NCBI GenBank assembly: GCA_029448655.1
Contig: JACCLO010000001.1
Span: 2,976,001 to 3,040,000, forward strand
Length of the DNA: 64,000 nucleotides
Direction of reading: 5' to 3'
DNA from: Wolfiporia cocos
Taxonomy: Eukaryota; Basidiomycota; Agaricomycetes; Polyporales; Phaeolaceae
The translations under genes and the position numbers were made by a program. Shown here piece after piece: positions 1 through 64,000 of this stretch; positions within the stretch are counted from its first letter, which is position 1; each line of letters begins with the position of its first letter. The notes beneath the pieces are model-generated. The model did no database searches and was not told where the DNA came from. It saw nothing but the letters and a program-made list of their open reading frames with translations.

Positions 1-2253
1 ACGACGTATGGAAGAAGCTGCTTACCTATATGTAGCCATCCCTCTTCCAAGCTACCTAGTGGATGTCGTACATCGTAGACGAGCTATTCATTCACATTAT
101 GATACTCATACCTATTCCAAATTCGAGCACACCCAGTAAAATCAACGCCTGGCAAGTCGATGTCCGGCTTTCTTGATACATGGTATCTTTGCATCGTGGA
201 TTGTTAGTGACTTGGCACAATCAACAGTCGGATGAGGCGTCTTACCTAAAACTTTTCGCGCCTGGGTAGCATAGATCCTGCCGGTATGCCACTGAGTTCC
301 GTCTTGTGATAGGTGCGCCTCGAGGTCTGAGTATTTCGCCGCGAACGCGAACATCGCGAAAAGTAACAATCTCGAAACCTGCTGCGTTTTCGCTGGTCGC
401 ATTGTTTGTGAAGGATCGCCTGCATCGACTTGATCCTCGCGTGGGTTGCTATGGGGAGGTGTTGTGAAATCAGAGCTTGTAGCATAATAGAGATACCTTA
501 CCCAGGTTCCCTGCTGTTCGGACTAACGATCAGCCACAGTAGTCAAGTAGTGGTCAGCAGACTGACAGCGCGTTGTATTGTTGCATAAACGCCTCCTTGT
601 CTACAACCGGAAACACCGGATTGACGTAGGTGAAAAACCGCTCTAGGAGGTGAGTTTGCACTTCGCGCGGCGGCATAGGAATGCCCAGCTCAAGGAACTT
701 CTTTTCACGATCTACACTTGTCAGTGGCACCCCCGGCCAAATATTGGACATTGGGAAATTCCTATGGAGCCTTGAGCAGATAGTTCGTGGACTACCACGC
801 ATATATGCGCACCATATACCACCAATATTGCGCTTATCCCATCTATTGTCTCTTGCGAGGAACTGTAACCCCGAGGAGTTTCCATGGTACCGTACCTGTG
901 TCGCGTTTAGTTCAAACGCCTGTCGCGAATTGCACAGCCAACACAAATGACATCACCTCCTTGTTTTCGTCTATCGAAAGGTTTCCAAATGCATCAGCGC
1001 AGTCATCCAGCTCGTCCAAATCGGTATCTGGTATCGTTTACTTATGAAGATAGTCCCGACCGCACGCGAGGTAGAATGGGCTCACCGTTCATAACATGTA
1101 CATCGTCCCAGCGCAGATCTGCCATATCGTCCCTGTGATCCGTCCGTCGCCGCTGGCGCGCCGGCTCTAAGGAGCTGCTGGACCCTGTCGCAGCCCGTCC
1201 CTGCAATGCGGGCGGTACCGGGACGGCTGTCGGCGTGCCTGCTTGCGCGGCATTGGTCGGCTGCTCTGCCCAGCGGGCCAGGGATTCCGACAGGCAGTCT
1301 TGCCATTCGAGCGTCGGACGTCCGAGCGTCACCGGGTCTATGACTTGTGGCGGCGCATCAGTTTGCAATACTCGAGCGGTGCAGCCCAGGGAGGCATACT
1401 GACCGTGCTGCGTGACGCTCTCGCGGGTCATCCTGGACTGCCGGCGAGAGCGCTCGCTCATCTGCTTCAATGCTGACTCCTTCACGATGGAGGCGAAGAA
1501 GTTATCTTGCGTCGGATCGATGGAGCGCTGCTGGCGCCCTGTAAGTCCCTGAAGAGGAGCTGCAGTGAGGAATAGGTCGCGTGCGGGAGGTTCGGGGGCC
1601 ACTCACAAATGGACCGCTGTCTACCCCATCCAGGATACTCTTGGCCAGGTTATCTCTGCGCAGATCTGCGACGATACCTTTCGCGCGCAGGTCCTGGGAA
1701 GACATGATTGCGGCGAGCATGCTCTCCATCTGGTGAAGGCGGTGTTCAAGAGCCTGGATGTACCCTTTTGGCGGTCCTCGCCGGAAACTGGGACCTAGTA
1801 GTACATACTCAGCTATGACTCTACTGAGAGTGGAAGGAGCGACGTACCTGAAAACGTGCACTCTGCACGTCAGTTAGTGTACCGTCAGTCCAGAGTGTTC
1901 CCAGGGTTCTATTGAACGACTCAGAGAGTCTTACCGGTTTTTGCGGCTACGCAGCCCTTGCATTGATCACCGCCGTTGGGAGCGGGCTCACACTTGCTCT
2001 TGGATTTCCGGCATCTATCGCAAGCTAGTGCGGACGAAGTCAGCTTGGTATGGCATGCGATCCTCCAAGGAGAGGAAATACCTCGCGCGTTCCTCTTGAC
2101 GTTGGGCGATTGCGATGTGCCTCCCTGAGCGCCATCGCCCTGGGATGGTCCCTCGTCTTCCGAGTGTTCCGATTGACGCTCCTGCGCGGTGGGTGACATG
2201 GCGCTGTTCGTCGCGTCGCTGGATTGGATGGGCGGTGGGAAGGCAGACGGCAT
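1..2253 (-). CDS. Zn2Cys6 fungal-specific transcription factor, 3' end outside the window
   Basis: This is a nuclear DNA-binding regulator with an N-terminal zinc binuclear cluster and a Fungal_trans middle domain. Visible: start MPSAFPPP at 2253; a cluster of spacing CX2CX6CX9CX2CX6C whose first five cysteines end the first exon (to about 1922); a sixth cysteine in a 15-nt exon (1862-1848, ECTFS); then GPSFRRGPPKGY plus a heptad-like helix (exon from 1794). The RYHGNSSGL block near 880 and FFTYVNPVFPVVDKEAF near 600-650 are typical of the regulatory domain, followed by LLLFAMFAFAAKYSD near 340 and ALILLGVLEFGIG near 130. The family includes xylanolytic (XlnR-like) activators, but nothing here identifies the target pathway. 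The gene runs off the left edge inside Fungal_trans. Several intron borders between 1050 and 480 are approximate. Confidence 0.85.
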
Positions 2254-4267
2254 TGCGAGGTGACCGGGTTGTAGGATTCAAAATGTCGCCGCCTTTGTCC
2301 GGGATCTTTCCTTGGGTGTTGCCAGGTCACTCTGGCGAGTCTTCCCAGATATATCACCTGTGCCAAATATATGCGGAAAATGGGTGTTCGTATCTCAGGC
2401 AGGTTATTGGGAAGGACCGGTTGGCCTGAATGATTTATGTAGGATATGGAGGACCAAGGTGGTCGTGGTTGCGGTCGGACGCAAACGCGGCGGCTCGGGT
2501 CACCTGCACTAGCGTACCATTGGCCGTGGCGTTCCGCCGCCACTGGCTTCTGCTGACTTCCTCCTCCAACAAGCACCTACATCTCCCTTGCACGATCGAC
2601 TACACTAATTTGGATCCGCGAACATGCATGGCAGATGTGATCTTGTGGAAATCTACTCGCCTCCCAGCGAGCCAACTTCATGTATTGCTATATATGCCGG
2701 CGTTCGGGTTAAAGTGAGGGCGATCCCTTGGCGATCCACTGAAATTGTCGACTAACGTGCCCAATCACGGCCTTTCGGTCCTCATGGTTTCCCTTCCTCG
2801 TCTATGATGCTCTCCAGCATACTGGAAGCGGTCAAATCTCGCAGCCGTGCTGAGTGTCGCGGTGACCGACGACCTCATCGAGATCACGAAACACTCTGTG
2901 ACCATGCACGTGTATGTGACATCATCCTGTGACGCATGAGTGTCACGTTACAAGCGCGCTTAGGATACACACTGGCATGAGGGTGAACAACAGTACAACA
3001 GTGAATCCGGACCCTTGCCTTCTGGGGTGCATGCTCACAATGCTGTTGGAGGTTGGTACCCCGTAAAGGACTATCCTGTGCGTAGATGCATCGCGCAACA
3101 TTATATGGCCTGGAACAAACGAGGAGCGTTTATGCTAGTTATTTTAGCTACAACTCCCGAGAAGTTCCATACCCGCAAATAGTGCGCTCAGGGTGCTCAT
3201 TCTCAGCGTCACATTGAATGCCCTATGGTATGGAACCAAGTTTCATGGGTTGGTACACGCTCCAAGGAATGGTTGAACACTTCCAAGAAAAGGTGCCAAG
3301 CGAGGTCCACTGGCTGGGGACATCCAACATCTCGGCCGCGCCATCACCAGAACAACGGATAGTCAACGCGCGAGCAGGTTCTACATGGTCACTGCTGCAT
3401 AAACCTAATGAAAAGTGGCAGTTCAATGTGATTTCGCAGCGACAATGCGCACAAAACTGTCGCATACTCACACTTGAAAGTAATGCCATGTAAACTATAT
3501 ACTACTGGCGGGCTCGTGGACAATGCATCTAATCAAACACATCGCCCGCGATGCATAGCAAAACGGAAAGACCTATAGGGGTTATTTCGTACGCACCGAA
3601 ATCATTCCCACCACGGGAGCAATCCTTCGTGGTGATCTACCAAGCGTGGTAGCGCCACTCTCATCCGCTATGTTGCTGCACTTTTCACAGCGGCATCGCA
3701 TTGGTAGCAAAGCGTTGTACATCCACACTCGTCGGGATCTCAACAGCTGTTGTCTGCTGGAGGTGCGCGTGGACGACGCCGCTTCGGGCCTGGGTTAAAT
3801 GGACCTCGATCGATCAATGCAGATCGGTGCCTTCGCTGCGCGCGCATGGCGGCGATTATGTCGCAACTCCGACATTCATCGCGCTCCTTGTCAGAAAATC
3901 AACCTCAGACGAGGAAAACGCGCAACTCATGAAGATGCGCCATCTGGTCCTGCAATTGATGGTGCATTCCGCGAGTCAGAACGATCAAAGGCGGATACTG
4001 CCGCACAGCAGCCCACAGCCGACCCATAAGCAGCCAAGATGACTCGGCTCCGGAAACGCAAGGGCGGCCATCTCTTGCCGCGCCCGAGGCCTTTTCCACT
4101 GTGTGTCGGTGCCTGGGCACTGGCGCCGATGCTTGTCCTCAAAACGCAGACCTCTTTGTTCGACAGGTCCCATCCCCCCAGGATAGTTGCACTGCACAGA
4201 AACACACAGACACTCCTTCCGCCTTGCTTGACTTAAATTCCCGTCGGTCCTTACCCTGTCAGACACA
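2254..4267. other. Intergenic region, no supportable gene
   Basis: This 2 kb separates two divergently transcribed genes and so should hold both promoters. Short open frames (for example 3218-3493 plus) show no recognisable domain, no clear splice pattern and no paralogue. No RNA gene or repeat was seen. Confidence 0.5.
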
Positions 4268-5735
4268 ATGCCACGTCGTGGAAGCGGACAGCCCTCATCA
4301 GGCCTCACATTCTTCGGAATAATCGGCGCTACGATGGCTGCCCTCAAGCTGAAGGAGCACTGGGATGAATGTGAGGTCGACGCGCAGTAGTGTGAAACTT
4401 GACTGACCTGTTCACAGACAGGAAAGTCCCAACTGAGGAAGGAACCGGCCCCGTGGCGCTGCCCATCAGCCCGGTGGACGAGGAGGCGATCTCGATGCTC
4501 GACACGCAGATCCCTGGTGCTCGGCGCTCGAGGAAGAAGGCTGATTGCTGCGTTTGCTGTGGCATGCGGTACGTATAATTCTCACGCTTTCAAGTAGAGC
4601 GACTTTAACGCTTGTCCAGGTGCGGCCTCTTCTGGAAAGCCTTTGGTATAATCTGCGCGCTCCTCGTCGGCTGGCAATTGATCAAATTGCTCAAATGGAT
4701 CGTCACTGTAAGCATTGGTTGCTGCAAAATCAAAATGGGATTAACCACATTTATCCGCAGCCTTCTCCTACCGGTCTGGAAGGCATGCCGGAATTCAGCA
4801 AATCCCTTGGCTGCCAAAATGCCCCACACCTTTTCAACGGCGCTGATGTGACCTACACCATCCCCGTCGGCATCAACGCAGACGATCACACCCTTGACAT
4901 TACAGGCGGTGCCGTCGGCACGATCGTCTTCGCACAAGGCACCGCAGACGCGACGGACATCAAGTACACCCTCACCCTACGCACAGACAACGCCGCACTC
5001 TTCGAGCAGGTCGCCGTGACGTACCCCGCCACCGCGGATGTCGAGGAAGGCGCCGCGAAGAGCGCCCTACAGCTCGCGACGCCGCTCGTCGGCACGGGCG
5101 CGTGCATGCGCTACGACATGACGGTGTACCTCCCGCCGGCGCTGCGTGACCTGCGCGTGCACGCGCGCGGCGCTGCGCAGGTCAAGTTCGACGCGGAGTC
5201 CAACTTCGACATGGACGCGCTCACGGTCATCGTGCAGGGCCTTGACGAGCGCAGCATGCTCCTCCCGCACCGCGGCGTGCACGCGGGCACGCTGCACCTG
5301 GGCGTCTCGCGCGGGTGGCTCGTCGGCGACGTCGCGGTCGAGGAGGAGGCGAGCCTCTCGACGGACCTCGGCGATGCCGTCATGAACGTGCACGTCTTCC
5401 CTGCGCCGTCGGGCGCGAACCCACCCGCGACAGCCACGTTCGAGACTGCGACGGGCGCGGGCCGTGCGGACGTCTTCTATGTGAACCATCCCGGGCACCC
5501 GCACCGTCCCATCATGAACACCCATCGCTCGGTGCGCGGCGGTGACCTCTACTTGACGTACAAGCAAGCGGAGTTCAACGGCACGGTCGAGGTTGCTGCA
5601 AAGTCATCGACTTCAATGGGTATGCATGGTGTGGGTAACCGTATGTCACAGGAGCTTCCGTGGGTTGGAAGCCAGGACGGAAGCGACAGGATTATCGCGA
5701 GCTCACCGAACGGATGGATCGGCTTGTACTTCTAG
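4268..5735 (+). CDS. Single-pass membrane protein, basidiomycete hypothetical
   Basis: Proposed exons are 4268-4370, 4418-4568, 4620-4707 and 4761-5735. The intron phases agree, giving a protein of about 438 residues. It starts MPRRGSGQPSSGLTFFG; a Cys-rich patch (CCVCCGMRCG) is followed directly by a hydrophobic helix around residues 92-110 (KAFGIICALLVGWQLI). The long C-terminal part is a beta-rich, repeat-like region with alternating polar and hydrophobic residues (for example DLRVHARGAAQVKFDAESNFDMDALTV, read here as two joined strands). This looks like a type II or tail-facing-out membrane protein with an adhesin-like ectodomain. I do not recognise a named family and assign no function. 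The last exon is markedly more GC-rich than the flanking DNA, as expected for coding sequence here. Confidence 0.7.
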
Positions 5736-6471
5736 ATTGCGGACCTTTGCATTTCGGGTATTCGGTCGTCAGCGTGCTATTGTAATCATGTACATAAACC
5801 AGCCCTTCGACGGCGCAGACTGAGAGTGAATATTGTCCAGAATCTCGATGATGAACATCACCATATAAGGAGCTCCAAAATAAAAACCTCTGTGTGTCAG
5901 ACGTCACACATTCCTAAAAACACGTGGTGTGTCACAGCGTGTCGAAGCTGTCCTGAGTCCTCAGTTAATCCCGCCAAACACCGTGACATCGGTGGTTTGC
6001 GATCTTCGCTCATTCCGCGTATTCAGACCATTCATCATATCTATGGGCTCCTTTCTATGTCCGAGATGTAGTATGGATGCAGATATGCACGTTGTGCCCC
6101 CGAGGGTGCAGAACGCTTGGTTACAATGCTGCCCCAGTGCATTTGACATTTGCTTGGGTGTAAGTTGGCTTAATACTCACCATTTGTCTCAAGTAAAAGC
6201 AGCAACACATGCGTCATACTGGACATCATATCCAGCTGCCTCACACGGATCATGCGGTGAGCCAGCAAGAAGTCAGGAAGACTGCCGACCTTGCAAGCCA
6301 TTCGCTATTCGTCCTGTGTGGCTACTGCTTCCTCGCCTTCAAGAAGGCGACCTATATGCTCCGGGCTAGCTATAAATCTCCAATGCTGCCAGCATTTTGT
6401 CCTCGGCAATACTTGACTCTGTTGCCGTAACTGTTGGGTTTGATCGCGTTAACCTGCCAGCATAAAAGACA
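5736..6471. other. Intergenic region
   Basis: No coding frame with a supporting start, splice pattern or family match is visible. The stretch is presumed to hold the 3' region of the upstream gene and the promoter of the downstream dehydrogenase. Confidence 0.45.
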
Positions 6472-8002
6472 ATGGCAGACTTTCGTGGTCAATATGACTG
6501 GCCCGGCCCACTGAGAAGTGTCTGTTATGGTCCAGGATGTCTTTCTACGACTCTTCCCAAATTGCTGGACAGACTCAACGTCAAAGCGGCCATGATTGTA
6601 ACAGGGCAGAGCCTATTTTCCAAGGTTGCTTGGATTCATCTTTACTGTCGTTTTGACCGCACAGTAATTCCCGAATAGACAGATGTGGTGAAGAAGGTCG
6701 AAGCGGTTCTCAAGCACCACAGCGCATTCGTGGGCACATTCTGTGATGTTGGGCAGCATTCTCCTATTGCGAACATTAGAAACGGAGTGCAATCTCTGCG
6801 GAATTGTGGAGCGGATGCGATTGTGTCCATCGGCGGCGGCTCGCCCATCGATGCAGCTAAGGTTATGATTCACTTGCGCCTGCAAGACAATGGCGGTGCA
6901 ATGCTGACTCATATCGCCATCCCGACAACGCTCAGTGCAGCAGAATTCTCCGTATGTATTTTGGGTTATGCTCACAGACATTGCGTACGACCATACGTCG
7001 GCTAGATCGTCGGTGGATATACAGACCAGACTGGCTCAAAGGTCACAAGATGCGACCCACAGATCATTCCCGCTGCAATTATCATGGACGCCGAGCTGAC
7101 TCTGCCAGCGACTCCGGAGCGACTTTGGTATGCCAGATCACCTAAAGCATAGCTCGGTCTGTTCTGATGAACGCCAGGTTATCGACGGGAATGCGAGCTG
7201 TCGACCATGCTGTCGGTATGTTCCCTGTAATAGCATAAGAGTGAAGAACACCTACGAGCTGTGCCCAGAAATTCTGAATAGGCCCCTTGTACCTCCACCT
7301 GTCAAACACCTCTGCTATGCAGCACTAGCGGATCTATTCAAATACCTTCCTGAATGCAAGGCCAACCCTGAGGCGGTTAGTGTTAGGCAGAAGCTTCAGC
7401 TCGCGGCGTGGATGAGCTATTGGCCAATCAATATCGAGTACAAGTGAGTTTATGTCCTTTACTGTGTCGCAACACCGCCACCTTATAAATTTTATGCTTT
7501 CAGAGGCATTGGCCTCTCCCATACATTGGGACACAAGCTCGGAGCAACGTATCATATCCCGCATGGGATCACTTCGGTAACCTCATTGTGCACGCTCTCA
7601 TCGATCCTTTGAGGTTCATGCCATGCCCAGTGCCTAACACTCGCTCCAGTCATTGCGTTAAAAGCACAGGTAGCAACTGAGGAAGATAAAGAATGGCTTG
7701 CAGGTGCCCTCTTCCACCTACGCGAGCCGTCCACCGGTTCGCTCGACAGTGACGTGCTCAAGCTATCTGGCCTCATTAGTGGGTGAGTGTCAAATAGCAT
7801 GCCCGGAACCCATAACCTGGAAACAAGAGTTGACCGTGTTGCTTCTAGGCTCGTAGCGGAGTTGGGTCTAACATCCACCTTGAAAGAATTCAATGTCCCG
7901 AGGAGCGACCTGCCAAACATCGCAGAGCAGGCGCTGGGAAGCAGAGCCGACTCAGTCTATCCGCGCGTTGTGACGTTGTTGGAGGGGTTGTATGCAACTT
8001 GA
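6472..8002 (+). CDS. Iron-containing alcohol dehydrogenase family protein, copy A
   Basis: This is a predicted NAD(P)-dependent oxidoreductase of the Fe-ADH / maleylacetate reductase superfamily, probably cytosolic; the substrate is unknown. Exons: 6472-6624, 6679-6951, 7006-7127, 7178-7215, 7269-7443, 7504-7576, 7631-7782 and 7849-8002 (379 aa, the usual length). The nucleotide-binding motif GGGSPIDAAK and the IPTTLSAAEFS block are in exon 2. The metal-binding part has STGMRAVDHAVE and GLSHTLGHKLGATYHIPHG with the expected Asp and His residues. All introns keep frame and no lesion is visible. Copy B (10266-11797 minus) has the same seven intron positions. The first donor (GTTGCT) is weak, but the paralogue supports it. 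Confidence 0.9.
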
Positions 8003-8150
8003 GAGAGTTGCCTGCCCGATTCCACACAGGAGAAACACGGATGATAATAAGTTATTATATCTGTACCCTTCCTCCAGTCCCACCTTGCGATACGCAGATA
8101 ACGCGTAACGCCGGAACATACATATCGCTATAACTCAATGTATCTACCGC

Positions 8151-9926
8151 TCAGTGGTGGTGATGGTGATCATGCTCGCGATCATGCTCGCGATCATGCC
8201 GGAGATCATCGTGCCGACGGACCACAACCTCCTCGTCCACGGGATAGAACTTGACGCGCACCTCCGACACTTCCTTCTTCGCGCCCTTCAGTGCCCGCGC
8301 GATCGCGCCCTCGAGCGCGCTCGTCTCACCAACGCTCAGCGTGCGCGGCACTTCTGCTATGACGTCGACGAACATCATCGCGCCCGCACGCATCGCGCGC
8401 AGATCGCGCACGGCAAGCAGATTCTCGGAGCACAGCTCGATCTGCGTGTCCGACGGGCCGCCACCCGACGACGGCGGGAGGAGCGGCTCGAGCGCGCGCT
8501 GGAGGGCCTGCCGCGTCCGCGGCGAGACGCTCCCGTCCATGAGCTGGTACAGCGCGCTGACGAGCACGCCCCAGCTCTGCTTGATGATGAGGATCGACAC
8601 GATGATGCCTACATCGGCACTGAGCACGCAGCATTGCGACAAAGCTCTGTGCGGACTGCTGACGCACCTCCGATGGGGTCGAGCGGGAGGTGCGGGAACC
8701 ACCACGTGCCGAGGATCGCGACGAGCGCGACCGCGCTCGAGTACGCGTCGCTGCGGTGGTGGATCGCGTTCGCGTACAGCACCGGGCTGCGCTCGTCGTC
8801 CGCGACGCGCTTCGTCGCGCGGTAGAGCCACTCTTTGCCAATGATGCTCACCGCCGCGAACCACGCCGCGTTCGGGTCGAGAGCGTGAGCATGTGTATGC
8901 GCGTATGATGCGACGGCGCTGGGCACGCTGTGCGCGGCGTGCGTGAGGGCGAGGAGCGAGTCGTGCAGCGCGCCTGCGGGAAGCGTCGTCGCGGTCTGCG
9001 CGAGCGCCTCCATGAGGAGCGTCCAGGAGTGGAACCCGATCCCGAGTGCGCCGCCAGTGAGGAGGAGTGAGACGATAGTCGTCCCGAGCACCTCGAACTT
9101 GCCAAAGCCGTACGGGTAGCGTTCACTCGGAGGCCTGCGCGAGAGCTTCCAGCAGAACAGCGTGACAAAGTCCCCCAGCAGATCTATGTGGGCTCCTCGT
9201 GTCAGACTGTGCGTGGGCTACGGCGGAAGCTGTGGATGCGCACCGCTGAGCGAGTGCCCCGCGTCGGCGAGGAGCGAAGCCGAGTTCATGTACCAGCCCG
9301 CGGTACCCTTGGACGCGGTGAGCGCAATGTTGGAGAAAAGCCCAATGAGCGTAATTCTGCTTCCCCGGTCGCCTGTGCTCAGGCGTGCACGGCGGGTCAG
9401 CGCTCGGCGGCACGGTGCACAAGACAGACGACGGCGACGCACCTCCGCCTTTCCGCAATGCTTCTACGATCTGCTCTGCGTCGCCGTGTGCATCCTCGCC
9501 GGGCCCGTGCGTATGTGACATTGCGCTAAAGATAGACTGTGAATGTGAATGCGAGTGCGAGTGTCCGTGGTCGTGGTCATGATCATGGTCATGGTCATGG
9601 TCGAGCCGTTGCGGCCCTCGGTGACCGTGCGGGTCCTGTTCGGAGTCTATGGACGCGGACTGCTTGCCCTTCCCGGCCTGGGTCGAGTGCGTCCTCCGCT
9701 GCGCCAGAGTGCTCATGGAGCAAAGCGAGCTGTGGATGGGTACCGCGTAGGGAATGCAAGCACTGCGACTGGCAGCGGTGAGAGATGGCCTTCGCTTGGC
9801 GCACGTACCGCCTCCGGAGTGGCGGTCGGCCACGAGCGTGCTCGCGCTCGGACCTGGCACCCAGCGCGGGCGGGCTGTGCGCGCGAGCCTCGCCGCAGAA
9901 CGTGGTAACATGGTGAGCGGATGCAC
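8151..9926 (-). CDS. Cation diffusion facilitator, MMT-like mitochondrial metal transporter
   Basis: This is a predicted metal:proton antiporter of the CDF family, closest in layout to the yeast mitochondrial Mmt proteins. Exons downstream of the first are 9372-9244, 9183-8668 and 8608-8151; the first ends at 9443. Visible: an Arg-rich N-terminus (MLPRSAARLARTARPRW) fitting a mitochondrial presequence; a His-Asp run (DHDHDHDHDHDHGHSHSHSH); the metal motif DAGHSLSDLLGD across an intron; the second motif HHRSDAYSS; PYGFGKFEVLG between helices; and a cytosolic C-terminal domain ending in HDHHHHH. The start is uncertain: 9926 and 9911 are candidates, and an unspliced segment near 9810 may hide an intron that I could not fit in frame. 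It lies between two inward-facing Fe-ADH genes. Confidence 0.82.
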
Positions 9927-10265
9927 GCAGTGCTGGCTGAGTAACAGAGTGCAGGACGAGCGGCTCTGGATTACAGTGCTCGGTGCCCGGTGCTCGGTGC
10001 CGTGCGTGCTGGACGGTCTCGATGATGGAAGTCCGGAAGGTGCATGCGGAAGAGAAACGCTCGGCGGCCAGCTGAAATGTAGTCGATGTGATTGACGGTC
10101 GAGATTACGAGTGCAGACCCTTGGGGCGACCCTGCTGGGGACTTCGGGCGCTTTATGGAGTTAGCCAATTGATCGCTACAGAATGCGAACCATAGCTCGG
10201 GATGTGCGGTTGATATGCGGTTGATAGTAATACAGTTCTTTCCCTCGACAATCATCCTGATCCAG

Positions 10266-11797
10266 TCAGTTCGGATACAGCCCCTCCAAAAGCCTCACAA
10301 CATCCGGGTAAGTCGGATCGTCCCTACGCCCCACCGCCAGCTCCGCGATCGTCGTTACGTCCGCCCTCGGCACGTTGTACTCGGCTAGGTTGGACTTGAG
10401 CCCGAGGCCTGTCACCAACCTTTCACGCACGTCTCAACATAATATGGCAAACGAGGTGGCACCAAGGACTCACCCGTCAATGAGTGTAGATAACTTCAGG
10501 ACGTCCCCGTCGAGTGAGCCGGTGGGTGTCTCGCGCAGATGGTACAGCGCGCCCGAGAGCCACTCCTTGTCCTCCTGCGAGGCAAAGCGCGCTTTGAGCG
10601 CGACGGTCGGAGCAAGGGTCAAGCACTGCCAACAGAAAGTCAAGCTTGCGAAGCGGTTAACTGGGCGAGCAGACCTACCGAGGTGATGCCATGCGGGATG
10701 CTGTACGTCGCGCCCAGCTTGTGTCCCAGAGAGTGAGATAGCCCAAGGGCGCTGCGCCTTTCGGTCATTACACGCTACTTCATTGCGGGACGCAAGTCTG
10801 ACCTGTACTTCTCCAGCTTGAGCGGCCACAGGCTCATCCAGGACGCGAGCTGAAGCTTCTGTCTGATATCGACGGCCTTTGGGTTCGCCTTGGACTGCGG
10901 GAGGTACTTGAACAGGTCTGCGAGAGCTGCATAGCAGAGATACTTGAGGGGCGGCGGGACTAACGGGCGGTAAAGGCTCTCTGCGGATAGTCGGTGAGAG
11001 CGTAGTCTCCAGGCAGAGAACGGACGTACCGACCGCATGGTCGACCGCACGCATGCCTGTAGACAGCCTGCAGCAATTGTGAGAGCGCTGTCGCTCAAGA
11101 AGGCCCATACGTACCACAACCGCTCAGGCGTCGCTAGTGTCAGCTCCGCATCCAGGATGATGCCAGCCGGTGCGAGTTGCGGGTTGCTCACAGCAACCTT
11201 CTTGCCCTCCTCATTCGTGAAACCGGCGCCAACCTACGACATCCCCCATCGTCCTCAGCCTTGCTCTCTTACATCAAGATGTAAGTCACACTCACAGTGT
11301 ACTCCGCCGCGCTCAGCGTAGTCGGAACCGCAATTTGACTGAGGAACGCGTCACCCGTCTCCTGCTGGTAGAAGTAAAGTATCGCCTTCGCCGCATCGAT
11401 GGGTGAGCCGCCGCCGACGGAGACGATCACATCCGCCCCAGCGTCCTTTAACACCTGCAACCCGCGATGGATGCCTGCGACTGGCGCGTGCTGTCCGATC
11501 TCGTAGAACGTCGCGCCGTACGCGTTATGCTCCCGCAGAACGGACTCAACTTTCTTCACTACATCCGTCTGCGATGCGTGTTAGTATGAACTGGGTGATG
11601 TAGAGTGTGCGCACCTTCTCGTACAAGCTCTTCCCAGTGACAATGAGCGCCTTCGTCGCCCCAAGTATCTTGAGCAGCTTCGGAAGGGCGACAGAGAGCG
11701 AGCCCGGACCGTAGTGCACGCCCTTGAGCGTGTCCGTCCACGCATACTGCCCGGTGAGGTTGGTCGATTCGTACTGCGCGTTGTCGAGGCCAGACAT
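10266..11797 (-). CDS. Iron-containing alcohol dehydrogenase family protein, copy B
   Basis: This is a paralogue of the gene at 6472-8002, on the opposite strand. Exons: 11797-11615, 11568-11296, 11233-11115, 11067-11030, 10980-10803, 10751-10679, 10625-10474 and 10419-10266 (389 aa). Five of the eight exons have exactly the same length as in copy A (273, 38, 73, 152 and 154 nt). The motif GGGSPIDAAK and the metal-binding STGMRAVDHAV / GLSHSLGHKLGATY region are kept. The N-terminus is ten residues longer (MSGLDNAQYE). Protein identity is moderate, so the duplication is not recent. The substrate is unknown; the family includes maleylacetate reductases and lactaldehyde or butanol dehydrogenases. 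Confidence 0.9.
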
Positions 11798-12102
11798 TAT
11801 GCGGAAACAAGTTTTCGACTCTGAAGAGTTCTATTACGAGCCTTATACTCCGCTCAGACTGTGTTACAAAGCAGTCGTGGGTCCGGGACGACCTTTGCGG
11901 GCTACCGCCGTCTTGCGTCATGTGGACGCAATGACACAAGACACACCCGCGCTAGCCGCAGTCAACCACTCCTCCCAGAAGGCATGTGGTGAGCAGGAAT
12001 ACTGCTCAGCCAGGAGTATATGTCGAGCTCAGCGCGTGCAAGGAAAGCTGGAAATCAGAATGCGAGAAGATCGGTAAGTTAAAAAGGTAGGACTGTATAA
12101 TG
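11798..12102. other. Divergent promoter region between Fe-ADH copy B and DCC1
   Basis: About 300 bp without a gene separates the two start regions. The DCC1 side carries the MluI-box cluster described separately. Confidence 0.4.
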
Positions 12103-12170
12103 ACGCGTGTCACATGTTCGGCGCGTCGCGCGACGCGTCGGTAACAGTGGCGCGTCGAATCTTGACGCGT
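12103..12170 (+). promoter_or_regulatory. Cluster of MluI cell-cycle boxes (MCB) upstream of DCC1
   Basis: Three exact ACGCGT hexamers lie at 12103-12108, 12133-12138 and 12165-12170, with two further GGCGCGTC near-matches between them, all within 68 bp and 55-122 bp upstream of the DCC1 start codon. In yeasts, ACGCGT is bound by MBF (Swi6 with Mbp1 or Res1/2), which drives G1/S transcription of replication genes. The match of site type and target gene is strong circumstantial support; binding itself is inferred. Confidence 0.7.
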
Positions 12171-12224
12171 CTCTTCTCTGGTCCGGGTGTGTCTCTGCAG
12201 AATCTCCTCACTGGTCCATCTGTC

Positions 12225-13657
12225 ATGGCTGATCTGTCCCTGAAATTCTCCTCATCAACGGCTCTAGATACTGGCTCGTTTCGACTACTGGAGCTCCCCT
12301 CTGACCTAAGCAAAGCTGTAGAATCCGCGCTGTCGAGTGGTGCGGATGGTCCAAGGCATGTCTTCCGACTCAAGGTCTCATACGTCGTTCTCAATACCAC
12401 TAACATCAATTACACTTAGCCTCTCGATCAAAGGTGACCCAGATGAAGACGCGGTCCTTTGCACAGGAGACAAGACGTACACCCTCCGTTCCATCGTGCT
12501 CTCCAACTCCGTCCTAGTGGTCACACCCAGTCAAGAAGATGATGGCAACTCGAGCGACGTGGTGATACGCGACCAGCTTCATGAGGTACTGGAGCTCGTA
12601 CCGTCGGTTCCACGGCTGCACAAACTGGACTCGCTGCTGCGGGGGAGAGAGTATGAGGAGGGAAGGGATGAAGAAGAAGACATCGAAATGGCTGACATGG
12701 GAGAGAACAGGTCGGTGAGTGGGTCTTCCTCGTTGAGTATCATACATTCATGTTGCACCAAGAGCCAGCATGTGAGACTGTCTTACGTAGATGCACGAAA
12801 CGTCCTGCAGTCCAGCGACTCCGAGCTCGACCGATACCTGCGCGATCGCCGAGTTCTCGACCTCGACGGTACGTCATTAACGTATCTCCTTCCGCAGCCG
12901 TCCAGTCGTTTACCTAACACTCATCATGTTCTGCAGGCGAGCTCCGCCCGATCGTCCCAAGCTACCTGACGACTATCCTCGAGCTCATCCTCACAAATCT
13001 CGTCTCTTTGTCCCTTTCGTATGTTGCAGTGCCCGCAGATACGCTAGAGTCAGCGCTGGAGGGTGGGCACGACGTACGAAGAGATGTTGCGCGCCAGGTG
13101 ATGGGCTGGTTCGGCATCCTGGCGGATGGGACATGGAAAATGGACGCGCAAGCCATCGTTCGAGAGGTCGGGTTAGGAATTTTGCGACCGCATAGAGTGA
13201 GCACGCTTTGGGGATTGAAGATCATGTCTGACACCGTGGTCAGGACGACTCAATAGCGCAAGACGCCTTCCTCACCCGCTGGCGCACCGCCGTAGGTGAC
13301 ACATTTGCAGCACATGTATCCCTTTCCCTCCTCGCTGTACGCCCTCCAACCACCCTCCCATTACGCTGTTGATTGATATTGACTCCCACGCAGGGCAACT
13401 ACCTCTCATCAACAGATTCCACCCGCGACCCGCCTTTGACGACACTAACATACCTTCCCTGCTCCCAACTCCCAACCGACCCCGCTGCGCGTTTCGGTGA
13501 CCTCTTCCGCGCCCGTGCCCGGTGGCGCGCGGAGGAGATCGCGCCGTTCCTCGCAGACGTCGCGGTGGATGCGAAGGAACGCGACCGGCTATTGCTCAAG
13601 TATACTAGGGCAGTACCTGGGGAGGGAGGGGTATGGTATAGTGCAAGGGGAAGGTAA
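12225..13657 (+). CDS. DCC1: Sister chromatid cohesion protein DCC1, Ctf18-RFC subunit
   Basis: DCC1 with Ctf8 and Ctf18 forms the alternative clamp loader that acts on PCNA at replication forks and in cohesion. Exons: 12225-12355, 12420-12714, 12769-12868, 12937-13196, 13244-13315 and 13394-13657. Family landmarks are SLSIKGDPDEDAVLCTGDKTYTL near residues 44-65, a diagnostic pattern of this family; the central DLHEVLEL-like segment RDQLHEVLELVPSVPRLHKL; and the C-terminal winged-helix end with FRARARWRAEEIAPFLADV and LLLKYTRAV. Length (about 373 aa) fits. Intron 1 only keeps frame if spliced GC-AG (AG|GCATGT). Intron 2 (12715-12768) is 54 nt and in frame, so it could be retained. The promoter carries three MCB boxes. 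Confidence 0.88.
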
Positions 13658-13999
13658 GGGGTGTGTAAATGCAGGGAATGAGGAAGCGATATCATCATTT
13701 ATTAGATCGTGACGAGTCTAATATGCTTGTGGTCGTTGATACTGTACGCTCTGCATGATCTTCAGGATACCTTGTGTGTGTGTGCTACGGCATGAAAGTA
13801 GTCATGGTATGGCTCATAACATAGCACGAGTGTACGGATACAAAACGTGAATAGGTTAGAATGGTAGAATTGAGAGTACAAGCAGAACGAGGAGACTTGT
13901 ACAGCGTTTCGATTCAGAAACTGAAACATTTAGAGTCATGGAACACAACCAGGTACATTGGGGCATTCCGTGCGACTCTAATATGTGCGTCACCGCCGC

Positions 14000-15908
14000 C
14001 TACCGCCTGGCTCTCGTCCGCTTTCCGACCTGCTTCGCCGTATCGTAGTCCTCCATATCCACGTCGAGACTTCGTTGCCTTTGTGCGCGCCGCTTCCCGC
14101 CTGTGCTCCGACTATAAGAAGCCTCCATATCGTTGCGGTCGACGACGGTCTGGACGTAATCCCAAATGCATCTGACGATGTCGCTGCGCGAGCGGACGTC
14201 AGGGAAGCGTTTGCGGACATGACGCCGCATCTCGAGGAGGTCCTCTGCGCGCTGGTCGTTCGGTATGTCGCGCGTTGCGTACAGGAGCACCCCTGCGGCG
14301 CCACACGGTCAGCGAACGATCCATCTCAAGTCAAGTCCAACGCCGTACCAATGAAAACGAACTCGATCGGCGCAACGCGTTGCTTGACCTTCGTGAACAC
14401 GTCATTCAGCCCGGGTGTATTTGAGAAGTGCCAGAACGCGGTCATCGTGTCCGACACGGCGCGCTTGAACTCGGGCGAAGGCGCGTCCCCGCGTTGAAGC
14501 CACTGCTCCATCTTTGGCGCGGTCGGCACGACGTGCTCCGGATAGTTATTGCAGCAGTACACGAGTTGCGCGAGCGTCTGGAAGTCGCGCCCGCGCTTCA
14601 TGTCCACGTCGAACTTGGTCGTCAGCCCGTCGTCCAGGCTGATGTAGCGCGCGTCGAGCTCGCCGATCCAGTCAGACCAAGGCGAAGAGATTGCTTGTAA
14701 CTTCTCTGAAGACGATGTTGGAGGGTAGATAACGATATATTTGGACCTATATGCTCACCTGCAGCTGTGAGTGGCATTCCAAGTTGTACGCGCTGGAAAA
14801 TATCGCGCTCGAAACCACGCGGTAGGTTTCGGTATTCGACTATACGGGAATCAATGGATAACTCAAGACGAAGAAACTTGCAAACATACCGCATGTTATT
14901 TGTTTTGACGCAAAGTCTTGTTTCCATTGTGGCGGGACCTCCTGACGTTTCCTTTTCTGTGACTCGGCTCTTGTGTACCAAAAGCTCTTCTTAGTCACTG
15001 GGTCTCTATCTGAGAAAACCGTCAATATACAAGAGGAAGCAGTGCAAGTACGTCGTCATACATGGTATCTGTCCGAAGTTGACCGGTTAGCCGATGATTA
15101 CACGAATTGCCAACACACACTTCCCCGCACACGGATCGGGGAATAGGCGCCCAAGTATAACTTGCTCTGCCACTACGCCACTGTTGGCGCATCGGCAGCC
15201 GCTGTGCATGTACACGGTACATAGTATCAAACGCCTGTACCGTGCACATGCATACGCGCGCATGTAGATCGCCAGACCATGCGAATGTAACTCACCTGGC
15301 CGTCGAAGAACTTCTGAATGGACGTCAACCTCTGTTTTCCATCCACGCATCTCCGAACTTCCTCTCCATCTTCAATGTAGATAGCGAATACTACGGGTGG
15401 TACGTAAAAGTTGCGATATATTGAGTCAAGTAGTTTGATCTGCTTGGCCTCTGACCAAACGACATCTTCAAGTCCGCGCGGGTCAGGACGCGTTCAATTC
15501 CAATTTCAGGTGTGGCATACCTCGCTGATATGGTGGTGCGAGATCAATTACACCCTCGTGGATTAACGCTGCTCCCTTCAGAATTGTGTCGGACTCGCTG
15601 GAAGCATCTGACTCACTGTGTAGGTCCATTGTGGAATAAAGGCGAGCTTGCGGAGGATCCAACCGCGCGCCGATGTGGAAGGCGTTTTCGTCTTCCTCCT
15701 CATCCAGGTCGGACTGGAGCTCGTCGTACTCCTTCTCCGCATCAGACGATGGAGTCATGACAGAAGATGCAACCGTGTTCAAGCTGCGCATGCGCTGGGT
15801 ACCCGCAATATGAGTGAATGGTGTGTTCGCGGAGGACTCGAGATTTCCCAATCCGGTAGCGACTCTGATCTGGGACTTAACAGCTAATTCTGCAGAGGTT
15901 ATCTGCAA
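14000..15908 (-). CDS. DUF262 (GmrSD N-terminal-like) domain protein
   Basis: DUF262 is a ParB/Srx-fold domain known from bacterial GmrSD-type restriction systems and also widespread as a stand-alone protein in basidiomycetes; its fungal role is unknown. Exons: 15908 (or ATG 15791)-15521, 15465-15296, a 7-nt exon 15068-15062, 15009-14890, 14839-14759, 14705-14349 and 14292-14000. Hallmarks: IDLAPPYQRDVVWSEAKQ (substrate-loop region), LLDSIYRNFYVPPVVFAIY, and CVDGKQRLTSIQKFFDGQ carrying the DGxQR signature, then IPYRDPVTKKSFW. The C-terminus is basic (GGKRRAQRQRS ... GKRTRARR), suggesting nuclear location. The N-terminus is acidic (DLDEEEDENAF). The start is uncertain between Met codons at 15908 and 15791. 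Confidence 0.85.
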
Positions 15909-16066
15909 ATATTATCTCGCTAAGAGCTTATCCACCCCGGTCGGTGGTGGCGTACAACCGGTTAGTCCGGGGAACCGCCTCTGTATCCAGCTCGCAGGGA
16001 TACCAGCGAGGCTGCGAGCATTATCTGTCAACTGCTCGCTCTCTCGTCTGCTGGCTCCCTCGCCCG

Positions 16067-18063
16067 ATGAACTCTTCTATCCTTATGGGATCGTCGTCCG
16101 CGGCGCTGCCGACGGCCTCTCCCAGCCGACTTCTCGACGAGCTTCAGCAGGCGCCTGGCGACCTTCCAGCTGGCCCTGAACGGTCTCACCATGCAAGTCC
16201 GGTTGTGGCTTTCATCATCGGGCTCGCGATCATCCTCCTTTCATCGATTCTCAATGCTGCGGGATTGAACCTTACGAAGCTCGACCATGTGAGCACCGTG
16301 TAGATTTCGTCATGGGCTGACCGCTGTAACTACGCACAGGTACGTACAAGTGTAATACCTAAAGCACAGCGGAGGCGAGATTGGCTTCGGCCGCTATGGC
16401 TGCTTGGAATGGTGCTCTACATGTGAGTCAACTATAATGCACTGACTGCAGCTTACGAACGCGTCACTGGTAGCCTCTCGCAAGTCATTGGGAGTACTCT
16501 TGCGCTGGAGTACATGCGAGCAGGTATGCGTACACACCCATTGCACGTACGCTTGCTAATACGCGAGTCGCTCAGAATATGTCGCTCCCTTGGGGTCTAC
16601 ATCACTGATCTTCAACTTCCTGTTCGCGAGGTTCCTAGTCGGCACGCCAGTCACGAATTATGACATTTACGTGCGCTCTCACATTCTACATTAGCGTACT
16701 TCCGTAATTCACTTTGCCTCTTGTAGGGAACAATTATTGTAATCATAGGCGTGATAGGAATCGTTGCCTTCGGCTCCATCAACAGCGGCTTGGCCACCGA
16801 GACGAACGCCGAGCATCTCACCTTCCTCTGGACACGCGGCAACTGGCTACTGTTCTTCTTCTTCATGGCCTTCGCCCTCATCCTCCTCTACACCTTCACT
16901 TCCGAGCTCGAGCAGGTGCTGAGCGCTCGCGCAGACCTTAACGCGGCGCCCTTCGCCGGAATGAGCGCACGGAGAGGCGCTGTGCCAGCCGTGGGCTTCG
17001 TCAAGAAAGCCATGGCAACGTGGGAGGGCGTGTTGATGTGGTCAAGAGAGAAACTTGAGCTTTGGACTGCGCCGCACGACGACAAGCGCATTGCTTGGAC
17101 GCTTGGAATCGGGTGGGCGTGTTGTGGCGGAGGCTTGGCAGGTGGTTGTTTGGTGTTCGCGAAGGCTGCGTGAGTGCTGAAGTCCAGATGTGGCATAGTG
17201 TGGGGAAGCTGATGACTTGCAGCGTCAAGCTCATCTCTGGTACACTGGCCCATGAAAATACGGGCAACCAGTTCGGCCAAGCGTCGTCGATATTCACGTT
17301 CATCTTACTTGCCATTACTGCGGTGTCTCAAATCATCTGTCTCAACCGTGGTCTGAAGGTGTACGACTCAACTCTCGTTGTACCGGTCTTCTATGGCGTC
17401 TACACGGCTGCAGGGTGTGTTCAACCATTAACGCGCAAATTCATACTGATACCACCTTGCTTCAAGATTCCTAGACTCCTTGGTGAGTTCAATCGTGTGA
17501 GCAAGACTCCATAAATGCATTATTCATTCTTCTCGCAGATTTTCAATGACGAGGTAGACGCATACCAGCCATGGACCCTTTTCCTCATCTTTGTCTCCAT
17601 GATCATCCTCATCTCTGGTGTCGTGCTCCTTACGTACAAGAAGCCCGAGAAGAAGCCCGCTGCCGGCACTCCTGGTGCAGTGGGCCTCTCCCCGCGCGCA
17701 CGGCGCACACCGCTCCGGAAGGGTGACAGTCACGGTGACGACGAGCAAGACGCACTGCGCGACCCGGAGGAGGGCGAAGGCGAGAACGAGGAGGTCTGGG
17801 CGCTGGGCGAGGCGAGCGACGACGAGGGTGATGGTCCAGGTGTGCGTGCGAGGAGCCCGCAGCCGACGCGTCGCCGCTCGGGCAGCACACGCGTCGCGAT
17901 GGCGCGTGGGGAAGGCGAGGAGGAACGCATGATCGGCGGGGAGGAGGAGGAGGAGGGACGGCGCGAGTCGACGAGCTCGGACGCGACACTCGCACGGCCA
18001 GATAGCGCGCCGGCGTATGTGGACGAGTTTGGCAGCTGGGAGCAGGGGAAGGCGACGCGATGA
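16067..18063 (+). CDS. NIPA-type magnesium transporter
   Basis: This is a multi-pass membrane protein of the NIPA family (PF05653), whose animal members carry Mg2+. Exons: 16067-16288, 16340-16422, 16474-16523, 16576-16670, 16727-17169, 17223-17414, a 16-nt exon 17467-17482, and 17539-18063 (541 aa). Helices are visible as VVAFIIGLAIILLSSILNAAG, LRPLWLLGMVLYILSQVIGST, EYVAPLGSTSLIFNFLFARF, GTIIVIIGVIGIVAFGS, NWLLFFFFMAFALILLY, SSIFTFILLAITAVSQI and WTLFLIFVSMIILISGVVLL, quoted in parts of at most one helix. The core blocks (APLGSTSLIFN, LNRGLKVYDSTLVVPVFYG) are family-typical. A long loop separates helices 5 and 6, and the acidic, Ser/Arg-rich tail of about 140 residues is disordered. Start ATG 16067 follows an upstream open stretch without a better start. 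Confidence 0.85.
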
Positions 18064-18188
18064 CATGAGCGGACCTAGGACTCAGCGCTAGAAAGACTTC
18101 ACAGTGGAAGAGAACTATTGCTGTATATATGGAGCATAGTACATTTGCTAATGTTACACATATAATATAATATCTCCATGTATAGTGT

Positions 18189-18222
18189 GCTGATGGTCCA
18201 TGAATATTCATGGATCATCAGC
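18189..18222. repeat. 34-bp near-perfect palindrome downstream of the NIPA gene
   Basis: The arms GCTGATGGTCCATGAAT and ATTCATGGATCATCAGC pair with one mismatch, giving a 16-of-17 bp inverted repeat without spacer. It lies about 125 bp after the NIPA stop and 180 bp before the next start. It could be a processing or termination signal, a dimeric factor site, or the remnant of a small transposon. No function is claimed. Confidence 0.55.
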
Positions 18223-18400
18223 ATGCGTGAATGTCGAGCATGCTGAAGCTAGCATATTGTGGCGAACATGACGCGTGCGAGCGCTCGCATCACCTTGCTC
18301 TTGACTTCCATCACTGAATAGGATCTGCTTTCTCGTTCACTCAACTCGAGCTGGTGTCCAGCACAATCTACACCGTGGCTAGAAACTTAGACCGAACACC

Positions 18401-20429
18401 ATGCGACAGCTGGTCTTAAAATTGCTCGAGGGACTCGAGAAGTATCCGAATAGCGAGACCTTGCGCAATGCAGTAAACTACATATCCCAGGTTGAGAACA
18501 ATATGAATAAAACGCCCCCAAATGCAATCTGGGACACAATACAGCAACATCTGCATCAATTACAGAAAGAGGGGTTATGGGACAACTCGCCAGAAAATGC
18601 GAAATTGCTGGAGGATATACAGCAGGAGCTGACCAATACCGCATTTGCCGCTCGAGAAGCACAATCTGCAGGACGCAACGAGCCCCACGATTCCAATTCT
18701 CCAAATGCAGCTGAACGAAAGCGGGACATTTCCATCGTGGTACCACCTACTATATCTACACCACTGCTCCCCGTCTCTTCTGTGAACGCCACTACCCTTC
18801 CTGTGGAACTTGTCGAGACCCTCAACCACACATTCTTCCTACACCTCTTAGCCACTAATTCTGAGAAGGTTCTCCCCCCAGGGAAGTCATTCCTCTCCGT
18901 AATGTCCCAGCCTCACGCGCAACGCGAGCACCCGCCTGGTGAGCCGCCGAGTCTCAGAGACCGCGTCGAAGACCTGGTTCACAAGGCCTTCTGGGACGAG
19001 GTGCGCAAGCCTCTGCCGCCTTCCCTGCATAACGTGACGTTAAAGGAGCGCATAGGCGTTTGAGTCGCTCTCAAATCCTTCTCCGGCGGTCCAGCTTCCG
19101 CGTCTGAAGAAGCTGTATGAGGATATGCATATCGCGCTAAAGCCGCTGTTGCCCCCCGATCATCCCGTGCTCATCACCTTATCATCTCCTCTCCCGCCGA
19201 CCCCTGCACCTCTGCGTTCCTCTATATTGCATTTGCGCGAAGTTCTCGTCTGTTTGAGGCAGCGCTGCGCGCCCGCTCGCGATACGCAGATCGACTCATT
19301 GATCGCCAAAATTGACGATCTGTCTTCTGTCGCTTCTCTAGAACAGCAAGCGAGGCTCGCTGTGGGGGCCATCCAGTCGATCTTGGAACTCTCCGAGGCA
19401 ATGAAAGACGATCTCTCTCAGTTTGTCTTGGGCACTATGGGCGAGAGGCAACTGCGAGAAGTCCTGCGCACTCGGGCTATCGACCAGGAACGCGAGATCG
19501 TTTCGGAGCTTTGGAAGTCAGAGGCGATCCAAGATTCATGGACGAAATGGCTATCTGAAGCTCCTACACATGCAACATTAGATCAGCAAGTGTCACACCG
19601 TATGTGGGTATATCGGCTGGTGCACGCCCTTGGGCAAACAGTGCCAGTATCCCTCCCCTTTCCTGCGCCCCCTCTACCTTCCTCCTCCCCTTCCGCCCAG
19701 ACAGAAGAACAGCCACTTCCCTCCAACATTATCCCTCCTCCCCTCTTCTTCGTCTGTTCCACACTCCTGTACATACAAAACTATTTACAAGCACTTGTGA
19801 TTGCTGCCTCACTCCGTTCGCTCGTCCGTCTCCCGCCAATGCGTTCATCGTCCCCCACGTCGCAGCCCGACCCGCTCGGCAACTTCATGACGCGCATCTG
19901 GACGCTTCTCAAGGCCGAGATTGACGTGCCCGATGCATCGGAAACGAAGCTCGTCAATCTGGCTGATGAAGTGATTCGCGTTCGCAGACTATTCGGGAGC
20001 GGAGAGGCGCCGAGCGCAGATGAGGAAACGAGACTGCGTGCAGCAGTCGACCGCACGCTGCAGCCGCGCGACCCGGTATTCTTGTTGTTGCAGAGGCGGC
20101 TGTTACAGGCGGTGGCGGAACGCTTGGCGCGCTCGCAGGAGAGAGATGCTGAGACGGCGGGGACGCGTCTGCCGGAGTCGCTGCAAAGCGGGAGAGAGCG
20201 GCCAGGGAAACGACCGAGGCTCATGCTCCAATCCGACGCGCGAGATGACCATGGTGGAAGCATGGAGTCGAGTGAGCCATCCTTGGTGATCAAGGGCTTC
20301 GAGGACGAAGTGCTCGTTGAAGCTGTCCGGGAGTGCGTCGGGAAGCTGAGGGGTTGTGTGGATTGGGTTGAGGAAGGCTGGGGCGATGTGATTATGAACT
20401 CTGTGCACACACATCCCGCAAGTGGATGA
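18401..20429 (+). CDS. T-complex 11 (TCP11/Sok1) family protein, with one frame break
   Basis: TCP11-family proteins (yeast Sok1) are linked to cAMP/PKA signalling; the biochemical role is unclear. The protein starts MRQLVLKLLEGLEKYP. The TCP11 domain begins near RDRVEDLVHKAFWDEVRKPL and continues with LPRLKKLYEDMHIALKPLLP, the family-typical LVCLRQRCAPARD and the helical DDLSQFVLGTMGERQL. The C-terminal half is read in one exon to 20429 and contains DPVFLLLQRRLLQAV. Near 19055 the frame changes: the upstream frame reaches TGA just after KERIG, while downstream sequence AFESLSNPSPAVQLPRLKK reads in the next frame. Either a 1-nt indel is present, or a 37-nt intron (19052-19088) is removed, which restores frame but is very short. 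Product length would be about 670 aa. Confidence 0.75.
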
Positions 20430-20725
20430 TTCAGCTCAGGAATAGGTGACATCATCACTAGATAGATGATTCTCACTCTCGCACGGGTATACTCTTGTGC
20501 CCTTTACGTATGTACGGAATCTGCACTATGAGTATCATAATATCAGCGCGGTACTCATGTCCATCACCATTATGATCTGCGCCCAATATCAAGAAACGGT
20601 GTCAAGTCCGTTAGCAGAGGTTGCGCAGCGCGAGTGTGACATCACGATGTGAGAGGCTTAGCACGTGCTCTGTGACAACACGCGATGATGCTTGATGGGC
20701 GCTTCGAGGTTTCAGACTTACACTC

Positions 20726-22159
20726 ATGACACCGCCAACGGTGTCCGAAGACGCAGGTCATATCCGCCTCATCCGCAGTGTCTCGTTTGCGTCTTGGATA
20801 CTTTCCGCTATATTCTTGTACATCAGCTCCCTTCTCCCCCCCTTCGACTCTTCTCCCCGGGTGGTGTTGAACGAACATCAGTCATGGATTACTTTGGCCG
20901 CACGACCGCTTCTACGCTGGGACTCGTTCCATTTTGCCCACGTCGCACGGAGCGGATACATGTTTGAATATGAATGGGCTTTTCTTCCAGGATCCCCCCT
21001 ACTCATGCGCGGTGTCGCGCGATTGCTGCAAATCCTTGATCAGCGAAGGCCGTTTTCGGCGCAGGCGGCGAGCTGGGAGTATGTTCTACTTGGTGGGACT
21101 CTTGCTGCATGCTTCTGTGGGACAGCAAGCACCCTTTACTACTTGACCTTGCATCATTTTCGCTCGAGATCATTTTCATTGCTCACATCCCTGCTGTCCT
21201 TGTTACCGAGCAGCCCGGGGGCTCTACGCCTCTCTGGCTATAGTGAACCATTCTTCACTTATTGGTCATACAAAGGTCTGCACCAACATTGTTGTAACAC
21301 TGTCATTCGGATGCTGAGACCGGGTTCAGGCATGCTATATTGTACCAGTTCTGACTGGTTTCTGGCTACTTGCTGCTTTGCTCTCGCAGGACTATTCCGC
21401 TCGAACGGTGTCATGTTAGGCGGATTCATCATTTGGGGTCTCCTCATAGAACCCTTTTTGGCCAAGGAGAAGGTCGGTTACTCTACATCTTCGGCTCAGG
21501 TTTTGAATGTTGATCTATTTATTTAGATAAGCCCTTCGAGACTCGCATACACTATCGCACTAACATCAGCAATTTTCTCACCGTTCATCGCGCATCAATT
21601 CTCAGCGTATAAGTCATTCTGCGTCCCAGCAATCACTTCTGCACCATGGTGCTCATACTTCCCGCCAGCGATCTACAGCTACGTCCAGAAGGAATACTGG
21701 AACGTCGGATTCCTACGCTATTGGACGATGCAGCAGCTCCCCAATTTCCTCATCTGTGCGCCAGTACTACTACTGCTCTTAGTATACTCCACGCACTATA
21801 TACGCGTTGCGTTCATTCCCCGAGTTCATGCTTTCCTCTCCCCACCACCTCGCACCAAGACGTCCCCATTCTCTCCGCCCGATTCATCCTCAGATGCCGC
21901 CGCTACCAAGAGAACACTTTTCCTCCCTCCCTCTCTCGCCCCTCACGCGATCCACGCACTCCTATTCACCATCCTCATTCTATTCAACGCACACACGCAG
22001 ATAATCCTGCGACTCGCTGCGTCGATACCGTTCACGTACTGGGGCGCAGCGTGGACGCTCGTCAAGCACCCACGTTGGGGCAGGTGCTGGATAGTTTGGA
22101 GCGTTGTATGGGGGGCGGTGTCGCTGGTGCTGTGGGCGACTTTCTTGCCGCCCGCATAG
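20726..22159 (+). CDS. GPI18: GPI mannosyltransferase 2 (PIG-V / Gpi18)
   Basis: This is the ER membrane enzyme that adds the second mannose to the GPI anchor precursor, using dolichol-phosphate mannose in the lumen. Exons: 20726-21275, 21330-21472 and 21527-22159 (441 aa). Family features: LLRWDSFHFAHVARSGYMFEYEWAF with the conserved luminal RWD motif; the GYSEPFF block; GLFRSNGVMLGG; APWCSYFPPAIYSYVQ; EYWNVGFLRYWTMQQLPNF; and HTQIILRLAASIP near the C-terminus. There are at least eight hydrophobic helices. The first intron (54 nt) is a multiple of three but contains GT-AG ends and breaks the otherwise continuous SYKG-MLYC family sequence. No lesion is visible. Confidence 0.9.
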
Positions 22160-23043
22160 GTAGCTACTGCGCGGTGAGCGCCTTCAGACCATGACGCGGC
22201 CACGTGATAGTAGTTTGACGCGACGCGTCGCGCGTAGAGGTTCCGCTCGGAAACCCATCTATGTGCGCCGGCGGCTGTCAATACTTTGAGATGTTAGCGG
22301 ATAGATCAATGTGTATGAACATGCTATATCACAGTCATGATGGGTGTAAGTGGGACTGTGGCCAGCATTTTACACGTGAGTTTCTGCAATGAACCTCAGC
22401 TTAGTGCATACTGCTGGCGCTGGGAACGACATGCTACCAGGAACGTGCATCAGGTTTCGTGCAGAACGTGCGCTGCTGAGCACCGACGATCCTGTTAAAA
22501 GGTGATGATCAGCCTCGACTCGATTCCGACAATGCCGAGCGGATCAACGACTATCACACACACGCTTGATGACCTATGTCAAACATCGTAATGGGTGCTT
22601 GATCACGAAGGCCATCTAATTCTATGCGTCGATGTTACCTCACGTGCGCTACCAAGCCCAGTAGTCCCGTTTCCTACAATGGTGTAGCCTCCTGCGAAGC
22701 AGTTATCAGCTCCCGTGCAGACGACTGGACTTTGTGGACTTAATGGGATCTGATGAGCGATAGATATATTGGAAATGTAAGTAAGAGAGTGGTAGTGGCG
22801 ACGAACATGTACAGCATGGAATGGGGATAGGATTAGGCGATAAGGGAAGGAAAATGTTGATACGATTCCAGGAGTGAAGTAGGATAGCGGTGAACGGGAG
22901 AGCGTGGATAGCGCGATGGTGCGATAGTGGTACACGACAGGGATGTAGTAGATGTACAAAGCCGCAGGTGAGAGGTATCCATATATACAAGACGCAAACC
23001 TCGTCAAGAATCCCCGGAGGGAATCAATCAGTCAATCAGTCAA
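22160..23043. other. Convergent intergenic region
   Basis: The region lies between the 3' ends of GPI18 and a minus-strand gene. An ACGCGT palindrome sits in GACGCGACGCGTCGCGCG at about 22217-22234, but no gene start is near it. Minus-strand open frames at 22603-23007 have no recognisable domain and poor codon use. Confidence 0.4.
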
Positions 23044-24331
23044 TTATTCGTCGCTAAGCTCGCCTTCCTCCTTCTCTTCCTTCTGAGCGAGCGCGGGGGG
23101 AGGGGACGGGACGGACTCCTCGATGCCCTCCATCTTGTCCTCAATGTCGGCGTCGGCAGCGAGCTCGCCTGCCTCCGCAGTGGCCGCCTCATCAGCAGGC
23201 GCCGTGGCGGTGTCATTCGTGACGGCGTGGGACTCTTCCTCGCCTTCCTCTTCCTCCTTCTTCTCCACGCTCTTCCGGTCCGGCGTCGTACGCTCCTGCG
23301 CACGCTTGCTGCTCCGTGTCGTCCGCGTGGTCGTAGACGCGGGCGCCGAGCCGGACGTCCCACTCGACGCTGTCGCGCTCGCACTCGAGTTCCGCCGCCT
23401 ACTCGTCGCCGCACGCGACCTGCGCGGGCGCTGCGATCGCTTAGGCGGCACGACAGGCTCGGGCGTCGGCTCAGCCTCAGCTTCGGCTTCAGCCCCTGCC
23501 TCACCCTCCGCCTCGCGCTTTGCCGCAGCCGGCTCGTCCGCGTCCACTGCATCCGGCGCGGGCGACGTGTCCTTGGCCGCCTCGTCATCCTCGGCAGGCG
23601 TCGTCGCCACGGCAGCACTGGCGAGCGGCGAGCCGACGATAGGCGTGGAGGTCCGTGCGCCCCGCGGGTTGCGCGCGCGCTTCGGCGCCGGGGGCGTGGG
23701 CCCGTCGGGCTCGTCCTGCTCGGGCCTGCGCCTGCGCTTCGCGCTGCTGCCGCCGGTGCCGCTCGCCCCGCCCGCACGGCGCTTGCGCGGGCTGCTCGTG
23801 CGCGGTGCCGCCTCGCGCGTGGACGGTACGCTCTCGGGCGTGAGTGCGCCGTCTATGAGCTCGTCCTCGTCCGCGGCGTCGCGGTCGCGCACCTTGGCGG
23901 CAGGGCGGCGGGGGCGGGAGGAGGAACGGCGGCCCGAGTCCTGTGGTTTCTCGGGCGTGTTGTCCTCGACGGAGACCGTGCTCGGCAGGCCAAGCGTCGT
24001 GGGGTCGAGCGGTGGGAGGGACTGCGCGAGCGGGCCCAGCGGGTGGTAGAGGGGCAAGCTCGAGCCCTTGCTGCGTGCATAGGGCCTTGTGCGTATTATT
24101 GTCGTAGGAATGGTCATGTCTACGTGAGAGGCATCTCGCTTGGTCTGTGCGCCGGTGTGCGGCTGGGGACTCGGGGGCGCGTGTGAACCTGTGCTCGCAC
24201 CGTGACGTGAGGAGGTGCACCCAGACGGCGCAAGCGTCAGACTCACTGGGTGTCACAAGCACCTCGATAGGTGTCGAGGAGCAGGGCGATTGGTACGTGA
24301 AGATGGGTTTCCGGCGGATGGTGGACGTAGC
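23044..24331 (-). CDS. Low-complexity, charged, probably nuclear protein
   Basis: Two exons (24331-24201 and 24070-23044) join in frame to give about 385 aa starting MATSTIRRKPIFTYQSP. The protein is predicted to be disordered: runs of Arg/Ser (GRRSSSRPRRPAAK), basic patches (SPRKRRAGG, SAKRRRRPEQ, KRSQRPRRSRAATSRRR) resembling nuclear localisation signals, Glu/Ala repeats (EAGAEAEAEAEPTPEP) and an acidic end (EEGELSDE). I recognise no domain. Coding-like sequence continues upstream on the same strand (24450-24925: SVAEIRNALI, NHVVDASKWTAQLEAAL, QLVDIDGPAPPRL, TPEGPISFDDAASG), so the true start may be in those exons; joining them needs a 1-nt frame correction near 24872. The end at 23044 is firm. 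Confidence 0.6.
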
Positions 24332-24433
24332 CATCGGTGTGGCGGGGTCGTTGAGGTCGTTGGTATAGGCTCTACGAGACAGTGTGCTCAAGGGGATTGC
24401 TCCCAGATACATGCGCAGTCGTTGTTGAGTAGT

Positions 24434-25309
24434 CGTCTTGCGGCAGACATGTCAGTACGCGCGGACGACGTCCTGAGGGTGGGTTGTGGATACCATACCT
24501 GTGCCAGACGCGGCGTCGTCGAACGAAATAGGTCCTTCTGGTGTCTCGCTGTTATCCTGGACCTGTTCTAGGGGTATATTGAGTTACATGTGCTGAATCT
24601 GACGAGGACGAGCTCGTTCGAACACGTTGACGTCGTCGTCTCAGTCGACTTACCCAGCCGAGGAGGTGCTGGTCCGTCTATGTCCACCAGTTGCGACGGA
24701 GTCGATGGTGCGCGCTATCCTGCGGAGGAGGAGGTAGGATGCCAAGTGAGGGAAACAGGCTGCGGTGGTGGAAGATATGAAACAAGGTGCGGTGGCGGGC
24801 AAAGCGCGACGGCGCACTGGTGAGGGCCGCCTCGAGTTGGGCGGTCCATTTGGACGCGTCGACCACGTGGTTATCTAATCAGCGCGTTGCGGATCTCAGC
24901 CACAGATCCCGAACTTAGATCATTCGCTATATCCGGAAACTGCGGTTGCCGTGTCTCCGTTGCTGACCATGTGCGTGAATTGCTGTTCCTCTGGCCCTCG
25001 CCCCGGACGATATGATGATTGAGATGTAGAAGCTATGGTCGACTCTCGCTGTCTGACGAAGCTTGAAAACCCACGGTATGAGGACACTGCGATCGTCTTG
25101 CCGGTTGCGAGACTCGCCTCAGCCTCGAGTCCGGATCGCACTAGCCTAGCGCGATGCGCCATTCGACCAAGAGCGACCGATCGGGATAGCATGAGGCGCA
25201 GTGCAGCTGCTATGAGGTTCGCGAACAGCTTCCATGTAGCAGGTTCGCCCTCGAGCCATATGACCGGATCGAAACAGGGCTGGGACAAGTTGAGGTTCGA
25301 CGCCCTCAA
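24434..25309 (-). other. Coding-like segments upstream of the disordered protein, unresolved
   Basis: Minus-strand peptides here look protein-like but do not form one clean model: MLSRSVALGRMAHRARLV from 25192, DLSSGSVAEIRNALI ending near 24875, DASKWTAQLEAALTSAPSRF from 24860, QLVDIDGPAPPRL near 24680, and EQVQDNSETPEGPISFDDAASG near 24540. They may be 5' exons of the gene ending at 23044 or a separate damaged gene. Confidence 0.3.
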
Positions 25310-25852
25310 GCCCGAAAATGGGCTCTGGCGACCGCAACAGACATTGATGGGGATTTCCCCAGGTCATGTTGGGTGCGCACTGTACATTCCCCCTAAACAC
25401 ATACAGTCGGTCTGGCATTCCTCATTCATGTATCACGACATACTTCACTGGGAAGGTGCTCATTGAGTTTCTGTGGGGCCCCCAATATGTGCCTGTGAGC
25501 ATTCCTTTACATTCTGATATTGCATCAACATCTGCTTGCCATGGGGCAACGATGTCCGTTCTCCCTCCCTTGCTTCGACAGACACAGGCACGGAAGCTCA
25601 TATGACTGGCGAGAGTTCTATCTGGGCCTCCCAACTACCACGAGGAGCCCCGGCTTCGCCGCCGAATTCCCAGCGACTCGTGGGAGAGACGCTACTTTGT
25701 GACCCCACGTCGACATTTCAGTTATAGTCGTGTATTCATGCTGTCGTCTGGGACGAGTCTGAATTGGCGCACGATTCATATTCTGGCCCAACCCTTCTCT
25801 CGTGTCTCCCACAGCCTCTAGTTCTTCTCGTCCCAATATCGTTGTGGAGTCA
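25310..25852. other. Promoter-side region of the first short-chain dehydrogenase
   Basis: No gene is supported here. The stretch includes AACGATGTCCGTTCTCCCTC near 25548, similar to AAGAATGTCCGTTCTCTCTC near 27681 upstream of the second dehydrogenase, suggesting that the duplicated unit includes upstream DNA. Confidence 0.35.
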
Positions 25853-26909
25853 ATGGCCTCGCCGCGAATCTGGTTCAGTAAGCATGCTGGCCTTCTGGTT
25901 CGTCGCCTTCAGCTCATGCGCGTCGCGTTAAAATAGTCACCGGTGCCTCGTCGGGCTTCGGGAGGTTCCTCACCGAGCTTGTCCTGCGCAACGGCGACAT
26001 TGCGATCGCCACTCTGCGGAGCCCCGCAGTGCTTTCGGACCTGAGCGCGATCTACACGCCTGATAAGCTCCTCGTGCTCAAGCTCGACGTGAGCAAGCCC
26101 CAGGAGATTGTGGACGCCTTCACCGCGGCGCAGGCGGCGTTCGGCCGCATCGACGTCGTGTTCAATAATGCGGGATATAGCCTGATGAGCGAGGTCGAGG
26201 GCGCGCCGGATGACGTCGCGCGCGCGATGTTCGAAGTGAACTTCTGGGGTGCGGCGAACGTCAGCCGGGAGGCGGTACGGTTCTTCCGCGATATCAACCA
26301 ACCCATGGGAGGCCGGCTATTGCAGGTGTCGTCGGCAGGCGGCTTGCGAGGCTTATCTGCCCTCGGGCACTATTCTGCAAGCAGGTTCGGTGAGCTGAGC
26401 ACATGGTTTATGCTAGTCCTTAGCTATCTCATTCGATCAAGCTTTGGAGGGCCTCACCGAAGCGCTCGTCTCAGAGCTCCAGCCGGAGTGGAACATCAAG
26501 GTAGCAGCTGTCGGCAATCGTCTATCTTATCCCGTCCTGATTCCGTCACTTACAGGTAACCCTGGTCGAACTCGGTGGCTTCCTGACGAACGCGGGGCGC
26601 AACATGGTGCGCATACCCCCGCACCCGGCCTACGTCGACCCCGTCACCCAAGTTCCAAGCGCGCGCGCGTACTTCGCAAATGATCCAGAGTTCTCGCATC
26701 CTGTCAAGGGCGTCGCTGTGATCTACCGAATTGCTGCTATGTCCGATCCGCCGCTGCACTTCCCTCTCGGTGGTGGGGCGGTCAAGGCGGCAAGGAAGAA
26801 GGGGGAGGCTTTGATTGCGGCTGCTGCAGCATTCGAACCCTATTCTGAGGGGTTGGAGGTTGACTCGGAATACGTAAAGCAAGTACAGCGATCGCGCGAG
26901 AATCAGTAG
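25853..26909 (+). CDS. Short-chain dehydrogenase/reductase, array copy 1
   Basis: This is a classical-type SDR, predicted NAD(P)-dependent, cytosolic, substrate unknown. Exons: 25853-25877 (25 nt), 25937-26389, 26442-26500 and 26556-26909 (296 aa). The first exon encodes only MASPRIWF; the cofactor motif TGASSGFGR (TGxxxGxG) follows the first splice. Further family features are LDVSKPQEIVDAF, the NNAGY motif, an NFWGAANVSREAVRFFRD helix, and S...GHYSASR in the position of the YxxxK catalytic motif; here the Lys of YSASK is Arg (YSASR). The C-terminal part reads TLVELGGFLTNAGRN. Same intron positions as copies 2-4. Confidence 0.88.
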
Positions 26910-27004
26910 TAATGCATTAATTTACGCTCGGGCAGTTGGTTGAATACGAGGATCCGATGAAGAGTATCTTACTCATTCCTGCATCTTATATGTAACATCT
27001 GAAT

Positions 27005-27600
27005 CTGTTACAGTAGTCCGATGTGTCCGATCTTTTCGCGCATGGCTTCAGCCACGGCAGACTTCGCTTCGCGCCGATGACCGGGACCACCACTATGATA
27101 TCAACACCCATCTATCATACCGATGAGCGATTCGTGAAATTTGCACAAGGAAGCTGCGTTCATGAAAGCTACCGACGATTCACCACGTCCGAGTCAATGT
27201 GACGATTCGCGGGTAGCTCCATGCGTGCCGTGATGTAAAAGTCTCCGCCATCCTCGATCTGCATCTCTTCGAGAATGGCTACATCTGGTCTGTATATAGC
27301 TCTAGTACATCATCCCGCCTGCAGTGCAGTGTTCACCTGTTAGCCTTGAACAGGTGATAATTCGCCTTATCTCGTGGGCGACAACAATCATCGCGCGATA
27401 CGTTGGTCTGTGGCTTGTTCGCATTCAGAACCATAGCAAGAATGGCATACCCTAGTTCCGGTGCTATGAGTCCTTTGGCAATACCGCCACACCATTCTAA
27501 CTTAAGATCGCTCTTTTGATTGACGTGAGTGCCTCGCCTGCGCATATGTTGGTGCCACGAATGATCCTGGGTACTAATCAATAGCATATTACCCGAGATT
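27005..27600 (-). pseudogene. Possible degraded gene remnant between SDR copies 1 and 2
   Basis: Minus-strand peptides KGLIAPELGYAILAMVLNAN (near 27480) and AEAMREKIGHIGLL (near 27030) resemble parts of a basidiomycete membrane-protein family with an APEL-type motif and a C-terminal helix. The frames between them are broken and no complete model could be built. Recognition is tentative. Confidence 0.28.
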
Positions 27601-27979
27601 GCAATGGCGCTCAGTGTTGTCGCCGATTAAGCTGCAATAGTGACGGCATAATTTCCCCGTGTAGCCGCTTGGAGGATAAGAATGTCCGTTCTCTCTCCAC
27701 TGTTCCGCCAAACGACAGGCACAGACGCTCAGCTATACTCTAGAACGCGACTTTACGCAGCTCCGTGAATCCACCTGAGTCAGGAATCTGATGAACACCC
27801 TCGTGAGAGGCCGTCCATTTGTGAGCCGATGCCGTGTTGATTCGTGTTTATTGCGCTGATTGGGGGGGGGCGAAAGCAGATTCGCGGCAGGCTATATGTA
27901 TGAGCTGAAGGGAAGTCGCTACGACAGCGGACTTCCCTCTAGAACCATCCGCGCACCTGAATTTCGCGACGTCGAAACA

Positions 27980-29048
27980 ATGGAAACCCCGCGCATTTGG
28001 TTCAGTAAGCTCAACCCTTCCCCCATTCATTGAGCATATCCGACATCTCATGCCGACGTTAGTCACTGGAGCCCTATCGGGCTTTGGGCGGTATCTCACC
28101 GAGCTTGTTCTGCGTAACGGCGAGATTGCCATCGCCACGCTATACGACCCTTCCGCGCCGTCAGGATCCAGCGCGCTCGCGGACCTGCAGGCGCTCTACC
28201 CGCCAGACAAGCTTCTCGTCCTGAATCTAGACGTGAGCAAGCCACAGCAGGTCGTCGACGCTTTTGTCGAGGCGCAAACCACCTTTGGGCGGATTGATGT
28301 CGTGTTCAACAACGCGGGGTACAGCATGATGAGCGAGGTCGAGGGCGCTCCGGAGAGTGCGGCGCGCGCAATGTTCGACGTAAACTTCTGGGGCGCCGCG
28401 AACGTCAGTCGAGAGGCGACCCGGTTCTTCCGCGATGTCAACCAGCCAATAGGAGGAAGACTTCTGCAAGTCTCTTCGGCAGGAGGTATCCAGGCCTATT
28501 CCGCCATTGGTCACTACTCCGCGAGCAAATTCGGTTCGTCTTCACGACCATTAAAAGACACGTATTAGTATATGTCTGATCTCGCTATCCAGCAATCGAG
28601 GGTCTTACTGAAGCGCTTGCCGTGGAGCTGAGGCCTGAGTGGAACATAAAGGTAGATTGGGCGATAGCGACATGGTCATTTCATTCGTTAACGAGAGCAA
28701 CGTTACCAGATTACCCTTATTGAGCTCGGTGGTTTCAAGACTAATGCAGGGCAAAACATGTTGCGGGTGCCCACGCATCCCGCCTACATCGATCCTGTAA
28801 CGCAGAGTCACACTGCACGCAGCTATCTCATGATCAACCCTGCGGTGCCCTCTGACCCCCTCAAGGGAGTCAACGCCATATATCGCCTTGCTGGGATTCC
28901 TAATCCTCCATTGCGATTGCCACTTGGAAAGGATGCGCTTGGGATGGTGAGAAAGAAGGGAGAAGACTTGATTGCGGCGGCTGAACTTAGTACATCGTTT
29001 TCCGAGGGTTTGGAAATAACTGCTGATGCGGAGCAGTCGCGGCTATGA
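27980..29048 (+). CDS. Short-chain dehydrogenase/reductase, array copy 2
   Basis: Exons: 27980-28004 (25 nt), 28063-28533, 28593-28651 and 28710-29048 (297 aa). Start METPRIWF, then TGALSGFGRYL (cofactor motif, one Ser replaced by Leu relative to the other copies), LDVSKPQQVVDAF, FNNAGYSMMSEVEG and the intact catalytic GHYSASK. It carries a six-residue insert (SAPSGSS) after the cofactor strand compared with copies 1 and 3. The 59-nt third exon has the same length in all four copies. It is probably a cytosolic NAD(P)-dependent oxidoreductase; the substrate cannot be read from sequence. Confidence 0.88.
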
Positions 29049-29730
29049 TTTTCACTGTGAGCCAGTGTCGGTGTATCGGATGCACGTCGTAATCACACCG
29101 TTTATTTGTTTCCCGGTTTGGCCCGGGTAACTTATGTGGCGCTGAGCGCTTATGGGTCGCCATTGAGAGTCAACACGTTAGACCTTAATCCATAGCTCAA
29201 GAACGCAGTTGGATAGCTACCCATGCGAGGCTTCGCGAGTAATTCTTGCGTACCAGTAGCGCTCTCAACTCCTACCTCTCGGCGTTTGGTATATCAGACC
29301 ATACCGAGCAATTGATCACCAATCACCGATGAGTCGGTGATCGATTGATCGATGATCTCTGGCTGGCGAGTGGCTACGTAGCGAATTTTATTGGTGTTCC
29401 TAGCATCATGTAGATGACATGTTGCGTATCCCTCGAGCTTGTTATGTCATGCTGAACGTAATACCCGTTCTATCGGGAATTATCAGACGTTTTACAGCGG
29501 CGAGTTGTGATGACTGATGCAATTGAAGCTATTCAAGGACATTCTAGGCGACTACCAACAATGCGTACCCGTATATGACATGTTTGTAAATGTCTGGTTC
29601 AGACCCGACACTGCGTGCTTAATCCGAAGCGGTCCATTTTGGTCTTGGCCGCAGCAAGGGAGGGGTATAAATGCTCTCGCCCATGCGACATGGAGCACAT
29701 CCTCATTGATTTCACATCTTACGACACATA
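29049..29730. other. Intergenic region between SDR copies 2 and 3
   Basis: No gene is seen. A plausible core promoter lies just upstream of copy 3, with GGGGTATAAATGC at about 29662, roughly 65 bp before the start codon. Confidence 0.4.
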
Positions 29731-30754
29731 TGGCACCCAGAGTATGGTTTAGTAAGCATTTGTCGTATTCCGACTCGTAAAGTCTCTACTGACTATCCGC
29801 CTGCGGTCCCTAACGCGCAGTAACCGGCGCCTCCTCCGGCTTCGGAAGGTCCATGACTGAGACCGTTCTGCGCCACGGAGACATCGCAGTCGCAACTCTG
29901 AGAAAGCCAGAAGCCATTGCGGACCTTTCCGCCCAATATCCCCGTGATCGACTCCTCGTTGTGAAGCTGGACGTGAGCAAGGAGGATGAGATCATCTCCG
30001 CATTTACCCAGGCACGGGAGGCATTCGGCCGCATCGACGTCGTCTTCAATAATGCGGGATACGGCGTGCTCGCCGAGGTCGAGGGGACACCGGTGGACGC
30101 CGCCCGCGCGATGTTCGAGGTGAACTTCTGGGGTGCCGCGAATGTCTCACGGGAGGCTGTGCGCCACTTCCGCGAAGTGAACACGCCACAGGGCGGCAGG
30201 CTTCTACAGGTGAACTCCATCGCCGGAATCAGTGGTAAGCCTCTGAATGGGTACTATTGTGCCTCAAAGTTCGGTATGGTATATCAGCTCTAGACTGAAA
30301 CGATAACAGCTGATGGCAAATTCTAGCTCTACAAGGCTTGAGCGAGGCTCTTGTCGCGGAGGCTGATCCAGAGTGGAACATCAAGGTATGCTCCCGGTAT
30401 TCGTGTCATGTACCCAGATTCTTTGATGCAAATCGTCATCAGGTCACCATCATTGAGCCAGGAGGCTTTCGCACGAAGGGTGTTGACTCAGCCGTAAAAG
30501 TGCCGCCGCACCCTGCATACACCAAGGCGACTCTGCCGAGCGCAGGCTTCCGCAAGTGGCTCGAAGACCCCAAGGGACTGGCGGGAGACGTGGATAAGGC
30601 GACGGAGGTGATCTACAAGCTGTCGACTCTACCTGAGCCGCCACTACACTTCTTGCTTGGGCACGATGCTTTGGGCATGGCGAAGGAAAAGCTGAAGAAC
30701 CTCCTCGCGGACATTGACAAGTACGGGTCGTGGTCAGAAGGGACACAGGCTTGA
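29731..30754 (+). CDS. Short-chain dehydrogenase/reductase, array copy 3
   Basis: Exons: 29731-29752 (22 nt, MAPRVWF), 29821-30273, 30327-30385 (59 nt) and 30443-30754 (281 aa). It contains TGASSGFGRSMTE, LDVSKEDEIISAF, NNAGYGVLAEVEG, NSIAGISGKPLNGYYCASK (YxxxK present) and a C-terminal TIIEPGGFRTKGVDS block. It is closest to copy 4 in the cofactor region (GFGRSMTE.VLRHGDIAVATLRKPE is shared in two adjoining pieces). Three intron sites match the other copies. Substrate unknown; the nearby FAD monooxygenase may be a pathway partner, which is inference only. Confidence 0.88.
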
Positions 30755-31262
30755 TTGAAGCTTTTACAGAGTGTTTGTTCTGACTACACTCGTTGTTGTG
30801 CTTAATCTTCAGTCGATGCGATCGTTCATAGAGTGCAGGAGACACGTCTTCTACGCCTGACTCTGCTAGATTTCGCAGGCACAAGCTGATGAGAAATGCC
30901 GCCCACCGGGCGTCCCGCATCTGTATACCCCCTAGTTCTCCCAGCTAGAGATTTGAGGCGTACCCCGACGTTAAATCTAGTACAAAAAAGCGTCAGGAGC
31001 TCAAGCCTCAAGTCTAGATGACCTAAATGTGCAGCATTGCCTGTTACTGCTGGTTATCGATGTGCATTTGGTGACAGTCAGCATATTTACCTCGCCGTCG
31101 CCATGCTGCGTACGTTCGGTCCGCACTGTAACAGAGGAGCGAGTATACCGTCCTGGGCCGAATACTAGTGCGCCGAAGCAGGTCGGCACAGCGCGCTTAG
31201 CTGCCGGACGCGCGCTCCAGGCTATAATTAGGCATCAATGAAGCGCCTTGACCTCGTCCGCC
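30755..31262. other. Intergenic region left of the hAT element
   Basis: No gene supported. The stretch ends at the 8-bp target duplication ATTAGTAC (31263-31270). Confidence 0.4.
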
Positions 31263-31270
31263 ATTAGTAC

Positions 31271-31881
31271 TAGGGCGCGGTGAAATGAAATAGACATCGC
31301 TGTCTATTTAACAGCTAAATAGCAATGGCCCTCTCCGAGGGTCTATTTAACGCATGTACTAATTAGCAAGGGGGTCCGGGCATCCTGATTGGTTCCAATG
31401 GGCGCCTTTCAGGACTGCTCTACCAACAGGCAGCTGTCGCTGCCTGCCAAACCGCACCGCCCGCACCAAAAATATCGACCAAAACGGGGAATTTCCTTTT
31501 TGTAAACATGGTCCAGAAAATGTGCCATGCCATGATCATCTGAAATGGCTGTAAATAGACACCTCTTTGTGTACCCTATACTTGAAGCATTGATGGAGCC
31601 AAGCAAGTCTAAATCTGGCAATAGCACGTCGTCGATAAGAGGCATCCTCAAACGAAGTGCTCGAACTGATACATGACTTTGTGGGAGCGCATCCCATTTT
31701 CCGACATAACCCAACACACAGCCTGTATGATGCAGCGGTCGGGGGTGGCGATCCGCCCTGTCTATTTAACCCAATTTAACACTCGATTTTTGGCCCATCT
31801 CTATTTAACCGTAATTTACATGTAAATTACACCTGCTAAATAGCAGCTGCTATTTAGCACTCTCTATTTCACCACGCCCTA
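31271..31881. mobile_element. Non-autonomous hAT-like DNA transposon (611 bp)
   Basis: The ends are inverted repeats: TAGGGCGCGGTGAAAT at 31271-31286 and ATTTCACCACGCCCTA at 31866-31881, matching 15 of 16 bp when reverse-complemented. Identical 8-bp target duplications ATTAGTAC flank it at 31263-31270 and 31882-31889. Eight-bp duplications with short TIRs are the hAT hallmark. Subterminal CTATTTA/TAAATAG motifs recur on both sides (for example near 31302, 31342, 31760, 31800 and 31835-31855), as expected for transposase-binding repeats. There is no transposase. The inside (about 31400-31560) resembles another locus at 40.6 kb. Confidence 0.85.
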
Positions 31882-31889
31882 ATTAGTAC

Positions 31890-32536
31890 ACTAACATTGA
31901 TCGACACACCGGGGATACAATGGCGCAATGTGTCTTTCCTGGAAGCCCACGAGCTGGACACACCCGGTGATAGGAGCAGACTCGGAGAGAGCTCCGGTTG
32001 GCTTGCCCACTGACGTTTCTCAAATGCAGACTGATTGGCCGTACGCAATTTGAGTGACGTGGCTTGGGCAGTCTAGAGCTGTATTTGGCGAGAGGGAGGG
32101 AGTAGAACGTGATGAGTCTCGCTCCCAAATGGCGCTCGGTCTATCAGAAAGTACATTACTTTGCCCGAAGTCCACGGTCCCATTTAGCACTGTTCAGGTG
32201 AATGCATCTCGCGCACACTGATTAGCACATACAGATCCTTATTTGTCAGAGTTATTCGCAGGTATACATTCGTATGTGATTCCACTCACAGGCGCCCCTT
32301 GTGAAGCAACCCAAAAGACACTGCGCATCACACGATCTGCGCTTCTCATCTTCGGTATGCGCGGGAAAAGAAATTGGGGCTGAAAACCAGGGAGCGTGCG
32401 CCAGCTATTTTATTAATTTCGGTTTCGGTGCATATACTACTGCGCGCAAGAGCAACCGGGCACGATCGGTGGCTAGCCTCACTTCGGGGTACGCCCGAGG
32501 TTATCATCATATACATGCATTTCATGTCAAGCTCAA
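31890..32536. other. Intergenic region right of the hAT element
   Basis: No gene is supported. The end may contain the promoter or a 5' exon of the FAD monooxygenase; an ATG at 32537 opens a frame whose donor at 32615 would join acceptor 32717 in phase. Confidence 0.35.
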
Positions 32537-32717
32537 ATGTGTTCCCCTCTCTTCCAAGGCCCCCCATCTATCCTGGCCTTTCTGCTCCAATTATCATTCT
32601 TCCGTTCCCGAGAGGTAGATGGTATGCGTCTCGTCCTCCTGCGTGCCATTTCTCCTCCCCTGCTCGAGTGCTGTTTGAGCCTGTCTTGTGCCGCTTGCTC
32701 ACAATGCCTGTCATCAG

Positions 32718-34721
32718 GGTGTTCCCGATTTTTTGCCCATTGATTTTATCGTCATCGGGGGTGGCATTGCTGGCCTCACTGCCTCCATTTCCCTCAGTCG
32801 CGTCGGGCACCGTGTGACCCTGCTCGAGCAAAGGTGGGACTTTGACGAGGTGCGTACAAAGACATTGCACAGGTCACTTCAGCGTGGGCAACAGCACGCA
32901 CGTCGCAGACTCAGCTTGCAGGAGGCTGTCGCATAGCTCCGAACATTACGCGGATACTCAGCCGCTGGGGCCTTGATGATGAGCTAAGAGCCATTACATC
33001 TGTGGGACACTTTGTTCAATTTGTGGACTGTAAGCGGATATAATATCGTGCGACTCTCTCGGCCCCGTGCTCCTTCTCATTCTATATAGTTGTAACAGGA
33101 GAATGTGCCGCCAAGGGCGAGTGGGTGGACGACTTCCGCGTCGAAAGTGACGGCGAATTCCTGCTAGCGCACGTGCGCGTTCCCACTTCTTCAAACCATT
33201 TCCTTCTCACTCACACACACACACACTTTTTCAGTACGCGGATTTCCGCAGGTTATTGTACGACACAGCGGTAAGATATGGCACAACTGTCCGTGCGAAT
33301 GCACGCGTAGTCAAAATATCTGTGACTCCAGAGCATTCAACGGTGGTGCTCGAATGCGGGGAGACTTTTTCAGCGGACGTGTTAATCGGAGCAGATGGAA
33401 GCCATTCCATTTCTCGCGCGACCATTCTCGGAAGGAAGACGCCGATAGTACGGAAGCATCTCATCATGTACAAGTATGCACCTCGAGTCCGCTATGCGCG
33501 CATCCTCGCTTCGGATCTGATCGCTTGACCCTAAAGCGCAACCATTTCAATACATGATATGGCTGCAGAACCGACGCTTGCACCCCTCCTTGCAGATGTA
33601 GATGTATGTTATGAATAAGTCGTTCTTCATATTCTCTTACTCTGAACAAGAAAATAGGCATCGTATTATCCTGGTTCGGCAACGGGTGCGGTGCGATAGG
33701 ATTTCAGACGGTATGCACTATACTCCGTAAATTTACCAAGTTGACACTTTCTCCAGATGCGGGACGAATATCACGTACAAATTTATCTACCGGAAGATCC
33801 GCGTACCGCGCAGTTGCCATTTCCAATCTCAGCTGTCAAGCGAGATACGCTGATTGCTTCTCTGGGGAAATGCGAACCAAGGTATATCGCGGATGCGGCA
33901 TCTAATGTGGTGATATGGACGCAAACTTACTTGACTAGAATCAAGAGATTGGCTGAGCTGGCACAATGGGTGCTCGCTCTACCGGTCGTTGACATACCCC
34001 ATCTCGAAGATCCCCTACATGACGATGGACCGTTACTCGTAATCGGGGAAGCTGCCCATCCGTTTCCGGTCGGTCTAGTTGAGAGATCATGAGACGTCTG
34101 CCATTAACCTTCTTCTCTTTCTCCCTTCAAATCCGGCCGCAGGTCGGTTCCATTTATACCATCGGGCTCGCTGCATGCGACGGAATGATGCTTGGACGCT
34201 TGTTTAGCCACTTGCGCCATAGAAGACAAATTCCTGGATTCCTAGACGCGCTCGCGGAAATGCGGCGAAAGCGAGTAGCGCAAGTGTACGAAATCCAGCT
34301 TTCGAATCCAGCAGCGATGTCTGTTCCACCTGGTGTAGATTTGGAGCACACTGATGCGCTGCGTGCGGCACAAGGAATGGGCGACAGCCTAGCGGAAGCC
34401 TTGACTCAAGATGTGCGTCGTTCGTTTTCCACACTTCGCGTTCTGTGCTTGTAATCTTTTGGTATGCACAGCATGTCGCAATGCTTTTTCACGACTTTCC
34501 TTTGAGTTTTTTGTTTGGTAGTTGGTTCCATTTGCTAACTGCCACTATACATGGAACCTTATATGGATATTTGTAACATACTAGCTGATTTTTGTGTATT
34601 GCAGGCAATTCGCGAGGTGTTCGCGTACGACCCAGAGGATGAGGCAGAGGATTGGTGGGTGCAATGGGGCCTTCTTCAAGAACGTGCTTTGGCCATCGAA
34701 GATGAACAGCCTGATGAATGA
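32718..34721 (+). CDS. FAD-dependent monooxygenase (salicylate hydroxylase-like)
   Basis: This is a flavoprotein hydroxylase of the FAD_binding_3 type that would use NAD(P)H and O2 on an aromatic or polyketide-like substrate. Exons: 32718-32849, 32915-33029, 33090-33172, 33235-33473, 33537-33603, 33651-33710, 33757-33881, 33939-34068, 34143-34412 and 34605-34721. Motifs: DFIVIGGGIAGLTASISL (GxGxxG), a conserved Arg helix ending GGCRIAPNITRIL, VLIGADGSHSISR (the DG motif), and LLVIGEAAHPFPVGSIYT in place of the usual GD motif (Asp replaced by Glu). No in-frame ATG precedes GVPDFLPIDFIV; an upstream exon from ATG 32537 to 32614 is one option. Donors at 33604 and acceptor 33651 were chosen by frame. 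No stop interrupts the spliced frame. Confidence 0.75.
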
Positions 34722-35533
34722 AGGGGGAACATCGGAGTGTGCTCCCTCATGACCTCAAATGTCTTTGGCACGAGCTATTATGTACGAATTATTCCAAACG
34801 CAATCGTATTATTGCTCTCTGTGACATCTATCTCTTCCATTGCCTATACCTCAAAGTCCTCGAACAGCCCGATTTCGACACGGTATACACCTTATGCATT
34901 ATGAGCCTTGAAAGGCTTGCCCGTGTTTGAGTGATCTAGCACGGAGCGCAGTTGACTGCAGCAGGCGTTGACAGCTGATGCTCATGTAGAAGACCGGGAG
35001 ACATGGTAGATCTCTCTCAATCAGGTGGCGTACAACGCTACCCTATGCATATATGCATATTGGTGAAGTGCTAACTCCTCCTGTTACGTAAGCCCACAAG
35101 GATGATAGTGTTCTCACGCCACTGATGCTGTCGTTGCTCCTCCTTTGCTGTCCATGTCCTGTCCATGTCCATTTGCTTCCGAGCATGCAAGCTCCGTGAA
35201 AGCGACGGGCGAACCATCACCAAGCACAGTCTGTCAGTGTCAGCGGAAGTGTTTTGACGAGTATGGGAACACTAAAATCTTTTCACAGTCACCTCATGCA
35301 GCATTCCGTTTGTGCCTAGTGTGCTCCCATCCTATCTTACGGGGCAAAGCATTCTCCGCCAATTCAGAAGCCGGGCGCCCGGTGTCATGCAGTGGGGCAA
35401 ATCTTCTGCTAGAGCTCTGAAGCGAAGGCCACCCTAATTGCGGATTTGAAGTTCACGGCCAAACCCGGAGACTTCGCTTATGAACTATCAGTCGCCCCCA
35501 CTTTCATCCCTCACGTCTGGCGAGAGCACGATC
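34722..35533. other. Intergenic region
   Basis: No gene is supported between the monooxygenase stop and the first exon of SDR copy 4. Confidence 0.4.
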
Positions 35534-36618
35534 ATGCCTAGGATCTGGTTCAGTAAGCAGAAATGTAGGCCGCATAGTGTGCCAAACTGACAATAATATA
35601 TGGCCAATGCAGTTACAGGGGCCTCCTCTGGCTTTGGGAGATCCATGACTGAGAGTGTTCTACGGCATGGAGACATTGCTGTTGCGACACTCCGTAAGCC
35701 GGAAGTCTTAGCTCAACTCCCCGCTCAGTATCCTCCTCAGCGCCTCCTCGTCCTACAGCTAGATGTCAGCAAATCAGATCAAATAGTAGAGGCTTTTCGA
35801 AGCGCCAAAGAGGCATTCGGTCGAATTGATGTGGTATTCAACAACGCTTGACTCTACATTGTTAGCGAGATCGAGGGCACGCCCGATGATATTGCTCGCA
35901 CAATTTTCGAGGTCAATTTCTGGGGTGCCGTCAATGTCTCGCGGGAAGCGATCAGATTCTTCCGTGAGGTCAATATACCTCCTGGTGGCCGGCTTCTACA
36001 CCTCCATGTTTGGATATGCAGCAACCCCTATTCTGGGCTATTATTCTGCAACCAAAAAGGGTGAGAGTTCTCTGATTCGACTATGAATGGAGAAGATTAT
36101 ACTCACAGTTTAACAGCCCTAGAAGGGGTCACAGAAGCACTCGCAGGCGAACTTGATCCCGAGTGGGGCGTCAAGGTGTGCCCGGAGCACAAATCATTCG
36201 ATGTCGCAACTTACTGATGACCTATAAGATCACACTAGTCAAGCTCGGCGGATTCCGCACAAATGTTACAAACGCTGCTATACACATCCCCCAGCATCCA
36301 GCCTACTCCTCGCCGCGCTCACTGTCAACGACGCTTCGTGAGTTGTATCGGAACCATGTACTCCTAGGGGGCGTCGATAAAGCAACCGAGGCGATTTATG
36401 GAATATTGCTCTTGCAGGAGCCGCCGTTCCGACTTCCACTCGGGGAGGACGCTATAAGTCATATCAAAGCGCAATCGGCACGAATATTGGCAGATACCAA
36501 CGAGTACGAAGCATGGTCCAATGATATGACAGTCCCCGCGGACTCTGATATGGTAAGCAGCATTTTATGCGACCAGACTCGGTCGATCTCACAATGCGTT
36601 TCTTTCATCCAGCTCTGA
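35534..36618 (+). pseudogene. Short-chain dehydrogenase/reductase, array copy 4, inactivated
   Basis: The exon structure matches the intact copies: 35534-35552 (MPRIWF), 35613 to about 36060, 36117-36175 (59 nt) and 36229-36618. The cofactor motif TGASSGFGRSM is intact, but the NNAG motif is cut by TGA at 35849-35851 (NNA-stop where other copies have GGA for Gly). Around 36000-36010 the frame shifts: the expected RLLQ.S segment is replaced and the following FGYAATPILGYYSATKK reads in another frame. The C-terminal exon is still open (TLVKLGGFRTN). At least two independent lesions indicate a pseudogene. Confidence 0.85.
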
Positions 36619-36783
36619 CTTTGCCAGTTCAATGCGATTCTGCACCAGAACTGCACACAAGGTCATGTATAGTCATCAGGTTTTGCCGCCATCCTCTTGA
36701 TTTCAATAAGATCGATGTCCCTACTGATAGTATGAACTACGGACTCGGCGAGCCACGCGTCCCTACCTAATGCCTCGCGTACG

Positions 36784-39700
36784 TTATGAATAACTAGGTG
36801 GCGCCTCCATCTGATCTACATACATCGCCTCCATAGCTCTGCGCAGCTCTTGCATCTCTACGCGCAGTCCGTTTAACTCTTGCTCACGTGGATCTTCGCC
36901 GATATAAGCAGGAGGATAGATGAGATCCGGCTCCGTGGGGCCGCGTGTCCCTGAAGGAGATGCTATAGACCCCGTATAGCTAGGACCAGATTGGTTATCC
37001 AGGTTGCTCATATATGTGGCTTGAGAACCTTTGTGTGATAATGTATGCTCCTGCGATGTTGGTGCACTGGAGGATGCGGTCGGATGCGACAAATACGGCT
37101 CGTAATTCGCCGCAATGTAAGGAATGGGTTCCAGCGATGGCATATCTGAGGCGTTAGCGATGAGACCCGGGCCTCGTTGCCTTCTCTTGCCGTATCGCTG
37201 GCGATATATCACTACCGCACTGGCAATGATCAACACCGCTGCTGCACCACCTACAACACCACCAATAATGGCACCTAAACTGGACTTCGCTTTTGATGTA
37301 GTTGTGGAGGGATCAGAAGTTACGGTAATGCTCGAGCTCTGGGGGAGACTGACCAGGAATGTCGATGCCAACGTAATTCGTGATAATCTGAGCAACCTAT
37401 ACTCACCTCAAAGCCAAAGGTGCAAACACGGCACCTTGTGCGGGACTAAATTCACATGAGAAGCCACTTAACAGGAATGCAATGGTATCACGTACTTCGC
37501 AGATCCGGATATGGGTGTACCATTATTCAGATAGTAGACAGGAGGAAATATTGCACCAGTGACATTCGATGTTGCATGTTTCCACACCATGGAGAGAAAT
37601 TGATCGCGCAGCGTTGTATTCTCGACAGTAGCAGCCGTGAACGACAGCCACGCTATTGTACTTCCTTGAGATTTGCGTCGTCACAAGCAAAATATGCTTA
37701 CCACTATTCCCCACGGAGTCTGCTACACTGGAAATGGGTAATACATTATCATAACCTATAGTAGATTATCAGGACAGTGAAGAATAAAGCAGATGGCGTG
37801 CGAACCTGACCCGGATTGAATGAGGTCCGAATAGTACTGCTGTTGGAGATCATAAATCTAACAGGGTATCAGGGCGAGATCATGGGTGCTTTGGCCAGAT
37901 CACATACACTTTGATTGAGTAGACTTGTTGACAACAGTCGGTCGGGGTACAGATTATACATCAAGGCCCAAGATTCTGATGGGTCGCCATAATCCGCTAC
38001 CAGATGCGAGTGATCAGATGCCATCGCGGCCGATTGCCACTGCTCGATGAGATTTGAGCTGACTTGCTAATGAGGTCCATTAGTATGCCTGATTCGTCCA
38101 TTCATCCGGTGATATGATATGCTCACCGCGTAGCGCTCATAATCATCTCCTTGGTGCATAGCTGCGCTCATACGGGACATCGCGTTCAAAGCAATGATTC
38201 CCTTGACAGCAAGATTTGTGGAGTTGCTGCTTGACTTTAGTAGTCATGCCGCTCACATAGGTAAATGACGTACGTAGGATTGGACGGATATAGGGTATGG
38301 TTCACGAGGTATTCCGCCCAACGCTTCAGCAGATCGTACTGTGAAGCGCATTAATAAACAGAGTCCATACATACGAACAGCTTTATTACCAACATTTGCA
38401 CTGATCAGATTCCCATTACCGGTATATAGTGCGTGAGCGTATGTCATGATGAGCATATTTCCGGTCTCTGCGATGTGTCACGAGAAGAACATTTCATCTT
38501 CACATGCAGAACTCACGTTCAACTCCTTCTTGAGGATCGGCTGATGCACTTGTCATCGAAGCATTGGGATACGCAGTACCTGATCGCATCGTTAGTAGTG
38601 GTAATACTCTCCAAGCTCACAGAGCGTACCGAGATCTCGTGCTGCATATGGGTACGGGTACATTGATGGATTTTGCATCTCAAAGAGAGGTGCTAGAAGA
38701 TATTCCACGTAGGATGCATTTATGTAGAGAAACATCGGGAGTGCTGCATAGATTCCTTCGACCGGATTTACTCGGCTACATCAACAGCATCAACCCCGTT
38801 GTCATGAAGTATGATCAAATCAAAGCTTTCGATGCTACATACCCATCAATGCCGAGATTCTTCATGAAGATCTTCACGTCAGATGTGTCCCAGGTTCCGC
38901 CCGATGATGGCTGTGGCAGCGTGATGTCTAATGCGCCAAACACTTGCCGTACAGCAAAAGATACCACACTACTGTACTCGGAGGAGTAGGAAGCAGCAGC
39001 TTGCTGGATTCTGTTATCGAAGGCAATAGCACGGCTCAGCGCATCTTCGTAGTCAGTGAGGAATCCATAGATCTGTAACTCGTGATGAGTGAAGAAGTGC
39101 ATATATTGCATAGTGCTCACCGCTTCATCGATCGTCTGATAATCACTCCAGAAAAGTAGGCTGCGATACTCCGATATGTACTGTGATGTCTCGTAGTTGA
39201 TCGATGGATCGCGGACGTAGCCCACCGACCATACTACAGGCGAGTTTGTAGTCTTGATGTTCCCCAGGTCTAATGCAAAAGCAAAAACAGGAAAATCCCT
39301 ATCCATAACACGTGTTGGGATTTGATACACAGCTATAAGCATATATGACGCACGGTGAGATGGCTCGGAACGTAGTGTTCTGCGTGTCATTGAGATAACC
39401 ATAGTCAGTGAATTGAGCGCGGCATATGACATCCTGACAACTTTGATAGGTCACTTTGACCCCTTGCTCCTGCACAAAGCCACATCCTCAACAACGTCTT
39501 GGGCCGTTGTCTAGATACGCACGAGTGCCATTGCATAGTACGCCACACCATCCGATGCTTGTCCGTCGTACTCCTGAAACGGCTCTGGGTTCTTGAGCTG
39601 TACTTTATGGTACATATAAGACTGGTTCGTTGCAGAAAGGGTCCAATTCACAGTTGCTTGTCGGTCTCCGGAGACCCACTCTGTAGTTATCCAGCTCGAG

Positions 39701-40355
39701 AAATTCGCGTATAACAATATTACATCGACCCTTACCGGCACTGATATCCGAGTATAGCTGGACCTCATGAGCTTGTCCGTCGCTTGAGCTCGCATTGACC
39801 GCCATATACGAGAAGGGCATTGACTGTTTCGACCAGTCTGAAGGCTGCACGAGTCTGCTCAATTCGAATTATCAAAGAAGACAGCTGTCTGAATATCACG
39901 TACCTCTATTGGAGACAGATATGTGACGGTGATGTCCATACCGCCGGCTTGCAGATGCTGTATGGTTCGCGTAGGGGTGATCACAGTGGATAAGGATTCT
40001 ACCTGCCTCAGGATGGGCGGACCGTTGGATACGTTTGATGTTGTCCCCATCCATGTATACGTGATATTATCAACTCTAATATGACCTACCCAGCCGGTCG
40101 ACTGAATTTATCTTCGTCACATGCAGGTCCTACAAATGGATGCATACCGCAGCGACTTACCTGAAATTGAGGCGGCTGATAGAATATTGGCCAGTTGTCT
40201 GACGAATTCTGTGTCGCAATCACCCAGGAGTTAAGGTATGGAGAGCGGACCGCCAGAGGAAAGTAGGCAGGCCAGGATTGCGACGCAGTGTTCTGAGATT
40301 GGGCGGCATTGATACATAGCAGAACAATGACTGGTAACAGTAGGCTGGATAACAT
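36784..40355 (-). CDS. gtaA: Glutaminase A (GtaA) with a C-terminal membrane anchor
   Basis: Extracellular glutaminase A of fungi hydrolyses glutamine to glutamate. Signal peptide MLSSLLLPVIVLLCINAAQS, then WPAYFPLAVRSPYLNSWV. Resolved exons include 40355-40161, 40101-39904, 39844-39736, 39680-39523, 39469-39354, 39298-39121, 39072-38843, 38775-38630, 38579-38517 and 38467-38379; the rest to 37400 are short and less certain. Family blocks: WVGHIRVDNITYTWMG, TVTYLSPIEPSDW, VQLYSDISAEWVSGD, DFPVFAFALDLGN, SSVVSFAVRQVFGAL, FLYINASYVEYLLAPL, GNMLIMTYAHALY and NLAVKGIIALNAM. Unlike many secreted members, the last exon adds a Ser/Thr stalk, a membrane helix (LGAIIGGVVGGAAAVLIIAS), KRRQR and a Pro/Ser-rich tail of about 140 residues. 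Confidence 0.85.
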
Positions 40356-40599
40356 GGTGGAAGGAAGCGCAAAGGAAAACCGTGTAGTGCCTAAAGGCCT
40401 AATACGCGGGGGACACCTCCACGCTCACAGACTTCTTCGAGAAAGCTATGACGCGCGCCCAAATCTCATCGGCCACCAGCCGAGTTGCTGTGCGCGAGCC
40501 TTCATCGAATCATCCCAGGGCTGTACAGTATCACAACTTCGTTTCGGCCGAATATGATATTGCGCGTAGGACTGCTCCGGAAGACATCCATAGTTTCCC

Positions 40600-40920
40600 A
40601 AGGGCGCCTTTCAGCACTGCCGAGCTTCTCGACCAGTGACAGATGGCTGACAGCTAGGCAGTGAGCGCTAACTGCCAGGCCACACCGCACTTTTTACATC
40701 GACCAAGACGGGATCGACGCGGTCCAGAAAAACGCGCCATGTTATTTTCATCCGAAATGGATGAGCATGTCATTATTGACAAGCTATGCAACTCACCTGG
40801 CACTGCGCTACGCTTCAAGCATCTCGTAAGCACCTGGACACGGCCGGTGTTCCATAGCTGCATTGGTAATTTGGCACATAATCTGATGATGCCCTCACAT
40901 ATTCGTCCGCTGTAGAGTCT
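40600..40920. repeat. Diverged copy of the segment carried by the hAT element
   Basis: The block starts GGGCGCCTTTCAGCACTGC and continues with ATCGACCAAGACGGG, CGGTCCAGAAAAACGCGCC and CATCCGAAATGG; the same ordered words occur with substitutions at 31399-31560 inside the hAT element. Minus-strand translations share ISDxxxMAxF and an R..RCG/KKCG motif. It is probably a fragment of an older gene or repeat copied into the transposon. Confidence 0.5.
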
Positions 40921-41659
40921 ACAATCAGTGCGGAATTGAGCCGCTGACGACACAAGTCGCTGTTTGAGTGATCTCATCAAGATCTGTCAAAGCTGAAGGA
41001 ATGATGCTGTTTCGAACAATATGCACATTCAGACTCCGCGCAAAGCAGTGACACGGCCCAACAATGCAATCGCAACAGCAATGCAATTCCACCGTCCACG
41101 TCTAGTTCCACTCCCTCAAATTCAAATAATAGGAGAACTTATTTAGTTTGACTATCTTACGATCCGCACAATCCTTTCAAGTCAGATTCTTCAAAAATTC
41201 GACGATGAGGAGAAACAAAATATTTGAAAAATCAATCAGAGCTATTGATAGGCTTCGGCTCAGTTTGACCAAATCCTTCCAAGATCATGATAATTCCTCT
41301 TACTAAACCTTATGTGAACTGAGCATATAATTTTCTGAGAATACATATGCATCGTGTCAGTTTCTCGAAGAATCCGAATCATGGTTATCGTTCGCCGCTC
41401 GCGAATGTCACTAGCAATTCAAGAGGTGAGCCGCCTGACCGAATACTCGAGTTCGGTCGGGGTGTCGCAACCGCAATCTGCCAAATGAGCCGAGACTAGG
41501 GTGGGTGGCGGATCCCCGAATCCTCCGCAGTGATCTATCGATAACATACAGCACAATCGCTGCCTCCTCATTTTGTCACGAGAACGAAATGCATGGATAC
41601 AATGCGTGCAGAACATAATAGTCATGCTATAATACATCACGTCTACTTTCTGATATTGG
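40921..41659. other. AT-richer intergenic region
   Basis: No gene, RNA or structured repeat was recognised. Confidence 0.4.
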
Positions 41660-42318
41660 CTACAATAATCTGCCGAGGCGGCGCGAATGCATCTCATAGG
41701 CGCCGTGCTCATTGAGGAACTCTTTCGCATGCTGTTTTGCTACCTCAGATACGCGAGGGTCTGTAGGGCAAAAGTTTTGGTAAGCGCCGAATCGTTTAGC
41801 ATACTTAGCAACACCCACTGTGTAGAGCTGCTTTGTATCCGGCGATCACGCGCGTCTCATGCTCGCTCTCCGGAACGTTAGGGTCTCTCTCAATCGTATA
41901 GCCAGCAGCCTCAAGGATCTCGCGTGCATGATGCTTAGCATCGAACGACGTGCGGTCGTCTATGAAGTATTTATCAGCAGCGTAATGAGAGTGCGAGGAC
42001 ATCACCTACTGTTCAATGTCGCTTTATAACCTCCAAGGACGCGGTTGGTCTCGTGGTCAGGAGCGGTTGTCGACGGTGCCCTTTGGACGCTTTCAGAAGA
42101 AAGCAGGTCTTCAAGTCTGTGGGCTGCGCGTTCTCTCGCCTCTGTGGAGATGTGCGGGTTATTGAGAGTTGCCTTAAGCCCGGCAGCAACTCGGGTTGGG
42201 TTCTTTCCTGAGGCAACACGCATGTCAATTGAACCGCCACATTATGTAAGTGTTCCAACTTACTCTCGTATGCAGCGCCTGACATTTGCGAAAGTTTCCG
42301 ACGGAAGATGGTACTCAT
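41660..42318 (-). CDS. con-6: Conidiation protein 6 (con-6) family, three repeats
   Basis: These are small proteins first known from Neurospora conidiation; the molecular function is unclear. Exons: 42318-42264, 42207-42010, 41959-41819 and 41760-41660 (164 aa). Start MSTIFRRKLSQMSGAAYE, then three Con-6 units: RVAAGLKATLNNPHISTEAR, RVLGGYKATLN plus FDAKHHAREILEAAG, and RVIAGYKAALHNPRVSEVAK. All three introns are in phase 1, and introns 2 and 3 fall at the same point inside the N-N/P turn of the repeat, which fits growth by exon duplication. No lesion is visible. Confidence 0.88.
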
Positions 42319-43395
42319 GAGTTCTCGCTATAGAAGTGCAAGTGGTGATGGAGTTCGTCGAGAATGCCCCTTATAACTCCCCTCCGCTGTGGAGTGTCGA
42401 GGATGATGGCATATGACGCTAATGTGGTGGATTATATTTCACAGCGCGTGGGGTACTCCTTTCGCAGGTATCGGAACAGACGATCGCTGCTGTGGAAGAA
42501 AGCTCCGCTTGAGGTGGGGTGAGACGCGGCAGGTCGCGGGACCGCGTTACATCGACCGTGGAATAGATTTTGTCAGAATAGAGGTGTTTTGCTAACGATG
42601 ATTATTACTCGGCTTTTTCCGAGGTGGCGCAAGAATTATGAGAACGAGGAGCTGTGGAGGGTGGCATCATGAATACACACAATGTTAATCTAGGCAATAT
42701 GCATGGTAATATGTTAGTCAGCGTTCTATGAGCAGGGTCTGTTGCCATCGCTGTTGGCTATGTTTTCTGTTTTCGTACATCTGATGCGGGGTAACAGTAC
42801 TTGGATACAATTACTGGTATGCGTCGCGAAGGGCAAGGACTATGCTCCAACCACTCCATCTCGAAAATCTGGTAGTGGAACTCAAAGAATTGGCGCTACA
42901 GTGATGATTATCGTTAGCAAAACACCTCTAATAAAGACAACTTGTGGGGGAATGATGATCTTCCCACGGGGTTGGCGAAAGAGTCAACTCTGAATTCTCT
43001 ACAGAAAATGAAGGGACGACGAGTCGTTTTCCGTGTGCGCATGGACGAAACCGAGCATGCCCAGGCTTAACAATGTGTTACTATTTTGCCATGCACTATG
43101 CATGACTACCCACTGAAAGGGGAAAAGGGAATGTCAACTGAAGTATGAGAACGTGAACCTGGAATAGCCTTCAGTGTTAATGGGAACAACCGGCAATCTT
43201 TGCTCTTTCTTGAGGCGAGTCATATGCATAATATCGCATATAGTACCGTCGGAATACAATGGTCAATGGTATCGACGATGCGATTCCTATAGAGAAAATA
43301 TTTCCTGCAAGAAGACCAAGTCAGACTGCCGGCGAGGGAAGACACACATGGTGAGAATAGTATTGGTGCTATAACAAAAACGCACACACCACGAT
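42319..43395. other. Intergenic region
   Basis: About 1.1 kb without a supportable gene; the plus frame at 42742-42993 has no recognisable features. Confidence 0.4.
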
Positions 43396-43707
43396 CTATT
43401 GGAGACCATCCAGTACATCTTCCAGCTGGCTCCTGTTATCTTCGAGTCGTGCACCCTGCTTGCCCACCTCGTCTCGGTGCAGCAGGCGAAGTGTTGCCCG
43501 CGCCTCGCGAGCAAACTCATATGACCGTGAAACGAGCTCCTCAACGGCCTTGTCCTGACTCATGATGCTCTCAGCCTCTGCAGAAGACTGTTGAGAAGTG
43601 ATCTCCGGCAGAAATGATTCTAGATCGCAGTCTGATGCGCGGAGAAGGGCAAGGTCCCGAAGCGTGTCGCCCAGCGGAAGAGGGTTGGGTTTCGATTTTG
43701 AGGTCAT
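43396..43707 (-). CDS. Small conserved-looking hypothetical protein (103 aa)
   Basis: A single uninterrupted ATG-started frame encodes MTSKSKPNPLPLGDTLRDLA through RSQLEDVLDGLQ. The protein is helical and charged: Asp/Glu-rich in the middle, with a C-terminal coiled-coil-like stretch (EEVGKQGARLED-type heptads). Composition is well balanced and coding-like, in contrast to the AT-rich flanks. Similar small helical proteins occur in other Agaricomycetes as far as I recall, but I assign no function. Confidence 0.55.
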   Translation of the reverse strand: MTSKSKPNPLPLGDTLRDLALLRASDCDLESFLPEITSQQSSAEAESIMSQDKAVEELVSRSYEFAREARATLRLLHRDEVGKQGARLEDNRSQLEDVLDGLQ

Positions 43708-43998
43708 TTACGTCAAGATAAAGGACACAAGAGTGAACAATCCCGTAAAAGCTGCTACAACGCTTTGAGGAATATCGAGGAGCTCGAGAATCGTGACGAG
43801 CTGATCGTGATCACGTCTAGCGCTTATCTAATCAAATGATGCTTCACTGAATGAATCAATGCAATCTCCAACTTGAATTTGGGCCATAGTTGTGCTAACA
43901 CCAAGCATTTGATGTATCAAACCACTTTACAACACAACAGCTATATGATCGGGCTTACTTGAAAGCAATGCGGTCCCATACAAACTCTTTTCAATAGC

Positions 43999-44242
43999 GC
44001 CGACGACTGTCGGGCTCTCACCTCATGGGGATGGCAACTGCCACTTTGAGCTAGTGCCACTAATGAGAGGTACCACTGTCATTGATGTGGTAAATGCTAT
44101 TGCAAATCATATCACTGCTGGCCGCAAGATGTGCGCTTATGAATTTGAGAGATACGGAGCGGGAGCGGAGAAACTAGGCAGTCATGATATCGTCAATGTT
44201 TCTTTTGAAACCCCGGATATTGATTACTTCTTTTGTGGCTAA
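43999..44242 (+). pseudogene. Short coding-like fragment, unknown
   Basis: An open stretch reads HGDGNCHFELVPLMRGTTV through SFETPDIDYFFCG and ends at TAA 44240-44242. Composition is protein-like and there is no obvious start or upstream exon. It could be the last exon of a lost gene. No family recognised. Confidence 0.28.
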
Positions 44243-45576
44243 AAGGGCCGTGTTTCGATTTGTATTTTGGAAGAGTCCTGCAGATGAGATTAACCGCTGT
44301 GGGATACAACACCATCTCGCTCACTGAACAACACCGAACGTGTATACACAACATTGACAGCATTATAGCTGGGCAAGCGCCTTAGTCATTCGATCCAAGC
44401 CACCCCTGAAGTCATACAATGCCCTCGTCGCCGCCTTCGTCGATGTGGAGCTCTGTCGCGGATACGGCCAACGTGCAGCAAGTGCAGCCAGCTACTATAC
44501 GTATCGAGCGCAGATGTCGTTCACGAAGTACACTCCTGAACGATGCTGAACAGCTATGTCCCGAATTTAATATACACGTTCGGTGTGTGGCCGATCTGCA
44601 CACACTCCCTTGCCGCCGAGCAGCCCGTACGCACTGGTAGGACTGGTGGTCGCACCAGGACACGTGGAAATTTGCTGAAGCGCTGACATACATGGTGCAT
44701 CGGACATTGCGGTTCATCACATCCTATTCAATATTCATGCACGGTCCTCGGACTTTGCGTTCGATGGAGGTTCATCGATGAACCTCCGGTCGAAGCTCGT
44801 CAGCTATCGGTACGCTTTTGGTTTATTCGATCTTGGAATTCGACTGACGGCTGTCAGACTTATTTCTCCTGTGAGCTGTGAGATAGGCGCGCCAGGTGAG
44901 GCGCTGTGGCCCTGTGGCCCTGGTTGTGGGACGTCTGGACACGACCGGCAGTTGGCAAGAAAGAGGCACGGACTTGGGCCAAGAATGGTTCATCACAGCA
45001 TAGCAACCATGTCGTGGAGCGATGGCGCGCTGTGGCCCTTTGACTGTGACGTTAGCATCACGTTTGGCGCGGGGGCGTACACCGCGCTAAAGACATTCTG
45101 TCATTTGGATGAAAACATTTGCACCACCACCACAGAGGGCAGCTCTGATCGAGCTTGATATACAAATTGCACAATAAATTCCACCTGTAGCATATGTAAT
45201 AACAATCAGTGCATTGTCTCCAAAAAGTAGAGGGTAAATACAATGAAGGTCATACCTCCAGCAGCAATGCCGTGCAGCCGGCCGTAGCCACCTCTTCACA
45301 CAATCGCAAGCGTATCTGTCATATGAGGATGAATCATTCTATTGTTTGCTGTGTTTCAATCACATAATGCGCGCATTCATAAATCAAGCGCGTGTCTGTG
45401 GCCCTTCCTTTCAATCACCACCTACTACCGTCTGAGCAGCCACATCCCAGCCCTTTCGCTGTAACATTGTCCACTCGACACTGCCCTTACCGTCTTATTC
45501 ACATGATCTTCACCGCGAACGCGAACGCAACGAACGAGACTGCGCGCCATCCCACTTCACCCTCCAAAGACAGTCT
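44243..45576. other. Intergenic region
   Basis: No supportable gene; small overlapping open frames on both strands at 44412-44720 and 44778-45299 lack domain, splice or codon support. Confidence 0.4.
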
Positions 45577-46824
45577 ATGCCCGCGTTTCACCTCCACACC
45601 AAGCGGACGACACAGACTCAGAAAGCGAGAGCAAGGAACGTACCTGAGGTGCCACCACCTTCGGCATTTACGCGCCAGGTATGCGTCTTGTCTTGGTTGT
45701 CGCCTATTATCCCACTGTGGCCGTACCGTGTCCTCTGAGCTAATGATGTCAATGGGATATAGTACCTGGACTGCGATATCAGTACTGCCGCAGCCAATTA
45801 CTTGGTGCAACTTACTGCAGAAGTGCAAAGCTTCCGCGGATGGTACGCGCGTGCCAACAATACGGCGGTGGGGGGAGATCCCCTCGATGCCTTCTTCAGC
45901 GAGGTCAAAGAGCTCGAGGCGGCGTATCGGGCACGCAGGGCGGACCCGTACAAAACTTCAAGCCATGAAGAAGATGGCGAGGACAGTGCGGAAGGAGAAT
46001 CCAGCGAAGACGACGGGGACGATGAGGGCGAAGAGTTCCTCGACGCTCTTGAGTGGCGCGAGGAGGCGCTCGAGTCCGATATGGCGCCTACCACGGACGA
46101 AGCCAGTGCTCACACCGAGGCGGTACATCGCGCGCCATCATCGGTAGACGTTGTGCCGGCAGAGGAGCATGACTACTATGACAGTCGGGAAACCTCGGTC
46201 AAGCACGAGCCGATCGACTTTGCATGGTCATACGAACATGCGGACACTGTCAAGACCGAAGGTCTCGATGCCGACGCGCGGCTACATGCGCGCGGTGAGT
46301 CGCTCGAGCCCCTACCACGCGCCGAGGCCGCCTGGCTCATGGAAGACGATGGGTACGAGGCCTCCATCAGTTTGGACTCTGACATCGACTGGCATCTCGA
46401 TGCCCCCTCGGACACCGACACCCGGTCGACGCACTCGAACCCGCCCGCGCTCCTCACCCCTGCGGCGCGCGTCTTGCCGCTCGCGCACCCGGAAGACGAT
46501 TACACGGCATTGGAGCACCCCTCTGCATATGTCCAGCGTCGGAGAATGGGCATCACAGGACTCTTTGGATGCACGCCCGCCCCAGTCTTCTTGTCACTGA
46601 ACACGATAGCTGAGACGCAGCCGATGTCGCCTCCGAGGAGACAGCCGCGTGAGGCTTCGTCCGGCGTGCATCGAAGTCAGCACTCGTGGCGTACAAGGCT
46701 CATTGCGCCGTACCGCCAGCCCGCACTGCGCCACTCGTCAGTGCCAAGAGGTGAACGCGTGGCTCTGTCAGCGCACGTCCGGCGAAACGCCACAGCTCCC
46801 GACTGGTCCGGTCGTCGTGCATAG
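45577..46824 (+). CDS. Acidic hypothetical protein
   Basis: Two exons, 45577-45678 and 45763-46824, join in phase to give 387 aa starting MPAFHLHTKRTTQTQKARAR. The N-terminal third has a short helical region (QLTAEVQSFRGWYARAN, DAFFSEVKELEAAYRARR). The middle is strongly acidic (EEDGEDSAEGESSEDDGDDE), with later Asp/Ser patches (SLDSDIDWHLDAPSDTDT), and the C-terminus turns basic (SGVHRSQHSWRTRLIAPYRQ). This charge pattern suggests an intrinsically disordered, possibly nuclear protein. I recognise no domain. GC content is clearly higher than in the flanking DNA. Confidence 0.65.
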
Positions 46825-47880
46825 CGAAAGAGAACCATAACACTTTCACAGCATCCACATCAGCCTGCAACGGTGCTGCAGGCTGGAAGGGAGGCATGTA
46901 CAAGCGAGGGCCCTCCCTCGTTTGTCATGATCTGACCTCTCACACGAACAAACATAGAACGTCGTGCGACGCGCATCGATGACGCGTCCGGCCGACCATG
47001 GTGAGCACTCACCTGTGTCTGACACTACGTCTTGTGCGTTGTATTGTCCCTAGACTGGGCCTTGTATTTATCCTCTTCTCGAGTGTCGTGTACGGTAGTA
47101 TTGCGCGTAGTTGTCTAGGGTTTCGCGTAGTTCTTCTCTGGCTGTTAGTTTTGTTCCGATTGATGTAGTATACCAAGCGCTAGCCATGGCACCTGCAGCT
47201 GCCCCCTCACTGCGCGTCGCCAGAGTTAAAAATGAGAGCGATGATGCAAATGCGATGATCGATACGGGTGAAATTTAAAGTACTTATTTGTACAATATTT
47301 GTCCTTCGCTTTGATTCTGTGGGCGTAGAAGGCGTACACATGAGCCCGCGCTGCGCGTAATCCTCGTGGCTTCTTCGTGTCCAGCAAGTGCATGCTACAG
47401 TAGTAGATTGATTTGTATGGTCTCAGAGAGGGCGGACTGGATACATGACACAAGGCGGCTGCGCTCGCAATGTGGGCAACGCTGCGCCAACGGCATCTGC
47501 CGGACGGCTCATGTTCAATGAGCTTCGCGCGCGTTAACGTAGGCGTTATCGTGACAGCGTCTGTAATAAGATTTGATTGCATCAGCCCGGCAGCTGATGT
47601 CGGTCTGCGGCATCTGCAGAAAACATGGTAAAATTGTACAGATATCCACTGAGAGCTCTGTTCAATTCACTCTAGTGGGATGATATCATGAGAAGCTCCA
47701 AAACTAACAATCCTTAGGAACAAAATTTTGTCAATTACTGAGATATATGCAACTGGGCTTCTGTAGCACTGTCGCATTTTTGACATGATGCCCTCACCAC
47801 GTCTTGAACCCATGTACTTATGTTCAGAGATCACCTGATTACTTAGATAGTCACTGTGTTGCTAGATAAGATAACTTGTA
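46825..47880. other. Intergenic region before the repeat-rich block
   Basis: No gene or clear repeat recognised; the DNA becomes AT-rich from about 47270. Confidence 0.4.
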
Positions 47881-48070
47881 GGTCACATGATGTATTATGT
47901 AAGCGGTCACTGGTTCTGCTATTAGGTGCATGCGCACAGGCCATGTTGCTTTAGGGCATACCCTATAGCCAGTAGTAAGTGCTGCTACATTCATGTATAT
48001 ATACCGTGTTGTCTGGGGCTTACTCCCCAGACTTCTCAATCCAAACTTGGGGCTTAGGCCCCCTTACCAG
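47880..48070 (+). repeat. Second-family LTR fragment (a), plus orientation
   Basis: It shares an ordered set of signals with four other places in the window: a TCAC(A/G)TGA-like box (47883), GCGCACAGGCC (47932), TTTAGGGC (47951), CATGTATATA (47992) and a perfect 8-bp hairpin GTCTGGGG / CCCCAGAC (48011-48032, loop CTTACT). The order matches the U3-R part of the complete solo LTR at 58352-59003 (minus strand). Outer borders are not defined. Confidence 0.6.
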
Positions 48071-48075
48071 TACCT

Positions 48076-48265
48076 CTTGTTACGGATCGAATATCCGTTC
48101 AACGCGAAATAACTAAGTCGAGTTACTCAGCGTATCGAGTAGCGCACTACTCGTCGGACTCCTCAGAGTCGGAGCGTCGATATACAAGCTGCGGGCTTAA
48201 TTGCTCAAGCCTTTGAGAACGAGTATAAGATCCTTGTATCTCCAACAAGGTCGAGCTGGTGTCAC
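48076..48265 (-). repeat. Truncated, reverse-oriented Gypsy-type LTR
   Basis: It begins TGTTACGGATCGAATATCCG, the reverse complement of the Gypsy LTR 3' end, and runs to CAACAAGGTCGAGCTGG, the reverse complement of its R region. Much of the sequence between has diverged, yet the 11-mer AAGGTCGAGCT (minus strand AGCTCGACCTT) is kept unchanged. The U3 part is missing. Confidence 0.65.
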
Positions 48266-48419
48266 AGAATTCCCGGTGGGGGGTTCTGGCATCCCTCGCT
48301 ATAGGTTCTATGGGCGCCGCTAGGTGCGCGCGCGCCTCTCTAGTCCTTAGCCACCTCCAGCGCTCCGTTCTATGCCATCTAGATCATCTGACCCACTAGT
48401 TTAGCACTGTAGGGTAGCG

Positions 48420-48650
48420 CGCGCCTTAGGTACATCACATATGGTCACAGTAGTTACATGTAGCGTCACTAGCACATGACCCATTAGATACGGCGCACAG
48501 GCCCTCTCTTTAGGGTAGTACTAGTTAGCTCATCGCTCATGTATATATTACGACGAGATGTGGGTTAATACCCCATCTCTTAGATTCTCGACAATGGGAT
48601 CTCCCCTTACTCGCTAAGCACCTGTGTGACTCGCTGGCCTGGGGCCCCTA
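48420..48650 (+). repeat. Second-family LTR fragment (b), plus orientation
   Basis: Same signal order as fragment (a): GGCGCACAGGCC (about 48491), TTTAGGGT (48510), CATGTATATA (48538) and a hairpin GAGATG-GGG / CCCATCTC (48555-48579) with one bulged T, followed by TCTCGACAATGG. Confidence 0.55.
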
Positions 48651-50935
48651 TCTCCTCTTCCTTGTCTGTGAACCAGCGACGCTATGTCGGCGTACACTAG
48701 GGATGGCTCCGCCTCCCACGTAGCCTCTGCGCTCACCGCTAGCGCGTCGGTTTATGGCCCTGTGGGGCGTTGTAGGGATCCCCCTGAGCCCAGGGGTAGC
48801 ACAGAGGCGAGTCTGTGTCAGCTGGGGGACTCGACTGGTATTTACATCAGGTTATATACTACGATTCGTTAATCGGGGTCATAGTGTCTGTGGTACTGCT
48901 ACTATTAAGTCCGTTGGGCTAATGATATAAGTAATAAAGGAGAAGTGTTGCGGTTGAGCGCAACAAGGGATGAAACACAGAACTACTGTGGTTATACACA
49001 GAATATCAGCTAGAACGCGATGCGAACACGGAGAGTGGGCATAGGGTTGCTATACATGAAACAGGGCCTACGGTTGAACGGAGGCCCCTAGGAATCGAGC
49101 GCTGGGTACAGCGGTTGAACGCTAAGTCTGTACACACAGTGAGGTGACGACGAGAATATTCAAGTGTACCTGGTAGAATCGTAACACCTCTCTGCTGCAT
49201 GACTTAAGACCGCTCGTCTGCGACCTCGACAGCTACTAGCCTCTCCCTTAGGAGCCGAAGACTATGCACTAGGGGGGTTACCTATTGGTGTAGCATTTGA
49301 ACGTAGGGACTTAGATGTTGAGGGTTGGAGCAGGCGCTTTGGGCAGCGTGTAGGCGGATGAGGGTTACAGGTTTGTGACAAGCACAAGATCTAGTGCAAA
49401 ATTCAAAAATCTGTTTCCAAGGATTGATGTACATTAGTGAGGAACCACCAAATTTATGTGTCTTCCAGCCATCGGCAATAGCATGATTGCAACATTTCAC
49501 ATTGATGTGGACAACATAGATGATGGCCAATTGCCCGTTTAGGCTAACGTGCACATCAGGTGACCTTAAGCAATGCAACATGACGACATGACGTGACAAG
49601 CGCACATGCACTCTGAGTAATTCATCTCGGTGGCAACCCGTGCAAGCCTTTGAAGCTGTGAATGTAATATTTCATTCCTTTGAAAGATAATAATATGTCC
49701 TATCTACTAGTAACATAATATCTGATGCACAAGAGATTTTGGAGTCAGAAGGCTCATTCCCTGCATAATTTAGCTCAAATTTGATGCCATCGCACAGTAT
49801 GTCAGGAGAGAAATATGCACCTGCACGTGCTTACAGAATATCTTGTCACCACACAGAGACTAGATGATAACCTTACAGAAAAGGCCTACATTGTGACCTA
49901 GTCAATGCTCAGCGCCATGAAAGCCAAGCATGGGAGACTAAAGATAGACTATGTGAGGAGAATGATAACTAGCTCGATATGTGCATTCCGAAATAGCATT
50001 CAGCTGAGTGATAGCTTACTTTCAGCCAGATTTTGTGCACATATTTCGTGTACAATACTAGACAATGGTGCTCTACCACTTTCTCAAGTGCCTATGGACA
50101 GCCTCTGACAGCAGCATGTCACGGCCATCAACACCATCCAGCATCAATCTAATTTAGAGTCACTGAATTTGGTAGGTATGGGCACTGAACTTAATCATTT
50201 TGTGGGACACATTTCCAACCAACGTTGCTCCTCCCCACTCCAAGGACTTGCAATGCAAGTCACATGTTGTTCCCATGCTCTCGAGATGTTCACTTAAGAA
50301 GTACTGTCTGGATCTGAGGATAGACTGTGCCTATACAACGTAAGAGGTGGCTCACTGGCAGTATAATGTAAAAGTTTTCTCTAGGGGATTTGTGATTGGT
50401 TTGTGAGACGATGATATATATCACGTGACACCGCTTGTTTTTCTGGTAGCAGCTATTCTTCCGTGTCCTTGGTACTTCACATCCTCAACCAACATGGTGT
50501 CTATGGGCTTGGGTGTGAAATAATTGAGCTTGTATGATAGCTGTGGCACAGTATTCTACAATTGGAAGTGGCCAACAATGTCGGCACAAAACAAGCTCAA
50601 TATGATGGGCTACCATCTGGACTGACTGCCAGAGACTAATGGCTAATGTTATGTAATGTTGTTATAATTCTGCTCAAGAAACTGGTGTATGACACCAACC
50701 TATACATATCATCTCTGATGTGAACCCATGAACCCAAAGGTAGGTCTCTGACTCCGAGTATCTGCACACAAGTATTTGAGGTGTCAGAACACCACATGAC
50801 TTGCATCACAAGTCCTGGTGGAGGGTTGCATTCAGTTGCTTCTCCTTCTCAAAGGTACTCAATTGTTCACTTCTGACCAACAATCTCATAACAAGATGTA
50901 TGACTTTGAGCCATGGGGGTGATATTCCCAGCTGC
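48651..50935. other. Gene-poor stretch inside the repeat block
   Basis: No intact gene, RNA gene or definable element was recognised in this 2.3 kb. It is AT-rich and may be decayed transposon DNA. Confidence 0.4.
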
Positions 50936-51032
50936 TGTTATGGTTATTTTGATTTTTCCAATGCTGGCAGAACTCACCATCAGGTGAATACAATACAGGG
51001 ACTTGTTGCACAACCAACTCCCCTGGCTATTC
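50936..51032 (+). repeat. 97-bp fragment of the Gypsy LTR 5' end
   Basis: It starts TGTTATGGTTATTTTGATTT and continues with GCAGAACTCACCATCAGG and ACAGGGACTTGTTGCACAAC, matching the first part of the LTRs at 51772, 57721 and 60867. It stops after CCCCTGGCTATTC. Confidence 0.75.
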
Positions 51033-51108
51033 TGTCACAGATTTCTGTGGCATGTTTTTAATGTATTACCCCCTCCCTGGCTCGAACCCAGGAGCTCACG
51101 TTCTAGTA

Positions 51109-51345
51109 GTCACATGACCAGTGCAGCGTAGTGTAGCGGTATAACACAACCTGTCCGTCAGGACATACAGTCACGTGATCCCCTACTTACATAATACATA
51201 GGCGTGACCTTTAGGGGCGCACACAGACCATGCCATTAGGGCAGGCCCTTCATTAGGTAGCGGCCGGTCTCCATGTATATAAAGTAGACGTCTGAGGTCT
51301 TACAACCTCAGACTGATCAATCTCGACAATGGATGTGTAACCTCA
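51109..51345 (+). repeat. Second-family LTR fragment (c), plus orientation
   Basis: It contains TCACGTGATC (51172), GCACACAGACCATG (51220), TTAGGGCAGG (51236), CATGTATATAAA (51272) and a perfect 9-bp hairpin GTCTGAGGT / ACCTCAGAC (51290-51313), then TCTCGACAATGG. Outer ends are unclear. Confidence 0.6.
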
Positions 51346-51771
51346 TCATCATACTGCGTGCTAGACTGGGACTGCCTCTGGTGACTACGCCGTCACTATG
51401 CCTTAGACTCTCTATCTTGGAGTCTACCTAGTCAGCCCATGCGACGTTACCTCGTTGTCAACACCTTCAACGTTAGTAGAAGGGGTTAGGGCATAAACAT
51501 GTACGTATGACACATTCTGTGTCATATTCATGACTCTACTGGGCATAACCCCAGTTGTACTAGTGTATATGGCATGTTCCGACTGACACAAGACTCACTG
51601 AAGGTGAGGGAAGCCCTTACATACCCCTAGCTAGTTGCATAGGGGTAGACATGCTCGTCATTGAGCAGAGGTCGCCTTCTGAGGTACTAACTAAGAAGCA
51701 GAGGTGGGCATCACCAGCATAGAGATCAAGGGGCCAGCTTAGGCCCAAATGACTATCAATAGTCTGAAGTT

Positions 51772-52478
51772 GTTATGGTTATTTTGAATTTTTCAGACGC
51801 TGGCAGAACTCACCATAGGGTGAATACGATACAGGGACTTGTTGCGTAACCAACCCCCTGGCTACTCGTGATTCTACTGGGTGCATCCCCAGTTGTACTA
51901 GCATGAAGGGCACGTTTCATCTTTGGCAGATCCAACTCTGCCACCGTTTCATGTTTATCATTTACTAGCTGATAGATGGCGTTCAACCGCCATCATTCCT
52001 ATCTATTGTCTCGGACATATCACTACATACTTATCAAACGTTTGGTACTATAGCGTAGATAGTAGCGGTGACATCTGGGACAGGCTTGACCCCTAAAAAC
52101 TAACGTAGTATATAAACTCGTGTACTTACTGTCGAGGCTCTTCAGCTCGACCTTGTTGTATAAACAAGAAGTCTTATACTCGTTCTCAAACGTAGGAAAC
52201 TACGTTCAGTATTTCTCCCTCGAGCAATCGAACGACTAAGTCCTCGAAGTGCACATTGACTTCTCGGGCTTAGGCGAGTCTTATATTCTATTCGACTCGC
52301 ACTTGAACAGATTATATCCTCTAACGCGTATTGGATATAAACCGATCTCCTAAGAAGTTCACTTAGGACCCGAAGGCATCTAACGAGTATTTGCCTTGCA
52401 TACGGCGACGTGCCTACGTGCAGAAGAACGATCTATATTCGCGACTCGAATATACGAACGGGTATTCGACCCGTAACA
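51772..52478 (+). repeat. 5' LTR of the Gypsy element (707 bp)
   Basis: Ends are TGTTA and TAACA (5-bp inverted termini). Promoter-like TATATAAA sits at 52109-52116. Downstream is GTCGAG / CTCGAC (52131-52151), a short hairpin that overlaps the 11-mer AGCTCGACCTT (52144-52154). The net length is within 1 bp of the solo copy at 57721-59083 after removing its insertion. Confidence 0.88.
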
Positions 52479-52479
52479 G

Positions 52480-52490
52480 AAGGTCGAGCT
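52480..52490 (+). promoter_or_regulatory. Predicted self-priming primer-binding site
   Basis: AAGGTCGAGCT, starting 2 nt after the 5' LTR end, is the exact reverse complement of AGCTCGACCTT in the LTR at 52144-52154, 35 nt downstream of the TATA box. In Tf1 and related chromoviruses the first 11 nt of the mRNA fold back onto such a site to prime minus-strand synthesis. No tRNA-3'-end complement is apparent at this place. The transcript start is inferred. Confidence 0.6.
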
Positions 52491-52524
52491 TATCACACCC
52501 TCACCTACCACGGTGTAAGGGCAC

Positions 52525-54365
52525 ATGATATTTGGACCAGAATTCCCAGCACGACTGATTGAACTCTTGCCCGAGGACATTCAGGGAGTCTACAGACTCA
52601 ATTAATACGAGTGGACAGACACCATTGGAGCCTTCCGTAACAACGGAGGAATTGTTGTCATCCCCAGAGAAGACAGGGGATTGAAGTGGGTACAAGTATA
52701 CCCCTCCGCAGGAACGACCGCTTGGGAAATAACGCATGAAGTGTTTAAACGATTCGGAGAAATCCCTCTGATGTCAACCGCGACGTTGACCAAAAACGAA
52801 ACCATCAACAGAACCTCCGATGCCAATGGAAATACGAATCAGCCTTCGGGCACCACAGGAATGGCAGGAATTGAGTGCATCGGAGATGATGGGAGAAATC
52901 CTGGAAACTTTACAGGAACAAATAACAGCCAGACCGGAGGACAGGACCCTCCAGGATTTGTATCTGCTTTCACGCAGAGTGGGATTGGGTCTATGGCTGG
53001 AGGAACAAACCTCTTTGGAAACCCCCCACAGGACGCACCCGGAATGGGTAGCGGAGGAAATCCGTCTTGGACTAGCCCAAGCGGAGGAATGGGAATGACA
53101 AACCCAGGAACGTGGCCTTCAGGCCTATTTGGACGAACCTCCGCAGATACAAGCGGAGGAGGATTGGGAGGAAACTTTGGACTCGGAGGAGGAAATGCCC
53201 CCCCTCCTGGAGGACTCGGAGGAGGAACCCCCGTGAACCCCGGAGGAGGAAACCCTGGCGGAAACCCAGGGAACCCCGGAGGAAACCCAGGAAACCCGGG
53301 TGGAGGACACCCAGGAGGAGGAGGACCCCCAGGAGGACCTCCACCACAGAATGCGCCGCCACCTCAACCTCCGGCGCCGAACCCGTACTACCGACCCCCG
53401 ATGCTAAAGATCAATCCCCCTGACGTATTCGATGGGGAACGATCCGACATGCAGAACTTCATAAACCAGTGTAACTCCTGGTTTACAATGTACGAAACGT
53501 CGTTCCAGAATGACGTCCAGAGAGTGATCTTTATCCTCTCTTATATCTTGAATAAGGGGAAAACGGGCCAGTGGAAACAAAATTATCACCGGGTCTATAC
53601 GAACCCCCAGATGAAAAGATTCTTCCCGCCTAGTCTCGCACAATTTGATGCGGACTTCCAGAAAGCCTTCGGAGCCATCAAAGAAGTACAGAAGGCATGG
53701 AAGAAAATCTTGGACGTAGCCCAAGATAGAAAAGACATTGATGACTACATCACCGAATTCAATAACTTGGCCAGGAAGGCCCAGTACGATCGATACAGCG
53801 CGGATGGAAACGCGCTGCTCATAACCCTCTTTGAGAAAGGGTTACCCGAGCATATGACCCGATACATCATCGGTGTTCGGCCGCTACCAGCGACCATCGA
53901 CGAATGGCAGTCTGCTGCCTCATACTACGAAAACACGTACAAGATATTCTTGAAACGCGATAAACCGTTTGTCAAGAAAAAGGCTTGGCAAGCCTCGACC
54001 AGAATAACGGATACACTAGTGCTCCGCAGACAACCACATCAAAAGATCCGAACGCAATGGATGTAGATCAAATGACCACCCAGGAAAGGGATGATCACAT
54101 CAAGAAGGGCAAGTGTTTCACTTGCCATCAGCCAGGGCATATGTCGCAAGACTGCCCAAAGAAACCAAAGAAGCCAGCATGCCCCAGGTGGACTACTCGA
54201 AAGACCAAAGAAGAAGAAGCCGAGCAAGAAGCTCGCATCGAAGAAGTCTCGGAGGAAGAGACTGAGTACATCACCACGAACAGAGCGGTCACGGCGATTA
54301 GAGCCCTGAAAGCCAAGAACCCCGAGCTTCTAGCTCAGCTCGTAGAAGAACAGGATTTTGCCTAG
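52525..54365 (+). pseudogene. Gag of the Gypsy element, broken
   Basis: An ATG at 52525 opens MIFGPEFPARLIELLPEDIQ, then TAA at 52603 interrupts; the same frame continues as WTDTIGAFRNNGGIVVIPRE to an internal Met at 52771. A Gly/Pro/Asn-rich stretch (about 53160-53380) precedes the conserved gag core (DVFDGERSDMQNFINQCNSW ... DYITEFNNLARKAQYD ... LFEKGLPEHM). Near 53975, in AAGAAAAAGGC, the frame shifts by one; the downstream frame carries the zinc knuckle CFTCHQPGHMSQDC (about 54115-54156) and ends at TAG 54363-54365. The nucleocapsid part is thus out of frame with the core. Confidence 0.8.
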
Positions 54366-54832
54366 GAGGGAAGCCCATGGTCTTACCCTCCGAGAAAGCA
54401 GCGCATGTAATTACCTCGTTCGAGAAGAATCGATCCCTCTTCATCCCGGTAATCATGATGCTGGCAAAACCCGTGAAATGCAATGCACTAATCGACTCAG
54501 GAGCAATGTTGAACCTGATCCACAGCAGAGTGGTAGAAAAATACAAGGTGCCCACACAGCCCTTGAAGAACCCGATCATTGTCAAAAACGTCGACGGAAC
54601 AGAAAACAAAGACGGGCGAATAGATCGAGAAGCCACCATACTACTCTGATATCCAAAGACCCAGAAAACAAGGAAAGTCCGATTCCTGGTAGGGTCCATC
54701 GGCACAGAAAATATGATTCTGGGGTATGGATGGCTGAAAGACGAAAACCCCACAATTGACTGGAAAGACCAAACAGTCGATGTACGATCGATACTAGGGG
54801 CAGAAGAAAGAAAACCGGAAACCACGATCTGA

Positions 54833-55249
54833 ATGGATACGGTAGAAATGGTAGTTGCCCCAGAAGGAAAAGTTCCAACACAAGGAACCCAAGAAGCTGC
54901 TGGATACGACCTCTACGCCGCTGAAGAAACTGAGATCCCCGCAGGAGGATGGAAGCTTGTTTCTACAGGAGTGAAGATGAAAATCCCGAAAGGATCATAT
55001 GGGAGGATAGCCGGACGATCGGGTAACACCCTCAAACACGGACTGGTGGTACAAGCCGGAGTCATAGACTCAGACTATCGAGGGGACATTGGAGCCATCA
55101 TCTTCAACTACTCAGGCACAACACACAGGATCATCCTGGGCATGCAAATAGCCCAGATAATATTCGAACGACACCTAACCCCTGACATTGTGGAGGTCGA
55201 AGACCTAGACGAAACGGAACGGGGGGAAAAGAGGTTCGGGTCCACAGAC
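54833..55249 (+). other. dUTPase domain embedded in Gypsy pol
   Basis: All five motifs of the trimeric dUTPase family appear in order (numbered from Met at 54833): motif 1 AGYDLYA (23-29), motif 2 GRIAGRSG (57-64; the usual Pro before Arg is Gly), motif 3 GVIDSDYRG (76-84; the Asp of GVID is the catalytic base in the family), motif 4 [10 protein letters not shown] (102-111; usually GDRIAQ) and motif 5 [10 protein letters not shown] (130-139). The domain lies between protease and RT. It would hydrolyse dUTP to limit uracil in retrotransposon cDNA. A TGA lies just upstream (54830) in the polyprotein frame; the domain itself is uninterrupted. Confidence 0.9.
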
Positions 55250-57720
55250 CAACCGGAAGAAACAGCCCAACGACTCTACACCCCCGAAGAATATGAAGCG
55301 ATTCGACGCTTTGTAAAGAATAACCCTAAACTCATAGGGAAGAAAGGGGAAACACGAAGAAAATTCCGGACGAAGACGCAGATCATCAATGCTGTCAGGA
55401 AGGCATTAACGAAATCCCAAGAATTCGCGCAGAAAACCCCCGAACCAGAAAGAGCAATGGAAGAGATGGTCCCAAAACACCTATTGGATTTCGCCAAGGT
55501 GTTCAGTAAGGAAGCCGCAACGGTGTTTCCCCCTTCGAGACCATGGGACCACACGATTGAATTGAAACCCGACTTCGTGCCGAGAGACTGTAAAGTCTAT
55601 GCGCTATCTCCAAAGGAGCAACAAGCTATGGACGAGTTCCTGAAGGAGAATCTGGCCAAGGGATTCATAGTCCCCTCGAAATCCCTGATGGCATCACCCT
55701 TCTTCTTTGTCCCAAAAAAGGACAACGGCCTACGACCGTGTCAGGACTATCGATACATGAACAAATGGACGATAAAGAACGTCTACCCCCTACCGCTCAT
55801 ATCAGAGCTCTTAGAAAAACTAAAAGGAGCAAAGATCTTCACAAAAATGGACCTTAGAGCGGGGTACAATAACGTCCGAATCAAAGCAGGGGACGAATGG
55901 AAGGCAGCCTTCAAAACAAACCGAGGGTTATATGAACCGACGGTCATGTTCTTCGGTCTATGCAACGTACCAGCGACCTTCCAAGCAATGATGAACGAAA
56001 TCTTAAAAGAAGAAATCCTCGAAGGATGGGTGCTTGTCTACATGAACGACATCCTCATTTTCTCAGACAACGAGAAAACGCACAAGGGACGAGAATGATG
56101 GATTCTCCAGAAGTTAGCAGACAACCATCTCTTCGTGAAACCAGAAAAATGCGCATTTGGCGTCGACCGAGTCGAATTCCTGGGGCTAGTCATCACCCCA
56201 GGAAGTATCCAGATGGATCCGGCAAAACTTAAAGGAATCAAAGAGTGGCCGACACCCCGAAATCTTAAGGAAGTTAGATCCTTCTTAGGATTTGCAAACT
56301 TCTACCGGAAGTTCATAGATCATTACTCGATGCATGCACGGCCCCTGGTAGACCTCACAAAAACGGTCACAGGAACAGGATTCCAATGGATGGATAAAGA
56401 ACAAAAGGCATTCGAATTCATGAAAAAGGCGTTTACGACAGCACCAATACTAGGGACGCCGGATAAGGAAAAATCGTTCATCCTTGAAACAGATGCATCT
56501 CAGTATGCCACAGGAGCAGTGCTGAAACAGACAGACGAAATAGGGCGCGAATGATCGGTGGGATATCTCTCACAATCCCTGACATCAGCAGAGCGGAACT
56601 ATGAAATCTATGATCGCAAACTACTCGGAATCGTCCGTGCGCTAGAAGAATGGCGGCACTTGTTAGAAGGAGCACCGCATCGGATCTTGATCCGAAGCGA
56701 TCATCAGAACCTGACGTATTGGAGAAGCCCAAAGCGCCTAAATCGGCGACAAGCGAGATGGCATCTATTCCTTTCACAATTCGACCTGAAACTGCAGCAC
56801 GTCCCTGGAAAGAAACTAGTCATGGCCGATACACTTTCCAGGTTGTACCACCTTAACGAAAGTCAAGAAGACAACGAGGGAATAACCATGATCCCAGACG
56901 AACTCGTAATCCATGCAATTCAGATCTTGATCATTGATCGAATTAAAAATACTGAGGATCGAGATGAATCTGCGGAACAGGCAATCCGCGCCCTGGAAAA
57001 CAAGGGCGGATTCCCCTCAGGAACCACGGCGGACGACTGGCAGCAAACAGAAGGAGTGCTGCTCTACAAGGGCAGGATGTACGTACCAAAAGACGAGGGC
57101 CTCCGACGGGATGTCATCTCCAAATATCATGATTTGATCCCAGCTGGACACCCTGGGATCTGGGGAACGACAATAAAGGTCAAGACCCACTTCTGGTGGC
57201 CCGACATGGGAACAACGATAGTGGAATATGTTCGGGGTTGTGCAATCTGTCAACAGATGAAACCTGATCGGAACCCGATAAAGCCTCTGCTACAACCAAT
57301 ACCCACACGAGAAGATGCCCTCCCCTTCTCACAATGTTCAGTCGATTTTGTCACCGATCTGCCGAAAGTCGGAAAATATGATTCAATGATGGTGATCGTC
57401 GACCATGGCCTATCCAAAGCGATCTCTCTCACCCCATGTGACAAACGATTACAAGCGAAGGGGCGGCAGAAATATTCCATCGAAAAATCTACTCAAAATA
57501 TGGTATTCCCCGAAAGATCATCTCAGACAGGGGACCACAGTTTGCATCAAAACTCTTCAAAGAATTATGCAAGCTGCAGGGAACGGAATCGGCGATGAGT
57601 ACGGCGTACCACCCACAGACCGACGGACAAACGGAAAGAATGAATCAACAGATCGAAGTGTACCTTCGTATCTATTGCATGAACGACCCTTTCCAATGGG
57701 TACAATGACTACCTGACGTC

Positions 57721-59083
57721 TGCTACGGTCATTTCGATTTTTCAAATGCTGGCAGAACTCACCATAGGGTGAATACGATACAGGGACTTGTTGCGCAACC
57801 AACCCCCTGGCTATTCGTGATTCTACTGGGCTAACCCCAAGTGTACTAGCAAATAGGGCGTGTTCCAACTCTGACAGATCCAACTCTGTCCTCGTTTCAT
57901 GTTTATCATTCACTAGCTGATAGATGGTGTTCAACCGCCATCATTCCCATCTATCGTCTCGGATATATCACTACATACTTATCAAACGTTTGGTACTATA
58001 GCGTAGATAGTAGCGGTGACATCTGGGATGGACTTGACCCCTAAAACCTAGCGCAGTATATAAACTCATGTACTTACTGTCGAAGCTCTTCAGCTCGACC
58101 TTGTTGTACAAACAAGAAGTCTTATACTCGTTCTCAAACGTAGGAAACTACGCTCAGTATTTCTCACTCGAGCAACCGAACGACTAAGTCCTCAAAGTGC
58201 ACATTGACTTCTCGGACTTAGGCGAGTCTTATATTCTATCAGACTCGCACTTGAACAGATTATATCCTCTAACGCGCATTGGATATTAACCGATCTCCTA
58301 AGGACTTCACTTAGGACCCGAAGGCATCTAACGAGTATTTGCCTTGCATACTGTCACGGTAACCACCGTGCCACCCGCCCCAGCGGGGAACCCCTATATC
58401 CGCCCTATCACTAACGCCTATAGCCCCCCACCCTCCTAATGGCGGAGAACAAGAAGGCACTCCTATTGAGGAGCCCTGCCGTATTGCCTGAGGTACCGAC
58501 CCATAAGTGTACCGGTACGCCCTCAGACTAGCAAGTAAAGGAGTAAGAGACAAGGTGGATGCAATGAATAGAGGCCCCCACACCCAAGTAGGACGTAGCA
58601 GGCTTTGTCGTCTAAGACCCTGCATGCAAGAACAAGTTGGCAGACGGTATATGAAAGGTTGCCAGGGGACGCGCCCCCAACGACGAGAAGATAAGTTCTG
58701 AGGAGTACCTCAGAACGCTACCTAGTATATATACATGTGGACGCTATCTACTGTAGCTACAAGACCTGCCCTAATGGCATGGTCTGTGCACACTGTGACT
58801 ACGCTGCACATGACTGGTAACAAACGTGACTCCAGTGACGTACCACGTGACCTAAGTAAGAGATAAGATAGGGGAAGCTTATCTATTTCCCATACACGTG
58901 CAGTCCCGGGCGGCTAGGTATAACGTAGCGAATGTCTGTGGATAAGCGTGAGCCAAGGGTGAGACAAAAGAATAATCCCTTTATTCCGGGATTTCTTGTG
59001 ACACATACGGCAACGCGCCTACGTGCAGAAGAACGATCTATATTTGCGATTCGAATATACGAACGGGTATTCGACCCGTAACA
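57721..59083 (+). mobile_element. Solo LTR of the same Gypsy family, inserted in integrase
   Basis: It starts TGCTACGG and ends CCGTAACA; the 5-bp duplications ACGTC (57716-57720 and 59084-59088) flank it. Removing it with one duplication restores WLPDV-EFAHNTR of integrase. After subtracting the nested 652-bp LTR and its duplication it is 706 bp, against 707 bp for the 5' LTR. Confidence 0.9.
58352..59003 (-). mobile_element. Second-family solo LTR (e), nested in the Gypsy solo LTR
   Basis: The plus-strand ends are TGTCACGG and TTGTGACA (inverted TGTCAC/GTGACA), and CATAC is duplicated at 58347-58351 and 59004-59008. Signals point to minus-strand transcription: CATGTATATATA read leftward from 58737, then the 9-bp hairpin GTTCTGAGG / CCTCAGAAC (58695-58716). 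No internal coding part remains, so it is a solo LTR of 652 bp. Confidence 0.88.
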
Positions 59084-59750
59084 ACGTCGAATTTGCGCAC
59101 AACACCAGACAAACCGAAAACCGGCCCGCGCCACTCGAAATAATCCTAGGTTATGTCCCGAGAGGATTCCCAGACTATGACAGAGTAGGGAATGTCCCAG
59201 CAGCAGTTGATAGGATCAAGAAAATCAAAGAGGCGCGAAAGATGGCATTCATCGCACATGAACTAGCCCAGAAAAGAATGGCGGGATGTTTCCTCCGAGA
59301 ATTACCCAAGCTTGAGAAAGGGGACAAGGTCTGGCTTGATGCAAAGAACTTGACGATACCCTATGAATCAAACAAGTTAGCACCAAAAAGAGAAGGACCC
59401 TTCACCATCACGGAAAAGATGGGGCCCACAACCTACCGGCTACAGCTACCGACGAGCTGGAGGATTCACCCTGTCTTCCACGCCGCATTATTGAAACCAT
59501 TCAAGGAAACAAGGGTGCACGGACCCAATTATCTACGGCCGCCACCTGATATCATCAAGGGACAAGAGGAGTACGAAGTCGAAGCCATCCTGGCTGACAG
59601 ATGGCGAGGAAAGAAGTTCGTCAAATGGAAAGGCTATGCCACGGCCGACAACTCATGGGAAGACGAGGGAAATTCCAAGGAGCTGATAAAAGACTACCAC
59701 AGAATGCGAGTCAGAACAACCCTGACACTCGAAAACCGTACAGTCATAGT

Positions 59751-60152
59751 ATGTCGATGACTCGCCACCAGCTCCCCCGCCGCACCACGACCCCCGGTGA
59801 CACAGACCGGCGAGAAGGTCGGCTGAGAGGTACACCACCGAGGAGGTATTCCCCTCAACACCTGCAGATCAGACACGCCCTCCTCTGGTACAGGGCCGAG
59901 GGACCTTTTGCTGGCCGAGCCGATGGCTGGTTGGCCCTCTTCGACATCGTGCAGGACCTCACCCACGTATACAGCTCGTACCAGAACATCACCGAGGACC
60001 TCGTCCGAATGGAGGGGCAGATCAGAGCACAGAGGGAGGGACTCGAACTACTCACCGACCGACTTATCGACAGACTGGCTGCCACTACAACAGCCCGACT
60101 ACAACATGCACTCAACGACTTCGAGGATCGAGAGCACGTTACTCCCAATTGA
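59751..60152 (+). CDS. Accessory ORF A of the Gypsy element (133 aa)
   Basis: The ATG at 59751 overlaps the pol stop by 10 nt (ATGTCGATGA). The product starts MSMTRHQLPRRTTTPGDTD, is basic at the N-terminus and becomes helical with probable coiled coil (ITEDLVRMEGQIRAQREGLE, LLTDRLIDRLAATTTARL). It shows no similarity to known pol or env domains that I can recognise, no signal peptide and no membrane helix. It is intact, while gag and pol carry many lesions. Confidence 0.6.
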   Translation: MSMTRHQLPRRTTTPGDTDRREGRLRGTPPRRYSPQHLQIRHALLWYRAEGPFAGRADGWLALFDIVQDLTHVYSSYQNITEDLVRMEGQIRAQREGLELLTDRLIDRLAATTTARLQHALNDFEDREHVTPN

Positions 60153-60159
60153 CCCGAAT

Positions 60160-60855
60160 ATGTACCACGACCCGCCCGCTTTTTCACAGCCGACGAACGA
60201 CGCCGAGTTGCACGGCCGTTTGATTTTATGGAACGCGATCGGGTATTATTTCCATTGCCTACCAAAACTCAGAGGGCCCACCGAACAGGAGTTAGAGACC
60301 CGATGCCACGTATTCCTGGTATGGGAAGCGACGGGAGACGTGAACCACCTGCACGCCCGACGGGCCCTAGGGCTACCCCAGCAAGACAGCGAAGAGCGAA
60401 TGGCACGCCGCCTATTCGACGATCTCCTTCGGTGCAGAGCATTACCTGCAAGGAGTTTGAGCGAGGTGCGAGGGAGCACGAACGAGACACCGCCTCCTTA
60501 CCCACATGGGCGGCACGGAACCTACACTGAGCCGCACACCACTGGAGGTATCAACACAACGAATACCTTTGAGACATCCCTTCACTACGAGTACCAGCGA
60601 GGCCTTCGCCAGAACAACCCTGTCGGCAATGTGGCTCCGCTAGCCACTGGATCCTCGACTGCCCTGACTATATTTGCAGAGCTTGTGGGCTCAATCAACC
60701 AGGTCATCGACAGAATGTATGCCGCCAACACTTCATATGGCGAACTCCTACGACCCCGTCCCTTAGCGGGAACGGTGACATCTACAACGAACAGGACACC
60801 GAGGCCCTCTGAAGGAGGGAGCTTGGAGAATTCATCGAGGACGACGAATGCTTAG
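60160..60855 (+). CDS. Accessory ORF B of the Gypsy element (231 aa)
   Basis: The ATG at 60160 lies 7 nt after the ORF A stop. The N-terminal half is helical (LHGRLILWNAIGYYFHCLP, ELETRCHVFLVWEATGDVNH, RMARRLFDDLLRCRALP); a Pro/Thr/Gly-rich linker follows, then a helix (TIFAELVGSINQVIDRMYAA). Its TAG stop overlaps the purine-rich tract before the 3' LTR. No known domain recognised. Placement suggests an accessory structural or regulatory protein of this retrotransposon lineage. Confidence 0.6.
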   Translation: MYHDPPAFSQPTNDAELHGRLILWNAIGYYFHCLPKLRGPTEQELETRCHVFLVWEATGDVNHLHARRALGLPQQDSEERMARRLFDDLLRCRALPARSLSEVRGSTNETPPPYPHGRHGTYTEPHTTGGINTTNTFETSLHYEYQRGLRQNNPVGNVAPLATGSSTALTIFAELVGSINQVIDRMYAANTSYGELLRPRPLAGTVTSTTNRTPRPSEGGSLENSSRTTNA

Positions 60856-60866
60856 GGAGGAGCTGA
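60851..60866 (+). promoter_or_regulatory. Polypurine tract before the 3' LTR
   Basis: CTTAGGGAGGAGCTGA immediately precedes the LTR start TGTTACGG. A purine-rich run at this position primes plus-strand synthesis in LTR retrotransposons. It identifies 60867 as the 3' LTR rather than another solo insertion. Confidence 0.6.
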
Positions 60867-62281
60867 TGTTACGGATATTCCGATTTTTAAATATTGACAG
60901 AACTCACCATCGGGCGAATACGACACAGGGACTTGTTGCACAACCAACTCCCCTGGCTACTCGTGACTCTACTGGGCGCATCCTCAGTTGTACTAATGTA
61001 TAGGGCGTGTTTCACCTTTGACAGATCCAACTCTGTCCCCGTTTCGTGGATATCATTTACTAGCTGATAGATGGCGTTCAACCGCCATCAACATTCCGGT
61101 CAAGGATAAATAAAGTTGTGCAGCCTTCCCCCCTGGTCTATTGACCTCCATACTTGCGCTTTAGGCATATTGCAAGGGGCGCTAACGCCTCCCAAAAGTT
61201 AGCGCGTCACGTGACCTCAATTCAGTAGGTCACGTGACTTACTAACTTCTCAGATTAGATAGCGGCACCAGGTACCATCACAGGCACCTTGTCAGGTGAC
61301 ACTATCTATCCAATCTAAGCCTAGACGTTACTAGGCACCATAAATACATCATTAGTGACATCATTAGCCTGGACTCAACCTGGCATCGTCATTACTGACA
61401 TCATAGTGACCTCATACGGTCATTACCAATCCAAGTGAGCTATCTTTAGGGTAGCACACCATTATGACACCATATGTCACCTTTGGGCTTACTCAGCCTA
61501 CTATGCACAGACCACCTTAGTTTAGGGCGGTCTTAGCTACCAATAGTGTACATGCTATCTCATGTATATAAATACAAAGGCGTCTAGGGCTTATTCCCTA
61601 GACTCAACAATCTAAGCATTCAGTCATGAGTGTTAGGGGCGTTTCCCTTTTCCTATCCTACTCCTTTGCTGTATGAGACTATGCGCTACAAGACCTTTCC
61701 AGTTGGATTGGTCCCTCTTAGACGACTAGGACTTGTATTCTAGGTCGTCACTAGGACTTTGCGCCCTTCGGCATTGGGCGTCACAGGGTTGTGACAATTC
61801 CTATCTATCGTTTTGGATATATCACTCCATACTCATCAAACGTTTGGAACTATAGCGTAGATAGTATCGGTGACATCTGGGACGGACTTGACCCCTGAAA
61901 CCTAACGTAGTATATAAACCCATGTACTTACTGTCAAGGCTCTTCAGCTCGACCTTGTTGTACAAACAAGAAGTCTTATACTCATTCTCAAACGTAGGAA
62001 ACTACGCTCAGCATTTCTTGCTCGAGCAACCGAACGACTAAGTCCTCGAAGTGCACATTGACTTCTTGGACTTAGGCGAGTCTTATATTCTATCAGACTT
62101 GCACCTGAACAGATTATATCCTCTAACGCGTATTGGATATTTACCGATCTCCTAGGAAAGCATCTCTAGGACTTGAAGGCATCTAACGAGTATTTGCCTT
62201 GCATACGGCACTCCGCCTATGTGCAGAAGAATGATCTATATTCGCGACTCGAATATACAAACGGGTATCCGACCCGTAACA
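60867..62281 (+). repeat. 3' LTR of the Gypsy element, interrupted
   Basis: It starts TGTTACGGATATTCCG and ends GACCCGTAACA. Between CCGCCATCA (61090) and ATTCCTATCTATCG (61797) lies about 700 bp of foreign DNA that carries second-family LTR signals. The TATATAAA box and CAGCTCGACCTTG motif are kept (61910-61960). Many substitutions separate it from the 5' LTR. Confidence 0.85.
61093..61796 (+). mobile_element. Second-family solo LTR (d), nested in the Gypsy 3' LTR
   Basis: It contains CACGTGAC boxes (61207, 61232), GCACAGACC (61506), TTTAGGGC (61521), CATGTATATAAA (61561) and a perfect 8-bp hairpin GTCTAGGG / CCCTAGAC (61582-61603), and ends GTGACA (61796). The left end (TCAACATTCCGG) is diverged from the expected TGTCACAAGAAATCCCGG, so the border and target duplication could not be fixed. 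Confidence 0.7.
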
Positions 62282-62535
62282 ATGCCAACATCCACCACAC
62301 TGACCCTATTCAATTTTCCAACTTCAACTGGATCAACGACAAATCCACGAAGCTCCACTCCTCCATTTACGTATCCTTCCTGGACGATGACACACACATC
62401 ATCCTTGAACATGTTGAAGAATCTCTCACCGGCATCCAACACATCACCTGCAAACACGACGTATTCAACCCTCAGATCTCTTGGGAGATCGTCAACTCCA
62501 CACCCATTTCTGCAGCGAGTTCTTCTGCATCATAG
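62282..62535 (+). pseudogene. Coding-like fragment directly after the 3' LTR
   Basis: The frame reads NIHHTDPIQFSNFNWINDKS through FLDDDTHIILEHVEESLTGI and ISWEIVNSTPISAASSSAS, ending at TAG-like TAG/ATAG context near 62535. There is no start and it abuts the LTR, so it may be the tail of a gene or older element cut by the insertion. No family recognised. Confidence 0.3.
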
Positions 62536-62630
62536 TTATACTTTTTCTACTCTTTCTCCACCCCTGTCCCCAAGTATTTATTGAACAAGCGTCGGCCTAA
62601 CTCGGGGCCCATATGACGTTAGTTCCACTC

Positions 62631-62670
62631 CTTCGGAGTACCTATGACCCCTTCGGAGTACCTATGACCC
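62631..62670 (+). repeat. Two tandem 20-bp units
   Basis: CTTCGGAGTACCTATGACCC occurs twice head to tail (62631-62650 and 62651-62670) with no mismatch. The rest of 62536-63140 shows no gene. Confidence 0.8.
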
Positions 62671-63140
62671 CTTCCCCTCTCACCATGACTAACCAACGTC
62701 CCACCGCTAACACCACCCTACTCGTATTTACGATACTCTTCACCTTCGACCTTGGGCTCTAGCAGCTGCCGCACATGTACACAGGATACTGACTGCGGGG
62801 TATAAATGGTTGTCTCTCTCTCTCTCGCTCAGATCACGTGGGAGGTTACGCGACCCGACTATTTTCTTTTCGATGTCCGCTCGGTAACTGCCGCGCGCTG
62901 TGAACCGAACCGAGACTACCGGTCTGGCAGGAGGCCAGCAGAAGCGAGAGCGGACTAGGGCAAGCTGATGACACGACAAGCGCAGAGCAAGAGCTATAAC
63001 CCGGAAACGCTCAATTCCTTGGGCTAATCAGCTCCAATAGAGGTCTTCACCTGAGCGCCAATCAGGAATACTACGGTATACAATTACCATGCCAACGAAA
63101 GGTATAATATTAATGTCTGCCCAGAAATCCCCGACCACAG

Positions 63141-64000
63141 TCAACCAAGATACCTCCATATCAGATAGAAGCAGAAGAAGGTGAAGACAGCGCCGCCAAA
63201 GAAGATATACATGTCTTGTGTGCTATATAGGTTTCAGCAAACCATGCATCAGCACAGATCGAGAAGCATACCTTCTTCGCTCAATCCACCCAATCACATC
63301 CCTGCTCAAACCCAGCGTATTTGCAGCATCTAATAGGCGCCTCTGCGTGCCTTTTAGCACATTTCGCTGATCTACTAGGTCATCGAGTACGGCTCGGCCC
63401 TGCGCGATGAAATCATCCAGTCGCGCCTCGGTATTCTGGATGAACGTGTGTTCGTGTAGTGCGTGCTGCTCTCGCAAGCTCGACATAGGTATAGAGGAGG
63501 GACTCCGGAACGGTGATTCGGAAACTTCAGCAGATGATGCTTGTGCCGCCATGAATCGTCGTCGCGTATCCCCCGGTGCTGGTGACAACGGCAATGTGGA
63601 TGACGACGACGCTGACAGCAATTCGGCGCGCGCTGCAGCTTCATTCTATGTAAGAACGTAAGCATCACACGAATGTGAGTACTACTACGTACACGTACCT
63701 CGGCTTTTAGCTTCTCGAACTGAGTACGCAATTCTGTGTAATCCGAACGGAATTTCTGTACGCGCCTTGTGCAGAGTACGGATTTAGCGGGCTTGACGGA
63801 TGAACCTCAGTATACATGCTTGAAACAACTGACATCATGGCTTTCTCCTGCTTCGCCTTGATCATTTCCCTCTTGGCCATCGAATCATAATCATCGACTG
63901 TCCGGTGCATCGCCGCTAACGATGCGGATATCTGCCCTGTCTGGTATCAGGATATGCATAGCTTCATCTATGAGACCTCGCGCTGTGCCAAGAGCGGCTC
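63141..64000 (-). CDS. BOS1: Membrin/Bos1-type Qb-SNARE, 5' end outside the window
   Basis: This SNARE acts in ER-to-Golgi vesicle fusion. Exons: partial 64000-63977, then 63936-63834, 63765-63699, 63645-63272 and 63222-63141. Visible: QISASLAAMHRTVDDYDSMA and KREMIKAKQEKAMM in the N-terminal helical domain; FRSDYTELRTQFEKLKAE; a Ser/Pro-rich linker (LLSASSSSTLPLSPAPG); the SNARE helix with LVDQRNVLKGTQRRLLDAAN and TLGLSRDVIGWIERRS; and a C-terminal anchor MYIFFGGAVFTFFCFYLIW followed by RYLG-stop, the tail-anchor topology expected. The first coding exon is cut by the window edge. No lesion is seen. Confidence 0.9.

Follow-up and report, generated by a model that had tools for sequence, protein, structure and literature searches.

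A dUTPase domain between the protease and reverse transcriptase of chromodomain Ty3/Gypsy retrotransposons in the Wolfiporia cocos genome

Within the 64,000-nucleotide stretch of Wolfiporia cocos DNA analysed here (the window; contig JACCLO010000001.1, positions 2,976,001 to 3,040,000), a segment resembling a dUTPase gene lies inside the pol gene of a retrotransposon, which raises the question of what such a domain does there and how it arrived. All window features described below lie on the forward (+) strand. An open frame at 54833-56098 matched the Pfam dUTPase profile PF00692 at its residues 12-138 (54866-55246; 124.7 bits, E 2.5e-36, above the curated cut-off of 22 bits) and, further downstream, the profile RVT_1. 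The five dUTPase motifs occurred in order, the catalytic Asp of motif 3 included, with variants in motifs 2, 4 and 5. A phmmer search of the PDB with the window dUTPase returned 71 distinct sequences at E<=1e-5 (best E 2.9e-37), and most of the 60 matches listed were named dUTPase or a synonym. An AlphaFold2 model of the domain, built from 37 aligned sequences, had a mean pLDDT of 92.8; its best Foldseek match was a plant dUTPase (E 3.9e-15), and the 50 listed among 254 PDB matches at E<=0.001 were all dUTPases. By sequence and modelled fold, 54866-55246 encodes a dUTPase domain of the trimer-type family (PF00692). The preliminary description had placed a dUTPase with five motifs between protease and reverse transcriptase, and the profile search upheld it, with a frame containing LIDSGA just upstream and RVT_1 after.

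The segment belongs to a dead copy of a Ty3/Gypsy chromodomain retrotransposon, a member of one family (family B) of this genome. The death of the copy shows in premature stops in pol, in a broken integrase frame and in a nested solo LTR that is flanked by a duplication of 5 bp. The 5' LTR, of family B type (51771-52478), was 98.7% identical over 708 bp to the LTR of another copy, L032. It was followed by gag, whose capsid part (52606-54066) gave weak matches to DUF4939, Ty3_capsid and Retrotrans_gag (E 3.1e-6 to 1.4e-4, under the curated cut-offs) and whose C-terminal frame (53964-54365) contained a zinc knuckle (PF00098, E 2.9e-5). The protease part of pol (54305-54832), with in-frame stops, carried the LIDSGA motif, weak retroviral protease matches and a continuous tblastn match to the intact pol of copy L030. 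Beyond the dUTPase domain came the first part of the reverse transcriptase (55709-56086; PF00078, E 3.7e-21), in a frame that stops at 56098, then RNase H (56387-56782; PF17919, PF17917), spanning a stop at 56554, and the integrase zinc-binding domain (57092-57265; PF17921, E 1.2e-18). Nested in the integrase gene was a solo LTR, likewise from family B (57721-59083; LTR positions 1-633 and 629-708), with ACGTC on either flank and its own interruption of about 0.65 kb (~58352-59003). The C-terminal part of the integrase (59084-59760) contained SH3_Tf2-1 at ~59320-59502 (PF24626, E 1.3e-19) and, in agreement with the initial assignment to a chromodomain Gypsy element, a chromodomain at ~59572-59703 (PF00385, E 3.3e-9). 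The last features were the decayed remains of an overlapping third ORF for a zinc-knuckle protein (59598-60809; tblastn of the L030 ORF, 85.6% identity) and the 3' LTR (60867-62281), in which LTR positions 1-225 (85.8% identity) and 225-708 (90.9%) were separated by an insert of about 0.7 kb (~61091-61796). The window pieces and the intact pol of L030 gave the order protease, reverse transcriptase, RNase H and integrase, with the chromodomain at the integrase C-terminus.

Over 54305-57463 the pol frame of the window copy aligned to that of L030 with no shift of frame, but it contains stops. Because this frame continues upstream to 54305, the ATG at 54833 was rejected as a gene start; it is simply the codon at which the decayed frame opens again after a stop. 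The internal part of the element (52479-57720 plus 59084-60866) was 88% identical to L032. Since the 5' LTR is far nearer to L032 than the rest of the window element is (98.7% versus 86-91%), and since the outer flanks (GAAGT and ATGCC) lack the target duplication that accompanies the LTRs of some other copies, an exchange of the 5' LTR, through recombination or conversion, is possible. Changes from CpG to TpG or CpA in the window copy exceeded the reverse by approximately 1.7-1.9 fold in comparisons with three copies (94:54, 102:57 and 108:58), which is at most suggestive of decay by RIP or methylation.

The genome (64.4 Mb, 76 contigs) was searched with PF00692, a Chlorella dUTPase fragment and the window dUTPase, which gave 1428, 1406 and 1424 first-look candidates, respectively, and at least 150 scored dUTPase matches each. 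About 31 of the 150 matches listed for the window dUTPase (counted from the table) sat in open frames of at least 1690 aa. When canonical motif 4 (GDRIAQL and near variants) was searched for as a DNA pattern, 142 places matched exactly, compared to none for a reversed control. Six motif-4 places were read (L045-L050): an element-type dUTPase was present in L045, L046, L048 (decayed) and L050, L047 was the host gene, and L049 gave no dUTPase reading. Many of the motif-4 matches listed lay, by eye, no more than a few hundred kb from an end of a large contig, and these copies are possibly subtelomeric.

The copies fell into families that carry the domain at three positions: ahead of the protease, between it and the reverse transcriptase, and after the chromodomain. 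The dUTPase precedes the protease in family A (L022, 2254-aa frame: dUTPase 821-944, protease 979-1079, reverse transcriptase 1221-1382) and family C (L035, 2347-aa frame: 864-989, 1021-1125 and 1289-1450), and these two frames gave no chromodomain match at E<=0.001. The intact 1735-aa pol of family B (L030) has the protease motif at residue 63, the dUTPase at 189-315, the reverse transcriptase at 470-630 and the chromodomain at 1302-1351; in family D (L041; 1704-aa frames) the protease motif, dUTPase and reverse transcriptase likewise share one frame. Family E (L045, L046) has a chromodomain and then a dUTPase near the frame end, and its reverse transcriptase (L051) was found on the dUTPase strand, ~2.5-3.4 kb upstream of the domain, in separate readings that do not imply one ORF. 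Family F (L050), read from the dUTPase onward, has a stop soon after it. Dozens of small contigs (between C19 and C73) carried a family B dUTPase of equal score, mostly in a 1151-aa frame and at recurring places, as if a tandem array (rDNA?) held an element.

Motifs were compared at 36 distinct places (18 in family B, 7 in A, 7 in C and 4 in D), which were chosen by dUTPase score, a choice that favours intact motifs and biases dUTPase pN downward. The Asp and Tyr of motif 3, the Arg-Ser of motif 2 and the Gln of motif 4 were invariant in all 36. Families A and C were near-canonical, with APRSGL in motif 2 and GDRIAQ or KDRIAQ in motif 4; family D had ASRSGL and GMRIAQ. In family B, motif 2 was AGRSGN and motif 5 RGEKGFGST at every sampled place (18/18), and motif 4 was GMRIAQ at 17, the remaining one having GTRIAQ, with Thr for Met. 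The window copy has GMQIAQ in motif 4 and RGEKRFGST in motif 5, and only the change of GMR to GMQ and the Arg before FGST were private to it among the sampled family B places. GMRIAQ was also present in a viral-metagenome dUTPase (P0087). Both family B motifs are unusual, and no tested enzyme with exactly AGRSGN in motif 2 and GMRIAQ in motif 4 was seen.

In this sample biased by dUTPase score, dUTPase codons were under strong purifying selection in the three best-sampled families (pN/pS 0.02-0.07). Pooled over distinct sequences, dUTPase pN/pS was 0.069 in family B (18 sequences), 0.057 in A (7), 0.018 in C (7) and 0.191 in D (3, with few differences); the corresponding values were 0.054, 0.281, 0.011 and 0.130 for the reverse transcriptase and 0.033, 0.022, 0.046 and 0.054 for the protease. 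Between the window copy and its nearest family B copy, dN/dS was 0.10 for the dUTPase and 0.04 for both the reverse transcriptase and the protease. The domain had initially been described as either a diverged enzyme or a decayed copy. The window copy is indeed dead, but decay does not explain the Gly of motif 2 and the Met of motif 4, because all or nearly all sampled family B copies share them and selection on the dUTPase of these copies is purifying. Some of the dUTPase-bearing insertions are recent: LTR pairs were found in 17 of 20 large loci, and 10 of these pairs, in families A, B and C, were 100% identical. Matching flanks of 4-5 bp stood beside identical pairs in L022, L023 and L027 (A), L030 and L032 (B) and L036, L037 and L039 (C), although matches of only 4 bp (L022, L027, L030) can arise by chance.

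Relatives of the element were sought with the reverse transcriptase-integrase part of L030, which scored 7975 proteins, 5725 of them at E<=1e-30. Among the 120 matches listed, two carried a dUTPase, P0213 (with a chromodomain) and P0249 (Phanerochaete sordida, incomplete), in both cases between protease and reverse transcriptase. A protease motif preceded the reverse transcriptase in 64 of the 120, many of which are incomplete upstream, and these 64 included the two carriers; the protease-reverse transcriptase distance was 159-323 residues in the 62 without a dUTPase versus 403-407 in the two with one. On a reverse transcriptase-RNase H tree of 58 author-chosen rows out of 128 usable ones, the dUTPase label changed 6 times, at least 4 of them forced by well-supported branches, a count in which gains and losses are indistinguishable. 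One clade of the 7 ingroup carriers was rejected (p-AU 7e-9); the tree gave a long-branch warning at P0007 and P0236, neither of which is among the 7. The nearest non-carriers were P0140 (Lyophyllum; two RNase H stretches), beside families A and C, and P0182, beside P0249. Because this tree rejected one carrier clade, repeated acquisition was favoured, and with about even confidence we suggest that Ty3/Gypsy elements of this genome gained a dUTPase several times independently and fixed it at three polyprotein places. If true, this would point to uracil in cDNA as a general and strong pressure on fungal retroelements.

A single ancient capture, after which the domain was lost many times and shifted its place within pol, is a possible explanation that we hold tentatively. 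In the dUTPase tree families B and D formed one clade (99/99) and A and C another (100/99). The tree leaves room for a single capture: one clade of the element-borne dUTPases of this genome was not rejected (p-AU 0.131, or 0.157 with P0213 and P0249 added), and p-AU ranged from 0.131 to 0.204 in four tests, so that the short alignment of 138 columns does not separate one capture from many. The rejected carrier clade, with its 6 changes of label, and the three different pol positions argue against a single capture and for the repeated gain proposed above. The dUTPases of families B and D, both with the order protease, dUTPase and reverse transcriptase, form a clade together with that of a Wolfiporia cocos protein; a clade of elements with this order is what the preliminary description had named as support for a lineage-specific capture.

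As to function, it is highly probable that 54866-55246 represents the dUTPase domain carried by the Pol of a family B chromodomain Ty3/Gypsy element and that it works as a dUTP pyrophosphatase, lowering dUTP during cDNA synthesis; we infer its activity, its trimeric state, its location in the particle and its benefit to transposition. Live copies would produce the dUTPase as part of Pol, flanked by the protease and the reverse transcriptase, and the domain would probably act within or close to the particle as a Mg-dependent enzyme made of three subunits. If dUTP is kept low during synthesis of the element's cDNA, that cDNA could contain less uracil, and the host's uracil-excision repair would have less to cut. 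It is unlikely that the domain instead persists because of a function other than catalysis, for example in nucleic-acid binding or in Pol assembly driven by trimer formation, and hydrolyses dUTP poorly. Such a role would accord with the unusual motifs 2 and 4 of family B, and a retroviral dUTPase-like protein, that of BIV, is described as having no detectable activity in the available part of PMC4531489. However, motif 3 kept its Asp and Tyr at every sampled place in families A-D, families A and C are near-canonical in motifs 2 and 4, and the predicted model fits active enzymes, all of which favour dUTP hydrolysis.

The idea that a dUTPase serves replication where cellular dUTPase is low, which the preliminary description had raised for this element, comes from retroviruses (PMC4531489, in part; cited also in PMC2864245). 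By its sequence the fungus itself encodes a dUTPase, in a gene that is split by introns and distinct from the element copies (L047; contig C45, ~2396138-2396770, in several exon pieces, with APRSGL, GVIDADYRG, GDRIAQL and GGFGSTG), and given this gene the need for a second source of dUTPase is not obvious. That the element's domain was recently captured from this gene is very improbable. Holding families B and D together with the host gene was not rejected (p-AU 0.122) on the short, 138-column alignment, yet the free trees placed the host gene with the cellular dUTPases (95/92; 96/86 in the second tree) and B and D in their own clade, so capture of the host gene was not favoured. The view that the domain is a functionless passenger, a gene fragment captured in one chimeric dead copy, draws on the death of the window copy and is already contradicted by the at least 150 scored copies, which rule out a one-off chimera, by the purifying selection and by the young insertions, so that it is scarcely credible.

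A further ORF of 411 aa overlaps the final 1.2 kb of pol in family B, in the -1 frame (L030:7377-8609, and likewise in seven more full copies), and it looks like a real overlapping gene. It was open for 410-411 aa in 6 of the 8 full copies. When synonymous codons were resampled with the pol protein kept, none of 2000 trials left the -1 frame open for 400 aa, compared to 1 of 2000 in the reverse test. Over the last 1100 nt of the 8 copies, pN/pS was 0.22 in the third-ORF frame, 0.73 in the pol frame and 1.92 in the remaining frame. CCHC-like zinc knuckles lay at its end (a weak Pfam match), and no relatives were found among the proteins searched, apart from one diverged partial match in L014.

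Among known systems, betaretroviruses have the dUTPase ahead of the protease. Families A and C share this order of dUTPase, protease and reverse transcriptase, a likeness of gene order. Within Wolfiporia cocos, protein P0015 (224 aa) has a dUTPase 77% identical to that of the window and shares GRSGN in motif 2 and GMRIAQ in motif 4. Two fragments labelled Anoxybacillus (P0014) and Novosphingobium (P0018) were 91% identical to the window dUTPase; they lie on contigs of 622 and 429 bp and are probably fungal contamination of bacterial assemblies. A fusion of NC with dUTPase is described for betaretroviruses in the available part of PMC4531489. Fungal LTR elements with a dUTPase include Metaviridae of Phanerochaete chrysosporium (Novikova and Blinov 2008) and Tmt1 of Tuber (Riccioni et al. 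2008), both as cited in the accessible portion of PMC2864245, and dUTPase is among the TE-related domains enriched in Entomophthora muscae, according to the excerpted text of PMC11105155; no matching mention was found in PMC3248453. The order protease, dUTPase and reverse transcriptase is reported, again from partial texts, for planarian elements (PMC6431247) and for Juno, Vesta and TelKA of bdelloid rotifers (PMC5408684), which share the order of the window element but lack a chromodomain and live in an animal host.

The closest parallel is in Postia placenta, whose Gypsy elements, as far as the available part of PMC2864245 (Novikova et al. 2010) describes them, carry a dUTPase at either the N- or the C-terminal end of Pol, or else between protease and reverse transcriptase, from sources that seem independent. 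These three positions match the three seen here, the families being compared by description only, and PosPlaTy3-5 is, like the window family, a basidiomycete Gypsy element with its dUTPase between protease and reverse transcriptase. Because such elements are already published there, the architecture is of a known kind, and with the rotifer and planarian examples this corrects the preliminary view that the placement is unusual. Compared to the Postia placenta elements, the present analysis adds copy number, selection, a reverse transcriptase tree and the host gene: a single genome with recent and abundant elements and constrained dUTPases at three positions, alongside dUTPase-free relatives in other fungi. 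The question of why retroelements carry a dUTPase thereby becomes testable in a fungus without a retrovirus.
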